Below are positions 1-64,000 of a stretch of DNA of 64,000 nucleotides, in pieces. Below the pieces are notes generated by a model. It saw nothing but the letters and a program-made list of their open reading frames with translations. It did not search any database and was not told the origin of the DNA. A program made the position numbers and the translations under genes. Position 1 is the first letter of the stretch. Every line of letters starts with the position of its first letter. This DNA comes from Sphingobacteriales bacterium 44-15 (GTDB lineage: Bacteria; Bacteroidota; Bacteroidia; Chitinophagales; Chitinophagaceae). The DNA is taken from positions 62,001 to 126,000 of the forward strand of contig MKWG01000024.1 in the NCBI GenBank assembly GCA_001899685.1, read 5' to 3'.

Positions 1-2108
1 CCAAAGAACAAACGAAAGCTTTACAGCAGTCCGGCATAAGATTTTTAGAAGAAGCAGGTAAGCCTTTGCCGTCGTCTTCTGTTGAATCCTTAAGAGATGT
101 ACTGCGTTTTCACGAATACCGGTATTACGTGATGAATGATCCCCTGCTGGCAGATGCGGAATACGATCGTTTGTATAAAATGCTTGAAAAAGCAGAAGCG
201 GCTGACTCTTCCATTGTTACGCCAGATTCTCCTACCCAGCGAGTATCGAAAGGGCTGATCAAAGATTTTCCGAAAGTGCAGCATCTTGTGCCTATGCTCT
301 CTCTCGACAACAGCTACAATGCAGAAGACCTGATTGATTTCGACAGAAAGGCGAGAGAACTAAGCGGAGCACAGGAGATCGCCTATTGTGTGGAACCAAA
401 GTTTGACGGCGCCAGCATATCATTAATATACGAAAATGATATGCTGTACCGTGGCGCCACACGCGGTGATGGCGTAGTGGGCGATGATATTACCACCAAC
501 ATCAGGCAGATACGCTCTGTGCCGCTCTCTGCGAAATTTTCCCGGTACGGCATTCAGCAGATAGAAATAAGAGGCGAGGTATTGATGAATAAAAATCATT
601 TTAAAGCATACAACGATGCCCTGGAAGAGCAGGGACTGCCGCGGCTGGCTAACCCCCGGAATGCGGCTGCCGGGTCATTGCGCATTAAAGACCCCAAAGA
701 AGTGAGCAGGCGGAACCTCGAAGCATTCCTCTATCATGTAAGCGATGTGACATTGCTACCGGGGCACCGGCAACCGGAGCAGTTACTGACGCATAGCGGA
801 ACGCTGCAAATGCTCTGGGAGCTGGGCTTCAGAAGCCCCGAAAAGGAAAAGAAAGTGCTGAAAGGCATCCAGGCCGTTGTTGACTATTGCCTCGTATTTG
901 AAAAGCAAAGAGATGACCTGTCTTATGAAATTGACGGTATGGTGATAAAGGTGAATCAACTCGAAATGCAGGAGCAGATGGGTATGACCACACACCACCC
1001 GCGTTGGGCTATCGCTTATAAGTTTAAGGCGAGGCAGGCTACCAGCAGGCTAAAAGCAGTAGAGTTCCAGGTGGGCAGAACAGGCGCCGTCACACCTGTT
1101 GCCAAGATAGAGCCGGTGACAGTAGGCGGCGTAACTGTGGGAAGCATCTCTGTGCATAATGAAGATTATATTAAGGATAAAGACCTGCTGATCGGCGACA
1201 CTATACTGATTGAAAGGTCGGGTGATGTGATACCCCAGGTAGTAAAATCATTCCCGGAGCTGAGAACGGGCGGTGAAAAAATGATTGCGTTCCCCAGAAA
1301 TTGCCCTGTATGCGGCTATCCTCTTGAGAAGCCCGAAGGCGAAGCGGTATGGCGCTGCAACAACAGCAATAACTGCGAAGCACAGATCGTGGAACGTATC
1401 ATTCACTTTACCAGCAAGGATGCAATGGACATACGCGGCTTCGGGGAGGCCATCGTAAAGAAATTTTACGCACTGGGCTATCTGAAAGATATCCCGGGCA
1501 TATACCGCCTGCCTTTTGATAAAATACGTTCGCTGGAAGGATTTGGCGAAAAAAGTATTACTAACCTGCAGGCTGCTATTGAAGCCTCAAAGCAACAGCC
1601 CCTGCACCGGCTTATGTATGCGCTTGGCATAAGATATATAGGAGAAACCACGGCAAAAGTATTAGCCAATGCCGTGCATCACCTGCTGGATTTTACTTCG
1701 TTCAGCCTGGAGCAACTGCAGGAACTGGAGGATGTAGGTCCCAAGGTGGCGGGAAGCGTTTACCAGTTTTTTCATAATGATCAGAACATACAGTTGCTTA
1801 AGGAGCTGGAAGCGATCGGGCTGCAGTTTAAAAACCTGAAAAAGGACCTGCATGCCGCCGGCAACCTCAGCGGGCAGACTTTCCTGTTTACAGGCACACT
1901 CGTACAACTCAAGCGGTCGGAAGCGGAAGCGCTGGTAGAGCAGCACGGCGGTAAGCTGCTGAGTGGTGTAAGCAGCAAGCTAAATTATCTTGTAGCAGGT
2001 GAAGATGCCGGCTCCAAGCTCGAAAAAGCAAAGAAAATAGCCACAATAAAGGTGATCTCCGAGAAGGAGTTTTTGAAAATGACGGGGACGGATAGCCTGT
2101 CTTCCTGA
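1..2108 (+). CDS. ligA: NAD-dependent DNA ligase LigA (5' end outside window)
   Basis: Seals nicks in duplex DNA with NAD+ during replication and repair. The frame is open from base 3, and the residues before the first in-window TTG (66) read as the N-terminal extension usual in Bacteroidota ligases, so the true start lies just left of the window. The HEYRYY motif of the Ia domain is followed by the adenylation motif EPKFDG (Lys at codon 112 counted from base 66), an OB fold, a four-Cys zinc finger (CPVC...CNNSNNC, about 412-438), helix-hairpin-helix repeats and a C-terminal BRCT domain (about 590-670). The visible length of about 700 residues fits the family. The next gene is 184 bp away, beyond a hairpin repeat. 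Confidence 0.97.
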   Translation, partial: KEQTKALQQSGIRFLEEAGKPLPSSSVESLRDVLRFHEYRYYVMNDPLLADAEYDRLYKMLEKAEAADSSIVTPDSPTQRVSKGLIKDFPKVQHLVPMLSLDNSYNAEDLIDFDRKARELSGAQEIAYCVEPKFDGASISLIYENDMLYRGATRGDGVVGDDITTNIRQIRSVPLSAKFSRYGIQQIEIRGEVLMNKNHFKAYNDALEEQGLPRLANPRNAAAGSLRIKDPKEVSRRNLEAFLYHVSDVTLLPGHRQPEQLLTHSGTLQMLWELGFRSPEKEKKVLKGIQAVVDYCLVFEKQRDDLSYEIDGMVIKVNQLEMQEQMGMTTHHPRWAIAYKFKARQATSRLKAVEFQVGRTGAVTPVAKIEPVTVGGVTVGSISVHNEDYIKDKDLLIGDTILIERSGDVIPQVVKSFPELRTGGEKMIAFPRNCPVCGYPLEKPEGEAVWRCNNSNNCEAQIVERIIHFTSKDAMDIRGFGEAIVKKFYALGYLKDIPGIYRLPFDKIRSLEGFGEKSITNLQAAIEASKQQPLHRLMYALGIRYIGETTAKVLANAVHHLLDFTSFSLEQLQELEDVGPKVAGSVYQFFHNDQNIQLLKELEAIGLQFKNLKKDLHAAGNLSGQTFLFTGTLVQLKRSEAEALVEQHGGKLLSGVSSKLNYLVAGEDAGSKLEKAKKIATIKVISEKEFLKMTGTDSLSS

Positions 2109-2128
2109 CAATGGATCATAGTGCTGTG

Positions 2129-2232
2129 TCAAACGGGAAACGTGAGAAGTGAAATGTGAAGGGCCGACTGTCAAACGAGAAACGTCAGAAGTGAGATATT
2201 TCACGTCTCATGTTTCTCCTCTCACTTTTCAT
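2129..2232. repeat. Intergenic hairpin repeat (GTGAGA/GTGAAACG family), copy 1
   Basis: Words such as AAACGTGAGAAGTGAAA run forward in the left half and their complements (TTTCACGTCTCA, CTCACTTTTCA) in the right half, giving an imperfect hairpin. It sits just after ligA and probably ends its transcript. Confidence 0.6.
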
Positions 2233-2292
2233 GATTAAAATATAATATGCCATAGGATTATAGTATATTTATAATACCTAAAAACATCAGCC

Positions 2293-2856
2293 ATGATAAA
2301 GAAGATTGCCAATGAAAGCTGGAAACCCTTACAGTTCCCGGGATGGAAGGCATTAAGAAAAAAATACGCTGTTTCCAACCAGGGGCGGGTTGCCTCCTAT
2401 ACAAAAGATATCTATGAAGACGGGCAATTGCTCAGCGGCTCTTTAACTACAGGTTACCGCAGTCTCAACCTTCATCGTCCCGACAACAAAGGCACTTTAT
2501 ACATACACAGGGAAATAGCCCGCCTCTTTTGCAAAAAACCTTCACCAAAACACCAGTTTGTAATTCATCTCAACTACAATAAGATTGACAACAAATCGGC
2601 AAACCTCAGGTGGGCTACCCTCGGTGAAGTAAGCAATCACCAGCAGAGCAGCCCCGCCAAAGTTGCATATAAAGAAGTACAGGCAAACCGCTCCTCAGGG
2701 CTGAAGCTGAACGCCAACCAGGTAAGCGCTATTAAAAAAGCTATTGCTGATCCTAAGAGGAAGCTTACCTATAAACAGCTCGCTGAAAAATATGATGTAA
2801 GCGAAATGACCCTCTACCGTATTAAAAGCGGGGAAAACTGGGCAAAGGTGAAATAG
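2293..2856 (+). CDS. NUMOD4/HNH endonuclease-like protein with C-terminal helix-turn-helix
   Basis: A 187-residue protein resembling free-standing homing-type HNH nucleases. An N-terminal NUMOD4-like segment (WKPLQFPGWKALRKKYAVSN, about 10-45) is followed by an HNH_3-like core (HREIARLF, then VIHLNYNKIDNKSANLRWAT, about 78-115) and a C-terminal helix-turn-helix (LTYKQLAEKYDVSEMTLYRI, about 155-178) of the kind that gives DNA specificity. The usual HH pair of the core appears as IHL, so catalysis is uncertain. No intron, intein or repeat flanks it. It may be a selfish nuclease or a domesticated DNA-binding protein. Confidence 0.75.
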   Translation: MIKKIANESWKPLQFPGWKALRKKYAVSNQGRVASYTKDIYEDGQLLSGSLTTGYRSLNLHRPDNKGTLYIHREIARLFCKKPSPKHQFVIHLNYNKIDNKSANLRWATLGEVSNHQQSSPAKVAYKEVQANRSSGLKLNANQVSAIKKAIADPKRKLTYKQLAEKYDVSEMTLYRIKSGENWAKVK

Positions 2857-2896
2857 CTGATGGCTGTCAGCCGCCAGCTATCGGCTGAGAGAATGT

Positions 2897-3715
2897 TTAC
2901 AAAAACAGGTCGGTATATAATTGCGCGCCCGGTATCACGCTGTATTTTTCCAGGTCCGTAATACCTTCTTCAGCAAGCACGGCTTCGTCAATAAAAAAAT
3001 TACCTGTGCAGGAAGATGACGGACGTGATAATATATAATAAGCAGCGTCCGCAATGATCTCAGGTTTACGGCTCATCTTTATCAAAGCTTCTCCGCCCAG
3101 CAGGTTTTGTACTGCTGCTGTAGCTATAGTGGTCTTTGGCCAAAGGGTGTTTGCAGCAATATTGTCTTTTTTCAATTCTTCAGCCAGCCCCATAGCGATC
3201 ATGCTCATATTGTATTTACTCAGCGTATAAGCCAGGTGAGCGCCAAACCACTTAGAGCTCATATTGAGCGGCGGGGAGAGGTTAAGAATATGCGGATTCG
3301 TTCCCTTACGCAGGTATGGAATGCAGGCTTTGCTCACGAAAAAAGTCCCTCTCACATTGATATTATGCATCAGGTCAAACCGCTTCGGTTCTGTTTTTTC
3401 AGTGGTAGTAAGTGAAATGGCAGAAGCATTATTGATAAGTATATCAATGCCTCCGAACACTTCTATTGTTTTAGCCACAGCGGCTTCGATCTGGTCTTCA
3501 AAACGAATATCGCATTGCACAGGCAATGCTTGCCCTCCGGCTTCCACAACTTCCTTTGCGGCCGAAAAAATTGTCCCGCCTAATTTGAGGTTCTCTTCAA
3601 CTGATTTGGCTGCTATCACTACCTGCGCTCCTTCCGAAGCTAACCGTAATGCAATCGCTTTACCAATCCCCCTGCTGCCTCCTGTGATGAAAACCGTCTT
3701 CCCTTTAAATGACAT
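2897..3715 (-). CDS. SDR family oxidoreductase, HSDL2-like
   Basis: A 272-residue classical short-chain dehydrogenase/reductase. Visible are the cofactor loop TGGSRGIG (11-18), the NNAS motif (about 95-98) and the catalytic Tyr163/Lys167 in YTLSK. The stretch LNLSPPLNMSSKWF before the active site is typical of the hydroxysteroid-dehydrogenase-like 2 (HSDL2) subgroup, whose physiological substrate in bacteria is not established; the sterol-carrier domain of animal HSDL2 is absent. It is transcribed toward the HNH gene with only 40 bp between, and shows no operon partner. Confidence 0.9.
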   Translation of the reverse strand: MSFKGKTVFITGGSRGIGKAIALRLASEGAQVVIAAKSVEENLKLGGTIFSAAKEVVEAGGQALPVQCDIRFEDQIEAAVAKTIEVFGGIDILINNASAISLTTTEKTEPKRFDLMHNINVRGTFFVSKACIPYLRKGTNPHILNLSPPLNMSSKWFGAHLAYTLSKYNMSMIAMGLAEELKKDNIAANTLWPKTTIATAAVQNLLGGEALIKMSRKPEIIADAAYYILSRPSSSCTGNFFIDEAVLAEEGITDLEKYSVIPGAQLYTDLFL

Positions 3716-3816
3716 ATTCCTGAATTTAAGTGTAAGCTAAGCGAATTTTCAATAGAAGCAGTTGAATTTATGATAGCTTTGATCTGACTAACTTGTGTGA
3801 GCCACCATTACTATAT

Positions 3817-4455
3817 ATGAGTATACTAAACAAACTGGCCACCTCTCAAAACCGTAATGATGAGTTGCCTAATATTGAGCTTGCAATTGATATTGCAAAC
3901 AATAAAGATAAGGCTGCCGTTAAAGAGCTGGTAGCATTAGTGCTGTCAGGTAAAAACCGGGATATTCAAAATGACAGCATCAAAGTATTATACGAAGTTG
4001 GAGAAAGGAACCCTTCGTTGATCTCGCACTATTCAAACACTTTCGCAGGATTATTGTCTTCTAAAAACAACCGCCTGCAATGGGGAGCCATGAGCGCTCT
4101 GAATGCTATTGCATCAATCGAGCCAGACTTAATTTATTATTTACTACCTGAACTGGAGGCCGCGGTGGCAAAAGGATCAGTCATCACGCGGGACAATTAT
4201 GTTTATATATTGATCAGGCTTGCAGGAATAAACAACTACCGCAACAAGGCTATTGCTTTGCTGAAAGAACAACTGATAAACTGCCCTGCCAACCAGCTTC
4301 CTATGTATGCGGAGAAATCGCTGCCTATAATTACATCTTCTGAAAAAGATAACTTTATTCAAATTTTGCAATCGCGCTGGAGTGAATTTGAAAAAGCATC
4401 GAAGCAGGTAAGGGTTGAAAAGGTGATCAGGAAATTACAAAAGACTTTAATATAG
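3817..4455 (+). CDS. HEAT-repeat-like protein, function unknown
   Basis: A soluble, almost wholly helical protein of about 212 residues. Successive helical pairs (AAVKELVALVLSGKNRDIQND, then a pair around SALNAIASIEPDLIYYLLPE) look like HEAT/armadillo units that usually serve protein-protein contacts. The ATG at 3817 is preferred to an in-frame TTG at 3793. There is no signal peptide or membrane segment. It converges on the alkyltransferase-like gene. No specific function can be read from the sequence. Confidence 0.75.
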   Translation: MSILNKLATSQNRNDELPNIELAIDIANNKDKAAVKELVALVLSGKNRDIQNDSIKVLYEVGERNPSLISHYSNTFAGLLSSKNNRLQWGAMSALNAIASIEPDLIYYLLPELEAAVAKGSVITRDNYVYILIRLAGINNYRNKAIALLKEQLINCPANQLPMYAEKSLPIITSSEKDNFIQILQSRWSEFEKASKQVRVEKVIRKLQKTLI

Positions 4456-4489
4456 TGTTAAACCAGGACCTTTGCGCCGTAAACAATCG

Positions 4490-4550
4490 TTAGACGAGAA
4501 AGGCAATACGCCGGATTTTCACTTTTGACTTCTGACATTTCACGATTAAC
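4490..4550. repeat. Intergenic hairpin repeat, degenerate copy 2
   Basis: Contains GACGAGAAAG followed by TTTTCACTTTTGACTTCTGACATTTCACG, the right-arm vocabulary of the family. It lies between two convergent genes, where a bidirectional terminator is expected. Confidence 0.45.
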
Positions 4551-4580
4551 ATAGTACTATCTTAGGCAGGCTGAGTGGCT

Positions 4581-4973
4581 TTATAATTCAAGCTCTTTGG
4601 CAGGATCCCAGAACACTTTGTCAAAGTCAGTAATAGTATCATTTACTACTTTTATCCCTTCTTTTTTCAAGAGCTCTTCCATTAAGGTGGGTGTACTGAA
4701 ATGATGCCTGCCGCTGAGCATGCCATTGCGGTTGACTACCCGGTGCGCAGGTACTTTAGGACGCACAGTGCCGGCGGCATTCATTGCCCAGCCGACCATA
4801 CGGGCAGAGAGCTTAGTGCCTATATATGCGGCAATAGCTCCGTATGAAGTTGCCCTGCCTTTGGGTACCAGCCTTACCACATCATATACTGTTTCAAAAA
4901 AAGAATCTTTGCGGTCAGCTTTTGCAGGCGGCTGTTTTGCAGATATTCCTTTTTGTTTTTTTGCAGATTTCAT
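4581..4973 (-). CDS. Alkyltransferase-like protein (ATL), non-catalytic MGMT homologue
   Basis: A 130-residue relative of O6-methylguanine-DNA methyltransferase. The DNA-binding region (RLVPKGRATSYGAIAAYIG, about 34-52) and the 'Arg finger' helix (ARMVGWAMNAA) are present, but the PCHRV acceptor motif reads PAHRVV (75-80): Ala replaces the methyl-accepting Cys. Such ATL proteins bind alkylated bases, flip them out and flag them for nucleotide excision repair rather than repairing them directly. The N-terminal 20 residues are Lys-rich. Its start overlaps the trmB stop by 4 bp, so the two are co-translated. Confidence 0.9.
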   Translation of the reverse strand: MKSAKKQKGISAKQPPAKADRKDSFFETVYDVVRLVPKGRATSYGAIAAYIGTKLSARMVGWAMNAAGTVRPKVPAHRVVNRNGMLSGRHHFSTPTLMEELLKKEGIKVVNDTITDFDKVFWDPAKELEL

Positions 4974-5674
4974 AATGCAGTAATTTCATTTAACATCAGC
5001 TTTAACCGGGCATCTTTTTCCGGCGGTAGCGCTTTGGGAATGCTGAATTTTAGATAATGCACTTTATTGCTTCCGGCTATATCCAGGCTTTCGTAATAGG
5101 TTTTGATCTTCAGGTCTTCATGAATGCCAGGCTCTGCATACACGTCGCTGTAACTTTCTGCAACATTCAATTCGTACAGCTCTGCTACGAGGGAAGTGAA
5201 ATTATACAGGTCGGGTGAGTCGGTCTTCAGGTGAATGAAGCCACCCTCTTTCATTATTTTTTTGTACAGCCGCAAAAACCTCGGGTGCGTCAGTCTTTTT
5301 TTTGCTTTTGACATGCGCAACTGCGGATCGGGGAAAGTGATCCATATTTCATTCACTTCGTCTTCTGCAAAATAATCGGTAATGCTTTCTATTTGTGTGC
5401 GTAAAAAAGCAACATTTTTCAATCCTTCCTCCAGTGCTTTTTTTGCGCCGGACCATATACGGTTCCCTTTGAGATCAACTCCAATAAAATTCCTCTCCGG
5501 GTACTGCCTTGCAAGCGCCACAGTATATTCTCCCTTGCCGCAGGCAAGTTCCAGTGTAAGAGGATTGTCATTGTTGAAAAAAGCATCCCAATTCCCCTGC
5601 ATTCCTTCGGGATACTGCAATACATTGGGAAATGATTTTATGGCTTCAAACCGGATGAGTTTTTTATGTCCCAT
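4970..5674 (-). CDS. trmB: tRNA (guanine-N7-)-methyltransferase TrmB
   Basis: Methylates G46 in the variable loop of tRNAs, using S-adenosylmethionine. The 234-residue protein shows the SAM-binding motif LELACGKGEY, the acidic loop GVDLKGNRIW, and the TrmB signature ITFPDPQLRMSKAKKRLTHP. It heads a two-gene operon with the ATL gene (ATGA overlap). A perfect -7 box TATCTTTG lies on the minus strand at 5686-5679, just 4 nt before the ATG, which would give a leaderless or near-leaderless message. Confidence 0.95.
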   Translation of the reverse strand: MGHKKLIRFEAIKSFPNVLQYPEGMQGNWDAFFNNDNPLTLELACGKGEYTVALARQYPERNFIGVDLKGNRIWSGAKKALEEGLKNVAFLRTQIESITDYFAEDEVNEIWITFPDPQLRMSKAKKRLTHPRFLRLYKKIMKEGGFIHLKTDSPDLYNFTSLVAELYELNVAESYSDVYAEPGIHEDLKIKTYYESLDIAGSNKVHYLKFSIPKALPPEKDARLKLMLNEITAL

Positions 5675-5678
5675 GCGT

Positions 5679-5686
5679 CAAAGATA
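5679..5686 (-). promoter_or_regulatory. -7 box (TATCTTTG) of trmB
   Basis: Matches the Bacteroidota consensus TAnnTTTG exactly. Only ACGC separates it from the trmB ATG. No clear -33 TTTG is seen at the usual distance. Confidence 0.6.
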
Positions 5687-5771
5687 GGGATCGCAGGGAA
5701 AGGGTTATAAAGATTTGTTAAAGAAGTATCCCGAAGTTTTAAAGCGTATCCCTCAAACATTACATTTAAAA

Positions 5772-6782
5772 ATGAAGAAAATTATTTCAATAATTACATT
5801 TATTGTAACTGGGTTCTGGTCGTATGGTCAGGATCGCAGCGTAGATGTTCAGGAGAGAGTGGCGCTGGGCGGTGTAAGTCAACAAATATTTCTTCGGGGA
5901 AAAGACAGTACAAATCCTGTTTTGCTCATATTGCATGGCGGCCCGGGATTTTCAGAATTTGCTTATTTCAGATCATTTAACAGAGATCTGGAAAATAAGT
6001 TTGTGGTAGTCAACTGGGATCAGCGCGGCACACATCTTTCCTACAATGATTCAATTGAGGATAAGTCAATGACGTTTGACCAGATCGTAAGTGATGCGCA
6101 TGAACTGGCAGGTAAATTGAAGACACGGTTCAGGAAAAATAAAATTTTCCTTTTGGCTCACTCCGCCGGTACAATAGCAGGAGTTAAATATGCTTTGCGC
6201 TACCCTGAAGATCTGTATGCATATATCGGGGTCGGTCAGGTAGTAAACGGGATGAAAAATGAAAGGGAATCACTGTCATTTACTTTAAAAATGGCAAAGC
6301 GAAATAATAATAAAAAAGCGCTGGCTGAACTCGAAGAAGTACAAAAAAACTATCCTTCTTTGTCACTTAAATCATTAGAATATGTTTTTACAGAAAGAAA
6401 GTGGCTTGAGAAATTTGGCGGCGTTTATCACACAAAGAGTTTTTCATATTTATTTGAACATCTTGACAAAGGAGAAAGAGAGCTTATGAATGACAAGTTA
6501 GCAAGCAGGGGCGGGCAATTCTCTATGCAACATTTGTGGAAGGAATTATTAAGCGTGGACTTCCTTTCTGCCGACACGGTATTCAACATACCCGTTTTTT
6601 TAATTTGCGGTAAATATGATCACAATACTCCCACTGATCTTGCGCGGCAATATTTTAATAAAATAAAAGCGCCCTTAAAGCAGTTCGTCATTTTTGAAAA
6701 CTCCGGTCATTTGATCCCGTTTGAAGAACCTGATACATTCAACGAACTGCTGACACAAACAATACTTAATAAATCATTGTAA
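5772..6782 (+). CDS. Secreted alpha/beta hydrolase, proline iminopeptidase (S33)-like
   Basis: About 336 residues with a signal peptide ending near WSYGQ (residue 20), so probably periplasmic. The oxyanion motif HGGPG (55-59) and WDQRGT are hallmarks of the S33 prolyl aminopeptidase family. The nucleophile elbow reads AHSAG with Ser131, where the first Gly of GxSxG is Ala. The acid is probably Asp in CGKYDHNTP and the base His in ENSGHLIPF. The ATG at 5772 begins the signal peptide; an upstream in-frame start at 5715 would add 19 residues that spoil it. The true substrate may be a peptide or another ester/amide. Confidence 0.85.
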   Translation: MKKIISIITFIVTGFWSYGQDRSVDVQERVALGGVSQQIFLRGKDSTNPVLLILHGGPGFSEFAYFRSFNRDLENKFVVVNWDQRGTHLSYNDSIEDKSMTFDQIVSDAHELAGKLKTRFRKNKIFLLAHSAGTIAGVKYALRYPEDLYAYIGVGQVVNGMKNERESLSFTLKMAKRNNNKKALAELEEVQKNYPSLSLKSLEYVFTERKWLEKFGGVYHTKSFSYLFEHLDKGERELMNDKLASRGGQFSMQHLWKELLSVDFLSADTVFNIPVFLICGKYDHNTPTDLARQYFNKIKAPLKQFVIFENSGHLIPFEEPDTFNELLTQTILNKSL

Positions 6783-6807
6783 TGAAAAACGGCTTAGCAT
6801 TGGGCTA

Positions 6808-6848
6808 ATAAACGTGAGATCCTCACGTTTATCGTCTCACTTCTCACA
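6808..6848. repeat. Intergenic hairpin repeat, copy 3 (tight 11-bp stem)
   Basis: The arms ATAAACGTGAG (6808-6818) and CTCACGTTTAT (6822-6832) are perfectly complementary with a 3-nt loop, followed by CGTCTCACTTCTCAC. It lies between convergent genes (hydrolase and E1), so a bidirectional terminator is likely. Confidence 0.7.
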
Positions 6849-6875
6849 AAGAATACGACATGATATTGCTTATAC

Positions 6876-8900
6876 CTAGTATTTCAAAAGCCGTTGCACA
6901 CACTCATCCAATCTTGCTTTTGCCAGGAAATTTTTCTCCAGCTCTTTATTAAAAGGAATGGGTGTATCAAGCGATGCACAGCGCATTACAGGAGCGTCGA
7001 GCTGGGGAAAACAGTGTTCCTGTATCCAGGCAGCTATTTCAGCGCCAATGCCACCTGTAAGGGTATCTTCATGCAGGACAAGTACCCTCCCGGTCCGCGA
7101 TACAGCAGCGGAGATGGCATTATAATCAAGAGGCAACAGACTTCTGAGGTCAAGAATATCAAACGAGATCTGCGGGTGCTTAGCCGCATATTCCAGCGCC
7201 CAGTGCACCCCTGCCCCATAAGTAATAATGGAAATATCTTCGCCCTGCTCTACCAGTTTGGCTTTGCCAATGGTCACTTCGTAAAATTCTTCAGGCACGG
7301 GGCCTTCTATACTGCGATACAAAGCCTTATGCTCGAAAAATAATACCGGATTGGGATCATTGATGGCTGCGATCAATAAACCTTTCGCATCCAGCGGGGA
7401 AGACGGGTATACTATTTTAAGCCCCGGCGTATGCACAAACCATGCTTCATTGCTCTGTGAATGAAATGGCCCGGCGCCTGTACCTGCGCCCGCAGGCATA
7501 CGTATAACAACATCAGCATTCTGCCCCCACCTGTAATGTATCTTGGCAAGATTATTTACTACCTGGTTAAAGCCCATCGTTACAAAATCGGCAAACTGCA
7601 TTTCCACCACGCTTTTATATCCTTCCATGCTGAGTCCCAGGGCGGCGCCTATGATGGCACTTTCACAGAGCGGCGTATTGCGCACCCGCTCTCTCCCGAA
7701 TTTATTGACAAGCCCCTCCGTTACTTTGAATACTCCTCCATACTCTGCAATATCCTGTCCCATCAATATGAGGTTGTTGTGCCTGATCATGCTTTGGTAC
7801 AAAGCATCGCTCACGGCATCTACCAGCCTTTTTTGCTGAAGCGTGAACGGGGCATGCGCTATATCTTCATCCGTATTGATAACCTGTATGGTGTATTTAT
7901 TATCTGCTTCTCCCCATAGGGCATATACGTCTTTTAGTTCCTGTGCTGTATCCGGGATGATGTCATGATGTGTGAGTCCTTTTTCCAGCTCTTCATCTAT
8001 ATACCGCTTGAATGCTGTTTTGGCGCTTTCAATATCTATAGTGGTTAAAATATTTTCTTTCAGCAGCCAGTGCTCAAATGTTTTTACCGGGTCTTTTTCT
8101 TCCCATATTTTCAAAAGCTCTTCCGGTACATACTTTGTGCCGCTGGCTTCCTCGTGCCCGCGCATGCGAAAGGTCATGCACTCTACCAGGTAAGGCTTTT
8201 GCCTTTCAATACAATACTCCCTTACTCCCTTTATGGTATCGTATACCGTAAGAATATTATTGCCATCAATCTGCACACCTTCCATACCATAGCCCCTGGC
8301 ACGGTCAACAAGAGAAGCGCATTTGTATTGTTCATCTGCAGGAGTGCTGAGCCCGTAACCATTATTTTCTACTAAAAATATCACCGGCAATCCCCATACT
8401 GCAGCTACATTGAGCGCTTCATGGAAATCTCCTTCGCTTGTAGCGCCTTCCCCGCAAAATACCAGTACTGCTTTCTCCCGGCGGCCTAATTTATAAGCGA
8501 GCCCAACACCGTCTGCCACCGCCAGTTGCGGTCCGAGATGGGATATCATCCCGCAGATATGGTGTTCCTTATCGCCGAAATGAAAGCTTCTTTCCCTTCC
8601 CTTGCTGTATCCTTCCCCGGCGCCCTGCCATTGCATGAATAATTTGCCCAGCGGAAGCCCGCGGGTAGTAAATACCCCAAGATTACGATGCAGCGGTAAT
8701 ATCCACTCATCGGTTTCCATTGCCGATGTTGCTCCTACGGCAATAGCTTCCTGACCGATACCGCTAAACCATTTGCTGATGCGCCCCTGCCTCAGCAAAA
8801 GCAACATTTTTTCTTCTATCATTCTGGGTAGCAGCAGCGCCCTGTACAGTTCTTCCAGTTGCGGTTTGGTAAAGTTCTCTTGAGGAAAATGCATATACAA
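6876..8900 (-). CDS. 2-oxoacid dehydrogenase E1, alpha and beta subunits fused
   Basis: Thiamine-diphosphate-dependent decarboxylase component of a 2-oxoacid (pyruvate or branched-chain type) dehydrogenase complex. The N-terminal half (about 10-320) is E1-alpha, with the ThDP/Mg motif running from GEGATSEGDF to VENNGYG (150-182). The C-terminal half (about 355-674) is E1-beta, starting near LVDAVSDALYQ and including GQDIAEYGGVFKVTEGL and CESAIIGAALG. Most bacteria encode the halves separately; the single-chain form recurs in Bacteroidota. E2 and E3 genes are not nearby, so the exact substrate is open. ATG 8900 or 8894 could start it. Confidence 0.92.
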   Translation of the reverse strand: MYMHFPQENFTKPQLEELYRALLLPRMIEEKMLLLLRQGRISKWFSGIGQEAIAVGATSAMETDEWILPLHRNLGVFTTRGLPLGKLFMQWQGAGEGYSKGRERSFHFGDKEHHICGMISHLGPQLAVADGVGLAYKLGRREKAVLVFCGEGATSEGDFHEALNVAAVWGLPVIFLVENNGYGLSTPADEQYKCASLVDRARGYGMEGVQIDGNNILTVYDTIKGVREYCIERQKPYLVECMTFRMRGHEEASGTKYVPEELLKIWEEKDPVKTFEHWLLKENILTTIDIESAKTAFKRYIDEELEKGLTHHDIIPDTAQELKDVYALWGEADNKYTIQVINTDEDIAHAPFTLQQKRLVDAVSDALYQSMIRHNNLILMGQDIAEYGGVFKVTEGLVNKFGRERVRNTPLCESAIIGAALGLSMEGYKSVVEMQFADFVTMGFNQVVNNLAKIHYRWGQNADVVIRMPAGAGTGAGPFHSQSNEAWFVHTPGLKIVYPSSPLDAKGLLIAAINDPNPVLFFEHKALYRSIEGPVPEEFYEVTIGKAKLVEQGEDISIITYGAGVHWALEYAAKHPQISFDILDLRSLLPLDYNAISAAVSRTGRVLVLHEDTLTGGIGAEIAAWIQEHCFPQLDAPVMRCASLDTPIPFNKELEKNFLAKARLDECVQRLLKY

Positions 8901-9028
8901 ACCTATAGGTTTTTTGAAACATGCCAGGTTATTATAATGTTTAATCCTTTCTTTGATGACTTTACGTTTACTGCTTTAAACGTATAAGCGCAACAGTTAT
9001 GATATGATAACAAACAGTATTTTTCCTG

Positions 9029-9367
9029 TTATTCATTTTTGCCGCTAAACAGCAGCGAAGACACTATTGACAACAACAGCCCAAACAGCAGCGCCCACCA
9101 GAACCCGTCTATACTTATACCATTAACAAAATGTGCCGCCAGCAGTACCATTAATGCGTTAATGACAAAAAGAAAAAGCCCGAGCGTAATTATTGTCAGG
9201 GGAATAGTTAGCAGGACCAGTATCGGCTTCAAAATTACATTTGCTACCGCCAGCACCAGGGCAAATATCAATGCTGTCCAGTAGGTGTCAATGTGGATGC
9301 CTTTCAGCACCCGCGACAGTGCAAACGCTACTGCCGCAGTTACTATAAGTTTAATGATAAAGTTCAT
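9029..9367 (-). CDS. Phage-holin-family (holin superfamily IV-like) membrane protein
   Basis: A 112-residue protein made of four hydrophobic helices (about 3-20, 28-48, 53-75 and 85-107), with the pattern AVANVILKPILVLLTIPLTI typical of the small chromosomal 'phage holin family' proteins (PF04020 type). Despite the name these are ordinary chromosomal genes of unknown role, and no phage genes surround it. It ends in a short charged tail, SGKNE. Confidence 0.85.
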   Translation of the reverse strand: MNFIIKLIVTAAVAFALSRVLKGIHIDTYWTALIFALVLAVANVILKPILVLLTIPLTIITLGLFLFVINALMVLLAAHFVNGISIDGFWWALLFGLLLSIVSSLLFSGKNE

Positions 9368-9554
9368 ATACAGGTATTTTAAGTTATTACAACAACGTAA
9401 AAAAGAAGCTTAAACAAGTTCGTTAAAATATCTGTTTGTTGAGCAGGAAGTTTGCAAAAACCACAAAAATGAGACGCTTTTATGGTAAAAGTTTTCCGGC
9501 CGGGTCAAAATAAGTTTCTTTGCACTTTCTTGAAAATCTAATCCCGCCATCACA

Positions 9555-11894
9555 ATGTGGAAAAAGATCGGACAATTTATTTTGAAATACAGGCTTTCCC
9601 TGCTGATCATAGTAGCGCTTTCAACGGCATTTATGCTATATCACGGGAAGCAGGTAACGATCAGTTATGAATTTGTACGGACAATCCCGGTGGATAACCC
9701 TTTGTATAAAAGATACCTGGCATTTAAGCAGCAGTTTGGCGATGACGGCAATACGCTGGTGATAGGGTTTACAAAAGCTGATCTTTTCACCAAAACGGTT
9801 TTTGAAGCGTATGCAGCCTTATGCAATGATCTTAAAAAAGTAGATAAGGTAGAGGCTGTACTGAGCGTGGCAGGCGCTGTTGATCTTGTAAAGAATGACA
9901 GCACGGAGAAATTGCAGGTAGTGCAGGTTTTCTCCTCCTCTGCTGTACTTTCTCAGGAGCAGTTGGACAGTGCGGTGAACGTATTTTATTCACTCCCGTT
10001 TTATAAAGGATTGCTATATAATCCTGACACCAAAGCGTATCTCATTGCGGTTAAGATCAATAAAGACGTTTTAGGCACTAAGGGGAGGGAGAAAGTCATA
10101 GCAGCCATCGAAGATCTGGCTTACAGCTTTGGCGAAAAGCAAAAGGCGGAAATGCATATCAGCGGGCTTCCGCTTATCCGTACCAATATGGCGATAAAGG
10201 TGGAAAAGGAGATGCGATGGTTCCTGATAGGCTCTGTATTGATATCGGCCATAATACTGATCCTTTTTTTCAGGTCGTTCAGTGCAACCGTACTTTCGCT
10301 CGGAGTGGTTATCACAGGAGTGATATGGAGCATGGGCGTTATGCACTTGTTCCACTATAATATAAGCCTGCTTACAGCGCTTGTGCCGCCTCTCATAGTG
10401 GTGATCGGCATTCCCAATTGTATTTACTTCCTGAATAAATACCATACTTCCTGGGTTGATACAAAAAATAAGCATACGGCGCTTGTGGAAATGGTGAACC
10501 GCATGGGCATTATCACCCTGTTTTGCAATATTGCCGCGGCAATCGGGTTTGCTGTATTTGCTCTGACTAAAAGCGCTATACTTAAAGAGTTTGGCGTGGT
10601 AGCGGGAATAAGCATTATTGCCATTTTTTTTATATCGCTTGCCACTATTCCCGCTGTGCTGAGCTATTTGCCGCCACCTAAAATAAGACATATCAAATAC
10701 CTGGAAAGCAGGTGGCTGGATGTAGTGCTGACAAGAGTAGAGAAATGGGTTTTTAACCATACCAAGACCATCTATATTGTTACGGGGCTTATCATTGTAT
10801 TCGCTGTATTGGGCATGACACGGCTGGTGTCTGTGGGACACATGGTAGACGATATCCCGCAGACAGATAAGATATACACTGATCTGAAATATTTTGAGAC
10901 CAACTTTAAAGGTATTATGCCGCTGGAAATAATTATTGACACCAAAAAGAAATATGGCTTCAGCGGGTTAAAAGCGCTCGATATCTTTTCAAGAATAGAT
11001 TCTTTGTCGCAGTATATTGCTTCCAGGAAAGAAATGGCGCGGCCGCTTTCCCTGGCGGAAGGTTTAAAGTTTGCCAAGCAGGGGTTTTATGACGGCGACA
11101 GCAATAATTATGCAATGCCCAACACTTTCGATGGCGCGTTTGTGAGCGATTACCTGCGTGTAAAAAAAGACAGTAATAGCAGCGCTTCGGGGAATTCGTT
11201 CCAGCAGTTGATGAATGCTTTTATGGACAGTACCCGGCAAAAAACAAGGATCAGTGTGAATATGGCTGATGTGGGAAGTAAAAAGTTGCCGATGATCCTT
11301 GCAGGTATCAAAAAAAGGTCTGACCAGCTTTTCGATTCTACCCGCTTCAATGTAGAATTCACGGGTACAAGCGTAACTTTCCTGGAAGGGAGCCGCTTTA
11401 TTATCAACGGGTTGAGGGATAGCATATTATGGGCGTTTTTACTTATTTCATTATGTATGCTATACCTGTTCAGATCATTGCGGATCCTTGTCTGTTCTTT
11501 AATCCCCAATATCATTCCCTTAATGCTTACTGCAGGCATCATGGGCTGGGCGGGAGTTCCGCTTAAGCCTTCCACGGTGCTGATATTCGGTATCGCACTG
11601 GGGATAGCTATTGACGTAACTATCCGCTTCCTGGTAACCTACCGTCAACAATTGCCCGAACACCGGCAACAGGTAAAGCCAACGATCCTGCAGACCATTC
11701 ATCATACCGGCATCAGTATTATTTATACCTCACTGGTGCTGATAGCAGGGTTCAGCATTTTTATGTTCAGCGGTTTTGGAGGCACCCAGGCCCTGGGGTG
11801 GCTTACATCGCTTACATTGCTTTCTGCCACAGTCACCAATCTTGTTTTACTGCCGGTTTTGCTGATTTTGATGCACCGGTCGGAAAAAAGGTAA
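9555..11894 (+). CDS. MMPL/RND-family exporter
   Basis: A 779-residue inner-membrane protein with the twofold RND plan: one transmembrane helix (about 9-28), a large periplasmic domain, a block of helices (about 223-375), then the same arrangement again with helices around 405-425 and 625-775. FGIALGIAIDVTIRF in the second block is the transmembrane motif that carries proton-relay acidic residues in MMPL and SSD-type proteins. Family members move lipids, hopanoids or other hydrophobic compounds by proton motive force. No membrane-fusion or outer-membrane partner is adjacent, so the substrate is unknown. Confidence 0.9.
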   Translation: MWKKIGQFILKYRLSLLIIVALSTAFMLYHGKQVTISYEFVRTIPVDNPLYKRYLAFKQQFGDDGNTLVIGFTKADLFTKTVFEAYAALCNDLKKVDKVEAVLSVAGAVDLVKNDSTEKLQVVQVFSSSAVLSQEQLDSAVNVFYSLPFYKGLLYNPDTKAYLIAVKINKDVLGTKGREKVIAAIEDLAYSFGEKQKAEMHISGLPLIRTNMAIKVEKEMRWFLIGSVLISAIILILFFRSFSATVLSLGVVITGVIWSMGVMHLFHYNISLLTALVPPLIVVIGIPNCIYFLNKYHTSWVDTKNKHTALVEMVNRMGIITLFCNIAAAIGFAVFALTKSAILKEFGVVAGISIIAIFFISLATIPAVLSYLPPPKIRHIKYLESRWLDVVLTRVEKWVFNHTKTIYIVTGLIIVFAVLGMTRLVSVGHMVDDIPQTDKIYTDLKYFETNFKGIMPLEIIIDTKKKYGFSGLKALDIFSRIDSLSQYIASRKEMARPLSLAEGLKFAKQGFYDGDSNNYAMPNTFDGAFVSDYLRVKKDSNSSASGNSFQQLMNAFMDSTRQKTRISVNMADVGSKKLPMILAGIKKRSDQLFDSTRFNVEFTGTSVTFLEGSRFIINGLRDSILWAFLLISLCMLYLFRSLRILVCSLIPNIIPLMLTAGIMGWAGVPLKPSTVLIFGIALGIAIDVTIRFLVTYRQQLPEHRQQVKPTILQTIHHTGISIIYTSLVLIAGFSIFMFSGFGGTQALGWLTSLTLLSATVTNLVLLPVLLILMHRSEKR

Positions 11895-12138
11895 AAATAG
11901 TTAACGCATTGTTAAGTTAATTTCCGTTTTAAGCCGGGCAGCATTCCTGTTTGCTAACAATTGTTAGCATAACTGCCGGATTATCAGCTTTTTTACCAAA
12001 AGATAAAATATTTGTTAATGATCGTCGTTTAAGGCGGTATAATGTATTAAGCAGCAATACAGGATTATATTTTGTCCTTAAAGCTGGGATTGTAAATCTT
12101 AAAAATTTGACAAAAAATCTAAGGTTAACAATTCTTTA

Positions 12139-12146
12139 TATCTTTG
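12139..12146 (+). promoter_or_regulatory. -7 box (TATCTTTG) of the susC-like gene
   Basis: An exact TAnnTTTG match 22 bp before the ATG. The nearest TTTG (about 12106) is 29 bp upstream, too far for a standard -33 element. The 274-bp gap before susC holds nothing else I recognise. Confidence 0.55.
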
Positions 12147-12168
12147 TCGCTTCAAAATTTTACAAATC

Positions 12169-15100
12169 ATGAGAAAAACAATGTCACTATTGGCAATGCT
12201 AATACTATGTTCGGTATTTGCATGGTCACAAACAAAGACTATAACCGGACAGGTTATGGATGAAAATGGAGCTCCCGTGCCATTTGCTACAGTAAAAGAT
12301 AAGGGCAGCAGTACTGCGGTTGCAGCAGATGAAAATGGTAAGTTTTCTCTTACTGTGACCAAGGGAAAAATCACAGTAAGCGCTGCAGGTTTTGAAACCC
12401 AGGAAGTCTCAGTGGGTAGCAGTAACAATCTTGTCATTACTTTAAAGAACTCCTCTTCGTTACAGGAAGTAGTGGTAACTGCCCTGGGTATTAAAAAAGA
12501 AAAAAAGAGAATCGGCTATTCCGTTACGGAAGTAAGCGGTGAGGATATTGAAAAGTCAAAAGAAACCAACGTAGTTGAAGCTTTGTCAGCTAAAGTTCCG
12601 GGTGCACAGGTTACCAGCAGTGCAGGGACCCCGGGTGCATCTTCCAAAATATTATTGCGCGGCAATTCAACATTTACAGGAAATAATGAACCATTAATGG
12701 TTGTTGACGGAACCCCTATAGATAACTCTACTGCCCAGCCGATCCCGGGAGATTATCCTTTTAACATCAATCTTACCGGTGTCAATGAGTCCAACAGGGG
12801 TATAGATATCAACCCGGCAGATATAGAATCTATATCTGTGCTGAAAGGACCTGCGGCCGCATCCTTATATGGTGCAAGAGGGGGTAACGGGGCTATAATC
12901 ATAACCACAAAAAAAGGTAAATACGGCGCCCATAAAGGGCTGGGAATAACTGCGAGTTCAGGGATTGAGTTTTCAAAGGTCAATAAATTACCGGAATACC
13001 AGAAAGAATATGTACAGGGGGCAAATGGAGCATATTCTCAAACCACGCCCAACAGTTGGGGAGCTAAAAGAGAAAATGCCGGCATACCCATATATGATGA
13101 TAAGTACGGGCAGTTTTTTCAGACAGGGACGAACTATACCAATAATATTGCCATAGACGGAGGAAGTGAAAATTCCATTTTCCGTGTAGGGGTCGGCAAT
13201 ACCAGCAATAAAGGTGTAGTGCCTAATTCGAGGTTTAACCGAACTAATATCAGCGTTTCCGCGGAAACAAAGGTGAAGAAATGGTTGACATTCGGCGCTT
13301 CTGCTAATTATTCAAATTCGGCTGGCCGCAGGGTTCAGAACGGGAGTAATTTAGGTGGAATAATGCTTACTTTGCTACGTGCGCCTATCAATTATAATGT
13401 TGATGATTATATAGACACCACTACCGGTGAGCAAACACAATATTATGGGATATACGACAATCCGAAGTTCACTGCTTATAGAAATCCTTATACTGACAAT
13501 ACGAACAGAATATACGGAAATGTATATACAAATATTTCTATTTGGAAAGATCTAAGTTTGGACTGGAAAGTGGGTGTGGATTATTATAATACCGAATCGA
13601 AACAGATCTATGATTTGAGCTCTATCGGAAACGACGATGGCGACGGGTCAGGTCAAATTAATCTTGCCAATACTGCAAATCGCCAGATTACCTCCAATAT
13701 TAATCTACGTTATAAAACATTTATTACCCCAGACCTTGAAATGAATGTATTGGCCGGTTATAATTTGTGGGACAATCAGAACACTTTTTATTTCATGAGA
13801 GGTAAGCAGATCCAGGTACCGGGGTTATATAATCTTTCCAATACTGCAAACCTGTATACCAGTAACCTTGACAGTTATGAGCAGACAAATGGTTTGTATG
13901 GTGAAATTGGGTTTAATTACAAGTCTTTTCTTAATCTGACGCTTGCCGGCAGAAACGACTGGACTACCGCTTTTGGCAGAGGGGGAGCTTCCGTTTTCTA
14001 CCCTAAAGTAGATGCGTCATGGATATTTTCAGAGCATATTCCTGCTAACAATATCCTAAGCTATGGTAAGATAAGAGCCGCTTTTTCAGATGCCGGTACC
14101 GGTCCTGATCCTTATACCTACAGTAAGATTACTTATTTTCTTAAGCCATTTATAACTGATGGTTATACTAACGGGAATACATTCCCATACCTTGGGCAGG
14201 CGGGATTTGCTCCTTCAAACGTTCAATATCCCGGCGGTCTGATCCCGGCACATGTTACCGGCAAAGAAGTTGGTCTGGAATTAAGGCTATTTAAAAACAG
14301 GCTGTATTTAGAAGGTACTTATTACGACCAGCTTTCAAAAGATAATATCATCACTAAACCCATTGCTCCAAGTACGGGTTACCAATACGAGATAGGAAAT
14401 GCCGGAGAGATCTCTAACCGGGGATATGAGCTGGCATGGGGATTTGATGTGGTAAAATCCAAGGAGGTACAGTGGAATATCGGAGGTAACTGGAGCAAAA
14501 ATATCTCTAAAATAAAGTCTCTTCCTGATGGTGTAAATGAAATTCCTGTAGAAAGCGGTTTTAGTGAAATAGGCGCTTATGCCATTGTTGGGCAACCGTA
14601 TGGTGTATTTTACGGTTCTGCATGGGAACGTAATGCTCAGGGGCAATTGCTGGTAGATGATGAGGGACAGGCGATAAAGAAAGAGGTGCAGGTAGGAATC
14701 GGAAACCCTAATCCTGACTGGTTAATGGGGATAAGCAGCAGCCTGAATGTTAAAGGGTTCAGCTTGTCAGTTCTTTTTGATATTCGCCAGGGTGGCAAGA
14801 TATGGAATGGCACCTGGGCCCGTTTGGAAAATATGGGGGTAGCTGATGAAACGATAAACAGGGAACAGGAATATGTGATTGACGGGGTATACGGAGAGAA
14901 TACAGCAAAGCCGGGAGAAAAGAATACGACTCCTGTTCCTGCATCATATTATTTCCGGACATACAAAGGTGACTTTGGTAACTATGCTGCAGAAAATGCT
15001 ATACAGGATGGATCCTGGGTGCGTTTGAGAACAGTAAGCCTGGGATACAGGTTCAACTTTACCAAAGAAAACAGCGCACTTAAATATATTGATCTTACGC

Positions 15101-15252
15101 TTACCGGGAGGAATTTATGGTTGCACACAAAATACAAAGGAGTTGATCCTGAAACCAGTCTCACTGGCGCCGGGTCTAATCTTGGCGGATGGGACTATTT
15201 CAATAATCCGGGTTCCAAAGGGTACGGATTCACACTCCGGGTTGGATTATAA
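12169..15252 (+). CDS. SusC/RagA-family TonB-linked outer membrane transporter
   Basis: A 1,027-residue TonB-dependent transporter that imports oligosaccharides or other large nutrients with its SusD partner. A signal peptide (1-20, ending AWSQ) precedes a carboxypeptidase-regulatory-like domain (about 24-105, GQVMDENGAPVPFATV...DENGKFSL), the plug domain (about 115-235, with KIILRGNSTF-like and SISVLKGPAAASLYGARGGNG) and a long beta-barrel. No TonB/FecR signalling extension is seen. The partner gene starts 46 bp downstream. No glycosidase flanks the pair, so the ligand cannot be predicted. Confidence 0.96.
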   Translation: MRKTMSLLAMLILCSVFAWSQTKTITGQVMDENGAPVPFATVKDKGSSTAVAADENGKFSLTVTKGKITVSAAGFETQEVSVGSSNNLVITLKNSSSLQEVVVTALGIKKEKKRIGYSVTEVSGEDIEKSKETNVVEALSAKVPGAQVTSSAGTPGASSKILLRGNSTFTGNNEPLMVVDGTPIDNSTAQPIPGDYPFNINLTGVNESNRGIDINPADIESISVLKGPAAASLYGARGGNGAIIITTKKGKYGAHKGLGITASSGIEFSKVNKLPEYQKEYVQGANGAYSQTTPNSWGAKRENAGIPIYDDKYGQFFQTGTNYTNNIAIDGGSENSIFRVGVGNTSNKGVVPNSRFNRTNISVSAETKVKKWLTFGASANYSNSAGRRVQNGSNLGGIMLTLLRAPINYNVDDYIDTTTGEQTQYYGIYDNPKFTAYRNPYTDNTNRIYGNVYTNISIWKDLSLDWKVGVDYYNTESKQIYDLSSIGNDDGDGSGQINLANTANRQITSNINLRYKTFITPDLEMNVLAGYNLWDNQNTFYFMRGKQIQVPGLYNLSNTANLYTSNLDSYEQTNGLYGEIGFNYKSFLNLTLAGRNDWTTAFGRGGASVFYPKVDASWIFSEHIPANNILSYGKIRAAFSDAGTGPDPYTYSKITYFLKPFITDGYTNGNTFPYLGQAGFAPSNVQYPGGLIPAHVTGKEVGLELRLFKNRLYLEGTYYDQLSKDNIITKPIAPSTGYQYEIGNAGEISNRGYELAWGFDVVKSKEVQWNIGGNWSKNISKIKSLPDGVNEIPVESGFSEIGAYAIVGQPYGVFYGSAWERNAQGQLLVDDEGQAIKKEVQVGIGNPNPDWLMGISSSLNVKGFSLSVLFDIRQGGKIWNGTWARLENMGVADETINREQEYVIDGVYGENTAKPGEKNTTPVPASYYFRTYKGDFGNYAAENAIQDGSWVRLRTVSLGYRFNFTKENSALKYIDLTLTGRNLWLHTKYKGVDPETSLTGAGSNLGGWDYFNNPGSKGYGFTLRVGL

Positions 15253-15298
15253 TATTTGATCGTGTAACTATTAATAATATAATTTAAAATATAATTAA

Positions 15299-16699
15299 AT
15301 GAAACATAAACTAATTAAAGGAATAAGCTTCACCGGGTTATTCTTTAGTTTGCTTATAGGGTGTAAAAAGGATGATAAATATTATATCAGTCCTAATGAT
15401 CCTACCTCTGCAACAGTCCAGACTTTATTAACAGCGTTGGAGGTATCTACAATGAACAGTTACGAAGGTGATCTTACCCGTTCTGCCGGGGTATTAATCC
15501 AGCATGGAGTTGGTGTGGATGCCCAGGCTTCCCAAACAAATGGTTATACACTTTCTGAAAACCTCTTTGACAATCAATGGGGTCAAATCTACCAGGCTAT
15601 TAATACCGGTTATCAATTACTTGATATTTCCGGCGGTGATGAAAATCCCCGTTACCGTGGCGTTACCAAGATCATACTTGCTATGAACTGGGGGCTACTT
15701 ACGGATCTGTGGGGAGACATACCCTTTTCAGAAGCGGTAGCAGGTGTAAAATTCCCCAAATATGATTCCCAGGAAAGTGTGTATACCGGCATTCAAACGC
15801 TGCTTTCAGATGCCATCACAGACCTGGAATCTACCGATGACGAGAATAGCATAGCTCCCGGTTCTGATGATATAATTTTTGACGGCGATGCTGAATTATG
15901 GACTAAAACTGCCTGGACCTTAAAAGCCCGTTATTTAAACAGGTTGTCAAAAAAAGCGGATTACAAACCTGCTGATATTCTGAGTGCTTTAGAGAAAGGT
16001 ATTTCAGATAAGACTGAAGATTGTATGAGTCCTCATGGAGGAAATGGTACAGATGCTAATCAATGGTACGATTATTTGAACCAAAGAGCATATATTGTCG
16101 CATCAAAGCCATTGGTTGACTCCCTGAAGTTGCGCCCGGAAGACAAAAGGATCTTTTATTATTACGACTCAACAAGCTCTGGTAATGCTTTTGTCGGAAG
16201 CCCTGTAGATGTTCCTGTTTCGTCTGCTTCAACATGGGGCGAATATCTGATTGGACCAATAAACAGGCCTAAAGATGAAATCGGTTCTCCGGCAACGTCG
16301 GCGCCTCTTGTTACCTATTTTGAAGCGCTCTTTATCAAAGCAGAAGTGCTTGCCAATGAAGGTGATGTGGGTACGGCCGATGCTTTGAATGAGGCTATTA
16401 AAGCTTCCTGCGATAAAGCAACAGGCGGCACTTACGACGGAGCTTCGATTGCTACCTATACACCAGCAAATACCGATGTAAGCAGGGTAATGTATGAAAA
16501 ATGGCTGGCAATGTTTGGACAGGTTGAGGCCTATACTGATTACCGCAAAACAGGTTATCCTGCGTTAACTCCGAATCCTAAAGGATTTACCGATGGGCAT
16601 ATCATTCCCAAAAGGTTTCCCACTCCTTTAGCTGAACGCACTGGCAATACAAATGCCCCAACACCTAAGATTACTGATGCGGTTTGGTTTGCGCAGTAA
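15299..16699 (+). CDS. SusD/RagB-family surface lipoprotein (SusD-like_2 type)
   Basis: The 466-residue partner of the preceding SusC protein; it caps the barrel and binds the substrate on the cell surface. The lipobox LLIGC gives acylated Cys22, and the following KKDDK fits the Bacteroidota surface-export signal. The sequence NTGYQLLDISG... and LTDLWGDIPFSEA is characteristic of the SusD/RagB fold, closest to the SusD-like_2 subgroup rather than starch SusD. A strong intrinsic terminator follows at 16726-16766. Confidence 0.93.
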   Translation: MKHKLIKGISFTGLFFSLLIGCKKDDKYYISPNDPTSATVQTLLTALEVSTMNSYEGDLTRSAGVLIQHGVGVDAQASQTNGYTLSENLFDNQWGQIYQAINTGYQLLDISGGDENPRYRGVTKIILAMNWGLLTDLWGDIPFSEAVAGVKFPKYDSQESVYTGIQTLLSDAITDLESTDDENSIAPGSDDIIFDGDAELWTKTAWTLKARYLNRLSKKADYKPADILSALEKGISDKTEDCMSPHGGNGTDANQWYDYLNQRAYIVASKPLVDSLKLRPEDKRIFYYYDSTSSGNAFVGSPVDVPVSSASTWGEYLIGPINRPKDEIGSPATSAPLVTYFEALFIKAEVLANEGDVGTADALNEAIKASCDKATGGTYDGASIATYTPANTDVSRVMYEKWLAMFGQVEAYTDYRKTGYPALTPNPKGFTDGHIIPKRFPTPLAERTGNTNAPTPKITDAVWFAQ

Positions 16700-16725
16700 A
16701 AGTTATAATATCTTAGAATAGATAA

Positions 16726-16766
16726 AATATAAAAGCCGGCATTTGGTTAGCCGGCTTTTATATTTT
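16726..16766. terminator. Bidirectional intrinsic terminator after susD-like gene
   Basis: A perfect 15-bp stem (16726-16740 with 16750-16764), core AAAAGCCGGC/GCCGGCTTTT, with a 9-nt loop and A/T tracts on both sides. It serves the susCD operon and the convergent DsbA-fold gene. Confidence 0.9.
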
Positions 16767-16793
16767 AGCAATATCAACCTGCCTGATTTTATC

Positions 16794-17396
16794 TCAAGCC
16801 CGCTGCGAAACTTTCTTCCTGCTTTTTAACGCCTGCGAAATGGCTGCTGATAATTGCTGGAAAGTAGGTTTTCCTTCAAAGCGCTCTCCATTGATAAAGA
16901 TCGCCGGCACTTCCGTAACGCCTGCATCCACGGCCTGGGTTTGATCGTCTCTTACATACCAGCCAAACTTAGAGTTCATAAGGTCATCAAGAAAATGTTT
17001 ACCGGTTACTCCTGCCTCACGGGCATATTCTTTGAGGCTGATGGTGCCGAGGGTCCGCTGGTGCCGGAGTAAAATATTATGCATTTCCCAAAATTTGCCC
17101 TCCTGTGCAGCGCCTATTGCCGCTTCGGCAGCCTTGAAAGAGCGCTGGTGAATTTTCGTCATGGGGAAATGGCGGAAATTATATTTGACTTTCCCTTTAA
17201 ATGCTTCGAGTATTTCTACAATTACGGTATGTATTTTGGCTGTTTCCTGGCTCTCATAATCGCCATATTCCATTATCAGTACTTTAGCGTCCGGATCTCC
17301 TACGATCACCTCCCTGGGAGCTATAATTTTTTCTTCAACTTTTATCTTCATAACCTTTTCTGTTTTAATATCTTCTATTGTCAAAATAAATGCCAT
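16794..17396 (-). CDS. DsbA-fold thioredoxin-like protein lacking the CXXC site
   Basis: A 200-residue protein of the Thioredoxin_4/DsbA type: IMEYGDYES at the first strand, RHFPMTKIHQRSFKAAEAA in the helical insert, and the cis-Pro strand TEVPAIFINGERFEG are all in place. Where the family has CPxC the sequence reads ESQET, so both active-site Cys are Ser/Thr, and the whole protein has no Cys. There is no signal peptide, so it is cytosolic and cannot be a normal disulfide oxidase. It may have become a binding or scaffold protein. A shorter start at 17351 (MKIKVEEK), preceded by AAAAGG, is quite possible. Confidence 0.85.
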   Translation of the reverse strand: MAFILTIEDIKTEKVMKIKVEEKIIAPREVIVGDPDAKVLIMEYGDYESQETAKIHTVIVEILEAFKGKVKYNFRHFPMTKIHQRSFKAAEAAIGAAQEGKFWEMHNILLRHQRTLGTISLKEYAREAGVTGKHFLDDLMNSKFGWYVRDDQTQAVDAGVTEVPAIFINGERFEGKPTFQQLSAAISQALKSRKKVSQRA

Positions 17397-17573
17397 TTAA
17401 TCATAAGTTACAAAAAGAATTTATTTATACCCCAAACCCGGCATTTTATACTAAAATGGTTATGATTATCAATCGGTTAGTCAGAAATTTAAGAGCAATG
17501 ACATAATGTCTTACAGAGAAGGAGATCAGATCAAAAAAATCCGGTAGGTTTGGAGCGCAATACATACAGCTCT

Positions 17574-18308
17574 ATGTCGAAAGCCACAAAGTCGGAAATT
17601 AAATTTTTAGAAGGGCCGCAGTCCCGTTGGGAAGAATTAACATTCACACTTAAAGCAGTCAGGGAATTTATCAGGGGGTTCAGGGCCCTGCATTTTGTAG
17701 GGCCTTGTGTTACTATTTTCGGGTCAGCCAGGTTTAAGGAAGATCATGAATATTACAAGCTTACCGAAAAGCTTGCAGGTGAGACGGCTAAATTAGGATT
17801 TACTATAATGACAGGCGGTGGTCCGGGCATTATGGAAGCGGCAAACCGTGGCGCCAAAGAGGTTGGCGGAAAATCAGTAGGATGTAATATTATTTTACCG
17901 TTTGAGCAAAAACCCAATCCCTATCTTGACAGGTGGGTCAATATCCGGTACTTTTTTGTGCGTAAAACCCTGCTGATGAAATATTCCTATGCTTTCATCG
18001 TCATGCCCGGGGGATTTGGTACAATGGATGAGTTTTTTGAAGCGTTGACCCTGGTTCAAACCAAAGTAGTGCAATCCTTTCCTATTATAGTGTTCTGTAA
18101 AGACTTTCATAAGAAGCTGACGGAATATATAGAGCACCTGAAAGCAGCAGGCACAATTTCTCCTGAAGACACTCACCTGATATTACTCACCGACTCCATT
18201 GAGGAAGCCATTGAATACCTTAAAGTAAAAAGCATTGAGCAATTCGGGTTAAAATATGCCCAGCCGAAACCACTGGGCTGGTTGTTTGAACGGAAGTTTT
18301 TCAGGTAG
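17574..18308 (+). CDS. LOG family protein (nucleoside monophosphate phosphoribohydrolase-like)
   Basis: About 244 residues with a Rossmann-like fold. The family signature PGGFGTMDEFFE and the upstream TGGGPGIMEAANRGA identify the Lonely Guy/TIGR00730 family, whose members release the base from nucleoside 5'-monophosphates (in plants, activating cytokinins). In bacteria the role may be nucleotide salvage or cytokinin-like metabolism. ATG 17574 is preferred over an upstream in-frame TTG at 17550. The gene stands alone and converges on the sialidase-like gene across a repeat. Confidence 0.9.
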   Translation: MSKATKSEIKFLEGPQSRWEELTFTLKAVREFIRGFRALHFVGPCVTIFGSARFKEDHEYYKLTEKLAGETAKLGFTIMTGGGPGIMEAANRGAKEVGGKSVGCNIILPFEQKPNPYLDRWVNIRYFFVRKTLLMKYSYAFIVMPGGFGTMDEFFEALTLVQTKVVQSFPIIVFCKDFHKKLTEYIEHLKAAGTISPEDTHLILLTDSIEEAIEYLKVKSIEQFGLKYAQPKPLGWLFERKFFR

Positions 18309-18339
18309 ATGGAGGTGCGAGGCGTCAGGTATCGGCGGT

Positions 18340-18422
18340 CAACTATCAGAAGAGGAGAACCGGTAAAATTGAGCGTAACGTTCTCACTTTTCATGTCTCT
18401 CCTCTCGCGTCTCACGTTCCGG
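18340..18422. repeat. Intergenic hairpin repeat, degenerate copy 4
   Basis: Left half AGAAGAGGAGAA, right half TTCTCACTTTTCATGTCTCTCCTCTCGCGTCTCACG: family vocabulary with poor pairing. It lies between convergent genes. Confidence 0.45.
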
Positions 18423-18448
18423 CAACTGCTTTGCCAATGAAGAATATC

Positions 18449-19570
18449 TTACTGTTTATATATATCGCTTACTGAAAAGCGCTTTACGACTACTACACTT
18501 AAATGTGTCTTTTTTGACTGGCTGCCTGCACAGTATCCAAGCAATATATTTTTACCTGCGAAATGCATGGCAGTGTAACAATACCATCCATCCGGATCAG
18601 TTTCAATATTGCGGATATATTGCCAGGTATTGCCATCGTCTTTTGAAACAGCCAATGTCAGCGGTGTGCGTTTTCCTTTCATGGCAGGATCTTCTCCGCC
18701 ATTATTATTCCATGCTATCAGCAAATCACCTGTTGAGGGAATACGCTGGACGGTTGCCGGGGAGAGAGGGGATTTAATGCCGGTAGCTGTGCCGGGACTC
18801 CAGGTTTGCCCTTTATCTTTTGAATATGATTTGTACTGCACCCCAGCGCCGGCACGGATGATCATCATGATATCGCCATTGGTCAGTTCAATCACTCCCG
18901 GCTCCTGGAATACGACCTGTTCAGGATTGGGTACTGCGGCGCCGGCAGTCCAGGTTTTACCATTGTCATCTGAGTAATAGCTATACAACGTGGCATTATC
19001 GTGCCATTTGCTTTCCTCTGGCGTCTGGTGCAATGCCACAGCCATTAATAACCTCCCGTTCTTTAATTGTATTACCCTGTCGTTGTTAAGCACAAAATAA
19101 CCTTTCTTATCAGTTATGCAGGCAACAGGCTCACTCCAGGTTTGCGCTTCATCGGTTGAGATGCGCATCATAGGTATGCAGTCTGATCCGGAATTCTTTC
19201 TCAGGTAAAAAAGCGCGATTTGCCCGCTTTGTAATCGCAAGAGGGAAACAGACATTACATTCATTATCCCTTCTTTTTCCACTACTGTCTTATCCTCCGT
19301 GCTCCATGTTTTTCCACCGTCTTTAGATTCGCGGCTCGCAAGTTTAGCCGTAGCATGATCACTGCTTGAGTTGCCGTAGTACCGGCTGTAGATGAAAAGT
19401 ATTCTTCCGTCTTTTAAGGTGATGAAATCGCCTTCACTATTGCGCGGATTGTCCGGGCCCGGTTTGATTTTTAGTACCGGCTGAGCCCCGAATATTGCGG
19501 TCCGGCTGCTTTTGCAGGAAAAAGCTGTGAGCAGAAGAAAAATGAAGAAAGCATATTTGATTGGGTTCAT
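18449..19570 (-). CDS. Sialidase-like (BNR/Asp-box) exo-enzyme, lipoprotein
   Basis: A 373-residue protein of the sialidase superfamily (six-bladed propeller). Lipobox LTAFSC gives acylated Cys19, so it is membrane- or surface-anchored. Five Asp boxes are visible: SKDGGKTW, STDEAQTW, SDDNGKTW, SKDKGQTW and SKDDGNTW. An Arg triad cannot be confirmed by eye, although ILFIYSRYYG and VIELTNGDIMMIIRAG are plausible sites. Family members remove sialic acids or other acidic sugars, and some are glycan-binding only. No sialate-catabolism genes are nearby. Confidence 0.85.
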   Translation of the reverse strand: MNPIKYAFFIFLLLTAFSCKSSRTAIFGAQPVLKIKPGPDNPRNSEGDFITLKDGRILFIYSRYYGNSSSDHATAKLASRESKDGGKTWSTEDKTVVEKEGIMNVMSVSLLRLQSGQIALFYLRKNSGSDCIPMMRISTDEAQTWSEPVACITDKKGYFVLNNDRVIQLKNGRLLMAVALHQTPEESKWHDNATLYSYYSDDNGKTWTAGAAVPNPEQVVFQEPGVIELTNGDIMMIIRAGAGVQYKSYSKDKGQTWSPGTATGIKSPLSPATVQRIPSTGDLLIAWNNNGGEDPAMKGKRTPLTLAVSKDDGNTWQYIRNIETDPDGWYCYTAMHFAGKNILLGYCAGSQSKKTHLSVVVVKRFSVSDIYKQ

Positions 19571-19677
19571 GGATCCGAATATAGGAGATTTTTATGTTGC
19601 CGGGGAGTTCTGCTTTCTCCGGCGATAATTCAACCGGGCAAGAGATCTAACGACAAGGCTTCAGGCAGGGCTAAGCA

Positions 19678-19717
19678 AAAAGCGCAAGCCCACGGCATCC
19701 GCCTGGCCTGCGCTTTT
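19678..19717 (-). terminator. Intrinsic terminator after asd
   Basis: AAAAGCGCA (19678-19686) pairs with TGCGCTTTT (19709-19717) around a GC-rich loop. Read on the minus strand it follows the asd stop and ends in a T tract. Confidence 0.75.
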
Positions 19718-19736
19718 ATCAAAACTATCATATTAC

Positions 19737-20744
19737 TTACAACAAATCCTTCTCCACCAAATATTCAGCTATCTGTACCGCATTCGTAGCCGCACCTTTA
19801 CGAAGATTATCACTCACGATCCACATATTTAAAGTATTGGGCTGCGTTTCATCTCTCCTTAATCTCCCCACAAATACTTCATCCTTTTCATGCGCATCTT
19901 TAGGCATGGGATATACCGCGTTGGCGGGATCATCAGCTACTACCACACCCGGCGCTTTCTCTAAAAGACTTTTTACATCAGCCAGCTCAAAATCTTTTTC
20001 AAACTCCACGTTCACACTTTCGCTGTGGCCGCCCATTACCGGTATGCGAACCGTAGTAGCCGTTACGCGTATATTATCATCCCGCATGATCTTTTTGGTT
20101 TCATTCACCATTTTCATTTCTTCTTTGGTATAGCCATTGTCAATAAACACATCTATCTGCGGGATCACATTCAGGTCGATCGGGTATTTATATGCCATAG
20201 GATATTCGCCGTTCTCCCCTTTAACTGATTTATTTCTTTCTCCATGAAGCTGCTCTACCGCCTTTACTCCCGTGCCGGTCACACTCTGGTAAGTGCTTAC
20301 CACTATTCTTTTGATACCATATTTCTTATGCAGCGGGTTTAAAGCCACCACCATTTGTATGGTTGAGCAATTGGGGTTTGCGATTATTTTATCTTCTTTG
20401 GTCAGGGCATCTGCATTTATTTCAGGCACCACCAGTTTTTTAGTAGGATCCATACGCCAGGCCGAAGAGTTGTCAATGACAGTTATACCTGCTGCGGCAA
20501 ACTGTGGCGCAAGGGCAAGAGAAGTGCTTCCGCCGGCAGAAAATATAGCCACATCCGGTTTTGCTGCGATAGCATCAGCCGCACCCACTACCTTATACTT
20601 CTTACCCCTGAACTCTACTTCCTTTCCGATTGATTTTTCTGAAGCAACGGGGATCAGTTCCGTAACCGGGAAATTCCTTTCTGCAAGAACCTGTAACATT
20701 TTAGAGCCTACTAAGCCGGTGGCTCCTACTACCGCAACTTTCAT
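19737..20744 (-). CDS. asd: Aspartate-semialdehyde dehydrogenase
   Basis: Reduces aspartyl phosphate to aspartate semialdehyde with NADPH, the branch point to diaminopimelate/lysine, threonine and methionine. The 335-residue protein shows the NADP loop VGATGLVGSKM (6-16), the catalytic Cys127 in ANPNCSTIQM, and the conserved substrate/base region RIPVMGGHSESVNVEFE. It stands alone, with its own terminator downstream and another transcription unit's terminator just upstream. Confidence 0.97.
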   Translation of the reverse strand: MKVAVVGATGLVGSKMLQVLAERNFPVTELIPVASEKSIGKEVEFRGKKYKVVGAADAIAAKPDVAIFSAGGSTSLALAPQFAAAGITVIDNSSAWRMDPTKKLVVPEINADALTKEDKIIANPNCSTIQMVVALNPLHKKYGIKRIVVSTYQSVTGTGVKAVEQLHGERNKSVKGENGEYPMAYKYPIDLNVIPQIDVFIDNGYTKEEMKMVNETKKIMRDDNIRVTATTVRIPVMGGHSESVNVEFEKDFELADVKSLLEKAPGVVVADDPANAVYPMPKDAHEKDEVFVGRLRRDETQPNTLNMWIVSDNLRKGAATNAVQIAEYLVEKDLL

Positions 20745-20783
20745 TTTGGTTTGTTTTTAGTTTTAATATAATGAAAAATAAAA

Positions 20784-20809
20784 AAGCCTTTCCATTCAGG
20801 AAAGGCCTT
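20784..20809 (-). terminator. Intrinsic terminator of the small transcript upstream of asd
   Basis: On the minus strand, AAGGCCTTTCC loops back to GGAAAGGCTT and is followed by TTTTATTTTT. It lies 29 bp after the stop of the 20-codon ORF and about 40 bp before the asd start. Confidence 0.75.
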
Positions 20810-20837
20810 GAATATATTTTGTCATACAATACACTTC

Positions 20838-20900
20838 TTAACCTTTCCTGGTGAGGAATTGTTTCTTTGTGCGCTTTGTATGTTTTATCATCTTTGTCAT
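20838..20900 (-). CDS. Candidate 20-residue Lys/Arg-rich small protein (or part of an ncRNA)
   Basis: The ORF MTKMIKHTKRTKKQFLTRKG has 9 Lys/Arg in 20 residues, a composition seen in tiny ribosome-associated proteins, though I do not recognise the family. It is bracketed by a consensus promoter (TTTG-N20-TACCTTTG, 20941-20910) and an intrinsic terminator (20784-20809), so a transcript of roughly 120 nt is well supported even if translation is not. The box-to-ATG distance of 9 nt implies a very short leader. A longer ORF in another frame covers the same bases but is not favoured, since it would start above the promoter and run through the terminator. Confidence 0.45.
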   Translation of the reverse strand: MTKMIKHTKRTKKQFLTRKG

Positions 20901-20909
20901 GAACGGCGG

Positions 20910-20941
20910 CAAAGGTAACTGGTGTTTTGGATTCTTCCAAA
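20910..20941 (-). promoter_or_regulatory. Consensus promoter for the small transcript
   Basis: On the minus strand TTTG (20941-20938), a 20-bp spacer and TACCTTTG (20917-20910) match the Bacteroidota -33/-7 consensus at both elements. The gap 20745-21060 holds this unit, a repeat and the promoter of the next gene. Confidence 0.7.
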
Positions 20942-20942
20942 A

Positions 20943-21022
20943 AAAAGGGGTAAGGAGTAAGGCATAGGGTATACGGCACTATACCTTACTCCTCATACCC
21001 ACCCCTTACTCCCTATCCCTCT
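20943..21022. repeat. Intergenic hairpin repeat, GGGGTAAG subtype, copy 5
   Basis: GGGGTAAGGAGTAAGGCATAGGG on the left faces TATACCTTACTCCTCATACCC and ACCCCTTACTCCCTATCCC on the right, a strong imperfect hairpin between divergent units. Confidence 0.6.
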
Positions 21023-21031
21023 TTAATTCTA

Positions 21032-21039
21032 TACATTTG
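21032..21039 (+). promoter_or_regulatory. -7 box (TACATTTG) of the FMN-dependent synthase-like gene
   Basis: Exact TAnnTTTG, 21 bp before the ATG at 21061. An in-frame TTG at 21037 lies inside this box, which argues against it as a start. Confidence 0.6.
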
Positions 21040-21060
21040 TACCTCTTCAAAAAGTACGAC

Positions 21061-22644
21061 ATGCGCAGGGGATTTATAATTACGGCTTTAATAGCGATAG
21101 TCATTGCGGTACTTCTTGTGTATTGGGTAAGTGAATGGTGGCTGATATTGTTAGGGATAGTGCTGTTACTGACCGGGATGGGCATATATGATATGCTCCA
21201 GACCAGGCATTCTATTATGCGCACCTACCCGGTGCTTGGCAGGATGCGGTATTGGATGGAGGACCTGCGTCCTAAAATGTATCAGTATTTTGTGGAATCG
21301 GATATTGATGGCCGCCCTATTAACCGTATTGACCGGTCTACTATTTATCAGCGTGCCAAGCGGCAGATTGATACTATGCCATTCGGCACTCCTTTGAATG
21401 TGTACGAGGAAGGTTACGAATGGATGAGCCATTCCATTGCGCCTAAAGATTTTAATACGCTGGATCATAATCCAAGGGTGATGATCGGCAACAAAGATTG
21501 CTCCCAGCCTTATTCTGCAAGCATTTTTAATGTCTCAGCCATGAGCTTTGGCTCGCTCAGCCCCAATGCTATTGAAGCATTGAATGCCGGTGCGAAGATC
21601 GGAGGGTTTGCACATAATACTGGAGAAGGAGGTATTAGCCCTTATCATTTAAAGCACGGCGGGGATATTATCTGGCAGATAGGCACCGGGTATTTCGGCT
21701 GCAGGGATGAGCACGGGCTTTTTTCAAAAGAAATATTCAAAAAAAATGTAAGCAAGCCACAGATCAAAATGGTGGAGCTAAAGATCTCACAGGGCGCAAA
21801 GCCGGGGCATGGGGGAATATTGCCTGCGAAGAAAAATACACCGGAAATCGCCGCTATCAGGCATGTTGAGCCCTATACCACCGTTTATTCGCCGCCCTAT
21901 CATAGCGCTTTCAGCACCCCTGAAGGGCTTATACATTTTATACAGGAATTGCGAACTTTATCCGGCGGCAAGCCAACCGGATTTAAATTATGTATCGGCA
22001 AAAAGAGCGAATTTGTAGGTGTATGCAAAGCCATGGTAGCGCTTGATATATATCCTGATTTTATCACTGTAGACGGAGGAGAAGGAGGGACAGGCGCGGC
22101 GCCCCAGGAGTTTTCCAACTACGTTGGCGCACCTATGATGGACGGGCTGGCTTTTGTGCACAACATGCTGGTGGGCTTCGGGATAAGGCATCATATTACG
22201 GTAATAGCTTCAGGGAAGATACTCTCCGGCTTTCACCTGCTGAGAGCAATAGCCCTGGGAGCCGATGCCTGCAACAGCGCAAGAGCCATGATGATGGCGA
22301 TTGGTTGTATACAGGCGCTGCAATGCAATACCAATAAATGCCCTACGGGCGTTGCCACACAGGATCCTTCCCTTACAGTGGGACTGGTAGTAGAAGATAA
22401 AAAACAACGGGTAGCCAACTACCATGAAGATACTATCAAGACTTTTATTGAGCTTACAGGTGCTGCCGGGCTCGATAATTATAAGCAGCTCACCCGTTCG
22501 CATATTTACCGCCGCGTGTTTATGAATGAGGTAAGAACATTTGAAGATATTTTCCCTTCGCTGGAACCAGGTTGTCTTCTCCGGGGAAATATCCCGGAAA
22601 AATATAAGCAGGATATGGAAGCTGCAAGGGCGGATAAGTGGTAA
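21061..22644 (+). CDS. FMN-binding glutamate-synthase-family protein, membrane-anchored
   Basis: A 527-residue protein with two N-terminal hydrophobic helices (about 5-20 and 27-45) followed by a glutamate synthase GltB-type FMN/Fe-S barrel. Visible are GNKDCSQPYSASIFNVSAMSFGSLS, ENTGEGG-like HNTGEGGISPYH, PGHGGILP, FITVDGGEGGTGAAP, and a Cys cluster in CIQALQCNTNKCPTGVATQ that would hold a [3Fe-4S] centre. It lacks the glutamine amidotransferase domain, so it is not a complete glutamate synthase; such stand-alone proteins are uncharacterised oxidoreductases. ATG 21061 is chosen because an earlier TTG falls in the -7 box. Confidence 0.9.
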   Translation: MRRGFIITALIAIVIAVLLVYWVSEWWLILLGIVLLLTGMGIYDMLQTRHSIMRTYPVLGRMRYWMEDLRPKMYQYFVESDIDGRPINRIDRSTIYQRAKRQIDTMPFGTPLNVYEEGYEWMSHSIAPKDFNTLDHNPRVMIGNKDCSQPYSASIFNVSAMSFGSLSPNAIEALNAGAKIGGFAHNTGEGGISPYHLKHGGDIIWQIGTGYFGCRDEHGLFSKEIFKKNVSKPQIKMVELKISQGAKPGHGGILPAKKNTPEIAAIRHVEPYTTVYSPPYHSAFSTPEGLIHFIQELRTLSGGKPTGFKLCIGKKSEFVGVCKAMVALDIYPDFITVDGGEGGTGAAPQEFSNYVGAPMMDGLAFVHNMLVGFGIRHHITVIASGKILSGFHLLRAIALGADACNSARAMMMAIGCIQALQCNTNKCPTGVATQDPSLTVGLVVEDKKQRVANYHEDTIKTFIELTGAAGLDNYKQLTRSHIYRRVFMNEVRTFEDIFPSLEPGCLLRGNIPEKYKQDMEAARADKW

Positions 22645-22742
22645 GTGATAAGGGGTAAGACAGGCAGCCTTTCACGTTTAACCTTTCACATCTCACGTCT
22701 GACGTTTGTCATCTCATTCACCATTCACCCTTTCCCATTCAC
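22641..22742. repeat. Intergenic hairpin repeat, copy 6
   Basis: Left part AAGTGATAAGGGGTAAGACAGG; right part TTTCACGTTTAACC, TCTCACGTCTGACG, CATCTCATTCACC. It fills the gap between two convergent genes. Confidence 0.55.
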
Positions 22743-24032
22743 CTATTTCAGCCGCTTCACTTTCACCATTTCAATGCGGGTGTCGCTTACGTTGATGATG
22801 TCAAATTCATAACTGTCAATAATGATCCTTTCTTTTATTTTGGGGATCATCTCATGATTGTTGATGATATAGCCCGAAAGTGTTTCAGATCCGGCCTCAT
22901 TAAAGTCGAAATGATATTTTTTGTTGAGGTAATCAAGCTCCATTCTCCCGGAAAAAATGAATTCATTGTCAGCAATTTGCTTTTCCACGAACCTGTCGGT
23001 GTCGTATTCATCCCGTATTTCCCCAAAAATTTCCTCAAGCAGGTCTTCCATAGTAATGATCCCGGCAGTGCCTCCAAACTCATCCACTACCCAGGCTATG
23101 CTTTTTTGCTCTTTTGTAAACTTGCTGATAAGATCCGTTGCACTCATACTTTCAGGTACGGCCGGGATCGGCATGAGGATGGCTTTGATGTCGGTTGGGT
23201 TTTTGAACAGCTCAATCTGATGCACATAGCCGAGAATATTATCAATATTCTCCTGGTATACTACCAGCCTGCTTAATTTGGTTTCGATAAATTTTTTCTT
23301 AACCTCTTCTATAGAAGAAGCAATATCTACTGACTCAATTTCCTTCCGGGGAATAAGGCATTGTCTTATTTTAACGGAAGGCAGCAGCAGCGCATTTTCA
23401 AAAAGCTGGGTGTTGATATCCTGTGAGCCGTCGGACTGATCCTTGTTTTGCTGCACAAATGTCTCCAGATCAACCGCGATTATGGAATCTTTCTGCTCAG
23501 CCATCCTCACGTTGAAGAGGTATTTCAAAAACCATTCTGACAAGCTGATGAAGAATGAAGCTACGGGATAAAGCAACCCGTGAAAAAAATCAAGTACGCC
23601 TAATTGGGCAAAGAGCGATAAAACAGAATCATTCTTCGCACGGAAAAAAGCCTTAAAAGAAAATAGTATTATGATGAGAATGAGGGATGAAAGCAGGGTT
23701 TCAAAGATCAGTCTCAGGTATTTAATATATGCAGAGAAAGATGAGCTCAGATGTTGTTCTATATAATCCCAGAGAGGGGATAAAACCTGGCCCACCAGTA
23801 ATCCGTATATTACTATACTAAGGGTAAGTCCCAAAATAGTTGTTCCGGTAAACCTTACGGGATGGTCAAGCAACTGAGCCAGAACTCTTCCGCTCCGCAG
23901 CCCCTGTTTTCTTTTTAATTCAAATGAAAACTTGTTGGCAGAAATGAATGCAACCTGTATACCGGCAAAAAAGCCTACAAACAGAAGGGTAATGATGATC
24001 CCGATAATCTTTAAAAGCCCAAATTCATTCAT
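22743..24032 (-). CDS. Hemolysin-family CNNM/CBS-domain membrane protein
   Basis: A 429-residue protein with a DUF21 (CNNM) transmembrane domain (helices about 8-30, 62-85, 108-130 and 145-165), two CBS domains (about 215-335, including MPIPAVPESMSATDLISKF and WVVDEFGGTAGIITMEDLLEEIFGEI), and a C-terminal CorC_HlyC domain (about 350-425). The family is linked to Mg2+/Co2+ efflux and, in Bacteroidota, includes GldE, a gliding lipoprotein-stabilising homologue. The present sequence could be that homologue, but I cannot separate it from other CNNM proteins by eye. An exact TATTTTTG -7 box lies at 24047-24040, 7 nt before the ATG. Confidence 0.88.
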   Translation of the reverse strand: MNEFGLLKIIGIIITLLFVGFFAGIQVAFISANKFSFELKRKQGLRSGRVLAQLLDHPVRFTGTTILGLTLSIVIYGLLVGQVLSPLWDYIEQHLSSSFSAYIKYLRLIFETLLSSLILIIILFSFKAFFRAKNDSVLSLFAQLGVLDFFHGLLYPVASFFISLSEWFLKYLFNVRMAEQKDSIIAVDLETFVQQNKDQSDGSQDINTQLFENALLLPSVKIRQCLIPRKEIESVDIASSIEEVKKKFIETKLSRLVVYQENIDNILGYVHQIELFKNPTDIKAILMPIPAVPESMSATDLISKFTKEQKSIAWVVDEFGGTAGIITMEDLLEEIFGEIRDEYDTDRFVEKQIADNEFIFSGRMELDYLNKKYHFDFNEAGSETLSGYIINNHEMIPKIKERIIIDSYEFDIINVSDTRIEMVKVKRLK

Positions 24033-24039
24033 AGTTGTT

Positions 24040-24047
24040 CAAAAATA
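24040..24047 (-). promoter_or_regulatory. -7 box (TATTTTTG) of the CNNM/CBS gene
   Basis: Exact TAnnTTTG, 7 nt before the ATG at 24032, so the leader would be only a few bases. Confidence 0.5.
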
Positions 24048-24098
24048 ATCATTTGAAGTAATTTTTTGCAGTAAAGACATTGAAAATTACCATATTAT

Positions 24099-24160
24099 AA
24101 GTGGTAAGTGATAAGGGATAAGGGGTGCGTTTATCGTTGACGTCTCACATCTCACGTTTA
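24099..24160. repeat. Intergenic hairpin repeat, copy 7
   Basis: AAGTGGTAAGTGATAAGGGATAAGGGG followed by GACGTCTCACATCTCACGTTTA. It lies between gmk and the CNNM gene, both on the minus strand. Confidence 0.5.
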
Positions 24161-24198
24161 ATATAGCAGCCGCCTTAAAACCCGTCAGGCGTGAGAAT

Positions 24199-24771
24199 TT
24201 ACTGGTCTGTATAAGTATTGATCAGCTTTTCAGTTTCAGCGCAGGCAGTCTGCAGATCACTGTTTACCACAGTATGATTAAAATGATCTTTAAAAGAAAG
24301 TTCGTAAGAGGCTTTATTTACTCTCGCAGCAAGAGACTCGGCCGTTTCCGTTCCCCTGCTTTCCAGTCTTTTCTTCAGCTCTTTTACCGACGGGGGCTGG
24401 ATAAAAATGGACAATGAGCATTCGGGGTATCGCTCCTGGATCCTCAGAGCGCCTTTCACATCAATATCAAGCACAGGCGTTTTCCCTTCTGCCCAGATCC
24501 TTTCTATTTCAGACTGCAGGGTGCCATAGTATTTGCCTTCATATACCATTTCCCACTCCACAAATTCATTGTTATGGATCTTTGTTTTAAACAGATCCTC
24601 TCCTATAAAATAATAATCTTTTTCATTTACTTCTCCTTCCCTCGCTTTCCGGGTAGTAGCAGAAATGGAGAAGTCCAGCTTTTGCGGGTATTTTTTTAAA
24701 AGATAACGGACAATAGAAGTCTTGCCGGCTCCTGAAGGTGCAGTAATGATGATGATTTTGTTTGAGCTCAT
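24199..24771 (-). CDS. gmk: Guanylate kinase
   Basis: Phosphorylates GMP to GDP with ATP. The 190-residue protein has the P-loop APSGAGKTS (11-19), the GMP-binding stretch SATTRKAREGEVNEKDYYF, and YGT with DIDVKGALRIQ, all diagnostic. Length matches the family. It is read in the same direction as murA, 96 bp downstream, with a hairpin repeat between, so they may be separate transcripts. Confidence 0.97.
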   Translation of the reverse strand: MSSNKIIIITAPSGAGKTSIVRYLLKKYPQKLDFSISATTRKAREGEVNEKDYYFIGEDLFKTKIHNNEFVEWEMVYEGKYYGTLQSEIERIWAEGKTPVLDIDVKGALRIQERYPECSLSIFIQPPSVKELKKRLESRGTETAESLAARVNKASYELSFKDHFNHTVVNSDLQTACAETEKLINTYTDQ

Positions 24772-24810
24772 ACAGTGATGCTTACCCCGTTTCTAAAGAC
24801 AATAATTTTG

Positions 24811-24866
24811 TGGTAAGTGAAACGTGAAACGACAAACGTGAAACACACTCTCACCTTTCACGCCCC
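24811..24866. repeat. Intergenic hairpin repeat, copy 8
   Basis: AAGTGAAACGTGAAACGACAAACGTGAAAC followed by CTCACCTTTCACG; the CGTGAAA/TTTCACG pair can form a short stem. It lies between gmk and murA. Confidence 0.55.
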
Positions 24867-24867
24867 C

Positions 24868-26172
24868 TCATATCCGCCTGATTCCGGCTCCCAGAGCTGT
24901 CAATCGCTGATCAATATACTGATAGCCGCGGTCAATCTGCTCTATGTTTTGAATAATGCTTTTTCCTTCGGCACTTAGCGCTGCAATCAGCAGCGCTACA
25001 CCTGCCCTGATATCGGGACTGCTCATCGTGATACCTCTCAGTTGCTGTTCCCGTCCCAGCCCGATGACCGCAGCACGGTGCGGATCGCACAATATGATCT
25101 GGGCGCCCATGTCTATCAGCTTGTCAACGAAGAACAGCCTGCTCTCAAACATTTTCTGATGTATAAGCACCGATCCCCTTGCCTGTGTAGCCACCACTAA
25201 TATTATGCTCAGCAGGTCCGGGGTGAAGCCCGGCCAGGGATGGTCATAAATGGTCATTACAGAGCCGTCTAAAAAAGTCTGGATCTCATATACCTCCTGT
25301 TCAGGGATATGAATATCATCTCCGTTAATTTCCATCCGGATGCCCAGTTGGCGGAACTTATCCGGGATCTGCCCCAGGTGGGCTACACCTGCATTTTTGA
25401 TAATAATATCACTTTGGGTCATAGCGGCAAGCCCGATAAAAGAGCCTACTTCTATCATATCGGGCAGCATAGCATGTGATGTCCCGGAAAGCGATCCCAC
25501 TCCTTCTATAGTCAATAAATTAGACCCCACGCCGCTTATTTTAGCGCCCATCCTGTTCAGCATCCGGCACAGTTGCTGAAGATAAGGCTCGCATGCGGCA
25601 TTATAAATGGTAGTCATTCCTTCTGCCAGCACTGCTGCCATTACAATATTGGCAGTACCCGTTACCGATGGCTCGTCCAGCAGCATATAAGCGCCGGAAA
25701 GCCGTGCAGCTTCAAGATGGAAGAAACCATCTTCAGGATGGTAATTAAAAGTAGCGCCCAGCTTTTCGAAGCCTATAATATGAGTGTCGAGCCGGCGCCT
25801 GCCTATTTTGTCTCCACCCGGTTTGGGAATAAATGCTTTTTTAAAACGTGCCAGCAGCGGACCCGCCAGCATCACAGATCCGCGAAGGCGCCCGCTTTTT
25901 TTGCGGTAAGATTCACTGCGCAGGTAATCCACATTCACATCATCTGCCTGGAAGATACAGGTATGCCTGTCTTTTCTTTCTACTTTCACCTGCATCTCCT
26001 GCAGCAATTCGATCAGCAGGTTCACGTCAAGGATATCCGGTATATTGCTGATGGTCACTTTTTCCGGCGTCAGCAGTACTGCGCTGATGATCTGCAGCGC
26101 TTCATTTTTGGCGCCCTGGGGAGTAATTTCTCCCTTTAGCCGCTGCCCGCCTGTTACTTCAAAGGAATGCAT
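24868..26172 (-). CDS. murA: UDP-N-acetylglucosamine 1-carboxyvinyltransferase MurA (Asp at the catalytic Cys)
   Basis: First committed step of peptidoglycan synthesis: transfers enolpyruvate from PEP to UDP-GlcNAc. The protein has 434 residues from the ATG at 26172 (a TTG at 26193 lies in the -7 box TATATTTG). The two-domain EPT fold is clear: GGQRLKGEITPQGAKNEAL at the N-terminus and QIDRGYQYIDQRLTALGA at the end. In the catalytic loop, PGGDKIGRRRLDTHI, Asp121 occupies the position of E. coli Cys115. That substitution is known to keep activity while preventing covalent attack by fosfomycin. Confidence 0.95.
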   Translation of the reverse strand: MHSFEVTGGQRLKGEITPQGAKNEALQIISAVLLTPEKVTISNIPDILDVNLLIELLQEMQVKVERKDRHTCIFQADDVNVDYLRSESYRKKSGRLRGSVMLAGPLLARFKKAFIPKPGGDKIGRRRLDTHIIGFEKLGATFNYHPEDGFFHLEAARLSGAYMLLDEPSVTGTANIVMAAVLAEGMTTIYNAACEPYLQQLCRMLNRMGAKISGVGSNLLTIEGVGSLSGTSHAMLPDMIEVGSFIGLAAMTQSDIIIKNAGVAHLGQIPDKFRQLGIRMEINGDDIHIPEQEVYEIQTFLDGSVMTIYDHPWPGFTPDLLSIILVVATQARGSVLIHQKMFESRLFFVDKLIDMGAQIILCDPHRAAVIGLGREQQLRGITMSSPDIRAGVALLIAALSAEGKSIIQNIEQIDRGYQYIDQRLTALGAGIRRI

Positions 26173-26190
26173 GGTTTGATAGAATGTTTG

Positions 26191-26198
26191 CAAATATA
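26191..26198 (-). promoter_or_regulatory. -7 box (TATATTTG) of murA
   Basis: Exact TAnnTTTG 18 nt before the murA ATG. A TTTG lies 17 bp upstream (26219-26216), slightly close for a -33 element and inside the terminator hairpin. Confidence 0.55.
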
Positions 26199-26199
26199 A

Positions 26200-26229
26200 A
26201 ACCCCGGCATTGGTTCAAAACCACCGGGG
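26200..26229. terminator. Intrinsic terminator between DUF4290 gene and murA
   Basis: AACCCCGG pairs with CCGGGGTT around a loop that itself holds GGTT/AACC, with A/T runs outside. On the minus strand it ends the DUF4290 transcript. Confidence 0.75.
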
Positions 26230-26255
26230 TTATATTATTTTTAGCAGTACAGATG

Positions 26256-26930
26256 CTATTTGAATCGTTTTTTGAAGTGCTTGCCTCCTCCTTTGCCACT
26301 CCTGTCATTCCTGCCATTGCCATTACGCTGTTGAAAATTATTGCTCTTACCACCGCGCTGGAACCGGTTATTATCCCTTCCTTCACGCTCCCTGTAAGCT
26401 TTTACAAAAGGTGTATTGGTGAATTCGAGACTGCCGTCTGTTATTGAGTTCAGTTCATTTCTTATGGCATCATCATGCACCAGCTCTTTGTGCCAGGTAT
26501 TATAGGCAAGCTTCATATAATAAGCAATGGCATTGGCAAACCCGGAGCGTTTTTCAGCATTATCTTCTTTAAGGGCCTTGTTAATGACCAGCTCAAGGTT
26601 TTTACCCAGGTGAGAGTAACGCGGATATCTTTTAGGATAAGGAAGCTGCTCAGGCTTTGCTTTCAGCGTTTCCCGGGTGGGAATAGGATACGGACTATCA
26701 ACATCCAGCTTAAAGTCGGATATTAAAAAAAGGTGATCCCATAATTTATGGCGAAAGTCTTCTACGTTTTTCAAATGCGGGTTGAGAAACCCCATAAGCT
26801 CAATGAGCGCATGGGCATTCTTTTGCCTTTTTTCCCTGTCTTCTATCGTGATTACAAAATCAATCATCTTTTGAATATGGCGTCCATATTCGCGCATGAT
26901 AAGATGATTCCTCGTGGTATTATACTCCAT
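26256..26930 (-). CDS. DUF4290 domain protein with basic Gly/Asn/Arg-rich tail
   Basis: A Bacteroidota-specific protein of 224 residues. The conserved helical domain (MEYNTTRNHLIMREYGRHIQ... to YNTWHKELVHD, about 1-170) is followed by a low-complexity tail (about 180-224) rich in Asn, Gly, Arg, Lys and Phe (RFQRGGKSNN, HFKKRFK), which looks like an RNA-binding RGG-type tail. The family has no assigned function. ATG 26930 is supported by a consensus promoter 19 nt upstream; an upstream ORF extension would run over that promoter. Confidence 0.85.
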   Translation of the reverse strand: MEYNTTRNHLIMREYGRHIQKMIDFVITIEDREKRQKNAHALIELMGFLNPHLKNVEDFRHKLWDHLFLISDFKLDVDSPYPIPTRETLKAKPEQLPYPKRYPRYSHLGKNLELVINKALKEDNAEKRSGFANAIAYYMKLAYNTWHKELVHDDAIRNELNSITDGSLEFTNTPFVKAYREREGRDNNRFQRGGKSNNFQQRNGNGRNDRSGKGGGKHFKKRFK

Positions 26931-26949
26931 GTAAGAAATTGAGTGTAAG

Positions 26950-26981
26950 CAAAAATACGAAAGAGTTGGTATCTTTTCAAA
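26950..26981 (-). promoter_or_regulatory. Consensus promoter of the DUF4290 gene
   Basis: On the minus strand TTTG (26981-26978), 20-bp spacer, TATTTTTG (26957-26950). The -33 element lies inside an AGAGTTGGTA/TACCAACTCT hairpin (about 26962-26995) that may end the upstream gene or act as an operator. Confidence 0.7.
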
Positions 26982-27042
26982 AGTTACCAACTCTTAGTAA
27001 TATTCATTTTTGTTCAGCCCTTACGCACTTGCAGACAGCATA

Positions 27043-28263
27043 TTATCTGATAATGAGCCTGCTTACCTGTTGTTCCCTGGTTGTAACGTCAATTGCGCGT
27101 ATAAAATACACCCCGGAAGCATGCCTGTTTTTAAAGGTCAGTATTTCAGAGCTTGTACCTCCGGGCGTGATCCCTGTGGACTCCACTACCTGGCCAATAC
27201 TGTTAATCATTTCTATCTGCAGTTTGTTTTTCAGGGGTTTTCCAAACTGGAGCGTTACCCTGTCGCTGGCAGGATTAGGGAACAATGTCAGTGATATTTT
27301 ATCGTTACCGGCGGTAATGCTCCTTATGGCTGAATACCGCACGCTGCCGGTTGCATCTGTTTGTTTGATACGGAAATACAGTTTTCCACTGACAGTGGCC
27401 GGGATGCTATATTCATACTCATACCTGACAACTGTTGATGCCGAAGCAGGTTTCTGACTTTGCATCGCCCCGATTGAGGAAAAGTCAAGTCCGTTGGTGC
27501 TCATTTCTATCCCGTATGTTATATTGTTATCTTCATGCTCTTTTGTCCAGCTCAGTTGTACACTGGCATTTTCTGCCGCTTTGGCAAAGAAGTCAAGTTT
27601 ACCTGTTGGCAGGACAGAGTTGGCACAATAAGTATAGGTGATCGTCATGTCTAAATTTGTGGCAAGGGTCACATAATTTATGGAGACATGCGCACCGCTG
27701 CTTACTGCGGAGAATGTGGGATAAATATTATAATCTATGCTGACGGCCCCGCTCCCCGAGTAATCAGAAAAATATGCAGGGTCAATACTTGCATTAAAAA
27801 CTGCATTATCAGGAGCATCGGTCATTGCCGACCATACATTTGAATAGTCGCCATTCATGTCAAAAGGAGGCCAGGTTGGAGTAGTATAACTTGCCCCGAT
27901 AGTAGCATTTGGGAAATTCACGGTAGAGTCGCTTATGGTAACTGCACCGAGACCGGGCGCTTCTATTTCATCCTTTCTTTTGAATGTAATATTTTTAGTA
28001 AGGTTATCGAAAGTGTCTCCGTTAATGATCATCAGCGAAGTGACCCCCGATGTAGTTACATGAATATCTACTCCGATAAGTGTTCCTAAGCTGGGGTCAA
28101 ACCTGGAGAAATTATATGTGTTAAAGAGCCTGTCTGGTGCACCCCCGCCGCTTGAAACGGTTATTGTTTTGGGAGTCCCTGAAGAACACTGGGCATGCGA
28201 TTTATTGAAATTCAATACCGCGTATACTATTAATATACAAATGGGTAGAGATTTAAGCCTCAT
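27043..28263 (-). CDS. Secreted protein with type IX secretion (type A) sorting domain
   Basis: About 406 residues. A Sec signal peptide (1-25, ending KSHAQ) is followed by a beta-rich region of unknown function and, from about 325, a type A C-terminal sorting domain: LTLFPNPASDRVTLQF, MINSIGQVVES and YFIRAIDVTTREQQVSRLIIR. The tail sends proteins through the type IX system to the cell surface, so this is a likely cargo. The N-terminal part (SSGTPKTITVSSGG...) resembles no enzyme I can name. ATG 28263 is preferred to an upstream start at 28323. Confidence 0.85.
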   Translation of the reverse strand: MRLKSLPICILIVYAVLNFNKSHAQCSSGTPKTITVSSGGGAPDRLFNTYNFSRFDPSLGTLIGVDIHVTTSGVTSLMIINGDTFDNLTKNITFKRKDEIEAPGLGAVTISDSTVNFPNATIGASYTTPTWPPFDMNGDYSNVWSAMTDAPDNAVFNASIDPAYFSDYSGSGAVSIDYNIYPTFSAVSSGAHVSINYVTLATNLDMTITYTYCANSVLPTGKLDFFAKAAENASVQLSWTKEHEDNNITYGIEMSTNGLDFSSIGAMQSQKPASASTVVRYEYEYSIPATVSGKLYFRIKQTDATGSVRYSAIRSITAGNDKISLTLFPNPASDRVTLQFGKPLKNKLQIEMINSIGQVVESTGITPGGTSSEILTFKNRHASGVYFIRAIDVTTREQQVSRLIIR

Positions 28264-28476
28264 AGGATATGGTTTAAGTTCATAAATGGTTCGGATTCCT
28301 GCTGACAAATAACGCAAAGCCATTCCAATAAGCGCTGTTCACCGTTATTTCCGCACAGAGTATCTTTGGATCCGTTATTTTCAACTGTAATAACGGCGCA
28401 TCGGGCGATTAATTTTTAAAGAAACGGCTATTTAACAGCGCACTGAAAAAATACTCTCTTTAAATCATTGTATTAC

Positions 28477-29511
28477 ATGCTGATAACCATAAGTCAATAC
28501 CATCGCTTTTTATCAAAAGAGAAAAAAAAATATGCTTTTGTCCACAATATTATTGCTATCCTGAGTGCCGGGTTTCCCGGTGTGCAGATTGAATTGTTAT
28601 CAAATGATAATAGTTATGCGCAGCATCTTCCGCCGGGTGTTTCTTTCGTGCGGATTGATATACCGCGCCTGCTGAAACCGATAGCGAAAGGGAAATTCAT
28701 TTCGGATGTAAGATCAATAGTGAAAAGAAAGCCGCCCGACCTGCTTATATCCGGAGCATTCGCAACAGGACTACCCATTCCTGAATATATGCTGGTAACT
28801 GATCTGCAGCAAACAACATCGGACGAGCTCAGGAAAGTAAACAGGTGGATTGTGCCGTCTGTTTATATGCAGGGACTTTTGGTCAAACGCGGTATGGATG
28901 CAGGGAGCGTGATCATTGCAAGGCTGCTGCCCGGTGAATCATATGCGCCTGCTGCCTGGGAAAAAAGGGAATCTTTAAAGCAGGAATTAACAGGAGGAAA
29001 AGAATATTTTATTGTAAATGCTGAAGACAATTCCGGGAAAAATATAGTAAATGTACTGAAGGCATTTTCTTTATTTAAGAAATGGCAGCAAAGCAATATG
29101 CAGCTATTGCTTGTCAACCCGGAAGACACTCCAAAGATCAACGCGCTTTTACAAACCTATAAATACCGTGATGATATAAAAGTCATTTCTTCTGCAACAG
29201 AACCGGAGCTGGCAACATTCATTAAAGCGGCTATGGCTTATATCTGCTTTCCGGAAAACGATATTACAGGCTACTCAACGGCAGTGGCGCTGCAATGTAA
29301 TGTCCCGGCTATTACTTATGATACTGGCGCTGTGCAGGAAACCGGTAGGGAGGCAGTGCTTTATGCGGATCCCGGAAACAGTGAAGATATTGCCGGTAAA
29401 ATGATAAAGCTATATAAAGATGAAAAATTAAGAAGCCGGCTTATCCGGGGATCGCAGGAAAGAATAACCGGATTAAAGCGGGAAAATGAGTCAATACGTT
29501 TTTTAACATGA
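28477..29511 (+). CDS. Glycosyltransferase, GT-B (family 4-like)
   Basis: About 345 residues with a divergent N-terminal half and a recognisable GT4-like C-terminal half: YFIVNAEDNSGKNIVNVLKAF, a strand KVISSATEPELATFIKAA, then CFPENDITGYSTAVALQCNVPAITYDTGAVQE, where the E...E pair for nucleotide-sugar binding sits, and YADPGNSEDIAGKMIKL. It is likely a surface polysaccharide enzyme, but donor and acceptor are unknown. ATG 28477 is used; a TTG at 28468 is the alternative. Confidence 0.82.
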   Translation: MLITISQYHRFLSKEKKKYAFVHNIIAILSAGFPGVQIELLSNDNSYAQHLPPGVSFVRIDIPRLLKPIAKGKFISDVRSIVKRKPPDLLISGAFATGLPIPEYMLVTDLQQTTSDELRKVNRWIVPSVYMQGLLVKRGMDAGSVIIARLLPGESYAPAAWEKRESLKQELTGGKEYFIVNAEDNSGKNIVNVLKAFSLFKKWQQSNMQLLLVNPEDTPKINALLQTYKYRDDIKVISSATEPELATFIKAAMAYICFPENDITGYSTAVALQCNVPAITYDTGAVQETGREAVLYADPGNSEDIAGKMIKLYKDEKLRSRLIRGSQERITGLKRENESIRFLT

Positions 29512-29634
29512 ATAGAGAAGAACGATAGATGACAAACGATAGACGACAAATGCTTTGTGTAACATAGTGTTTCCGTGGTTCAAATAACTTTCGCAGGCAA
29601 ACAAACCAGATATCATAAATAGCCGATCCCTTCT

Positions 29635-29642
29635 TACATTTG
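29635..29642 (+). promoter_or_regulatory. -7 box (TACATTTG) of gldC
   Basis: Exact TAnnTTTG 24 bp before the ATG at 29667; no clear -33 TTTG. Confidence 0.5.
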
Positions 29643-29666
29643 CGCATATTTTATAGTAATATTTTC

Positions 29667-30002
29667 ATGCAACAATCTCAGATTACAATTGACGTACATT
29701 TAGACGCAGATAAAATCCCGCAGCAAATAAGCTGGGGCGCGTCGAACAGCAATGCAGAGGAAGCACAGAAAGCCAAGGCAATGATGCTTGCCTTCTGGGA
29801 CGGACAGGAAAAGTCGGCGCTGCGTATTGACCTCTGGACAAAGGATATGATGATGGATGAAATGGGTGATTTTTTTTACCAGACACTAATGACCATGGCA
29901 GATACTTACAGCAGAGCTACCCACCAGCAGGAGCTGGTAACCTCGCTGAAAACATTTGCAGCAGAATTTTATAAGCGGTCCAGAGAGTTGCTGGAAAAAT
30001 AA
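29667..30002 (+). CDS. gldC: Gliding motility protein GldC
   Basis: A 111-residue cytoplasmic protein required in Bacteroidota for efficient gliding and type IX secretion. The diagnostic run KAKAMMLAFWDGQEKSALRI continues as DLWTKDMMMDEMGDFFYQTL, with an N-terminal strand ITIDVHLDADKIPQQISW. Start ATG 29667 is preceded by a -7 box. It is followed at 27 bp by the YqeY gene and then cvpA, probably one operon. Confidence 0.93.
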   Translation: MQQSQITIDVHLDADKIPQQISWGASNSNAEEAQKAKAMMLAFWDGQEKSALRIDLWTKDMMMDEMGDFFYQTLMTMADTYSRATHQQELVTSLKTFAAEFYKRSRELLEK

Positions 30003-30029
30003 AAAGTAAATAATTAATCATTTTTATCT

Positions 30030-30482
30030 ATGGCACTGGAACAAAATATTAACGAGCAGTTGAAGCAGGCTATGCTCGCAAAAGATGAAAAAAAACTGAG
30101 AGGGTTGCGGGCTATAAAGGCTGCTATTATCATAGCCAAGACCGCTGAAGGCGCGGGAGGGCAGATATCAGCAGATGAAGAGATCAAAATGCTGCAGAAG
30201 CTCGTTAAGCAGCGTAAAGATTCGCTGGAAATATTCCAGCAGCAGAACAGGGCAGATCTTGCACAAAAAGAGCAGGAAGAAATAGAAGTTATTGAAGCGT
30301 TCCTTCCAAAGCAAATGTCGGAAGAGGAATTAAAAGAAGCGCTCACAAAAATCATTGCAGACACCGGTGCATCCTCGCCTGCAGATATGGGGAAAGTAAT
30401 GGGTGCCGCTACCAAACAACTGGCGGGAAAAGCAGACGGGAAAACGATCAGCGCAATGGTAAAAGCACTTCTTGCGAAATAG
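30030..30482 (+). CDS. GatB/YqeY domain protein
   Basis: A 150-residue helical protein of the YqeY family, homologous to the C-terminal tail of the amidotransferase subunit GatB. Typical stretches are LRGLRAIKAAIIIAKTAEG, EIKMLQKLVKQRKDSLEIF and EIEVIEAFLPKQMSEEEL, then DMGKVMGAATKQLAGKADGK. The family binds tRNA in GatB; the free form has no settled role. Confidence 0.95.
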   Translation: MALEQNINEQLKQAMLAKDEKKLRGLRAIKAAIIIAKTAEGAGGQISADEEIKMLQKLVKQRKDSLEIFQQQNRADLAQKEQEEIEVIEAFLPKQMSEEELKEALTKIIADTGASSPADMGKVMGAATKQLAGKADGKTISAMVKALLAK

Positions 30483-30506
30483 TGTTGTAATCATTCCTGA
30501 AAATAA

Positions 30507-31046
30507 ATGTGGATTGACATTGTTTTTCTTGTGCTTATCATAGTTGCGGTGGTAAAAGGCATTCGCAGAGGCATCATTATGGCCATCTTTTCATTTGCCG
30601 GATGGTTTATAGGCATTGCTGCCGCCGTGAAGTTATCGGCATGGGTAGCCTCTTACCTGCAGCATCATACCAATATTGGCGCCAAATGGCTTCCGCTGTT
30701 TGCTTTCATCCTGGTTTTTGCTACAACTGTATTGCTGGTGCAGCTTGCGGGTAAGGCGGTAGAGGGTATATTTAATATTTCGTTGATAGGCTGGGTGAAC
30801 CGCCTGGGCGGAGCATTATTGTATACTGCTATGTATACCCTTGCATTCAGTGTGATATTGTTTTACTTAGAGAAAATGAATATAACAGGACCTTCAGTCA
30901 TTGAAGAAAGCAGGGCTTATGCCATGATAGGAGGGCTGGGGCCTTCAGTGATCGAAGCGGTGGGCGCCGTTATCCCCTTCTTCAAAAATATATTCCGCGA
31001 ATTAGAGCATTTCTTTGAAAATGTGGCTGCACAGCGTTCCTTATAA
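30507..31046 (+). CDS. CvpA family membrane protein
   Basis: A 179-residue protein with four hydrophobic helices (about 3-20, 26-48, 65-88 and 103-125) in the CvpA (colicin V production) family; RRGIIMAIFSFAGWFIGIAAAV is characteristic. CvpA proteins support envelope function in enterobacteria, but the mechanism is unknown. It ends in a charged tail and overlaps the convergent lptC stop region by 6 bp. Confidence 0.92.
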   Translation: MWIDIVFLVLIIVAVVKGIRRGIIMAIFSFAGWFIGIAAAVKLSAWVASYLQHHTNIGAKWLPLFAFILVFATTVLLVQLAGKAVEGIFNISLIGWVNRLGGALLYTAMYTLAFSVILFYLEKMNITGPSVIEESRAYAMIGGLGPSVIEAVGAVIPFFKNIFRELEHFFENVAAQRSL

Positions 31047-31709
31047 GGAAGTTTTGCGGGAAGTGTCACTTTTTGCAGCAGCGCTGTCTCCCCGCGCTGA
31101 AGAAGAATCTGCCCCCGCAGCAAACCCGGATTCAGGCACTGGCAAAATACCTTCTGTTGGTTCCATCAAAGTAATGGTTTTGAAATCCTGGCTTGCGGTA
31201 AACCCTTTTTTTGCGGGCAGGATAGTCCCGTCTTTTTTAGTAATAAGCGCAGGCTTATCTGTATAAAACTGTTGTTTATTCTGATCCCACCACAATTCCT
31301 TACACCTGACGGTATCCTGGTTAAGCTTTTGAATAGCTACCACGCTGTCTTTTAAAAAAGCCTTGTTCTGTCCTTCAATATACCTGCCGTACCTGGCGTC
31401 TACCACGCTTTCGATCTGCAATGAGTCATTATAGAAGTCAAGATGCAGCGTATTGGGAAATTCAACCCGGGGCAGGGTATCCTGGTACCGATACATTACC
31501 GGTGCTGTAAGCCTGGATCTTACTTTTCCCGCCTGGCTGTAGAAAAGCTGAATTTGTTTTGCTTCATCCACCCCCATTTTCTTTCTTGTAAATTCCCTTA
31601 TTTCTTTTTCATCATTTTCACAACCGGCAATTACCAGCAGGGATACAGACAGGATGATCAGAGAAAGCAGGCGGGGAAAAAAGGTAGTATGATTGCTGTT
31701 GTTACACAT
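31041..31709 (-). CDS. lptC: LPS export ABC transporter periplasmic protein LptC
   Basis: Single-pass inner-membrane or lipid-anchored bridge that receives lipopolysaccharide from LptB2FG and passes it to LptA. The 222-residue protein has a hydrophobic N-terminus with lipobox VIAGC (Cys30) and the LptC/OstA-like beta-jellyroll repeats VRSRLTAPVMYRYQDT, HLDFYNDSLQIESVVDARYG and VRCKELWWDQ. The Ala/Ser/Lys-rich tail is low complexity. It is the third gene in the coaX operon, starting 4 bp after the barrel gene. Confidence 0.88.
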   Translation of the reverse strand: MCNNSNHTTFFPRLLSLIILSVSLLVIAGCENDEKEIREFTRKKMGVDEAKQIQLFYSQAGKVRSRLTAPVMYRYQDTLPRVEFPNTLHLDFYNDSLQIESVVDARYGRYIEGQNKAFLKDSVVAIQKLNQDTVRCKELWWDQNKQQFYTDKPALITKKDGTILPAKKGFTASQDFKTITLMEPTEGILPVPESGFAAGADSSSARGDSAAAKSDTSRKTSL

Positions 31710-31713
31710 ACAT

Positions 31714-33024
31714 TTACTGGTACGTGCGTTTAATAAACCATATATCGCTTAAAGACAGCCCTAAAGAAATTCTGTAGAAGCTTTCCCTGAGCGAATTGCT
31801 TTTATTGCCTCTTGCTCCTATTTCAAACGAAGTATTAATAGCAGTGTATTGCCCGGAATACAGGCTGTATCCATATTTGCGCACCGGGAGCGAAGCGCCG
31901 AATGTGAAGGCATACATGGGCAGCTTTTTATTCACCATAACATAATCCGGCCCGATATAAAATCCGGCACGGTACTGAACCTGTCCCCAGTACTTAGTGC
32001 TTTTGTAATTGGGGATCATACCTGCTCCTACCCGCAACAACCAGGTGTTCTTTACCTCGTCTTTCTCGCCGAAGTAGCGGTAATCCTCCCATTGTGTTAC
32101 ATTATATTCGGCAGATACTGACCAGGCCAATTCTTTTTCCAGGGATATACCTATGCCGTAACCGGGGGGGGCAATGATCTTTCCTTTGTTTTTTGGAGAA
32201 AAGTAGACACTATCTTTTGGAACTTCACCCGAAACGCTGGTATATTCAAAAGTTTCTCTTGATATGCTTCTTGTAGCAGACAGGGAGCTTTTGAATTGTG
32301 CAAACGCACCAAGCTTCAGGAGCACAGTTTTACTTACATGCGTGGAGTATTGTGCGCCTGCATGCAGGAATAATCCGCCGAAATGAGTACTGTCAGACCA
32401 CCTTCCTTTTTCATAATACACAGTGTCATTCATCATGATGCGCTCGGTAACATAGTTTTTGTTGCCAAAAGCATAGCCTGCATTTACGCCAACCGTAAAA
32501 TGCTTGCTTCCTATTCCCGTTCCGATATAGGTCTGGTACATCCCGCCATCCCCGTTATAGTTAGTCTGAATGCTGTCAATGCCGGGCAACCTGGTATTTT
32601 CCCGCAGCTGGTAGCTGATCCTGGAAACCGGGCGTATGCCAATATTCATCCCCCAATTAGTCTTTTTGGATAAGGGGACCCCCACCTGTATATAAGAAGG
32701 TATGAGATAGCCGGAACGAAGCGTTCTCACGGGGCTGGTTGTTTTCAGGGTGCGTCCTGTATAATCAAGACCTACATCAAAAGTAGTATACTTAAGCCGT
32801 GCATAAGATGCAGGGTTGATGAAGTTGACGGTAACCGGGTCGTAATAAGAGGCAGAAACACCGCCGGCAGCGCGGTTCACAATATTCTGACTGGGAACGA
32901 TATCCCCAAGCCCGTACCTCGAATACGGCGAATTTTCCTGGGCTGAAACGATGTTGTATTTAATTAAAAACACGACGCAGAATAAAAAGACATACCTACA
33001 GTTAGTTATACTCACTGATTGCAT
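31714..33024 (-). CDS. FadL-like outer membrane beta-barrel protein
   Basis: A 436-residue protein with a signal peptide (1-28, ending VSAQ) and alternating beta strands. ENSPYSRYGLGD directly after the signal marks a widespread Bacteroidota family that structurally resembles FadL/OmpP1 hydrophobic-substrate channels. It overlaps the coaX 3' end by 23 bp and is followed by lptC at 4 bp, so all three are co-expressed; the link suggests an envelope role, but no substrate is known. Confidence 0.88.
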   Translation of the reverse strand: MQSVSITNCRYVFLFCVVFLIKYNIVSAQENSPYSRYGLGDIVPSQNIVNRAAGGVSASYYDPVTVNFINPASYARLKYTTFDVGLDYTGRTLKTTSPVRTLRSGYLIPSYIQVGVPLSKKTNWGMNIGIRPVSRISYQLRENTRLPGIDSIQTNYNGDGGMYQTYIGTGIGSKHFTVGVNAGYAFGNKNYVTERIMMNDTVYYEKGRWSDSTHFGGLFLHAGAQYSTHVSKTVLLKLGAFAQFKSSLSATRSISRETFEYTSVSGEVPKDSVYFSPKNKGKIIAPPGYGIGISLEKELAWSVSAEYNVTQWEDYRYFGEKDEVKNTWLLRVGAGMIPNYKSTKYWGQVQYRAGFYIGPDYVMVNKKLPMYAFTFGASLPVRKYGYSLYSGQYTAINTSFEIGARGNKSNSLRESFYRISLGLSLSDIWFIKRTYQ

Positions 33025-33721
33025 ACAGACCTTTATAGATTAATTGAGGGTCTGCAAATATCTTATTTTTCATGAGTTGGGCAAAATAGGGGGAATCGCC
33101 CCCGGTTAAAAGCACGTTAAAGTTGGTATATCTTTCTGAATATGCGTCTATTATACCGTCAATTTCTTTTGCCATGCCTAATATCACCCCGCTGGTAATA
33201 TTAGTTCTCGTATCATACCCTACCAACGGGAAATTCCAGTCTGCTTTTACAAGCGGTAATTTGGCGGTATAGTCACGCAGTGATTTCAGTCTCATTTCCA
33301 TTCCGGGGGAAATACCGCCCCCTAAGAACTGCCTGTATTTATCAATGAAGTTGTAGGTGATGCAGGTGCCTAAGCCAACAACAAGATTATGCTTCCCGGG
33401 GAAAAACTCCACTGCGGCTGCCGAAAGCGCAAGCCTGTCGGCTCCTATTGTTTCCGGCCTGGTTACCGTTGCTGTAAAAGGAAGCTTGGTTTTATCTGAC
33501 AACAGGTGAAACCTGGAGTATGAAGAGAGGACTTCTTCTATTTTTTTATCGTGCTCAATGACGGATGACAGTATTGTCTTTGCCGGCTGTATTTCTTCCA
33601 TCAGGCTTTCAATGGTTGCAGCTTCGCTATCGGGCAACACGGCTTCATATTCAAATGAACGGTCTTTAAAAACAGCATACTTGAGCCGTGTATTACCAAA
33701 GTCAAAGCAAACAGTTATCAT
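33002..33721 (-). CDS. coaX: Type III pantothenate kinase CoaX
   Basis: Catalyses the first step of coenzyme A synthesis, phosphorylating pantothenate. The 239-residue protein has the phosphate loop DFGNTRLK (7-14), GADRLALSAAAVEFF, and GLGTCITYNFID, with GGGISPGMEMRLKSLRDYTA, as in the acetate-kinase-fold CoaX group. It heads the operon coaX-barrel protein-lptC, an arrangement frequent in this phylum. Confidence 0.95.
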   Translation of the reverse strand: MITVCFDFGNTRLKYAVFKDRSFEYEAVLPDSEAATIESLMEEIQPAKTILSSVIEHDKKIEEVLSSYSRFHLLSDKTKLPFTATVTRPETIGADRLALSAAAVEFFPGKHNLVVGLGTCITYNFIDKYRQFLGGGISPGMEMRLKSLRDYTAKLPLVKADWNFPLVGYDTRTNITSGVILGMAKEIDGIIDAYSERYTNFNVLLTGGDSPYFAQLMKNKIFADPQLIYKGLYAISEYN

Positions 33722-34125
33722 CTATTTGTTTTTGTATAACCTGCAACCTGAAACAGCATATCCAGGCGCATCAAAAGCGTTGTAAAGTACCGGATTTTAT
33801 TTTTACGACATAAAAAATATGTCTCCTTTTATAGAATGCAGGATGAAGTTCAGACTTTCCTGTCCGGGGGTGAGATAATAAATGTTAGTTTTGCAGCATT
33901 GTTTTTTGTGAATGGTGAATAGGTGAAACGTGAGATGTCAAACGTGAGAAGTGAAACGTGAGACTAACAGATAAAGGTTGAAAGGTGTAATAACCTGCAA
34001 CCTGTAACTTGTAACCTGAAACCAGTGCCCTGCTTGCCCGTATGATCATTAATCATCCGTGGACACATATTTTATCATATACTGACGATGATTTAGCATA
34101 AATAAGTGTCCTGCAAAACTGAGTC
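33722..34125. other. 404-bp gap between divergent coaX and the GH63 gene
   Basis: No gene is seen. It holds an exact plus-strand -7 box TAGTTTTG (33886-33893) without a good -33, the words AACCTGCAACCTGAAAC twice (near 33740 and 33990), and a one-armed copy of the hairpin repeat (33908-34022). Confidence 0.6.
33908..34022. repeat. Intergenic repeat, one-armed copy 9
   Basis: Tandem words GGTGAAACGTGAGATG, TCAAACGTGAGAAG, TGAAACGTGAGAC in one direction, followed by AACCTGCAACCTGTAACTTG. Unlike most copies, no opposing arm is seen and it sits between divergent genes. Confidence 0.55.
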
Positions 34126-36831
34126 ATGACAGCAGAACATCAGCGTCTTGCGGTAAATGTATCAAGAAAAATACCTCTCGAACAATGGGGTCCGTATTTA
34201 AGCGAAAGACAATGGGGAACGGTTCGTGAAGATTACAGTGAGAACGGGGATGCCTGGAATTATTTTCCTTTTAAAGATGCACACAGCCGCGCCTATCGCT
34301 GGGGGGAAGACGGACTTGCAGGTATTTGTGATTTTTTCGGCAATCTCTGCTTTGCCATTGCGCTCTGGAATGGCAAAGACAAAATATTAAAGGAACGATT
34401 GTTCGGGCTGGGCAACGGGGAAGGTAATCACGGCGAAGATGTAAAAGAATTATATCATCACCTGGATAATATACCTACTCATTATTACATGGAATACCTC
34501 TATAAGTATCCGCAGCAGGCATTTCCTTATGAAAAGCTTTTGGAACAAAACCGCCTGCGCTCACGGCAGGAACCTGAATATGAAATACTTGATACAGGCA
34601 TATTTGATGATAATGAGTATTTTGATGTGCTTGTGACTTACGCAAAGCAGGGACCCCAGGATATCGTCATTAAAATTACTGTTCATAACTACGGGGCTAA
34701 AGCCGCTCCCATAACGGTGCTGCCTACCCTCTGGTTTTATAACAGGTGGAGCTATGTAGGCGCCGATAAAAAACCGGAGATCAGCTATCTTAACAGGAAC
34801 GCAGTTAAAGCTACCCATCACAGGCTGGGCATCTATTATCTTTATTTTCAAAAGCCGGACGATAGCTTTTTTACGGAAAACGAGACCAATACGGAAAAGA
34901 TCGGCGGCATACCTAATCCAACTCCTTTTGTAAAAGATGCCTTTCATGAGGCTGTTATACACGGGAAGAATGTACAGGCGCTCCGCGATAAAAGATCCGG
35001 CACTAAGTTTTCGCCGGTGTACAAAATAAAAATCCCTGCAGGCGCATCAAAAACGATTTATTGCAGGCTGAGCAATAAGCTTACTGACACTCCTTTTGCA
35101 AATGATTTTGAAAAAATATTTGCCACCCGAAAAAAAGAAGCTGACGATTTTTATGAGGCTATATTGCCCCGCGGGCTTGATGAAGATATGGCCAGGATAC
35201 AGCGGCAGGCGCTCGCCGGGTTGTTGTGGAGCAAACAGTATTATCATTTTGATGTGGAAAGATGGCTCACTACCAGCGACGGGATAAGTCCTGTGAGCTC
35301 AGGAAAGCTGCATGGGCGCAACCATGACTGGAAGCACCTGAAGAACCAGGATATTATTGCCATGCCCGATAAGTGGGAGTATCCCTGGTATGCTGCCTGG
35401 GACCTCGCGTTTCATTGTATTTCAATGGCAGTAGCAGATCCTTGTTTTGCAAAGCACCAGTTGCTGCTCATTATGCGGGAATGGTATATGAAGCCGGACG
35501 GACAACTCCCGGCGTATGAATGGAATTTTGGTGATGTAAATCCACCCGTGCAGGCATGGGCTGCATTGCAGGTATATTATATTGAGAAAAAAAGAGAAGG
35601 CAGGGGTGATATTCTTTTCCTGAAAAAAATTTTTCAGAAGCTGCTCATCAACTTCACATGGTGGATGAACCGTAAAGATGTAAAAGGGAATAATCTCTTT
35701 GAAGGCGGCTTCCTCGGCCTTGATAATATCGGCGTATTTAACCGCAGCTCAAGCCTGGGCAGCGATATGCACCTGGAGCAGGCAGACGGCACCAGCTGGA
35801 TGGCAATGTATGCTTTGAACATGATGGATATGGCGCTTGAAATAGCGATCCATGATAAAGCGTTTGAGGATACTGCCACAAAGTTCTTTGAACAGTTTGT
35901 GCTCATTGCAGAAGCGCTGAATATACTCGGGCTGTGGAATGAAGAAGATAAATTCTTTTATGATACCCTTTCTATTGCGGGGTCTTCACCGCTGCAGTTG
36001 CGTATACAGTCTATTGTAGGATTAACAACACTTTTTGCCGTTTCTAATATCGAGAAAAAAGCGGTGAGCAAGCTTGAGGATTTTAAAAAGCGGATGAAAT
36101 GGTTTGAGAACTACAGGAAAAAAAATATGCTGTTTTGGCCCAATGAAGAGGACAGCGATGGCGAAACTATGTTGTTATCCATGCTTCCTAAAGACAGGCT
36201 GGTGTATTTGCTGGAAAGGCTGCTTAACGAGAATGAATTCCTTTCCGAAGGCGGGATACGCGCCCTTTCAAAATATTATGAGGAGAATCCTTATGCGGTA
36301 ACTATAAACGGTGTTTCTTATACGGCTCAGTATGATCCGGGAGATTCCACATCAGACTTCTACGGCGGCAATTCCAACTGGCGGGGACCGGTATGGATGC
36401 CTATTAATTATCTTATTATCCAGTCCATCAGGAAATACGGCGCATTCTATGGTGATAACCTGAAAATAGAATGTCCTACCGGTTCGGGGAATGTAATGAC
36501 ACTGAGCGAGGTTGCCGACGAATTGACCAGGCGCGTGATAAGCCTGTTCGAAAAAGACAGCAAAGGCGGCCGCAAGTTATTCGGGGAATACAACAGGTTT
36601 TATAAAAGACCGGAAAATGAGCATCTCGTTTTATTTTATGAATATTTCCACGGTGACAGCGGCCGTGGTCTTGGCGCCGGTCATCAAACCGGCTGGACAT
36701 CTCTCGTTGCCGAGCTGATCAATGAATTGCATCATCGCAACGGTAAGACCGATCTTGCTTCAGAAGCGGCAACTGCTGAAAAGCTTGCAAAGAAAAAGGA
36801 ACCCGCGGGAGCGAAAAAAGACAATCAGTGA
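34126..36831 (+). CDS. GH63/MGH1-like glucosidase
   Basis: A 901-residue cytosolic-looking (no signal peptide) protein of the mannosylglycerate hydrolase/GH63 type with an (alpha/alpha)6 barrel. Markers: WGPYLSERQWGTVREDYS at the N-terminus; catalytic-region stretches WEYPWYAAWDLAFHCI, GDVNPPVQAWAAL, EQADGTSWMAMYALNM and GGNSNWRGPVWMPINYL; and GAGHQTGWTSLVAE near the end. Bacterial relatives hydrolyse alpha-glucosides such as mannosylglycerate or small alpha-linked sugars. The Lys/Ala-rich tail is low complexity. It stands alone. Confidence 0.9.
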   Translation: MTAEHQRLAVNVSRKIPLEQWGPYLSERQWGTVREDYSENGDAWNYFPFKDAHSRAYRWGEDGLAGICDFFGNLCFAIALWNGKDKILKERLFGLGNGEGNHGEDVKELYHHLDNIPTHYYMEYLYKYPQQAFPYEKLLEQNRLRSRQEPEYEILDTGIFDDNEYFDVLVTYAKQGPQDIVIKITVHNYGAKAAPITVLPTLWFYNRWSYVGADKKPEISYLNRNAVKATHHRLGIYYLYFQKPDDSFFTENETNTEKIGGIPNPTPFVKDAFHEAVIHGKNVQALRDKRSGTKFSPVYKIKIPAGASKTIYCRLSNKLTDTPFANDFEKIFATRKKEADDFYEAILPRGLDEDMARIQRQALAGLLWSKQYYHFDVERWLTTSDGISPVSSGKLHGRNHDWKHLKNQDIIAMPDKWEYPWYAAWDLAFHCISMAVADPCFAKHQLLLIMREWYMKPDGQLPAYEWNFGDVNPPVQAWAALQVYYIEKKREGRGDILFLKKIFQKLLINFTWWMNRKDVKGNNLFEGGFLGLDNIGVFNRSSSLGSDMHLEQADGTSWMAMYALNMMDMALEIAIHDKAFEDTATKFFEQFVLIAEALNILGLWNEEDKFFYDTLSIAGSSPLQLRIQSIVGLTTLFAVSNIEKKAVSKLEDFKKRMKWFENYRKKNMLFWPNEEDSDGETMLLSMLPKDRLVYLLERLLNENEFLSEGGIRALSKYYEENPYAVTINGVSYTAQYDPGDSTSDFYGGNSNWRGPVWMPINYLIIQSIRKYGAFYGDNLKIECPTGSGNVMTLSEVADELTRRVISLFEKDSKGGRKLFGEYNRFYKRPENEHLVLFYEYFHGDSGRGLGAGHQTGWTSLVAELINELHHRNGKTDLASEAATAEKLAKKKEPAGAKKDNQ

Positions 36832-36841
36832 CGGCAAAAGC

Positions 36842-36872
36842 TTTGCAGGCTTCGGCTTAACCAGTACCTTTG
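36842..36872 (+). promoter_or_regulatory. Consensus promoter of lysS
   Basis: TTTG (36842-36845), 19-bp spacer, TACCTTTG (36865-36872); leader of about 20 nt to the ATG at 36899. Confidence 0.7.
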
Positions 36873-36898
36873 CCCCACTTTTTTAATAAGTAAGAGCA

Positions 36899-38449
36899 AT
36901 GACGACACAACAATTGTCTGAACAGGAAATCATACGCAGGGAAAAAAGAACAGAGCTTGAGAAGCTGGGTATTAACCCCTATCCGCCTGAAGCTTTCCCG
37001 GTTACGCATACTGCAGCCTATATAAAGAGCAATTTTTCAGAAGAGACTAAAGAAGCGTTCAGCCAGGTGAGCTTTGCGGGCCGCATTATGAGTATACGCG
37101 ACATGGGTAAAGCATCCTTTGCTGTGCTCCAGGATCATACCGGAAGGATCCAGATATATGTTAAGCGCGATGATATCTGCCCCGGTGAAGACAAAACGCT
37201 GTATAATACTGTCTGGAAAAAATTGCTTGATATCGGAGATATCATTGGTGTAAAAGGTTTCGTGTTCACAACTAAAACCGGAGAGATCTCGATTCATGTA
37301 ACCGCTCTTACCATACTTTCCAAATCACTGAAGCCGCTGCCTGTTGTGAAGGAAGCTGAAGGGCAAAGCTTTGATGCAGTTACCGATCCCGAATTCAGGT
37401 ACCGGCAGCGCTATGCAGACCTTGTTATTAATCCCCAACTGAAAGACACTTTTATCAAGCGCACGGTAATGGTCAATACCATCCGTGAGTTCCTTAACGG
37501 GCATGGCGCTCTGGAGGTAGATACTCCCGTATTGCAAAGCATTCCCGGCGGAGCTGCAGCAAGACCTTTCATCACACATCATAATGCACTTGATATACCT
37601 CTCTACCTGCGCATCGCAAATGAGCTTTACCTTAAAAGACTGATCGTTGGCGGCTTTCACTGGGTATACGAGTTCAGCAGGAATTTTCGCAATGAAGGAA
37701 TGGACCGTACCCACAACCCGGAATTTACCATTCTTGAATTTTATGTTGCCTACCAGGATTATTTCTGGATGATGAATACTACAGAGAATCTCCTTGAGCA
37801 GGTGGCCATGGCCTTGCACAATACTACAGATGTGCAGGTAGGGGATAAAACGATCAGCTTCAAAGCGCCTTTCAAACGTATATCCATATTTGATGCTATT
37901 AAAGAACATACCGGCACTGATATAAGCGGTATGAGTGAAGAGGATCTGAGGCAATTCTGCAGGGAGCAGCACATTGAAACAAAGCCCAATATGGGAAGAG
38001 GTAAGCTGATTGATGAGATCTTCGGAGAAAAATGTGAGCATCATTATATACAACCTACTTTTATTATTGACTATCCTGTTGAAATGAGCCCGCTTACCAA
38101 AAGGCACAGAACCAAGCCGGGGCTGGTAGAAAGATTTGAGCTGATGATCAACGGCAAGGAAATAGCTAACGCCTACTCCGAGCTTAACGATCCTGTAGAC
38201 CAGCGGGAACGTTTTGAAGAACAGGTAAAGCTTATGGAGCGCGGCGATGATGAAGCCATGTTCATAGATTATGATTTTCTCCGGGCGCTGGAATATGGAA
38301 TGCCCCCTACGGCTGGGATAGGCATTGGAATAGATCGCTTATGCATGTTGCTGACCAACCAGGCTTCTATACAGGATGTGCTGTTCTTCCCGCAGATGCG
38401 CCCCGAGAAGAAAGAGACGCAAACCGCTACACCCGGGGAGCAGCAGTAG
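36899..38449 (+). CDS. lysS: Lysyl-tRNA synthetase (class II)
   Basis: Charges tRNA-Lys. The 516-residue protein has the N-terminal OB-fold anticodon domain (about 70-155, [19 protein letters not shown]), class II motif 1 ([16 protein letters not shown]), motif 2 ([20 protein letters not shown]) and motif 3 ([15 protein letters not shown]). The C-terminal tail after PQMRPEKK is short. An independent consensus promoter precedes it. Confidence 0.98.
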
Positions 38450-38454
38450 AAAAA

Positions 38455-38516
38455 ATTGCCGGTAAATGAAATGATTACAGTGATGATGAGAATTGAAGCA
38501 TGATTTTTCCGGCAAT
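38455..38516. terminator. Possible weak terminator between lysS and lpxD-like gene
   Basis: ATTGCCGG (38455-38462) can pair with CCGGCAAT (38509-38516), with a 46-nt loop and A-rich/T-rich flanks. The loop is long, so this is tentative. Confidence 0.35.
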
Positions 38517-38522
38517 GTTCTC

Positions 38523-39467
38523 TCAGGATTCCATTACTTTCTTCCAAAGCTCGGGAATACGTTTTACCCATACCAGCTCTCTCCGCTTCAATGAGGCATT
38601 TTCTGCAGGAGTTCCAAAATAAGTATTATTGCCTGCCAGCGAGCCCGGTACCCCGCTTTGCGCCAGCACAGTTACATTATTGCCGATGGTTAATGTTTTA
38701 CTTACACCTACCTGTCCCCAGAGCGTTACTCCATTACCGATCTCTACACCACCTGCAATACCAACCTGCGCAGCGATCAGGCAATTTTTCCCGATAACCG
38801 TATCGTGACCAATATGCACCATGTTGTCAAGCTTTGTTCCCGTCCCGATAATGGTATCATGCGTTACCCCTCTGTCTATAGTGCAGCCTGCACCGATCTC
38901 CACCTCATTTTCAATAATCACCCTTCCGCAGCTTTCCATTTTCCTGAACCATACCTCACGTGTTTTTTTGCTGTTGTAATAAAAAGCGTCTGACCCGATC
39001 ACTGTTCCTGCCTGGATGATAACATTATCACCGATGATGCAATGATCAAGAATGGTAACGTTCGGATGTATAAAGCAATTCTTACCAATGCTTACATGAT
39101 TCCCGATAACAGCTCCCGGACCTGTTACAGAACCTTCCCCGATAGTTGCAGTATCACTTATGCTTTTAACAAGCGTTTCATAAGGTCTGAAATGCTTTAC
39201 TATAGTAAGATAGGCATTGAAGGGCTCTTCAACAATCAATAAGGTTTTGCCTTCGGGAAACGGTGTTTCCGCATTTATTATTATAGACGTAGCCGACGAA
39301 TGAATGCAGGTATTATAGTACTTGGGATGATCTACAAATACAACATCGCCGGGCTCTACCCGGTGAATTTCATTTATGCCGTTAATAAATCCATTGGCAT
39401 TGCCAACCAGGCGTGCGCCGATCAGATCAGCAAGCCATTGAACAGCAACCGGAGAAGGAAATTTCAT
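38523..39467 (-). CDS. LpxD-like UDP-3-O-acyl-glucosamine N-acyltransferase
   Basis: A 314-residue left-handed beta-helix acyltransferase for lipid A-type acylation. The N-terminal uridine-binding domain (about 1-100, IHRVEPGDVVFVDHPKYY) is followed by hexapeptide repeats (about 105-275, such as IGNHVSIGKNCFIHPNVTIL). The catalytic His is probably in VHIGHDTVIG. Bacteroidota often carry two lpxD-like genes, so this could be the second paralogue acting on a related amino sugar. A consensus promoter (TTTG-N20-TACTTTTG, 39513-39482) drives it on the minus strand. Confidence 0.88.
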   Translation of the reverse strand: MKFPSPVAVQWLADLIGARLVGNANGFINGINEIHRVEPGDVVFVDHPKYYNTCIHSSATSIIINAETPFPEGKTLLIVEEPFNAYLTIVKHFRPYETLVKSISDTATIGEGSVTGPGAVIGNHVSIGKNCFIHPNVTILDHCIIGDNVIIQAGTVIGSDAFYYNSKKTREVWFRKMESCGRVIIENEVEIGAGCTIDRGVTHDTIIGTGTKLDNMVHIGHDTVIGKNCLIAAQVGIAGGVEIGNGVTLWGQVGVSKTLTIGNNVTVLAQSGVPGSLAGNNTYFGTPAENASLKRRELVWVKRIPELWKKVMES

Positions 39468-39481
39468 GAGAAAAGTTTTGG

Positions 39482-39513
39482 CAAAAGTAAACCAGCGCTT
39501 ACAACTTCACAAA
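39482..39513 (-). promoter_or_regulatory. Consensus promoter of the lpxD-like gene
   Basis: Minus-strand TTTG (39513-39510), 20-bp spacer, TACTTTTG (39489-39482), 14 nt before the ATG at 39467. Confidence 0.7.
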
Positions 39514-39639
39514 ATGTTGAAGTATTCAACCTTGATAAAACCATTCCCAAAAATGCAAACACCGTTTCATTTTTTAAAGCAACCCTGATATCCACAGAGC
39601 GGCTATTAAAAATGTGCATAAAATTTATCTGATTTTTTT

Positions 39640-39745
39640 TCTTGATAGGGAAAATTATTTTTAATATTGTGTCGGGAATTTATTTCCCGGTACTTAATAA
39701 CCCATCCATATAATAAAGCCCCCGTTCCAACGGGGGCTTTTTATT
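39640..39745 (+). ncRNA. Candidate small RNA or attenuator leader ending in a strong terminator
   Basis: Two hairpins in a row: TCGGGAAT/ATTTCCCGG (about 39673-39690) and a 12-bp GC-rich stem (39715-39726 with 39729-39740) followed by TTTTTATTTT. No plus-strand gene lies upstream to need this terminator, and the rluE ATG is only about 10 nt after the stem. A TAATATTG sequence near 39663 is one mismatch from a -7 box. It is either a short RNA of about 75-80 nt or a leader that controls rluE by attenuation. Confidence 0.4.
39715..39745 (+). terminator. Strong intrinsic terminator just before rluE
   Basis: AAAGCCCCCGTT pairs with AACGGGGGCTTT (12 bp, 2-nt nominal loop), then a T-rich run. It is the most stable-looking hairpin in the window and ends 5 nt before the rluE start codon. 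Confidence 0.85.
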
Positions 39746-39749
39746 TTGA

Positions 39750-40340
39750 ATGCATTACGATTATCACATTGTCTACAAGCCTTACATGGTGCTGTCGCAG
39801 TTTACTTCTGCGGATGACAAACAGTGCCTGAAAGACTTTTTTACGGTAAAGAAAAATGTATATCCGGTAGGCCGTCTTGATTATGATAGCGAAGGATTGC
39901 TTATTCTTACCAATGATACTTCGCTCAATCATAAGTTGCTTCATCCCGGCTTTTTGCACCGCAGAACTTACCTGGCGCAGGTGGAGGGCGCAATTACAGG
40001 CGCTGCGCTCAGTACCCTTCAGCAGGGTGTGACGATCACTGTAAATGGAAGCGCCTACCATACTGCGCCATGTAGCGCTGCCCTTCTTTCGGAACAGCCG
40101 GAAGTTCCTCAACGCAACCCGCCGATCCGTTACAGGAAAAATATTCCCGTGTCCTGGGTGAAGATCACGTTGACGGAAGGTAAGAACCGCCAGGTGAGAA
40201 AGATGTTTGCCGCAGTTGGCTTTCCTGTTTTGAGATTGATCAGGTATGCTATTGAAAATATTACCCTTGGCGATATGCAGCCCGGAGATATCAAAACCCT
40301 CCCGGTTAATACAATCAATAAACAACTCTTCGGAAAATAA
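39750..40340 (+). CDS. rluE: 23S rRNA pseudouridine synthase, RluE-like
   Basis: A 196-residue RsuA-family pseudouridine synthase without an S4 domain, as in RluE, which modifies U2457 of E. coli 23S rRNA. The catalytic Asp44 is in VGRLDYDSEGLLILTND; YKPYMVLSQFTS at the N-terminus matches the RluE pattern, and WVKITLTEGKNRQVRKMF is the family's motif III. Start 39750 is supported by this N-terminal match, which places a terminator hairpin in the immediate 5' region. Confidence 0.92.
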   Translation: MHYDYHIVYKPYMVLSQFTSADDKQCLKDFFTVKKNVYPVGRLDYDSEGLLILTNDTSLNHKLLHPGFLHRRTYLAQVEGAITGAALSTLQQGVTITVNGSAYHTAPCSAALLSEQPEVPQRNPPIRYRKNIPVSWVKITLTEGKNRQVRKMFAAVGFPVLRLIRYAIENITLGDMQPGDIKTLPVNTINKQLFGK

Positions 40341-40369
40341 GTTACCTTGCTGCATAAACAGGAACAGAT

Positions 40370-41245
40370 ATGCTGAAATCAATGACCGGTTTTGGACGGG
40401 CAGAGCAAGTTATAGGGAAAAAGACTTTCCTGGTAGAGATTAAATCGCTGAACGGGAAACAGTTTGAGATCTTGCTTAAGCTACCTTCTCTTTTAAAGGC
40501 ATACGAATTTGATATCAGGAACTTGCTTTCGGAAAAATTACTTCGCGGGAGCATAGATTGTACCATTACATTGAAGCAAAACGGGGCGGCTAAGCCGGTG
40601 GTCATTAACACGGAGCTTGCGAAATCCTATTACCGGCAATTGGCGGAGCTTGCCGAAAGTCTTCAGTTGGATACCAGCTCGATATTGAGCTCATTACTTA
40701 AATTACCCGAAGTAGTCGTTCCCTCCACGGAAATAATGGAAGAGGAAGAATGGAAAGCGTTCAGGTCAGTCGTTGATGAAGCCATTGCCAATATTAATAC
40801 ACACAGGATGAACGAAGGCGCTGTGCTCGAAAGGGACCTTACACAACGGATTGACAATATCAGGGAGCAGCAGGAAAAAGTAATTGCCCTGGAGCCGCTT
40901 CGCCAGCAGAAGATAAGAGAGGGGCTGGTAAAGCTTATGGAAGAACATGTAGGCAAGGATAATTTTGACAGTAACCGCCTGGAGCAGGAAATGATCTACT
41001 ACATCGAAAAGATTGATATAAGCGAAGAGCAGGTACGCTTAAAAAACCACTGCGACTATTTCAAATCCCTGCTCCGGGAAGAGGGAGACGCTAAAGGAAA
41101 AAAATTATCGTTTATTTTGCAGGAAATAGGAAGGGAGATCAATACCACAGGAGCAAAAGCTTATGACGCTTCCATTCAAAAATCTGTAGTACTGATGAAA
41201 GATGAGCTGGAAAAAGCAAAGGAGCAGGTACTAAATGTTTTGTAA
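40370..41245 (+). CDS. yicC: YicC/YloC family endoribonuclease
   Basis: A 291-residue cytosolic protein. MLKSMTGFGRAE at the N-terminus and LSFILQEIGREINTTGAKAYDA near the C-terminus are the two family signatures (YicC_N and DUF1732). Members are endoribonucleases that help degrade small RNAs. It starts 30 bp after rluE; gldH follows 17 bp after its stop, so rluE-yicC-gldH-kinase-regulator may be one operon. (In many bacteria yicC instead precedes gmk, which here lies elsewhere.). Confidence 0.95.
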   Translation: MLKSMTGFGRAEQVIGKKTFLVEIKSLNGKQFEILLKLPSLLKAYEFDIRNLLSEKLLRGSIDCTITLKQNGAAKPVVINTELAKSYYRQLAELAESLQLDTSSILSSLLKLPEVVVPSTEIMEEEEWKAFRSVVDEAIANINTHRMNEGAVLERDLTQRIDNIREQQEKVIALEPLRQQKIREGLVKLMEEHVGKDNFDSNRLEQEMIYYIEKIDISEEQVRLKNHCDYFKSLLREEGDAKGKKLSFILQEIGREINTTGAKAYDASIQKSVVLMKDELEKAKEQVLNVL

Positions 41246-41261
41246 GTAAAAAATCAATCAC

Positions 41262-41747
41262 TTGAAAAAAGGGATCAGTCTGTTTACTGCATGTATTGTT
41301 TCTTCGCTGCTATTCTTACTGGGCTCGTGTAAAACTGCCGATACATTTGAGAGAAACATTACTATTCCCTCCCATGAATGGGACAGGGCGTTCAGGCCGG
41401 AGATCTCGTTTGACATCACAGATACAGCCTCTTTATACAATATTTATATCACACTCCGGCACACCCATGCTTACAGGTATAGCAATATCTGGCTGAATGT
41501 GCAGTTTCAGCTCCCCGGCGATACATTGAACAGCCAGAGAGTAAATCTGCTGCTGGCTACCAATGAAAAGGGATGGCTGGGTACCGGCATGGATGATATC
41601 TGGGAATTGAGGCAACTGATCACTCCGCAACCTTTCCGCTTTAACAGGCGGGGTAAAGCTACTTTTACGCTTGAGCAGATCATGAGGGACAATCCATTGC
41701 CGGATATATTAAATGCAGGGATACGTGTGGAAAAAGTAATACGCTGA
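41262..41747 (+). CDS. gldH: Gliding motility lipoprotein GldH
   Basis: A 161-residue lipoprotein needed for gliding and type IX secretion. The lipobox LLGSC gives acylated Cys23; FERNITIPSHEWDRAFRPEISFDI and RHTHAYRYSNIWLNV are typical of GldH. The start codon is TTG, because no ATG is available before the signal peptide. The stop TGA shares its last A with the ATG of the kinase gene, giving strict translational coupling. Confidence 0.9.
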   Translation: MKKGISLFTACIVSSLLFLLGSCKTADTFERNITIPSHEWDRAFRPEISFDITDTASLYNIYITLRHTHAYRYSNIWLNVQFQLPGDTLNSQRVNLLLATNEKGWLGTGMDDIWELRQLITPQPFRFNRRGKATFTLEQIMRDNPLPDILNAGIRVEKVIR

Positions 41748-42733
41748 TGACCAGCTTATACAAAAGAAAGCGGCTTACGGTTATTACCATTGTATATTGG
41801 TTCCTGCTCTCTTATATTGTTACCGCGCTCATATTCTGGTTCCTTTCTTTAATGAAGCAAAACGACCAGATGGCAGAATACAGGCTGCTGCAATTAAAAA
41901 AGGATGACCCGGATTATCTTACCAAAGTTGCGGAAATCGAAGCCGAGCAAAAAGGCAAAGTGTTTCAGTATATCGGGGAAGGTTCCACTTTTATGCTTCT
42001 GATACTCGTAGGCGCCGTGTTCGTATACAGGGCTACCCGCAAACAGATCAGGCTGAATGATCAGCAGCAGAATTTTATGATGGCCATTACCCACGAGTTG
42101 AAAACGCCTATTGCCATTGTCAAACTCAATCTTGAAACCATTCAGAAAAGAAAGCTGGATGAGGAGCAGGAGAAAAAGCTGGTTGTAAAAGCGATCGGCG
42201 AAACAAACAGGCTGAATGATCTGTGCACCAATATTCTTCTCGCTTCGCAGATTGACGCCGGCAGCTACAGGTTGCAAAAAGAAGCATTAAACCTGAATGA
42301 GCTGGTATACGAAAGCGCTCAGTATTTTAAATCCGGGTTTGCAAGGCTGCAACTGGAAGCACTGCCGGAAGAAGCGGTATATATAAAAGGAGACCCGCTT
42401 TTGCTGCAGCTTGCTCTCAATAATCTCATTGATAATGCGATCAAATATTCCGGTAAGGAGAAGATGGTATTGGTGCAGCTCTCCGGGGAAAAGACGGATG
42501 CAATAATAAAAGTAAAAGATCAGGGCGAAGGCATTACCAACAGTGAGAAAGCAAGGGTATTTGAAAAGTTTTACCGCAAAGGGAGCGAAAACACACGCAA
42601 TACCAAGGGAACAGGATTGGGCTTATACCTGACTAAAAAGATCATTAAAGATCATGGCGGCAGCATCTGGGTGGAGGATAATGCCCCTTCGGGTTGTATT
42701 TTTGTGGTTAAGTTGCGAACAATGACAGCGTAA
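41747..42733 (+). CDS. Sensor histidine kinase
   Basis: A 328-residue inner-membrane kinase. Two transmembrane helices (about 13-35 and 80-95) bound a short periplasmic loop (about 45 residues), so sensing may be membrane- or interface-based. There is no clear HAMP domain. HisKA contains His116 in FMMAITHELKTP; the ATPase domain has the N box LALNNLIDNAIKYS, G1 DQGEGI and G2 GTGLGLYLTKKI. It is coupled to gldH (1-nt overlap) and to the response regulator 6 bp downstream. Confidence 0.95.
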   Translation: MTSLYKRKRLTVITIVYWFLLSYIVTALIFWFLSLMKQNDQMAEYRLLQLKKDDPDYLTKVAEIEAEQKGKVFQYIGEGSTFMLLILVGAVFVYRATRKQIRLNDQQQNFMMAITHELKTPIAIVKLNLETIQKRKLDEEQEKKLVVKAIGETNRLNDLCTNILLASQIDAGSYRLQKEALNLNELVYESAQYFKSGFARLQLEALPEEAVYIKGDPLLLQLALNNLIDNAIKYSGKEKMVLVQLSGEKTDAIIKVKDQGEGITNSEKARVFEKFYRKGSENTRNTKGTGLGLYLTKKIIKDHGGSIWVEDNAPSGCIFVVKLRTMTA

Positions 42734-42739
42734 AGCGTT

Positions 42740-43450
42740 ATGGAAAAATCTATTAACCAGGGATATATATTATTGGTAGAAGACGAAGAAAATCTTCAGG
42801 AAGCATTAAAGCTGAACCTGGAACTGGAAGGGTATGAAGTAACCAGTGCAGGCGATGGCGCCGAAGCGCTCAAAAGGATCAATGAAGAATATTTCGACCT
42901 GATCATTCTTGATGTGATGCTTCCCGAAATTGACGGCATCGGTGTAGCCGAAAATGTCAGGCTGAAGAATAATGATGTTCCTATTTTAATGGTAAGCGCC
43001 AAAAGCAGCACTGCCGACAGGGTGCTTGGCCTGAAAAAGGGAGCGGATGATTATATCACCAAGCCTTTCAACCTTGAAGAGCTGTTGCTGCGTGTGCAGA
43101 AGCTGATCAACAAAAATAAAAAGCTGCAGGAAAAAGAGACGGTAGAAGAGCGTTACCATTTCGGCAATAACATTATAGACTTCAAGGCCCAGTCTGCTGC
43201 CAATTTCAGAGGTGAAGTGATCGCATTGAGCAAAAAGGAAGGCATGCTTTTAAAGCTGCTTATCGAGAACAAAAATGATGTGGTGCCCCGCGAAAAGATA
43301 TTACAGGCAGTATGGGGGTATAACGTATACCCCACCACCCGCACCGTAGACAATTTTATATTGAATTTCAGGAAATACTTTGAGCTGGATAGCCGTAATC
43401 CCAAATATTTTCATTCCATCAGAGGTGTAGGATATAAGTTTATGGTTTAA
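42740..43450 (+). CDS. OmpR/PhoB-family response regulator
   Basis: A 236-residue transcription factor. The receiver domain (about 8-125) has the acidic pocket VEDEEN, phospho-acceptor Asp58 in LIILDVMLPEIDG, and the conserved Lys in LMVSAKSS. The C-terminal winged helix (about 140-235, REKILQAVWGYNVYPTTRTVDNFILNFRKYF) is OmpR type. Cognate partner of the preceding kinase; targets unknown. Confidence 0.96.
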   Translation: MEKSINQGYILLVEDEENLQEALKLNLELEGYEVTSAGDGAEALKRINEEYFDLIILDVMLPEIDGIGVAENVRLKNNDVPILMVSAKSSTADRVLGLKKGADDYITKPFNLEELLLRVQKLINKNKKLQEKETVEERYHFGNNIIDFKAQSAANFRGEVIALSKKEGMLLKLLIENKNDVVPREKILQAVWGYNVYPTTRTVDNFILNFRKYFELDSRNPKYFHSIRGVGYKFMV

Positions 43451-43534
43451 GAAAATGTTGCGGGAGCTGTCCTCTTCCGCCGGCCTGTCGCGGACTTTGG
43501 CTGCAGTGCTGCATAAACCTGTAAAATGCATGCT

Positions 43535-45286
43535 ATGAAAAAGATATTATTAATTATATGCTGTGTATCCTGTGGGATTAGCATGCTTCAGGCCCAGCAG
43601 CGCACTTATTGCAACCCCGTAAATCTTGATTATGGATATACTCCCTTCCCCAATTTTGGAGAGTGGGGCAGACACCGCGCCACGGCAGATCCCGTGATCG
43701 TGAACTATAAAGGCGATTATTATTTATTCAGCACCAATCAGTGGGGCTACTGGTGGAGCAGCGATATGTTCCACTGGAAGTTTAATGAGAGAAAATTTTT
43801 ACGCCCCTGGAATGATACAAAGGATGAGCTGTGTGCTCCTGCCGTTGGTATTGTAGGCGATACCATGCTGGTGTTCGGGTCAACTTATACCAGCACATTT
43901 ACGTTGTGGATGAGCACTGATCCAAAGAACAATGTTTGGAAGCCATTGGTGGATTCCTTTGAGATCGGCGGCTGGGATCCGACGTTTTTTACCGATGACG
44001 ACGGACGCTTCTATATGTATAATGGCAGCAGCAATAATTATCCGCTGTATGGAGTAGAGCTCGACAGGAAAACTTTCAAGCCTGTTGGCACGCGGATGCC
44101 CATGTACCTGCTGGAGTCGTGGCGGTATGGGTGGCAACGGTTTGGTGAGTATATGGACAATACTTTTCTTGACCCCTTTATTGAAGGAGCCTGGATGACA
44201 AAGCACAACGGGAAATATTATTTTCAATACGGAGCGCCGGGCACAGAATTCAGCGGATATGCCGACGGGGTGGTAGTAGGTAGCGCTCCATTGTTTTACG
44301 GCACTTCTTTTGAACCGCAATCTGATCCCATGAGCTATAAGCCCGGCGGCTTTTCAAGAGGAGCGGGGCATGGCGCTACTTTCCAGGATAATCAGAAAAA
44401 TTACTGGCATGTCTCCACAAGTATTATTTGTGTAAAGAATACCTGGGAACGGAGAATAGGAATATGGCCTGCAGGTTTTGACAATGATGATGTAATGTGG
44501 TGTAATACTTCTTTTGGTGATTACCCGCATTATTTACCGGGTGTGCCTGGTAAAGAGCATGGTGTGTTTGCAGGATGGTATTTGCTGAATTACAAAAAGC
44601 CTGTTACTGTTTCTTCTACGCTTGGTAGCTATTATGCCAATAATGCGGTTGATGAAAGCATTAAAACATACTGGAGCGCTGCATCAGCCAATAGAGGAGA
44701 GTGGATCCGGACTGATCTTGGAAACCTCTCAACTGTGAATGCCATACAAATAAATTATGCCGACCAGGATGTGGAGGATAACAGGCTGGGCAAATGGAAT
44801 GACCAGTTCCATCAATACAAATTGTATTATTCTGCCGATGGCAAAAGCTGGAAGATACTGGAAGATAAAAGCAATAACAGGACGGATGTGCCGCACGACT
44901 ATATTGAGCTGGAAAAACCGGTACAGGCGAGGTTTATAAAGCTGGAAAATATACACATGCCTACCGGTAAATTTGCTATCAGCGGTTTGAGGGTATTTGG
45001 CAATGGCAATGGTATAAAGCCATCAATGGTGAAGGATCTTATTGTGTTGCGCACAGAAAAGGATAAGCGCAGCGCATATATCAAATGGCGCCCGGTGGAT
45101 AATGCATTTGCGTATAACCTGTATTATGGGACAGCGCCTGATAAGTTGTACAATTGCATAATGATCCACGACTTTAATGAGTACTGGTTTAAAGCCATGG
45201 ACCTGAAAAAGACCTATTATTTTTCTATCGAAGCTATTAATGAAAACGGGGTGTCCGAAAGGTCGCCTGTATTAGAAGTAAACTGA
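43535..45286 (+). CDS. GH43-family glycosidase with F5/8C and FN3-like domains
   Basis: A secreted enzyme of about 583 residues. After a signal peptide (1-20) comes a five-bladed GH43-type propeller with likely catalytic residues Asp52 in ATADPVIV, an Asp in GGWDPTFF and a Glu in FIEGAWMT. A discoidin/F5-8 type C carbohydrate-binding domain follows (about 360-490, NNAVDESIKTYWSAASANRGEW...), then an FN3-like module (about 495-583). GH43 enzymes cut arabinan, xylan or galactan. ATG 43535 is preferred to one 9 bp upstream. It forms a catabolic run with the SGNH and GH3 genes. Confidence 0.88.
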   Translation: MKKILLIICCVSCGISMLQAQQRTYCNPVNLDYGYTPFPNFGEWGRHRATADPVIVNYKGDYYLFSTNQWGYWWSSDMFHWKFNERKFLRPWNDTKDELCAPAVGIVGDTMLVFGSTYTSTFTLWMSTDPKNNVWKPLVDSFEIGGWDPTFFTDDDGRFYMYNGSSNNYPLYGVELDRKTFKPVGTRMPMYLLESWRYGWQRFGEYMDNTFLDPFIEGAWMTKHNGKYYFQYGAPGTEFSGYADGVVVGSAPLFYGTSFEPQSDPMSYKPGGFSRGAGHGATFQDNQKNYWHVSTSIICVKNTWERRIGIWPAGFDNDDVMWCNTSFGDYPHYLPGVPGKEHGVFAGWYLLNYKKPVTVSSTLGSYYANNAVDESIKTYWSAASANRGEWIRTDLGNLSTVNAIQINYADQDVEDNRLGKWNDQFHQYKLYYSADGKSWKILEDKSNNRTDVPHDYIELEKPVQARFIKLENIHMPTGKFAISGLRVFGNGNGIKPSMVKDLIVLRTEKDKRSAYIKWRPVDNAFAYNLYYGTAPDKLYNCIMIHDFNEYWFKAMDLKKTYYFSIEAINENGVSERSPVLEVN

Positions 45287-45312
45287 TCATCTAATCATTA
45301 AAATATCACTTC

Positions 45313-45966
45313 ATGAAAAAAATATTGCTGATTGCTTTTTTATTCGGGATCTCTGTAACAGTTTTTGCCCAGCATCCTCCCTTTTACAACGACATTCAGC
45401 GGTTTAAAAAACAGGACAGTCTTGATTTTCCAAAGAAAAAATCAATTTTATTTATCGGTAGCTCCTCTTTTACCAAATGGAAGGATGTGCAGGATTACTT
45501 TCCTTCACACCGCATCATCAACAGGGGCTTTGGCGGCTCTACCCTGCCCGACCTTATCCGCTATACTGATGATATTGTGTTTCCCTACAAGCCAAAACAG
45601 ATTGTTATCTATTGCGGTGAAAATGATATTGCTTCTTCAGATACCATATCCGCCGAAACAGTAGCAAACCGGTTTATTGTGCTTTTCAATAAGATCAGAA
45701 GCAGGTACCGGAAGATCCCTGTTGTATATATCTCCATGAAACCCAGCCCCAGCAGGGAAAGGTTTTTCCCGAAAATGATAGCAGCCAACAACGCTATCCA
45801 GCAGTTTCTCAGTACAAAGAAAAGAACGGTATTTGTAAATGTATATCATCTAATGCTTAACGGAGAGAGCCAGCCGATGAAAGAGATCTACCTGGATGAT
45901 ATGTTGCACATGAACAGCAAAGGCTACCTGATATGGCAGAAAGCGCTGGAGCCTTACCTGAAATGA
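45313..45966 (+). CDS. SGNH/GDSL hydrolase, secreted
   Basis: A 217-residue esterase-type protein with a signal peptide (1-19, ending VFAQ). The SGNH blocks are visible: FIGSSSFTKW (nucleophile Ser51, GSS for GDS), RGFGGST, YCGENDIAS, and the Asp/His pair in LDDMLHMNSKGY. Such enzymes deacylate carbohydrate esters (acetyl, feruloyl) and often accompany glycosidases. It starts 26 bp after the GH43 gene, suggesting co-transcription. Confidence 0.9.
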   Translation: MKKILLIAFLFGISVTVFAQHPPFYNDIQRFKKQDSLDFPKKKSILFIGSSSFTKWKDVQDYFPSHRIINRGFGGSTLPDLIRYTDDIVFPYKPKQIVIYCGENDIASSDTISAETVANRFIVLFNKIRSRYRKIPVVYISMKPSPSRERFFPKMIAANNAIQQFLSTKKRTVFVNVYHLMLNGESQPMKEIYLDDMLHMNSKGYLIWQKALEPYLK

Positions 45967-46098
45967 ATTGAACCACAAAGGCACGGAGACACAAAGGTTC
46001 ACAAAGGATTTTCTTTGCGAACTTTGCTTCCCTTGCGTGAAAATATAACCGCAAAGGAAATACAAAGTTTTTCGCAAAGACCTCAAAGAAATCATAAC
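45967..46098. repeat. CACAAAGG-type interspersed repeat
   Basis: CCACAAAGGCACGGAGACACAAAGG with the reverse words ...CTTTGCGAACTTTGC and GCAAAGGAAATACAAAG, GCAAAGACCTCAAAG. This is a common degenerate repeat type in Bacteroidota intergenic DNA; the halves can fold back on each other. Confidence 0.55.
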
Positions 46099-46159
46099 TT
46101 GCTTATGATCTCCTTCGTCTCTGACAGAATTTTGTTGCTATACTAAAATCATTATTGCC

Positions 46160-48442
46160 ATGTACAGGAAAATTATACTGCTGGTATGCGTAATGATCTC
46201 CCTGCAGGCTCCTGCCCAGCAGCCTGTAATAGATACTAAGAGAGACGCTTTCATATCATCATTGATGCAGAAAATGACGCTCGATGAAAAGATAGGGCAG
46301 CTCAATCTGCTTACAGGCGGCGAAGCCACAACAGGATCAGTAGTAAGCGCCGGTGTGGAAGCTAAAATAAAAAACGGTCAGGTGGGGGGCATATTCAGCA
46401 TGTCTACTCCTGCGCGCATCCGCAAGGCACAGGAAATCGCAGTTACACAAACGCGACTGAAGATCCCGGTCATCTTTGGGATGGATGTGATACACGGCTA
46501 CAAAACGATGTTCCCTATTCCGCTTGGATTATCATGCACCTGGGATATGCAATTGATTGAGCGCGCAGCAAGAATAGCAGCAACAGAAGCGAGCGCAGAT
46601 GGATTGAACTGGGCATACTCCCCTATGGTAGATATAGCCCGCGATCCGCGATGGGGAAGGATCTCGGAAGGTTCAGGTGAAGATCCTTATCTCGGCTCTC
46701 AAATCGCTAAAGCAATGGTAAAAGGTTACCAGGGTGACGACCTGTCAAAGAACAATACCCTGATGGCATGTGTAAAGCATTTTGCTTTGTATGGAGCGGC
46801 CGAAGCGGGAAGAGATTACAATACTACGGACATGAGCCGGGTAAGGATGTACAATGAATATTTGCCTCCGTATAAGGCTGCAGTGGATGCGGGCGCCGGG
46901 AGCGTAATGACTTCCTTTAACGAGATAGACGGCATACCGGCAACAGCCAGCAAATGGTTGCTTACCGACCTGTTGCGGAAGCAATGGGGATTCAAAGGTT
47001 TGGTAGTGACCGACTATACCGCGATAAACGAAATGATTGATCATGGTATGGGCAATCTGCAACAGGTATCCGCGCTGGCTTTAAAAGCGGGTGTGGACAT
47101 GGATATGGTGGGCGAAGGTTTTCTTACCACATTAAAAAGATCTCTTCAACAAGGAAAAGTAACCCAAAAACAAATTGATGATGCCTGCCGCCGGGTGCTG
47201 GAGGCAAAGTATATGCTGGGCTTATTTGACGATCCCTACCGTTATTGCAATGAAGAGCGCGCTGCTACAGCAATCTATACAAAAGCTAACAGGCAGGAGG
47301 CAAGGGCAATAGCAGCGGAGAGCTTTGTGTTATTGAAAAATGACAATAATACATTGCCGATAAAAAAATCCGGCACTATCGCTTTGATCGGTCCTCTTGC
47401 AAATAATAAATCGAACATGCCCGGGACATGGAGCGTATCGGCAGATTTTTCAAAACCGGTATCTGTGCTGGAAGGATTAAGAGAGGCTGTAGGCAACAAC
47501 GCGAAAGTAGTATATGCCAAGGGTTCCAATCTTACGGAAGACAGCCTGCTTGAGCAAAGGGCTACCATGTTCGGTAAATCGCTGGGAAGAGATAGCCGGA
47601 GTGATGAAGCATTATTGCAAGAAGCGCTGGATATAGCTGCTCAGTCTGATGTGATCGTTGCCGCCCTGGGAGAGGCTGCGGAAATGAGCGGGGAAAGCGC
47701 CAGCAGGACAGATATCGGTATCCCGGATGTACAGCGAAAATTATTAGAAACATTGCTGGCCACCGGCAAGCCGGTCATACTGGTATTGTTTGCAGGCAGG
47801 CCTATGACGCTCGTTTGGGAGCAACAGCACGTGCATGCTATACTGGATGTATGGTTCCCGGGATCCGAAGCGGGATCTTCTATTGCTGATGTGCTGTTTG
47901 GCGATGTAAACCCTTCCGGTAAGCTTACCGCTACTTTTCCTCAGAATGTAGGACAGATACCCATTTACTACAATCATAAAAATACGGGACGCCCTTTGCC
48001 GGAAGGCCAGTGGTTCCAGAAATTCCGTTCCAACTATCTTGACGTCTCCAATGATCCCTTATATCCTTTCGGCTATGGATTGAGCTATACCAGTTTCAGC
48101 TATAGCGATATTACACTGAGCAGCGCATCACTCAGACCGGGACAAAAAATAAATGCTTCCGTAACGGTTACGAATACCGGCACAAGAGCCGGGAAAGAAA
48201 CGGTACAATTATATCTCCGTGATATGGTGGGCAGCATTACCCGTCCTGTAAAAGAGCTGAAAGGATTCCGGAAAATTGAACTAAAGCCCGGTGAATCAAA
48301 AACTGTATTATTCACTATTTCCGTTGAAGACCTGAAGTTTTATAACAGTGATTTAAAATATGTGGCGGAGCCGGGGGATTTTAAAGTCTTTATCGGCTCT
48401 AATAGCAGGGATGTGAGGGAGGCGGATTTTAAATTGTTATAG
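46160..48442 (+). CDS. bglX: Beta-glucosidase BglX-like, GH3
   Basis: A 760-residue GH3 enzyme that removes terminal beta-D-glucose or beta-xylose residues. A signal peptide (1-20, ending QAPAQQP) places it in the periplasm. The barrel domain has SEGSGEDPYLGSQIA and the nucleophile Asp285 in LVVTDYTAINEM. The second domain holds the likely acid/base Glu in the ALGEAAEMSGESASR region. An FN3-like C-terminal domain (about 670-760, NTGTRAGKETVQLYLRD) is standard. It belongs with the upstream GH43 and SGNH genes as a plant-polysaccharide locus without SusCD. Confidence 0.94.
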   Translation: MYRKIILLVCVMISLQAPAQQPVIDTKRDAFISSLMQKMTLDEKIGQLNLLTGGEATTGSVVSAGVEAKIKNGQVGGIFSMSTPARIRKAQEIAVTQTRLKIPVIFGMDVIHGYKTMFPIPLGLSCTWDMQLIERAARIAATEASADGLNWAYSPMVDIARDPRWGRISEGSGEDPYLGSQIAKAMVKGYQGDDLSKNNTLMACVKHFALYGAAEAGRDYNTTDMSRVRMYNEYLPPYKAAVDAGAGSVMTSFNEIDGIPATASKWLLTDLLRKQWGFKGLVVTDYTAINEMIDHGMGNLQQVSALALKAGVDMDMVGEGFLTTLKRSLQQGKVTQKQIDDACRRVLEAKYMLGLFDDPYRYCNEERAATAIYTKANRQEARAIAAESFVLLKNDNNTLPIKKSGTIALIGPLANNKSNMPGTWSVSADFSKPVSVLEGLREAVGNNAKVVYAKGSNLTEDSLLEQRATMFGKSLGRDSRSDEALLQEALDIAAQSDVIVAALGEAAEMSGESASRTDIGIPDVQRKLLETLLATGKPVILVLFAGRPMTLVWEQQHVHAILDVWFPGSEAGSSIADVLFGDVNPSGKLTATFPQNVGQIPIYYNHKNTGRPLPEGQWFQKFRSNYLDVSNDPLYPFGYGLSYTSFSYSDITLSSASLRPGQKINASVTVTNTGTRAGKETVQLYLRDMVGSITRPVKELKGFRKIELKPGESKTVLFTISVEDLKFYNSDLKYVAEPGDFKVFIGSNSRDVREADFKLL

Positions 48443-48568
48443 ATCAGAAGGCAGGAGGTATTCGTAAATATGTAGAGAGGTTTTACGAAATCGCTTGGTA
48501 ATAATTTTTTTCTCCATTCATTTATTTCCTTCTTGCACTAAAGCAAAGTATATATTAACTTAACCTCT

Positions 48569-48632
48569 TGCCCGCATTGCTTCTCCCAACCGAAGGTCGG
48601 AAAAAGCAATCTCAACCCCTGAAGTAGGAAGC
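48569..48632. repeat. GCAATCTCA-type repeat, degenerate short copy
   Basis: Words CATTGCTTCTCCC and GGAAAAAGCAATCTCAACCCC resemble the inner arms of the longer element at 59720-59849. The 246-bp gap 48443-48688 otherwise holds nothing recognised. Confidence 0.45.
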
Positions 48633-48688
48633 TACTGTGAACAAAAGCAGTTATGCATACATATACAATTCCTCTTTATTTTTACAGC

Positions 48689-49303
48689 ATGCAAAACATA
48701 GATAATATCATATTCGACCTCGGCGGGGTGATCCTGACACTGGATATGCCTGCGGCGGAAAAAAAATTTACAGCACTGGGGGTTAAAAATTATAATGAAC
48801 TATTCCGGGGCGGGAATGTCTCTTCTTTTTTTAAGGATTATGAAATTGGTGCTATTGATAATACCAACTTTCTTAATTCGCTCAGAGAGCTTGCCGGCTT
48901 ACCGCTTTCTGATGAAGCATTGACAGATGCATGGAATGCCATGTTAGGTGTTTTTCCCGAGGAAAGGATTGAATTGCTGAACAGGCTAAGAGAAAAATAC
49001 CGCTTGTTCTTATTCAGTAATACCAATGCCATACACCTTGATACCTTCAGGAAAATGTATGCCGATGCGTTCAAGAATGCATACTTCGATGACCATTTTG
49101 AGAAAGCATATTATTCTCACCTGCTGGGTATGCGCAAACCCGAAACGGATGCTTACAGGCGTATCCTGCAGGAGCAGCAATTAGATCCCTCACGCACACT
49201 TTTTATTGATGATTCGCTGCCTAATATTGAAGGCGCTGCATCTGCCGGGCTCAAAGGCATTCACCTGAAGCCCGGAATGACGATACTGGATATCGGGCTG
49301 TGA
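48689..49303 (+). CDS. HAD-family phosphatase
   Basis: A 204-residue HAD subfamily IA hydrolase similar in layout to YihX (glucose-1-phosphate phosphatase). Motif I IIFDLGGVIL supplies the nucleophile Asp10 with Gly in place of the second Asp, motif II is LFSNTNAIH, Lys is in GMRKPETDAY, and motif III is FIDDSLPNI. ATG 48689 removes a 12-residue non-conserved leader from a start at 48653. Substrate unproven. Confidence 0.88.
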   Translation: MQNIDNIIFDLGGVILTLDMPAAEKKFTALGVKNYNELFRGGNVSSFFKDYEIGAIDNTNFLNSLRELAGLPLSDEALTDAWNAMLGVFPEERIELLNRLREKYRLFLFSNTNAIHLDTFRKMYADAFKNAYFDDHFEKAYYSHLLGMRKPETDAYRRILQEQQLDPSRTLFIDDSLPNIEGAASAGLKGIHLKPGMTILDIGL

Positions 49304-49353
49304 ACGGAGGCTGTATTTTATGTAAAGTAAAATGCTGTGTCAAATGGTCAAAT

Positions 49354-49405
49354 GTGAGAGGTGAAACGTGAGAGATGCATTCACCTCTCACGTTTCACCT
49401 CTCAC
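49354..49405. repeat. Intergenic hairpin repeat, perfect 21-bp inverted copy 10
   Basis: The arms 49354-49374 and 49385-49405 are perfectly complementary with a 10-nt loop. The arm reads GTGAGAGGTGAAACGTGAGA plus one base. It lies exactly between two convergent genes, consistent with a bidirectional terminator, though there is no T tract. Confidence 0.9.
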
Positions 49406-49417
49406 GATATTAATGGC

Positions 49418-50593
49418 TCATATCCTCAGTCTGAGTCTCTTTTTCTCTAATACACCGGTGATCCATATCACAAAAAAAGCCACCGCAAAAGAGCGGGCAA
49501 TACCGCCAATGCCCTCATTTAAAAAATGAGGATACCTGAAACCCGTCAGCATATACAAAGAATAAAGCAGGTAGGGGATAAGATAGCAGGTCAATGTGCT
49601 GGTGCCGGCAGGGCGGATGGCTTTAAACCAGTGTTGCCTATCCTTTACATCTACAAGCCAGATCATCAGCTCAAACACAAGTATGCTGATGCCTGTGCAA
49701 ATAGCTATCCAGGGAGTAGTGGCACGGATCTTTGAAATACCGTCTGCGTAAGGACGGGTTGCAAAACCAATGAACAGCATGGCTATACCGATCGTGGTAA
49801 ATAAGATCCATAGCTGCTTTTCTTTCCCTTTTTCCACCAGCGTGGAATACAACAATGTGATCACAACGCCTGCCATGGTAAGCGCCGGCGAAGCGGCATT
49901 GCCAATGACGGGAAGGGGATGCTTCAACAAGCCTGTGCAATACAGAAGGTTGATAGTAAACAAAACAGAGAAAAATATAAATTGAGTGAGCAGCCTTTTA
50001 TTTGAAATGAGAAACAGCAAAGCACAAACAAGATAAGACCAGCCGATAATGCCCAGTATGCCCCACCAATAAGGCTTAAGCCCTACCAATGCTTCAGCTT
50101 TGCCTCCTTTGAACAGCCATGCCATTACCAGCAGGAGTATCACTCCTGCAGCCTGCAAAAGATAGCGTGTTGTCTTTTTAATGTCTTTCGGATAATCCAG
50201 CCAGATAAGAAAAAAGCCAATGGTGATCAGTATTTCCCAAACCGCTTTTGGCAGGAGGGCAGTATTACTATAATGCTCAAGGTTGACATGAAGAAATCCC
50301 ATTACCAGCAACGCCAGAGACCTTGCGAGAATATGCAAGGCAACTTTATAAAAAGGATCTCCGTTCTTCAGTCTTTTTTTGATCGCAAAGGGTAAGGACA
50401 GTCCAACAATAAAAAGGAAGCCTGGGAAGATAGTGTCTGCAAATCCGAGCCCGTCGGCGCTGGCCGGAACATGCTTGATCCAGCCGGGAATATTTTCAAC
50501 GCCATCCACATCATTTACGAAGATCATAAGGAACATGGTCAGGGCCCTGAACACATCAATGGAGAGTAGCCGTGCAGGAAGCTTTTTATGCAT
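49418..50593 (-). CDS. DUF5009 membrane protein (heparan-glucosaminide N-acetyltransferase-like)
   Basis: A 391-residue protein with about ten hydrophobic helices. LLSIDVFRALTMFLMIFVND at the N-terminus and CYLIPYLLYSLYMLTGF near the C-terminus are characteristic of the DUF5009/NagX acyltransferase-like family, which acetylates sugars across the membrane in some relatives. Genes of this type frequently sit beside sugar-dehydrogenase clusters. A strong hairpin repeat separates it from the gluconate-dehydrogenase-like gene upstream. Confidence 0.85.
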   Translation of the reverse strand: MHKKLPARLLSIDVFRALTMFLMIFVNDVDGVENIPGWIKHVPASADGLGFADTIFPGFLFIVGLSLPFAIKKRLKNGDPFYKVALHILARSLALLVMGFLHVNLEHYSNTALLPKAVWEILITIGFFLIWLDYPKDIKKTTRYLLQAAGVILLLVMAWLFKGGKAEALVGLKPYWWGILGIIGWSYLVCALLFLISNKRLLTQFIFFSVLFTINLLYCTGLLKHPLPVIGNAASPALTMAGVVITLLYSTLVEKGKEKQLWILFTTIGIAMLFIGFATRPYADGISKIRATTPWIAICTGISILVFELMIWLVDVKDRQHWFKAIRPAGTSTLTCYLIPYLLYSLYMLTGFRYPHFLNEGIGGIARSFAVAFFVIWITGVLEKKRLRLRI

Positions 50594-50650
50594 ACCGGGA
50601 ACTTTTATGAAAACCGTTCAATATTTCTTTGTAAAACAGCTTCCTGTATA

Positions 50651-50702
50651 AAACGTGAAAAGTGAGACGTGAATGAACTTCCACCTCTCACTTTTCACGT
50701 TT
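50651..50702. repeat. Intergenic hairpin repeat, 17-bp stem copy 11
   Basis: AAACGTGAAAAGTGAGA (50651-50667) pairs perfectly with 50686-50702. It follows the subunit-3 gene on the minus strand and precedes the DUF5009 start. Confidence 0.85.
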
Positions 50703-50771
50703 CACCTCTCACGATAACCTACAAACACCATCCGGCTAACTTAACATCATAAAGACTGGCACCCGGTCATT

Positions 50772-51347
50772 TTAAAGCGCCCAGGCTCTGTCGCCTTTTT
50801 TGTAATCAATGCATCCTTCATACTTACCAGGTACGGGCACATACCTCAATGCCTGTGTAGCGCCGGGCTCTGAAGTGAAATAACCGAGCAGTGTCAGCTC
50901 TTTCATCATCCTGAAGTAATGTTTGGGATCATCGCTTTTTGCAGTCTTTGCATATTCTTTTGCTTCCTTATCTATATCTGTCAGCAGCGCTTTTCTCTGA
51001 TCCGGGCTGGAATCCATGAAGGACTTACTATTTTTTTGCCGGCTGGCTTCATCCAGCTTTTGCATACCCGCCTTAAAGATTTTCTGATCATCTTCGGTAT
51101 AGCAATCATTGACCATTACGGTCATAAATGCGCCTACCTTAGCAGCTTTGGCGCCCGGCGTATTGGTAGCGGGTATAATGGTTTCGGCTACTTCATCTAA
51201 GTAAGCGATATCATCAGGAGCGAATGCCGGGTTTGTATCGGATGTTTTTTTGTCGGATGGAGTACATCCTTCCAGGAATGCATTTGCCCCAACTACAGTG
51301 CCGCCCAGTATAAGGGCAACTCTTGACAAGGCATCGCGTCTGTTCAT
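50772..51347 (-). CDS. Gluconate 2-dehydrogenase subunit 3 family protein
   Basis: A 191-residue periplasmic small subunit of a membrane flavoprotein dehydrogenase. It has a twin-Arg-like start (MNRRDALSRVALILGG) and a possible lipobox LEGC at Cys28, so it may be Tat-exported and lipid-anchored. The family signature is the DIAYLDEVAETIIPATNTPGAKAAKVG helix. It follows the GMC subunit by 36 bp; the pair corresponds to the catalytic and helper subunits of FAD-linked sugar dehydrogenases. Confidence 0.92.
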   Translation of the reverse strand: MNRRDALSRVALILGGTVVGANAFLEGCTPSDKKTSDTNPAFAPDDIAYLDEVAETIIPATNTPGAKAAKVGAFMTVMVNDCYTEDDQKIFKAGMQKLDEASRQKNSKSFMDSSPDQRKALLTDIDKEAKEYAKTAKSDDPKHYFRMMKELTLLGYFTSEPGATQALRYVPVPGKYEGCIDYKKGDRAWAL

Positions 51348-51383
51348 ATATTATACGTTTAATAATATTATAAAATAGTTGTA

Positions 51384-53159
51384 TCAGAGATTCATTTTTT
51401 TCAATTCACTTACGGCATGGTCTGCAGCTCTTGCCGTGAAGGCCATATAGGTAAGCGATGGATTCACACAGGAAGCGGAAGTCATGAATGCACCGTCGGT
51501 CACAAATACATTCGGGGCATCCCACACCTGGTTGAACTTATTCAGCACGGATGTTTTGGGGTCATGTCCCATACGCGCTGTGCCCATTTCATGTATGCCT
51601 CTTCCCAGGGTGCCATCGCCATCGCGGCCCTGCACATTTTTTACACCCGCTGCTTCCAGCATTTCAATGGCATCATTCAGCATATCCTTGCGCATCTTCT
51701 TTTCATTGTCTTTATATTCCACATCCATTGCAAGCACAGGCAGTCCCCATTTATCCAAACGTTGTTTGCCATTTTTGTCAGGCACAGGGCGCATGCCAAG
51801 ATCTTTGCCGGTAACAGGATCTTTGAAGAGTTCCTGCTTATCACCGTACGTGTTTTTATCAATATATACCCTGTTCTCATGATAGGGCAATGTTTCTCCA
51901 AAACCACCGATGCCCATTGTCCAGCTTCCTGGTTCTACAAGAGCATCTTTCAACTCTGCGCCGATGGATATTTCTTCTGCAGAGCGGCTATAGCCACCCC
52001 TGCTGCCCCCGCCCTGGTAGCCGAAGCCGCGCAGGTAATCTCGTTTATCGCCAAAGAAATTGCGATAGCGCGGAATATAAACGCCATTGGCGCGCCGCCC
52101 GAAGTAATATTTATCTTCATATCCTTCCACCAGTCCGCCTGCTCCTACGCCGAGGTGATGGTCCATCACGTTGTGCCCAAGCTCGCCACTGCTGCTGCCA
52201 AGCCCTTCCGGCCATATATCCGTTGCAGAGTTCATCAGCACCCATGCGCTGTTCAGTGCAGAGGCATTCAGGAAAATGATCTTAGCGTTATAGGTATATG
52301 TCTTATTATTTTCACCATCCAGCACTTCCACGCCGGTGGCTCTTTTCTTGTCTTTGTCGTATAATATTTTGGTAACAATGCTCCAGGGACGCAGAGTAAG
52401 ATTGCCTGTCTTCATTGCAGCGGGGAGCGTGGAAGATTGCGTGCTGAAATATGCACCATAGGGGCATCCCAGCCAGCATTTGTTGCGAAACTGGCAGTTT
52501 GATCTTCCCTGGTCTGCAAAGGGAACCGTGATATTGGCTGTGCGGCCAATGATCATTTTCCTTTTCCCGCTGAATTTGTCTTTTATCCTTGCAGCCACAT
52601 CTTTTTCCACGCAGGTCATTTCCATGGGAGGGAGAAATTGCCCGTCTGGTAATTCAGCAAGCCCTTCCTTGGAGCCGCTGATGCCGGCAAAACGCTCTAC
52701 ATGATCATACCAGGGCGCTATTTCTTTATAGCGTACCGGCCAGTCAATAGCGATGCCTTCTTTGGCATTGGCTTCAAAATCCAGGTCGCTCCAGCGGTAG
52801 CTTTGCCTGCCCCACATCAGCGAACGGCCGCCTACATGATAACCGCGAAACCAGTCGAAACGTTTTATTTCGGTATAAGGGCTGTCCTTGTCGCTGCACC
52901 AGTAATCCAGGTTGGTTTCATTAAGGGGATAATCCCGTTTCAGCACGGGATAATCATTGATCATTTGCTGGGTTCTGCCGCCGCGGTGTGGAAATTCCCA
53001 GGGCGCTTTATTCGCATTTACGTAGTCTTTTACATGTTCAATATTGCGCCCCCGCTCCAGCATCAGCACCTTAAGTCCTTTTTCAGTAAGCTCTTTGGCA
53101 GCCCATCCACCACTGATCCCGGAACCAATAACTATGGCATCGTAAACGTTGTCAGGCAT
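51384..53159 (-). CDS. GMC-family FAD-dependent sugar dehydrogenase, large subunit
   Basis: A 591-residue flavoprotein oxidising alcohol groups of sugars. FAD fold IVIGSGISGGWAAKE (9-23) and the later FLNASALNSAWVLMNSAT and GTARMGHDPKTS are GMC features; the C-terminal domain includes FVTDGAFMTSASCVNPSLTYM, where the His/Asn pair is expected. No signal peptide is visible; like related enzymes, it is probably exported as a complex with the Tat-targeted subunit 3. By family precedent it could be a 3-dehydrogenase of glucosides. Confidence 0.92.
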   Translation of the reverse strand: MPDNVYDAIVIGSGISGGWAAKELTEKGLKVLMLERGRNIEHVKDYVNANKAPWEFPHRGGRTQQMINDYPVLKRDYPLNETNLDYWCSDKDSPYTEIKRFDWFRGYHVGGRSLMWGRQSYRWSDLDFEANAKEGIAIDWPVRYKEIAPWYDHVERFAGISGSKEGLAELPDGQFLPPMEMTCVEKDVAARIKDKFSGKRKMIIGRTANITVPFADQGRSNCQFRNKCWLGCPYGAYFSTQSSTLPAAMKTGNLTLRPWSIVTKILYDKDKKRATGVEVLDGENNKTYTYNAKIIFLNASALNSAWVLMNSATDIWPEGLGSSSGELGHNVMDHHLGVGAGGLVEGYEDKYYFGRRANGVYIPRYRNFFGDKRDYLRGFGYQGGGSRGGYSRSAEEISIGAELKDALVEPGSWTMGIGGFGETLPYHENRVYIDKNTYGDKQELFKDPVTGKDLGMRPVPDKNGKQRLDKWGLPVLAMDVEYKDNEKKMRKDMLNDAIEMLEAAGVKNVQGRDGDGTLGRGIHEMGTARMGHDPKTSVLNKFNQVWDAPNVFVTDGAFMTSASCVNPSLTYMAFTARAADHAVSELKKMNL

Positions 53160-53213
53160 TTTGTTTTTTTTGAGTTAAGTAATAATATAACAATGTATGT
53201 ATTGCAGATCATA

Positions 53214-54119
53214 CTATACATCACAGATCCTCACGCCGCTTTCAAGCGACGCTATCTGGCCTTTTGCATCTTTGGGCGTAGGAATAAATTCCTGTGCAAC
53301 ATACCCTTTAAAACCAAGGTCTGTTATGGCTTTCATAATAGCCGGGTAATACAGCTCCTGTGATTCATTTATTTCGCGGCGGCCCGGAACGCCACCGGTG
53401 TGATAGTGAGATATATACTGGTGATTGTCCCTGATAGTCCTGATCACATCTCCTTCATCTATCTGCATGTGATAAATATCATACAATAGTTTGAAGTTTT
53501 CAGAGCCCAGCCGTTTTGCCAGCTCTACACCCCAGGCTGTTTTATCGCATTGATAATCCTTGTGGTCAATTTTGCTGTTCAGTAATTCCATTACCAGCGT
53601 AACCTTATGCTTTTCGGCGATCCCTATCACTTTTCTTAACCCGTCAACACAGTTCTTCCAGCCTGTTTCATCATCGAGATTCCTGCGGCTGCCGCTGAAG
53701 CATATCAGTTGCTTATAACCTGCCTGCGCCACCAGGGGGAGCATTTCCGAGTAATTTTTGATGAGCTGCGGGTGAAATTCAGTATGGTTCCAGCCATCGG
53801 TGAGGTTGATCTCAGCACCATTGCACATGCTTGAATACAGCCCGTATTTCTGAAGTGTGGGCCACTCCTTTGGGCCTACAAGATCAATTGCCGTCATACC
53901 GAGGCCTTTAACGGCTGCGCAAAATTCCTCAAGGGGGATACTGCCATAGCACCACCGGCAAACCGAATGATTAATATTTCCTTTCATGATATAGGGGGTT
54001 TCTTTCTTTTTGCGGGGAGCCGCTGATGCAACAACAGTAGAGAGCGAGCCAAGGGTCACAGCGCTAAGGGCAATATGTTTTATGGCACGCCTGCGCGGAT
54101 AATCTGATGAAGTGGACAT
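53214..54119 (-). CDS. Hydroxypyruvate-isomerase-like TIM-barrel protein, Tat-exported
   Basis: A 301-residue sugar phosphate isomerase/epimerase-type (AP endonuclease 2 fold) protein. PRRRAIKHIALSAVTLGSL is a twin-Arg signal (about 8-32), so it acts in the periplasm. Metal-binding acidic/His residues appear in VMELLNSKIDHKDY, LLYDIYHMQIDEGD, ISHYHTGGVPGR and VAQEFIPT. It is first in the minus-strand operon (isomerase-GMC-subunit 3) and divergent from the Gfo/Idh gene. Periplasmic location fits handling of a keto-sugar. Confidence 0.88.
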   Translation of the reverse strand: MSTSSDYPRRRAIKHIALSAVTLGSLSTVVASAAPRKKKETPYIMKGNINHSVCRWCYGSIPLEEFCAAVKGLGMTAIDLVGPKEWPTLQKYGLYSSMCNGAEINLTDGWNHTEFHPQLIKNYSEMLPLVAQAGYKQLICFSGSRRNLDDETGWKNCVDGLRKVIGIAEKHKVTLVMELLNSKIDHKDYQCDKTAWGVELAKRLGSENFKLLYDIYHMQIDEGDVIRTIRDNHQYISHYHTGGVPGRREINESQELYYPAIMKAITDLGFKGYVAQEFIPTPKDAKGQIASLESGVRICDV

Positions 54120-54210
54120 AGTCTGTTATAAAGAAAAGTCAAGGTAATAAATGTTTTATAATTCTGTCTTTTTTAATTGTTAATCGTTCACGCAGTTTTA
54201 CCGAAATACA

Positions 54211-54270
54211 ACAAAGCCACGAATGCACAAATAAATATATTAAAATACATTCCTGCATTCGTGGCTTTGT
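54211..54270. repeat. 17-bp perfect inverted repeat in the divergent promoter region
   Basis: ACAAAGCCACGAATGCA (54211-54227) is mirrored at 54254-54270 with a 26-nt AT-rich loop. The gap 54120-54382 contains no gene. It may be an operator or a member of the CCACGAAT-type interspersed repeats. Confidence 0.75.
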
Positions 54271-54382
54271 CTTCCTTTGTTGTACAGAATACACAAATGA
54301 AAAAAAACAAGTTGGCAGTATATGTAAATGTTTTATTTTTAAACCCGCTTCTGATTTTTAAACTACGCTAATATTTTTTTTC

Positions 54383-55540
54383 ATGAACAGAAAACTTAGA
54401 ATGGGCATGATCGGCGGAGGCAAAGACGCCTTTATCGGAGCCGTTCATCGTATCGCTGCCAATATGGATGGGCTTATTGAGCTGTCTGCCGGTGCATTGA
54501 GCATACGGCCGGATATTGCAACAGACTCAGGGAAAACGCTATTCCTTCCCGATGACCGCATCTATCTCAATTACGAGGAGATGCTGGAAAAAGAAAGCAA
54601 AATGCCTGCCGACAAACGTCTTGATTTTGTTACTATAGTGACCCCCAACTTCGCTCACTTTGCTCCGGCCATGCTGGCGCTTGAGAAAGGCTTTCATGTA
54701 GTGATTGAGAAACCCATGACCTTCACGCTTGATGAAGCAAAACAGCTCCAGAAGAAAGTAGAAGAAACCGGGTTATTGCTTTGTCTTACCCATACCTATT
54801 CAGGTTATCCGATGGTAAAGCAGGCAAAACAGATGATCAAGGAGGGTGCATTGGGCAAAGTCAGAAAAATATGGGTGGAATACCCGCAGGGCTGGCTGAC
54901 AAAGCTTACAGAAAGAGAAGGTAACGCACAGGCTGCCTGGAGAACCGATCCTTCCAAATCGGGAAAAAGTGGTTGTATGGGTGATATAGGCACCCACGCC
55001 GCACATCTTGCTGAATATATTTCAGGGCTGAAGATCACAAAGCTTTGTGCCGACCTGAATATCATGGTGGAAGGACGCCCGCTGGATGATGACGGCAACG
55101 TGCTTCTCCGGTTTGATAATGGCGCTGCCGGTGTGCTGATGGCTTCACAGGTAGCAGCAGGTGAAGAAAATGCCTTAAGGATCAGGATATATGGCGAGAA
55201 AGGCGGAATGGAATGGGCGCAGCAGGAACCCAACAGCTTATTGCTCAAATGGCTTGATCAGCCTATGCAGGTGTATCGCACCGGCACCGGTTACCTCGGG
55301 AGTTTTGCAAAACACAATGCCAGGGTTCCCGCCGGTCATCCCGAAGGATACCTTGAGGCGTTCGGGAATATCTACCGCAACTTTGCCCTCAGCTTATCCG
55401 CCAAAATCAATAATGAAAAAGCTACCCCCGAAATATCAGACTTCCCCACAGTGCAGGAAGGTGTAAGGGGAATGGCTTTTATTGATAATGTGGTGAAGAG
55501 CAGCAACAGTGATGAAAAGTGGACTGAATTTGAGGTGTAA
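54383..55540 (+). CDS. Gfo/Idh/MocA family oxidoreductase
   Basis: A 385-residue NAD(P)-dependent sugar dehydrogenase. Rossmann start MGMIGGGKDAFIGAVHR (8-24), the EKP motif in HVVIEKPMTFTLDEAK, and a conserved GDIGTHAAHLAEYISG (His likely catalytic) mark the family. No signal peptide is seen, so it is cytosolic, acting after uptake of the product. It heads the plus-strand half of the divergent cluster. Confidence 0.93.
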   Translation: MNRKLRMGMIGGGKDAFIGAVHRIAANMDGLIELSAGALSIRPDIATDSGKTLFLPDDRIYLNYEEMLEKESKMPADKRLDFVTIVTPNFAHFAPAMLALEKGFHVVIEKPMTFTLDEAKQLQKKVEETGLLLCLTHTYSGYPMVKQAKQMIKEGALGKVRKIWVEYPQGWLTKLTEREGNAQAAWRTDPSKSGKSGCMGDIGTHAAHLAEYISGLKITKLCADLNIMVEGRPLDDDGNVLLRFDNGAAGVLMASQVAAGEENALRIRIYGEKGGMEWAQQEPNSLLLKWLDQPMQVYRTGTGYLGSFAKHNARVPAGHPEGYLEAFGNIYRNFALSLSAKINNEKATPEISDFPTVQEGVRGMAFIDNVVKSSNSDEKWTEFEV

Positions 55541-55549
55541 GGAAGAAAG

Positions 55550-55640
55550 TGATGAGGGGTAAGTGATAAGGGGTAAGTGAATACACAGGGATGTATTTTA
55601 AATCCAAACGCTCTTCCTTATACCTTACACCCTATCCCTC
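55550..55640. repeat. Intergenic hairpin repeat, GGGGTAAG subtype, copy 12
   Basis: GAGGGGTAAGTGATAAGGGGTAAG on the left faces TTATACCTTACACCCTATCCCTC on the right. It sits between two plus-strand genes of the sugar cluster. Confidence 0.6.
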
Positions 55641-55670
55641 TATTTAAATAACAATTTCAATTTTATTGTC

Positions 55671-56726
55671 ATGACAAATGTCCAGGGACCTGGAATTTTT
55701 CTTGCGCAGTTTTTAGGAGACAGCGCTCCGTTCAACAGTTTGAAATCTATTTGCGGCTGGGCTGCTTCACTGGGTTATGCAGGTGTGCAAATACCCACAT
55801 GGGACAGCCGCGTGATTGACATACAAAAAGCTGCAGAAAGTAAAACCTATGCCGATGAAATAAAAGGTATAGTAAATGAAGCCGGTCTGCAGATCACAGA
55901 GCTTGCTTCCCATATTATCGGGCAGTTAGTGGCTGTGCACCCGGCATACGATGTTCTTTTTGACGGGTTTGCCCCGGAGGCTTACCGTGGCAATCCGGCC
56001 GCCCGCACCGAATGGGCTGTGCAGCATCTTAAGTATGCTGCTAAGGCTTCCCGCAACCTGGGTCTGAACGCCCATGGTACTTTCAGCGGCTCCCTGCTTT
56101 GGCATACTGTATATCCATGGCCACAGCGCCCGGCAGGACTGGTGGAAACAGGATTTACCGAATTGGCAAAAAGATGGCTTCCCATACTCAACGTATTTGA
56201 TGAGCATGGTATAGATCTTTGCTATGAGATACATCCCGGCGAAGACCTGCATGATGGGATAACTTACGAGATGTTCCTTGAAAAAGTAAATAATCACAGC
56301 AGGGCCTGCCTGCTCTATGATCCCAGTCATTTTGTGCTGCAATGCCTCAACTACCTGGAATATATTGATAATTACCACGAGCGCATCCGCATGTTCCATG
56401 TAAAAGATGCCGAATTTAATCCTACCGGCAAGCAGGGAGTATATGGCGGTTACCAGGGCTGGGTCGAACGCGCAGGCCGTTTCCGTTCACTGGGCGACGG
56501 ACAGGTTGATTTCAAATCTATCTTCAGTAAGATGGCAGCATACAACTACAAAGGCTGGGCAGTGCTGGAATGGGAATGTGCACTCAAGCACCCTGAAGCC
56601 GGCGCTGCAGAAGGCGCTCCGTTCATCAAAGATCATATTATAAGAGTGACGGAAAGAGCATTCGATGACTTTGCGGGCACAGGCAGCGATGAAAAATTTA
56701 ATCGTAAAGTTTTAGGGCTTGAGTAG
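55671..56726 (+). CDS. Sugar phosphate isomerase/epimerase family protein
   Basis: A 351-residue TIM-barrel metal enzyme without a signal peptide. Residues that should bind the divalent metal appear in CYEIHPGEDLHDG (Glu/His), LLYDPSHFVLQ (Asp/His), MFHVKDAEFN (His/Asp) and VLEWECALKHP (Glu). GNLGLNAHGTFSG-like NLGLNAHGTFSGSLLWH is the earlier strand. It is 130 bp after the Gfo/Idh gene. Members of this pair (isomerase plus Gfo/Idh) commonly degrade 3-keto or inositol-type sugars in the cytosol. Confidence 0.9.
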   Translation: MTNVQGPGIFLAQFLGDSAPFNSLKSICGWAASLGYAGVQIPTWDSRVIDIQKAAESKTYADEIKGIVNEAGLQITELASHIIGQLVAVHPAYDVLFDGFAPEAYRGNPAARTEWAVQHLKYAAKASRNLGLNAHGTFSGSLLWHTVYPWPQRPAGLVETGFTELAKRWLPILNVFDEHGIDLCYEIHPGEDLHDGITYEMFLEKVNNHSRACLLYDPSHFVLQCLNYLEYIDNYHERIRMFHVKDAEFNPTGKQGVYGGYQGWVERAGRFRSLGDGQVDFKSIFSKMAAYNYKGWAVLEWECALKHPEAGAAEGAPFIKDHIIRVTERAFDDFAGTGSDEKFNRKVLGLE

Positions 56727-56785
56727 TTTTCTTTAGATATTTGTGCCCTGTTTTATTGAGAAAAAATTAAAATTGATAAATAAGC

Positions 56786-57217
56786 ATGAAAAAAATTACA
56801 TCGGCAGTTCTTTTGTTAGCCTTTTGTTATGCCTGCGGTAGCGCACCGACAGAAGAAAAAAAACCTATAAGTTCGAGTGTGAATCCACAAATTGGCGGCG
56901 ATGCACAAAAGCCGGCCGCTGCAACAGATAACGGGGCAGCCGCTACTACTGCAGCAGCAGCTCCGGCGGCTAAGGACGGGAAGGCATTATTAGAAGGTTC
57001 TGACTGCCGTGCCTGCCATCATGATAAGGATAAGCTGGTGGGACCTGCTTATGCAGAAGTTGCCAAGAAGTATAAAGAAAAGGATATCCCTGCGCTGGCT
57101 AAAAAGGTAATGGAAGGCGGATCAGGTGTTTGGGGGCAGATCCCTATGTCGCCTCATCCTACTTTATCTGAGCCGGATGCTGAAGCGATGGTAAAATATA
57201 TCCTGACAATAAAATAA
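56786..57217 (+). CDS. Periplasmic c-type cytochrome, lipoprotein-like
   Basis: A 143-residue electron carrier. N-terminal signal with likely acylated Cys17 (YAC), then an Ala/Thr/Pro-rich linker (about 20-62), then a class I cytochrome c domain with CRACH (74-78) and probable axial Met121 in GQIPMSPHP. It closely resembles cytochrome c551/552. In this cluster it is the likely electron acceptor for the GMC dehydrogenase. The next gene starts 5 bp after its stop. Confidence 0.92.
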   Translation: MKKITSAVLLLAFCYACGSAPTEEKKPISSSVNPQIGGDAQKPAAATDNGAAATTAAAAPAAKDGKALLEGSDCRACHHDKDKLVGPAYAEVAKKYKEKDIPALAKKVMEGGSGVWGQIPMSPHPTLSEPDAEAMVKYILTIK

Positions 57218-57222
57218 CAATA

Positions 57223-57951
57223 ATGAAGATTGCATCAGTGCTTGCTGTGACCAGTATGTTTCTTGTAGTGTCGGCAATGCCATATCAGGCAGAAGCCCAG
57301 AAGAAAGACAATGTTTTAACGCAAAAAGAAAAAAATGCCGGCTGGGTTTTATTATTTGACGGTACATCTACCGATGGCTGGCATTCCTTTAATAAGACCA
57401 GTCTGGGCTCAGCCTGGGAAGCAGATAACGGAACGCTGCATTTGACAAAGCATGAAGGTGAAAGTGCAGGTGGCGATGCTACTACCGCAGGCGAATATGG
57501 AGATTTTGATTTGAAGCTCGACTGGAAAATTTCGCAAAACGGTAATAGCGGGGTATTATTCCTGGTACAGGAAGGTCCTGAGCATGAACGCTCTTACCAT
57601 ACCGGTCCCGAAATGCAGGTGTTGGACAATAACGGACATCCCGATGCCAAGATAATCAAGCATCGCGCGGGCGACCTGTATGACCTTATTACCAGCAAGC
57701 CAGAAACCGTTAAGCCTGCCGGAGAATGGAACAGTATAGAAATTAAGTTGCAGAAAGGTAAGCTGGAGCTGTGGCAGAATGGCGTAAAAGTAGTGTCTAC
57801 CACATTATGGGATGCCAACTGGGATGCCCTGGTAGCCGGAAGCAAATTTAAAAATATGCCAGGCTTTGCCAAGTCGAAGAAAGGACATATCTCGCTCCAG
57901 GATCATGGAAATGAAGTATGGTATAAAAATATTAAGATCAGAAAGCTGTAA
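57223..57951 (+). CDS. DUF1080 protein (3-keto-disaccharide hydrolase type)
   Basis: A 242-residue secreted jelly-roll protein. A signal peptide (1-25, ending YQAEAQ) precedes the DUF1080 domain: GWVLLFDGTSTDGWHSF, FDLKLDWKISQNGNSGVLF, GPEMQVLDNNGHPD, and GHISLQDHGNEVWYKNIKI. The family is now annotated as 3-keto-disaccharide (or 3-keto-glycoside) hydrolase. With the GMC dehydrogenase and cytochrome alongside, hydrolysis of a 3-oxidised glycoside in the periplasm is a good prediction. A terminator follows at 57975-58007. Confidence 0.93.
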   Translation: MKIASVLAVTSMFLVVSAMPYQAEAQKKDNVLTQKEKNAGWVLLFDGTSTDGWHSFNKTSLGSAWEADNGTLHLTKHEGESAGGDATTAGEYGDFDLKLDWKISQNGNSGVLFLVQEGPEHERSYHTGPEMQVLDNNGHPDAKIIKHRAGDLYDLITSKPETVKPAGEWNSIEIKLQKGKLELWQNGVKVVSTTLWDANWDALVAGSKFKNMPGFAKSKKGHISLQDHGNEVWYKNIKIRKL

Positions 57952-57974
57952 GAATTATATAAACCAGTAGCGCG

Positions 57975-58007
57975 AAAGCCGGTTGAGTAATTGCTTAACC
58001 GGCTTTT
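57975..58007 (+). terminator. Intrinsic terminator after the DUF1080 gene
   Basis: AAAGCCGGTTGAG pairs with CTTAACCGGCTTT (one G-U), 6-nt loop, ending in TTTT. It closes the plus-strand half of the cluster. Confidence 0.85.
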
Positions 58008-58018
58008 GCCATATTATC

Positions 58019-58096
58019 GTGAAAGGAGAGATGTGAGACGTGAAAGCATCTCTCATATTTGTCGTTTCACATTTGTCGTCTCACGTTTGTCGTTTC
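58019..58096. repeat. Intergenic hairpin repeat, copy 13
   Basis: GAAAGGAGAGATGTGAGACGTGAAAG followed by CATCTCTCATATTTGTCGTTTCAC and TCTCACGTTTGTCG; GAGAGATG/CATCTCTC pair. Confidence 0.6.
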
Positions 58097-58260
58097 CCCC
58101 CTCTACCATTAACGGGGTATTGATATCACAAAACAGATACTGTATATTTATATCCTCAAACCTCCCGCCGGTAATCCCCCCTGACTTTTTCCGTATTCCC
58201 ATGTTGCAGAACAGACCATTACTGGTCAGCACGTATTCGCCATTTCTAAATTGTATTATC

Positions 58261-59718
58261 ATGAAACATAAGTTGTCTCCACTTGTTAAGGACTATCTCT
58301 ACATTCTTAAAAAAGCTGCGGCAAGCAACAACGGGCAGCGGTGTATGATAGGACCAAGCCCCGGGCTTAAGGATAAGCTCAAAGCTGATTTAAACCAGTT
58401 GAAAAGAGATCTCGGCAGCTCCGTGCTGGGTAATCTGATCAGGCCGCTTGGCAAAACGAAGCTTGGTTTCAACGACGGTTTGCTCCAGCCGGGTAATGTA
58501 TTTGCTTTGGGAACTTCTGCCCAGGGCATACGAACCCGCAGCGCGGAAAGAGCGCCGCTGCGTGGTGATCTGAAGGTAGCGGTAATACTTGTTGACTTCA
58601 GTGATAAGCCTATGAGCCAGACAAAGAAAAGGTTCCAGGATCTTTTTTTCAGCCAGGGAGTTATACCTACAGGAAGCGTGAAAGAATATTATACAGAGGT
58701 AACAGGCGGACTTGTAAATATCACAGGGCAGGTGGCGGGTCCCTACAGAATGCCCAAAAAATTAAGCCAGTACGCGCACGGCGACAGTGGTACCGGGAAT
58801 GCCTCTCCCAATGCAAGAACACTTGCGGAAGATGCTGCTAAAGCAGCAAATGCTTATGTGGATTTTAGCACTTATGATAATAACAACGATGGATATGTTG
58901 ATGCTTTTGTGGTAATACATGCAGGACCGGGGGCTGAAGTGACGGGCAGCCGCAACGATATCTGGAGCCATAAATGGGTATTGCCTAAAGTATACAATGC
59001 AGATGGCACACATATTTATGCCTATTTAACGGTGCCTGAAGATTGTGAACTGGGGGTTTGTGCTCACGAACTGGGGCACCTGCTGTTTGGTTTCCCCGAT
59101 CTGTACGACGTGGATTATACGAGTGAAGGAATCGGCAACTGGTGCCTGATGTCCGGGGGTAGCTGGAATAATGACGGGGCAACACCGGCTCATCCCTGCG
59201 CGTGGTGTAAAATGCAGCAAAACTGGGTTACTACTGTTAATCAAAGCAATAATAAGGCTAATGTTGTTATTGATGGTGTGCAGGCGGGGAAAACAATATA
59301 CCGTCTCTGGAAGGATGGCGGACCGGGCAATGAATATTTTCTCGTTGAAAACCGCACCCAAAAGAATTATGATAAATTTCTCCCGGGTGAAGGATTGCTG
59401 GTATATCATATTGATGATGCAATAGATGATAACAGCAATGAGCTGCATTATAAAGTGGCCCTTGTGCAGGCGGATGGCAGGCAGGACCTGGAGAAAGGAA
59501 AAAATTCCGGCGATGCCGGTGATGTATGGCCCGGTACTTCAAAGAGGAAAACATTCAGCAGGACAACAAAACCCAACAGTAAGAGCTATGGAGGACTTGA
59601 TACCAGGGTAGCGCTCCGGAAAATAAAATTTGCAAAGGGAAAAGTTACGGCGGATATATATGTAAAAACAGGCGCAGCAACTGTTCCCGGTAAAAAGAAT
59701 AGTGCCAAAAAGAAATAA
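58261..59718 (+). CDS. M6 family metalloprotease (immune inhibitor A-like)
   Basis: A 485-residue zinc protease. The motif AHELGHLLFGFPDLYD contains HELGH at 269-273 with the third ligand region downstream; GIGNWCLMSGGSWN continues the M6 signature. KVAVILVDFSDKPMSQTKK is the conserved lead-in at about 100-120. No signal peptide or sorting tail is apparent, so export is unclear. ATG 58261 is preferred: the open frame upstream (to 57991) is unrelated sequence overlapping a terminator and a repeat. Confidence 0.88.
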   Translation: MKHKLSPLVKDYLYILKKAAASNNGQRCMIGPSPGLKDKLKADLNQLKRDLGSSVLGNLIRPLGKTKLGFNDGLLQPGNVFALGTSAQGIRTRSAERAPLRGDLKVAVILVDFSDKPMSQTKKRFQDLFFSQGVIPTGSVKEYYTEVTGGLVNITGQVAGPYRMPKKLSQYAHGDSGTGNASPNARTLAEDAAKAANAYVDFSTYDNNNDGYVDAFVVIHAGPGAEVTGSRNDIWSHKWVLPKVYNADGTHIYAYLTVPEDCELGVCAHELGHLLFGFPDLYDVDYTSEGIGNWCLMSGGSWNNDGATPAHPCAWCKMQQNWVTTVNQSNNKANVVIDGVQAGKTIYRLWKDGGPGNEYFLVENRTQKNYDKFLPGEGLLVYHIDDAIDDNSNELHYKVALVQADGRQDLEKGKNSGDAGDVWPGTSKRKTFSRTTKPNSKSYGGLDTRVALRKIKFAKGKVTADIYVKTGAATVPGKKNSAKKK

Positions 59719-59719
59719 A

Positions 59720-59849
59720 GGGCTGACCCAAAAGGTCATCCTTGCGAACGAAGGGAAGCAATCTCAATACTCAAACCTCTATCATTCAATGAGATTGCTT
59801 CGGTCGTTCCTCCCTAGAATACGTTCAACGACCTTTTTGGTCAGCCCCC
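59720..59849. repeat. Long nested inverted repeat (GCAATCTCA family)
   Basis: Outer arms GGGCTGACCCAAAAGGTCA (59720 on) and ACGACCTTTTTGGTCAGCCC (to about 59848) pair with few mismatches; inner arms GGAAGCAATCTCAAT and ATGAGATTGCTTC pair as well, giving a single extended hairpin of about 130 nt just after the protease stop. Confidence 0.8.
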
Positions 59850-59884
59850 AAAAATTGAAATACGCCATCCTGTCTGCATAGTGA

Positions 59885-59892
59885 TAAATTTG
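59885..59892 (+). promoter_or_regulatory. -7 box (TAAATTTG) of the 94-aa protein gene
   Basis: Exact TAnnTTTG ending one base before the first ATG (59894) and five bases before the second (59897), which suggests a leaderless message starting at the second ATG. Confidence 0.5.
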
Positions 59893-59893
59893 T

Positions 59894-60178
59894 ATGATGG
59901 TACAGATAATCCCAAACATCGCATTGATCTCTGCCGTTGTCGAGAGCATTGAACCCTACGATATGCAGGAAGGCTATAGCATACTTTCATTAAATGTGCA
60001 GAAAGCCTCTCCCAGGGGAAGAGAGAAATTTTTATACAATAAAAATGAAGACCAGCAAATGAAAGCCATTGTAAGTGATACCGTTTGCAGCGACGCTGCC
60101 CTAAAAGCAGGGAAAAAAATCAATGCGGAAGTAAAAAAAGTAAGCCCGCTCCTGTGGAGGATCCTGGATTTTTCCTGA
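59894..60178 (+). CDS. Hypothetical 94-residue protein, possible OB-fold
   Basis: I do not recognise the family. The strand pattern IALISAVVESIEPYD, YSILSLNVQKASP, AIVSDTVCSD, INAEVKKVSPLLWRILDF resembles a small beta-barrel (OB-like) without signal peptide or membrane segment. It begins immediately after a -7 box, and the second Met (59897) may be the real start. The next gene is 326 bp away. Confidence 0.6.
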   Translation: MMVQIIPNIALISAVVESIEPYDMQEGYSILSLNVQKASPRGREKFLYNKNEDQQMKAIVSDTVCSDAALKAGKKINAEVKKVSPLLWRILDFS

Positions 60179-60504
60179 ATCCTGCTTTTTTACAGTTTTT
60201 TCTTCTCTGTTCAATTACCGTAGTAAAGAGTTGATATATATTAATTTATTTCTCCAAACAGTCCGTCTGCACTGGATTTTCCTGCTATTATTCTACATTT
60301 GTATGCATCGTGCAAACGATCTTCCAAAATTTATCGTCATAGTATGATATACAAGGTATTTCCCAAAATACTTAGTCATAATATCCGTATGAATTCAAAC
60401 CTCCATTTTCAGAGATGATCCTCTGATTGTATATCCGTGAGACCGATTTGACAGATATCGCCATTAACCGGCAGGTATCATTGTTTTAACCCAAACCGGA
60501 TTAT
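60179..60504 (+). other. 326-bp gap before the barrel-protein gene
   Basis: No gene is supported. An exact -7 box TACATTTG (60294-60301) would give a leader of almost 200 nt for the gene at 60505, with a small AGGTATTT/AAAATACTT hairpin inside (near 60354). A 14-codon ORF at about 60303 is too short to credit. Confidence 0.45.
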
Positions 60505-61137
60505 ATGAAGAGAATGTTTCTAACCCTGAGCGGCTGCCTCTGGCTGCTGGCGGGGAATTTGTCAGCCCAAACTAATGCAGAAAACCTCAGTTTTCCACTG
60601 AAATCTCCCCGTTTCTCAGTACTTGCAGAAGGCCATTTTAATGCTACAGACTACCCGGGACGATATGGGGTGGGCGCTGCAGCTAAGCTTATGTTTACGG
60701 CTCACCGTAATAAAGATGTTTTTAATGAATATGTGATCACTTTCAGGGCTACCCATAGCGCTCCCACCGACGGAGGTTTTTTCAAAGGTTTTGACGGTGG
60801 CAATTATGATAATATCAGCGCTTTGCTGTTAACGGGCGGCTACCGTTTCAATTTTGGAGTTCCCCGCTACATGATACATGGCTTTAGTGATGATGTGGGA
60901 GGATGGTTTATTGAAGTAAATGTAGGTGCAGCTTATATACACAAGGATCGCACGCTTGGCCCTGCCATAGCGCCTGCTGTCGGGTATGCCATAACCCGTA
61001 AACTTGATCTCGTAGGTACATTTATCGGGGAATGGGCGCTTAAATCTTCTTCTAATAAAGAAGCCTATCCCGCTCCTACGTTTACAAGAAACACCAATCT
61101 TTTGATCAGCAGCATCGGGCTGCAGTACAATTTTTAA
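60505..61137 (+). CDS. Hypothetical outer-membrane beta-barrel protein
   Basis: A 210-residue protein with a signal peptide (1-21, ending LSAQ) and amphipathic beta strands ending in a C-terminal aromatic (LQYNF), the usual end of an outer-membrane barrel. LLLTGGYRFNFGVPRYMIHG and YAITRKLDLVGTFIGEW are typical barrel segments of the OmpW/porin-like kind, but the family cannot be named from sequence alone. Confidence 0.75.
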   Translation: MKRMFLTLSGCLWLLAGNLSAQTNAENLSFPLKSPRFSVLAEGHFNATDYPGRYGVGAAAKLMFTAHRNKDVFNEYVITFRATHSAPTDGGFFKGFDGGNYDNISALLLTGGYRFNFGVPRYMIHGFSDDVGGWFIEVNVGAAYIHKDRTLGPAIAPAVGYAITRKLDLVGTFIGEWALKSSSNKEAYPAPTFTRNTNLLISSIGLQYNF

Positions 61138-61150
61138 GGAGCGGGTTGTT

Positions 61151-61220
61151 GTAAGACGAGAAAAGAGAGAAGATAGACGTGAGAGCCCTTCAAATCTCAC
61201 GTCTGTCGTCTGACATTTCA
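61151..61220. repeat. Intergenic hairpin repeat, copy 14
   Basis: AGACGTGAG (61175-61183) pairs with CTCACGTCT (61196-61204); outer words GTAAGACGAGAAAAG and GTCTGTCGTCTGACATTTCATG. It lies between convergent genes. Confidence 0.65.
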
Positions 61221-61227
61221 TGCCTGA

Positions 61228-62820
61228 TCAGGACGCTTTTTGTAAAACTTTTTCTTTCGGATGCGGCAGTGCTTTTCTGCTGCTTAGCTGATGCTTTTCG
61301 TGGATAACAGCGCTGAGGGATTTGCCGTATACCTTGCTTTCCACCCAGGATATTACATCAAGGTATGCAAAGGCCCTTGTTTCAAAACGGTTCTTTTCAA
61401 GATGCTTTATCTTGTCTAAGAACTTCTCAAGCTCGGGCTTTAGCTGGCGGGGAGAAAGGCTGAAAGATCTTTTCAGGAAACGGAACATCTCTTCTTCCAC
61501 CACCGTCAGGTTTTTCATCCTGGCCATAAAACGATATACAGACTTGGTAAGAGACTCCATGATATCGAAGTTGCCTAATTCATAATGCGCCATCAGGTGC
61601 AGCAGCCGGGCATAACACTGCAGATCGTTCCTGAGGTCCTGCGACCCGTTAATGATACGCTGAAGGTAATCAATAGAAGTGCCGTATTGTTCCGCGCCAA
61701 AATAAAGCGTGGCTATTTTGTAGTTAAATACAAGTATCCTGTGCTTATCAACATATAATTCATATTCCTTCAGTCTCGCTTCTATTTCGGGAACGATCGC
61801 AAGACCTTCTTTAAAGGTGCCGGACATCAGGTGCCAGTTGAGCCTGGCCACATTGATATAGATGGAAGTCTGGATCCTGAAATTATCATGATGATTGGCT
61901 ACAGGTGTTTTTGAAAAAGCTTCAAACTTATGCAGGGTTCCCTGGAACTCCCTGAAGTTCCTCAGGTCAAAATGAGCGTTCAGGAGATTATGCATACCTT
62001 TTACAAAATGCCCGGTCTCTACTGCTACCATCGAAGGGTTTTCTTCAAAAAGATTGATCCACTTTACACTGTAGCGGTAATACATGAGGAAATCCTGGCG
62101 GATAAATGCGTACCAGCAATAGCTTTGGTATAAATACAGGTTTTCATAAAACCCCTGGATGGCACTCCTGTCGGTAGGGATATAGCTTTTAAAAAATGCT
62201 CTTATATCTTTTTCGTCATGCGCATTTCTTGCGTGTCCAAACTTCACATACCACCTGTATAAAAGCAATGCAAGATTGGACAGACGGGTAACCCTGTCTA
62301 TATGACTGCTTATTTCAATAGCTTCTTCTGTTAAGTGCTCTGTTTTTTCAAGCGTGCTTCTTGTGATATGCAGGGTTTCTATTTTTTTCTCCAGGGAGAT
62401 CACCTGGGCCAGGAAGTTGAATTTCTGATTGGTTTTTGCGAGTTCCTTCGCTTTCTCCAATATCCTGAGACTTTGTATTTTAAGTCCTTTATTATATAGC
62501 AGCCGGGCGTGGTCAAGATGCTCACTGAGCTGAAGATCTGTGTTTTCTGTAGTCTTTAACAGGCGGAGGCTCGCCAGGAGCTGCTTGTAAAGATGGTTCT
62601 TTAAATTGGATAATTGTGGCTTGGTAACGCCTTTCAGCTTCTTAAGGAGCTGTTTTTCATCGTATTCCGGTAATTTATCCAACGCATCGAAGAGCTGAAT
62701 GATCTTCAGATCTTCTTTGCCTGAGCTTCTTTTGATGTATAGTTTAAAATGCCTTTTTTCCGATTTCTCTAATGAGCAAATCAACTGAAATAAAGCATCT
62801 GCAGAACTGTTGGACGTCAT
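61228..62820 (-). CDS. Hypothetical 530-residue helical protein (TPR-like)
   Basis: A large, all-helical cytosolic protein. Repeating helical pairs (HLDHARLLYNKGLKIQSLRI, EKAKELAKTNQKF, then longer stretches around IDYLQRIINGSQDLRND) look TPR-like, but no canonical TPR or catalytic motif is visible. Similar-looking proteins recur in Bacteroidota, but I cannot assign a function. Start ATG 62820 is supported by a strong AGGAG 10 nt upstream, one of the few good Shine-Dalgarno sites in this window, and a -7 box TAAATTTG at 62868-62861. Confidence 0.8.
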   Translation of the reverse strand: MTSNSSADALFQLICSLEKSEKRHFKLYIKRSSGKEDLKIIQLFDALDKLPEYDEKQLLKKLKGVTKPQLSNLKNHLYKQLLASLRLLKTTENTDLQLSEHLDHARLLYNKGLKIQSLRILEKAKELAKTNQKFNFLAQVISLEKKIETLHITRSTLEKTEHLTEEAIEISSHIDRVTRLSNLALLLYRWYVKFGHARNAHDEKDIRAFFKSYIPTDRSAIQGFYENLYLYQSYCWYAFIRQDFLMYYRYSVKWINLFEENPSMVAVETGHFVKGMHNLLNAHFDLRNFREFQGTLHKFEAFSKTPVANHHDNFRIQTSIYINVARLNWHLMSGTFKEGLAIVPEIEARLKEYELYVDKHRILVFNYKIATLYFGAEQYGTSIDYLQRIINGSQDLRNDLQCYARLLHLMAHYELGNFDIMESLTKSVYRFMARMKNLTVVEEEMFRFLKRSFSLSPRQLKPELEKFLDKIKHLEKNRFETRAFAYLDVISWVESKVYGKSLSAVIHEKHQLSSRKALPHPKEKVLQKAS

Positions 62821-63082
62821 AATGATTTTCTCCTAAAACTCAATCCCATAAAGGGTTTCACAAATTTAAACAGGCGTTTGACATGATAAAATTACAAACA
62901 AGTTGTTTTGTATGCGCCAAAAAGCCGTATTACTTTTACACTGTCAATGAGAAAACAAAGACAAGCAATCGTGAAGCAAGAAAGTGGCAAGTGAGTTAGA
63001 GGCATCCGGATGACACAAAAAATGTGATCATCCAACAGAAAAAGACTTATTTAAGAATTTTCATATGGCAAGCAATCGTTAG

Positions 63083-63118
63083 AGGTCATCTGTGTCTACA
63101 GAAGACCTTCTTTTTTTT
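63083..63118 (+). terminator. Intrinsic terminator without an upstream plus-strand gene
   Basis: AGGTCATCTGT pairs with ACAGAAGACCT (one A-A mismatch), 4-nt loop GTCT, then TCTTTTTTTT. It implies a short plus-strand transcript beginning somewhere in 62880-63050. Confidence 0.7.
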
Positions 63119-63275
63119 ATCCTGACGTCAAATGTAGGATTGTTTTTTAAAAAACTTTAAATTATTGCTAATTTTTTTCTGCCATTTTAAAAAAGATCAA
63201 CTTATCTGCCACCCCTTTTGTCTTCAATCCACGGATTATCTCAAGGTTAAACTCCAAACTCATCTTAAGTCGCCT

Positions 63276-63283
63276 TATTTTTG
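63276..63283 (+). promoter_or_regulatory. -7 box (TATTTTTG) of the rlmD-like gene
   Basis: Exact TAnnTTTG, 6 nt before the ATG at 63290; no -33 TTTG at the usual distance. Confidence 0.55.
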
Positions 63284-63289
63284 CCCTTC

Positions 63290-64000
63290 ATGACCAGAAA
63301 AAGAAACAGTTCCCGGGTACTTGAGCAGGTTGCCGTGCAGGATTATGCCGCTGAAGGGAAATCAATAAGCCGGGTAGAGGGTAAAGTGGTATTTATAGAA
63401 GGCGCAGTGCCGGGCGATGTGGTAGACGTAATGCTTACCAGGAGCAAAAAAGACTGGGCTGAGGGTAAAGCCGTTCATTTTCATTCTCTTTCCACCCGGA
63501 GAACAACCCCATTTTGTGAGCATTTTGGCATTTGCGGGGGCTGCAAATGGCAGATGCTGCCCTATGAGCAGCAGTTGCAGTACAAGCAAAATGAAGCGGA
63601 GCAGAACCTGAAAAGGCTGGGCCATATTGCATTACCCCCGGTAATGCCGATCATAGGCTGCGGAAACAGCACCCGCTACAGGAATAAGCTGGAATTTACT
63701 TTCAGCAACCGGCGGTATAAAACCTGGGAGGAGCTGCGTGCGGGTGATGCATCAGCGGAAGGCAACAGGGAGGAGCCTGCCCTTGGCTTTCATGTACCCA
63801 AACTGTTTGATAAGATCATTGATATCCATACCTGCCATTTGATGGAGGAACCTGCCAACCTGATCAGGAACACAATAAGAGATTTTGCCCTTCAGAATAA
63901 TTACTCCTTCTACGATATCAGGCAGCATACCGGCTGGCTCAGAACCCTGATCATACGTCTTACCACCACCGGTGAGGTAATGGTAAATATCTGTTTCGGC
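63290..64000 (+). CDS. rlmD: RlmD/RumA-type 23S rRNA (uracil-5-)-methyltransferase (3' end outside window)
   Basis: Class I SAM-dependent RNA methyltransferase that makes m5U in 23S rRNA. The visible first 237 residues include an N-terminal TRAM-like domain (about 8-60, VAVQDYAAEGKSISRVEGKV) and the [4Fe-4S] cysteines Cys76, Cys82 and Cys85 in FCEHFGICGGCKWQ, with the fourth in DIHTCHL. The SAM-binding and catalytic domain lies beyond the right edge, so RlmD versus the related RlmC/TrmA-type enzymes cannot be settled. Start ATG 63290 follows directly after a -7 box. Confidence 0.9.
   Translation, partial: MTRKRNSSRVLEQVAVQDYAAEGKSISRVEGKVVFIEGAVPGDVVDVMLTRSKKDWAEGKAVHFHSLSTRRTTPFCEHFGICGGCKWQMLPYEQQLQYKQNEAEQNLKRLGHIALPPVMPIIGCGNSTRYRNKLEFTFSNRRYKTWEELRAGDASAEGNREEPALGFHVPKLFDKIIDIHTCHLMEEPANLIRNTIRDFALQNNYSFYDIRQHTGWLRTLIIRLTTTGEVMVNICFG

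Follow-up and report, generated by a model that had tools for sequence, protein, structure and literature searches.

Introduction

For the Agrobacterium tumefaciens operon that encodes GlycDH, AtOGE, AtHYD and a Gfo enzyme, a pathway of oxidation, elimination, hydration and reduction has been predicted, in which AtOGE converts a 3-keto-glucoside into 2-hydroxy-3-keto-D-glucal and the evidence on HYD and Gfo is preliminary; a Rhizobium homologue of GlycDH was produced with a Tat-signal partner and FAD (PMC10628242). In Bacillus smithii, the products of lgdA/B1/B2/C perform all four steps on levoglucosan (PMC7676230). LacABC-type genes have been described near DUF1080 genes in Proteobacteria and Bacteroidetes, and phenotypes on lactose and salicin were reported for lacABC of Caulobacter and for a dehydrogenase of Pedobacter (PMC9007349). 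GMC glycoside 3-oxidases are the subject of PMC10646112.

We analysed a window of 64,000 nucleotides from Sphingobacteriales bacterium 44-15, where two of these published threads meet in one conserved Bacteroidota block: DUF1080 together with a respiratory dehydrogenase of the LacABC type, and the Agrobacterium/Bacillus pathway of elimination and hydration. The locus belongs to a published type of pathway; what we mainly add is that some of its genes need a different functional assignment. It quite probably serves the use of glycosides, in four steps (oxidation, elimination, hydration and reduction) that are divided between the two sides of the inner membrane; if this is right, the way from oxidation in the periplasm to glucose can be put to the test, and one conserved protein, the exported TIM barrel P0003, stands out.

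Gene content of the locus

The seven ORFs lie in two divergent operons at 50772–57951, and the positions, strands and families that a sequence-only reading had assigned to them are all borne out by the ORF list and Pfam searches (Table 1). Export signals in all seven proteins were judged by eye from the translations. Common to this locus and the A. tumefaciens operon (PMC10628242) are a dehydrogenase, HYD, Gfo and two TIM-barrel genes per locus, whereas here no AtOGE is recognisable, DUF1080, cytochrome c and an exported epimerase-like TIM barrel are present instead, and the operons are divergent. With the LacABC clusters it shares a dehydrogenase and DUF1080 encoded together, Bacteroidetes included; HYD is present here, whereas in the parts of PMC9007349 used no hydratase is mentioned and the fate of 3-ketogalactose is called unknown. 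The likeness to B. smithii lies in oxidation, elimination, hydration and reduction by four separate enzymes, but the oxidation there is NAD-dependent (PMC7676230) and here would fall to a GMC/cytochrome complex.

Table 1. Features of the divergent block, with positions in the window and profile scores
Feature	Position	Strand	Evidence
P0001, subunit 3 / hitchhiker subunit	50772..51347	-	PF13618, 145.5 bits
P0002, GMC flavoprotein dehydrogenase	51384..53159	-	PF00732/PF05199, 66.2/72.7 bits
P0003, Tat-like exported TIM barrel, sugar epimerase/isomerase-like	53214..54119	-	PF01261, 80.8 bits
Inverted repeat, 22-nt, divergent intergenic region	54211..54270		REP-like dispersed hairpin copy
P0004, Gfo/Idh/MocA oxidoreductase	54383..55540	+	Pfam C-terminal 101.4, NAD-binding 59.4 bits
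P0005, 2-hydroxy-3-keto-glucal hydratase (HYD) by sequence	55671..56726	+	PF01261, 123.4 bits
P0006, monoheme cytochrome c with signal peptide	56786..57217	+	Pfam cytochrome c, 35.7 bits
P0007, DUF1080 protein, signal peptide by eye	57223..57951	+	PF06439, 169 bits

Dehydrogenase complex

The GMC N and C domains and their PF13618 partner are encoded within one operon. Support was found for the earlier reading in which GMC, subunit 3 and cytochrome form a dehydrogenase that is paired with DUF1080, and for their conserved co-occurrence, as has been published for LacABC and DUF1080 (PMC9007349). P0001 has a Tat-like start (MNRR) and, with LEGC, is possibly a lipoprotein; among its relatives (at least 100 bits; this and the other score cut-offs for relatives, e.g., 600 bits, were chosen by us) 64/64 have RR within residues 1–60 of the open frame and 42/64 have a loose lipobox pattern. 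P0002 has no export signal of its own by eye. When aligned to the fructose dehydrogenase large subunit, its C222, C228 and C232 fall at the 3Fe-4S ligand positions, which in B. cepacia glucose dehydrogenase (BcGDH) are Cys212/218/222 (PMC6719666), and the motif C-x5-C-x3-CP is found in 121 of 123 P0002 homologues. H523 and N566 are a candidate catalytic pair, the loose patterns surrounding them being found in 99/123 and 41/123 homologues, respectively.

The FAD glucose/fructose dehydrogenase complexes (PMC6719666; PDB 7w2j, 6a2u) resemble this one in two respects, the hitchhiker subunit and the 3Fe-4S cysteines of the GMC subunit. They differ in their triheme cytochrome subunit: P0006, the candidate electron acceptor here, has a single CxxCH (CRACH at 74–78), and exactly one CxxCH is present in 54/54 of its relatives (at least 100 bits). 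In addition, Cys213 of BcGDH, which forms an inter-subunit disulfide (PMC6719666), corresponds to Gln in P0002. P0006 had been described as a lipid-linked cytochrome c; Pfam confirms the cytochrome, while the lipid link is uncertain because the candidate lipobox, C-Y-A-C, is non-canonical and the loose pattern is found in 33/54 relatives.

Hydratase and reductase

The gene previously read as a second isomerase has to be reassigned: by sequence, P0005 is a 2-hydroxy-3-keto-glucal hydratase. Its alignment with PDB 8RO4, a chain of that name which we take to be the A. tumefaciens HYD, has 237 of 349 aligned positions identical (67.9%) over the full length. The gene is present in a single copy in its own genome, and E-x-H is conserved in 53/53 HYD relatives (at least 600 bits). 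Since P0005 appears to be a glycal hydratase, cleavage is probably an elimination followed by hydration and reduction, rather than plain hydrolysis.

A Gfo/Idh oxidoreductase adjoins HYD both here and in relatives. P0004 matches PDB 3v5n with 385 bits, has seven relatives (594–692 bits) at the same position of the block, and is proposed to be a 3-keto-glucose reductase; it reaches no NCBIfam cut-off, the best being levoglucosan dehydrogenase (NF052479, 120.5 versus 650 bits). By eye, P0004 and P0005 have no export signal, so that both are probably cytoplasmic and act on an imported intermediate.

Proposed route and its alternatives

In the proposed route, the Tat-dependent subunit 3 would carry the GMC dehydrogenase out to the periplasm, where the latter would oxidise a glycoside at C3 and pass electrons from FAD via 3Fe-4S and the monoheme cytochrome c to the respiratory chain. 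The 3-keto-glycoside would then be cleaved by elimination, most likely through the DUF1080 protein, with 2-hydroxy-3-keto-glycal and either the aglycone or the second sugar as products, while P0003 may epimerise or isomerise keto-sugars in the same compartment. A permease whose gene lies elsewhere in the genome would take up the glycal (or 3-keto-sugar); in the cytoplasm, HYD would hydrate the glycal to 3-keto-glucose, and the Gfo/Idh enzyme would reduce this to glucose. Gene content, synteny, the kinship of HYD by sequence and the cofactor motifs were seen directly, whereas oxidation at C3, the import step and the enzymatic activities themselves are what we infer.

The cleaving protein is likewise inferred. 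We propose P0007 as a 3-keto-glycoside lyase; its PF06439 score greatly exceeds the curated cut-off (26.8 bits), and its PDB relatives include 4jqt (167 bits) and 8rr2 (132.6 bits). The presence of DUF1080 by itself says little, because its own genome contains 26 PF06439 stretches, 25 of them above the cut-off; in Pedobacter GW460, 0 of 10 DUF1080 genes gave a lactose phenotype, for which the authors suggest possible redundancy (PMC9007349). The sequence-only reading made DUF1080 a true hydrolase of 3-keto-glycosides, with two isomerases and Gfo/Idh merely recycling the 3-keto-sugar. Its pairing of the dehydrogenase with DUF1080 stands, and both the name of PF06439 (3-keto-disaccharide hydrolase) and the periplasmic 3'-ketolactose hydrolase of this family proposed in PMC9007349 agree with hydrolysis; however, the gene between Gfo and cytochrome encodes a glycal hydratase by sequence, which direct hydrolysis would leave with no substrate, and we regard hydrolysis with recycling as quite unlikely. 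An inositol/cyclitol-type catabolic locus, in which GMC would act on a different position or on a polyol that is not a glycoside, with HYD and Gfo being IolE/IolG-like, is very improbable: the NCBIfam scores that point to it, myo-inosose-2 dehydratase IolE (65.7 versus 290) and inositol 2-dehydrogenase (56.5 versus 355), are far under their cut-offs, and P0005 scores 576 bits with 8RO4 but 44 bits with 3cny, an IolE structure.

Elimination could also be the task of P0003, as an analogue of AtOGE, DUF1080 having another or an anomer-specific role. GMC and subunit 3 accompany P0003 in 47 of the 53 loci with full flanks (27 of the 80 named loci lack them), its four residues of a metal-type TIM barrel (E178, D214, H240, E277) are invariant in alignments A1 (14 sequences) and A2 (57 sequences), and Foldseek matches include the C-glycoside deglycosidase chains 8un2 and 7drd. 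Against this, the strand presumed to carry the first metal ligand is MEL[LF]N in 78/80 (68 MELLNSK, 7 MELFNSK and 3 MELLNSR, with 2 outside the pattern) and has no His two residues past Glu, whereas AtOGE, known here by its described residues, has His132 and the catalytic His134 (PMC10628242) and HYD has E-x-H; 0 of 19 PDB sequence matches is named an eliminase. We therefore recognised no AtOGE-type lyase at the locus and consider this role of P0003 doubtful.

P0003 looks epimerase-like, and the Tat signal previously ascribed to it is visible as twin arginines near the start of the translation. Foldseek matches its structure model (pLDDT 87.4) to the 3-keto-D-glucoside 4-epimerase YcjR of E. 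coli (PDB 6wn6; TM 0.67–0.68, E 2.3e-13, 19% identity), with many other epimerases scoring alike, and by sequence the match to YcjR is 21.6 bits. YcjR is cytoplasmic, whereas P0003 bears a Tat-like signal. Hydroxypyruvate isomerase (TIGR03234, 89.1 versus a cut-off of 353.45 bits) and D-psicose 3-epimerase (NF051856, 64.4 versus 300 bits) were rejected as assignments. As a speculation that we ourselves hold to be rather unlikely, P0003 might be a periplasmic 3-keto-hexoside 4-epimerase, i.e., a Tat-exported analogue of YcjR, which converts 3-keto-galactosides to 3-keto-glucosides and lets the glucose-specific chain of lyase, HYD and Gfo consume lactose and other galactosides. If true, this would explain what becomes of 3-ketogalactose, a question that PMC9007349 leaves open, and would define a pathway that lies on both sides of the membrane and imports a 3-keto-glycal.

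Conservation in related genomes

The search for the same neighbourhood that had been suggested earlier found the divergent block in 7 of the 10 further genomes of this family that were listed from a 119-genome sample of the order, which places the arrangement far from chance, and collinear versions in Pedobacter, Flavobacterium, Mucilaginibacter and Hymenobacter; the expected co-occurrence of GMC, cytochrome and DUF1080 genes is seen in this conserved block. In the 119-genome sample, all 22 HYD-bearing genomes (22/22) are among the 24 GMC-bearing genomes; 22 of the 73 rows in the match list, all at most 50% identical, fall outside the stretches analysed. We count against the proposed route that HYD is distant from GMC in two genomes (G020 and G107), and that in 11 of 12 HYD genomes of other families the HYD contig differs from that of every listed GMC match.

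A permease, a third TIM barrel and an exported Gfo/Idh occur in 58, 55 and 40 of 64 HYD loci (the window is one of the 64; each gene group was named after Pfam scans of one or two of its examples). Unlike at most HYD loci, none of them lies beside the present copy, which may thus be incomplete or dependent on distant genes; permease homologues are found elsewhere in its own genome (at C29, C40 and C45). On both alphaproteobacterial plasmids looked at, HYD and Gfo are adjacent and have a sugar ABC transporter next to them, while the annotation shows no GMC within 9 kb of the pair, and in Hymenobacter they adjoin a nucleoside permease; this vicinity of transporters fits an imported intermediate. 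Because one of the two alphaproteobacterial pairs adjoins xylA and xylB, the HYD-Gfo module may serve another sugar.

Neighbouring genes and intergenic repeat

The identities given earlier to the flanking DUF5009 (40.4 bits), GH43, SGNH (GDSL/SGNH by profile) and GH3 genes (BglX equivalog, 993.8 versus a cut-off of 666) were reproduced by domain profile searches. The idea that they feed the cluster did not hold, as homologues of GH43, SGNH, GH3 and DUF5009 occur in 0, 1, 1 and 0 of 63 HYD loci, each with 10–20 kb of context at most. The HAD and M6 neighbours and the unnamed ORFs at 60505–61137 and 61228–62820 were likewise rejected as pathway parts (0/63 each). The ORFs antisense to the GMC and HYD genes were rejected as genes, since, judging from coordinates, they group as shadows of conserved genes. 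The 22-nt intergenic hairpin was considered as a promoter-specific regulatory element and rejected: it is found at 65 genomic places with at most one mismatch, versus 1 for the reversed control, and is a copy of a REP-like repeat dispersed genome-wide, not peculiar to the divergent promoter.

Gene content and the probable route of bond cleavage

The seven open reading frames proposed by the sequence-only reading were confirmed in both position and family (see the table), in a 6.0 Mb genome in which the window forms bases 62001–126000 of contig 24. The main correction concerns P0005, which had been called a second isomerase: its TIM-barrel family stands, but its predicted role is that of a glycal hydratase (HYD) by its match to PDB 8RO4, a structure named 2-hydroxy-3-keto-glucal hydratase (576 bits over residues 2–350 of 351; 237 of 349 aligned positions identical), the second-best PDB structure reaching 147 bits. 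P0005 is the sole match in its own genome, and the motif C-Y-E-x-H is present in 53/53 of its relatives scoring at least 600 bits. Because P0005 is, as judged by sequence, a hydratase of a glycal, the glycosidic bond would be broken by elimination. In the A. tumefaciens system, PMC10628242 shows that AtOGE forms 2-hydroxy-3-keto-D-glucal and gives preliminary evidence that HYD and Gfo complete the route; PMC7676230 demonstrates the four steps (oxidation, elimination, hydration and reduction) for levoglucosan.

Genes of the divergent cluster, in window coordinates
Feature	Position	Strand	Basis
Subunit 3 (P0001)	50772–51347	-	family match
GMC (P0002)	51384–53159	-	family match
TIM barrel (P0003)	53214–54119	-	family match
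Gfo/Idh (P0004)	54383–55540	+	family match
TIM barrel (P0005)	55671–56726	+	family match
Cytochrome c (P0006)	56786–57217	+	family match
DUF1080/PF06439 (P0007)	57223–57951	+	family match

The cluster belongs to an already published pathway type, of which this copy is an additional member. Papers of 2024 in Nature and Angewandte Chemie reportedly describe this broad pathway and a lyase activity of DUF1080. PMC9007349 places genes of the LacABC type close to DUF1080 and describes phenotypes on lactose and salicin in Caulobacter and for a Pedobacter dehydrogenase; in that paper hydrolysis is proposed, the fate of 3-ketogalactose is left open, and 0/10 Pedobacter DUF1080 genes gave a lactose phenotype. 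A PF06439 search of the own genome found 26 DUF1080 stretches, 25 above the cut-off, some of them paired inside one frame (contigs C33, C17, C40 and C26).

Enzymes and compartments

The GMC protein P0002 was aligned to the GMC subunits of fructose and glucose dehydrogenase with 104 and 92 bits, respectively, and its Cys222, Cys228 and Cys232 align with Cys212, Cys218 and Cys222 of B. cepacia glucose dehydrogenase (BcGDH), the 3Fe-4S cluster ligands according to PMC6719666. This cysteine pattern is found in 121 of 123 P0002 homologues. The position of BcGDH Cys213 is a glutamine in P0002. Permissive sequence patterns drawn around the His and Asn presumed to be catalytic match 99 and 41 of the 123, respectively, so this pair is not established family-wide. 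Judged by eye, P0002 lacks a signal of its own and the start of subunit 3 (P0001) is Tat-like, which is what a hitchhiker pair should show. The cytochrome carries one heme motif, as do 54/54 relatives, in contrast to the triheme subunit of BcGDH.

The exported TIM barrel P0003 has E178, D214, H240 and E277 invariant in two alignments (14 and 57 sequences), and of the best 80 of 582 relatives all 80 have RR among the 60 N-terminal residues of their open frame and 74 have RRx-hydrophobic. Its structure model (pLDDT 87.4, low in the signal region) has as nearest structures ketohexose 3-epimerases, 3ngf (AP endonuclease family 2), 1k77 and E. coli YcjR, the last, a 3-keto-glucoside 4-epimerase, at rank 14, with C-glycoside deglycosidase chains slightly below it. 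P0003 lacks the His two residues past the first presumed metal ligand that HYD has and that AtOGE, according to PMC10628242, has as His132/His134. On account of these model neighbours and the missing His, we weakly prefer an epimerase or isomerase for P0003.

The closest PDB relative of the Gfo/Idh protein P0004 is 3v5n, an oxidoreductase without a name (385 bits), and its best NCBIfam match, levoglucosan dehydrogenase, is below the cut-off (120.5 versus 650 bits); its assignment as a putative reductase rests on its place beside HYD and on published operons. By eye neither P0004 nor P0005 has an export signal, both beginning directly with the fold. A match to HYD is present in 327 plasmid records, of which three were examined. 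HYD and Gfo adjoin in two alphaproteobacterial records, with a sugar ABC transporter beside them and no GMC annotated within 9 kb in an incomplete feature table; in one of the two xylA and xylB lie alongside, and therefore the substrate of that pair may differ. The missing signals and these transporter-linked pairs fit a cytoplasmic HYD–Gfo module supplied by import.

Conservation

Recurrence across genomes, which the sequence-only reading had proposed as a check, was borne out. Among 119 genomes of the same order (cut-offs of E ≤1e-60 for GMC and P0003, ≤1e-80 for HYD), homologues of GMC, HYD and P0003 occur in 24, 22 and 20; GMC is present in 22/22 HYD genomes and 19/20 P0003 genomes (hypergeometric 5e-22 and 2e-16, ignoring shared ancestry). 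Neighbourhoods were read from 40 regions surrounding GMC matches, none longer than 20 kb; five of these regions hold GMC paralogues from the own genome, and 22 of 73 GMC match rows fall outside all 40. Of the 10 other genomes listed from the same family, 7 carry the divergent block (TIM barrel, GMC and subunit 3 against Gfo, HYD, cytochrome and DUF1080), namely at L035, L036, L037, L038, L041, L042 and L045; the L041 stretch ends ahead of any DUF1080 and has a second GMC set between the two halves. HYD is distant from GMC in G020 and G107 of this family, and G034 has no GMC, HYD or P0003 homologue at these cut-offs. In 11 of 12 other-family genomes with HYD it lies on a contig without any listed GMC match, G016 (L053) being the exception.

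Genome contigs were also searched with a profile of the P0003 alignment, and the best 80 of 582 relatives were analysed, 53 with full flanks and 27 without. The nearest named ones are Chitinophagaceae and other Bacteroidota, and the host is taken to belong among them. The 53 full-flank loci have GMC plus subunit 3 in 47, HYD in 44, Gfo in 44, cytochrome in 46 and a close DUF1080 in 33 (46 with weak matches), all seven genes in 28 and P0003 alone in 3; for all 80 the counts are GMC 67, subunit 3 63 (each with GMC), HYD 55, Gfo 60, cytochrome 54 and close DUF1080 41 (55 with weak ones), all seven 35 and P0003 alone 8. Among these 80, the loci of Pedobacter, Flavobacterium, Hymenobacter and Mucilaginibacter are typically collinear and Chitinophagaceae-type loci typically divergent. 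A Hymenobacter volaticus plasmid record has the same gene set annotated in series, plus a nucleoside permease. Three of the 80 have titles naming Thalassobius, Williamsia and Alteromonadaceae (L123, L130 and L154; binning errors or transfer), the others being Bacteroidota. L036 (8867–18620) and L152 contain as many as five GMC genes in tandem with a single subunit 3 gene, and GMC matches in L129 are spread over several frames and appear broken.

Flanking genes and intergenic hairpin

The suggestion that neighbouring GH43, SGNH, GH3 and DUF5009 genes feed the cluster was not supported, homologues occurring in only 0, 1, 1 and 0 of 63 loci, each viewed over at most 20 kb; the HAD and M6 neighbours have homologues in 0/63 each. 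The M6 metalloprotease gene (57991–59718; TIGR03296, 258.9 bits) comes after the cluster in the same orientation, and the TTG given as its start probably lies too far upstream.

When recurrent unmatched genes of 64 HYD loci (window included) were grouped, with labels from one or two examples per group, 55 loci had a third TIM barrel that begins with a twin-arginine motif, 58 a permease of either PF03825 or MFS_1 type and 40 an additional Gfo/Idh of PF19051 type that is exported; L035:5928–7424, L079:6494–7900 and L035:7505–8428 are among the genes that exemplify the barrel and this Gfo/Idh. Between 42001 and 64000 the window contains no gene of any of these groups. The own genome has PF03825-type homologues on C29 (49%) and C40 (41%), the latter match, of nucleoside-permease type, beginning 26 bases past a DUF1080 stretch, and an MFS homologue on C45 (45%); its homologues of the TIM barrel reach at most 41%.

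The hairpin at 54211–54270 is a dispersed REP-like element, by eye about TACAACAAAGCCACGAATGCACGAAT ... ATTCGTGCATTCGTGGCTTTGTTGTA; its core motif, with at most one mismatch, occurs at 65 genome places versus 1 for the reversed control, and some of the 20 stretches with copies (L155–L174) are composite.
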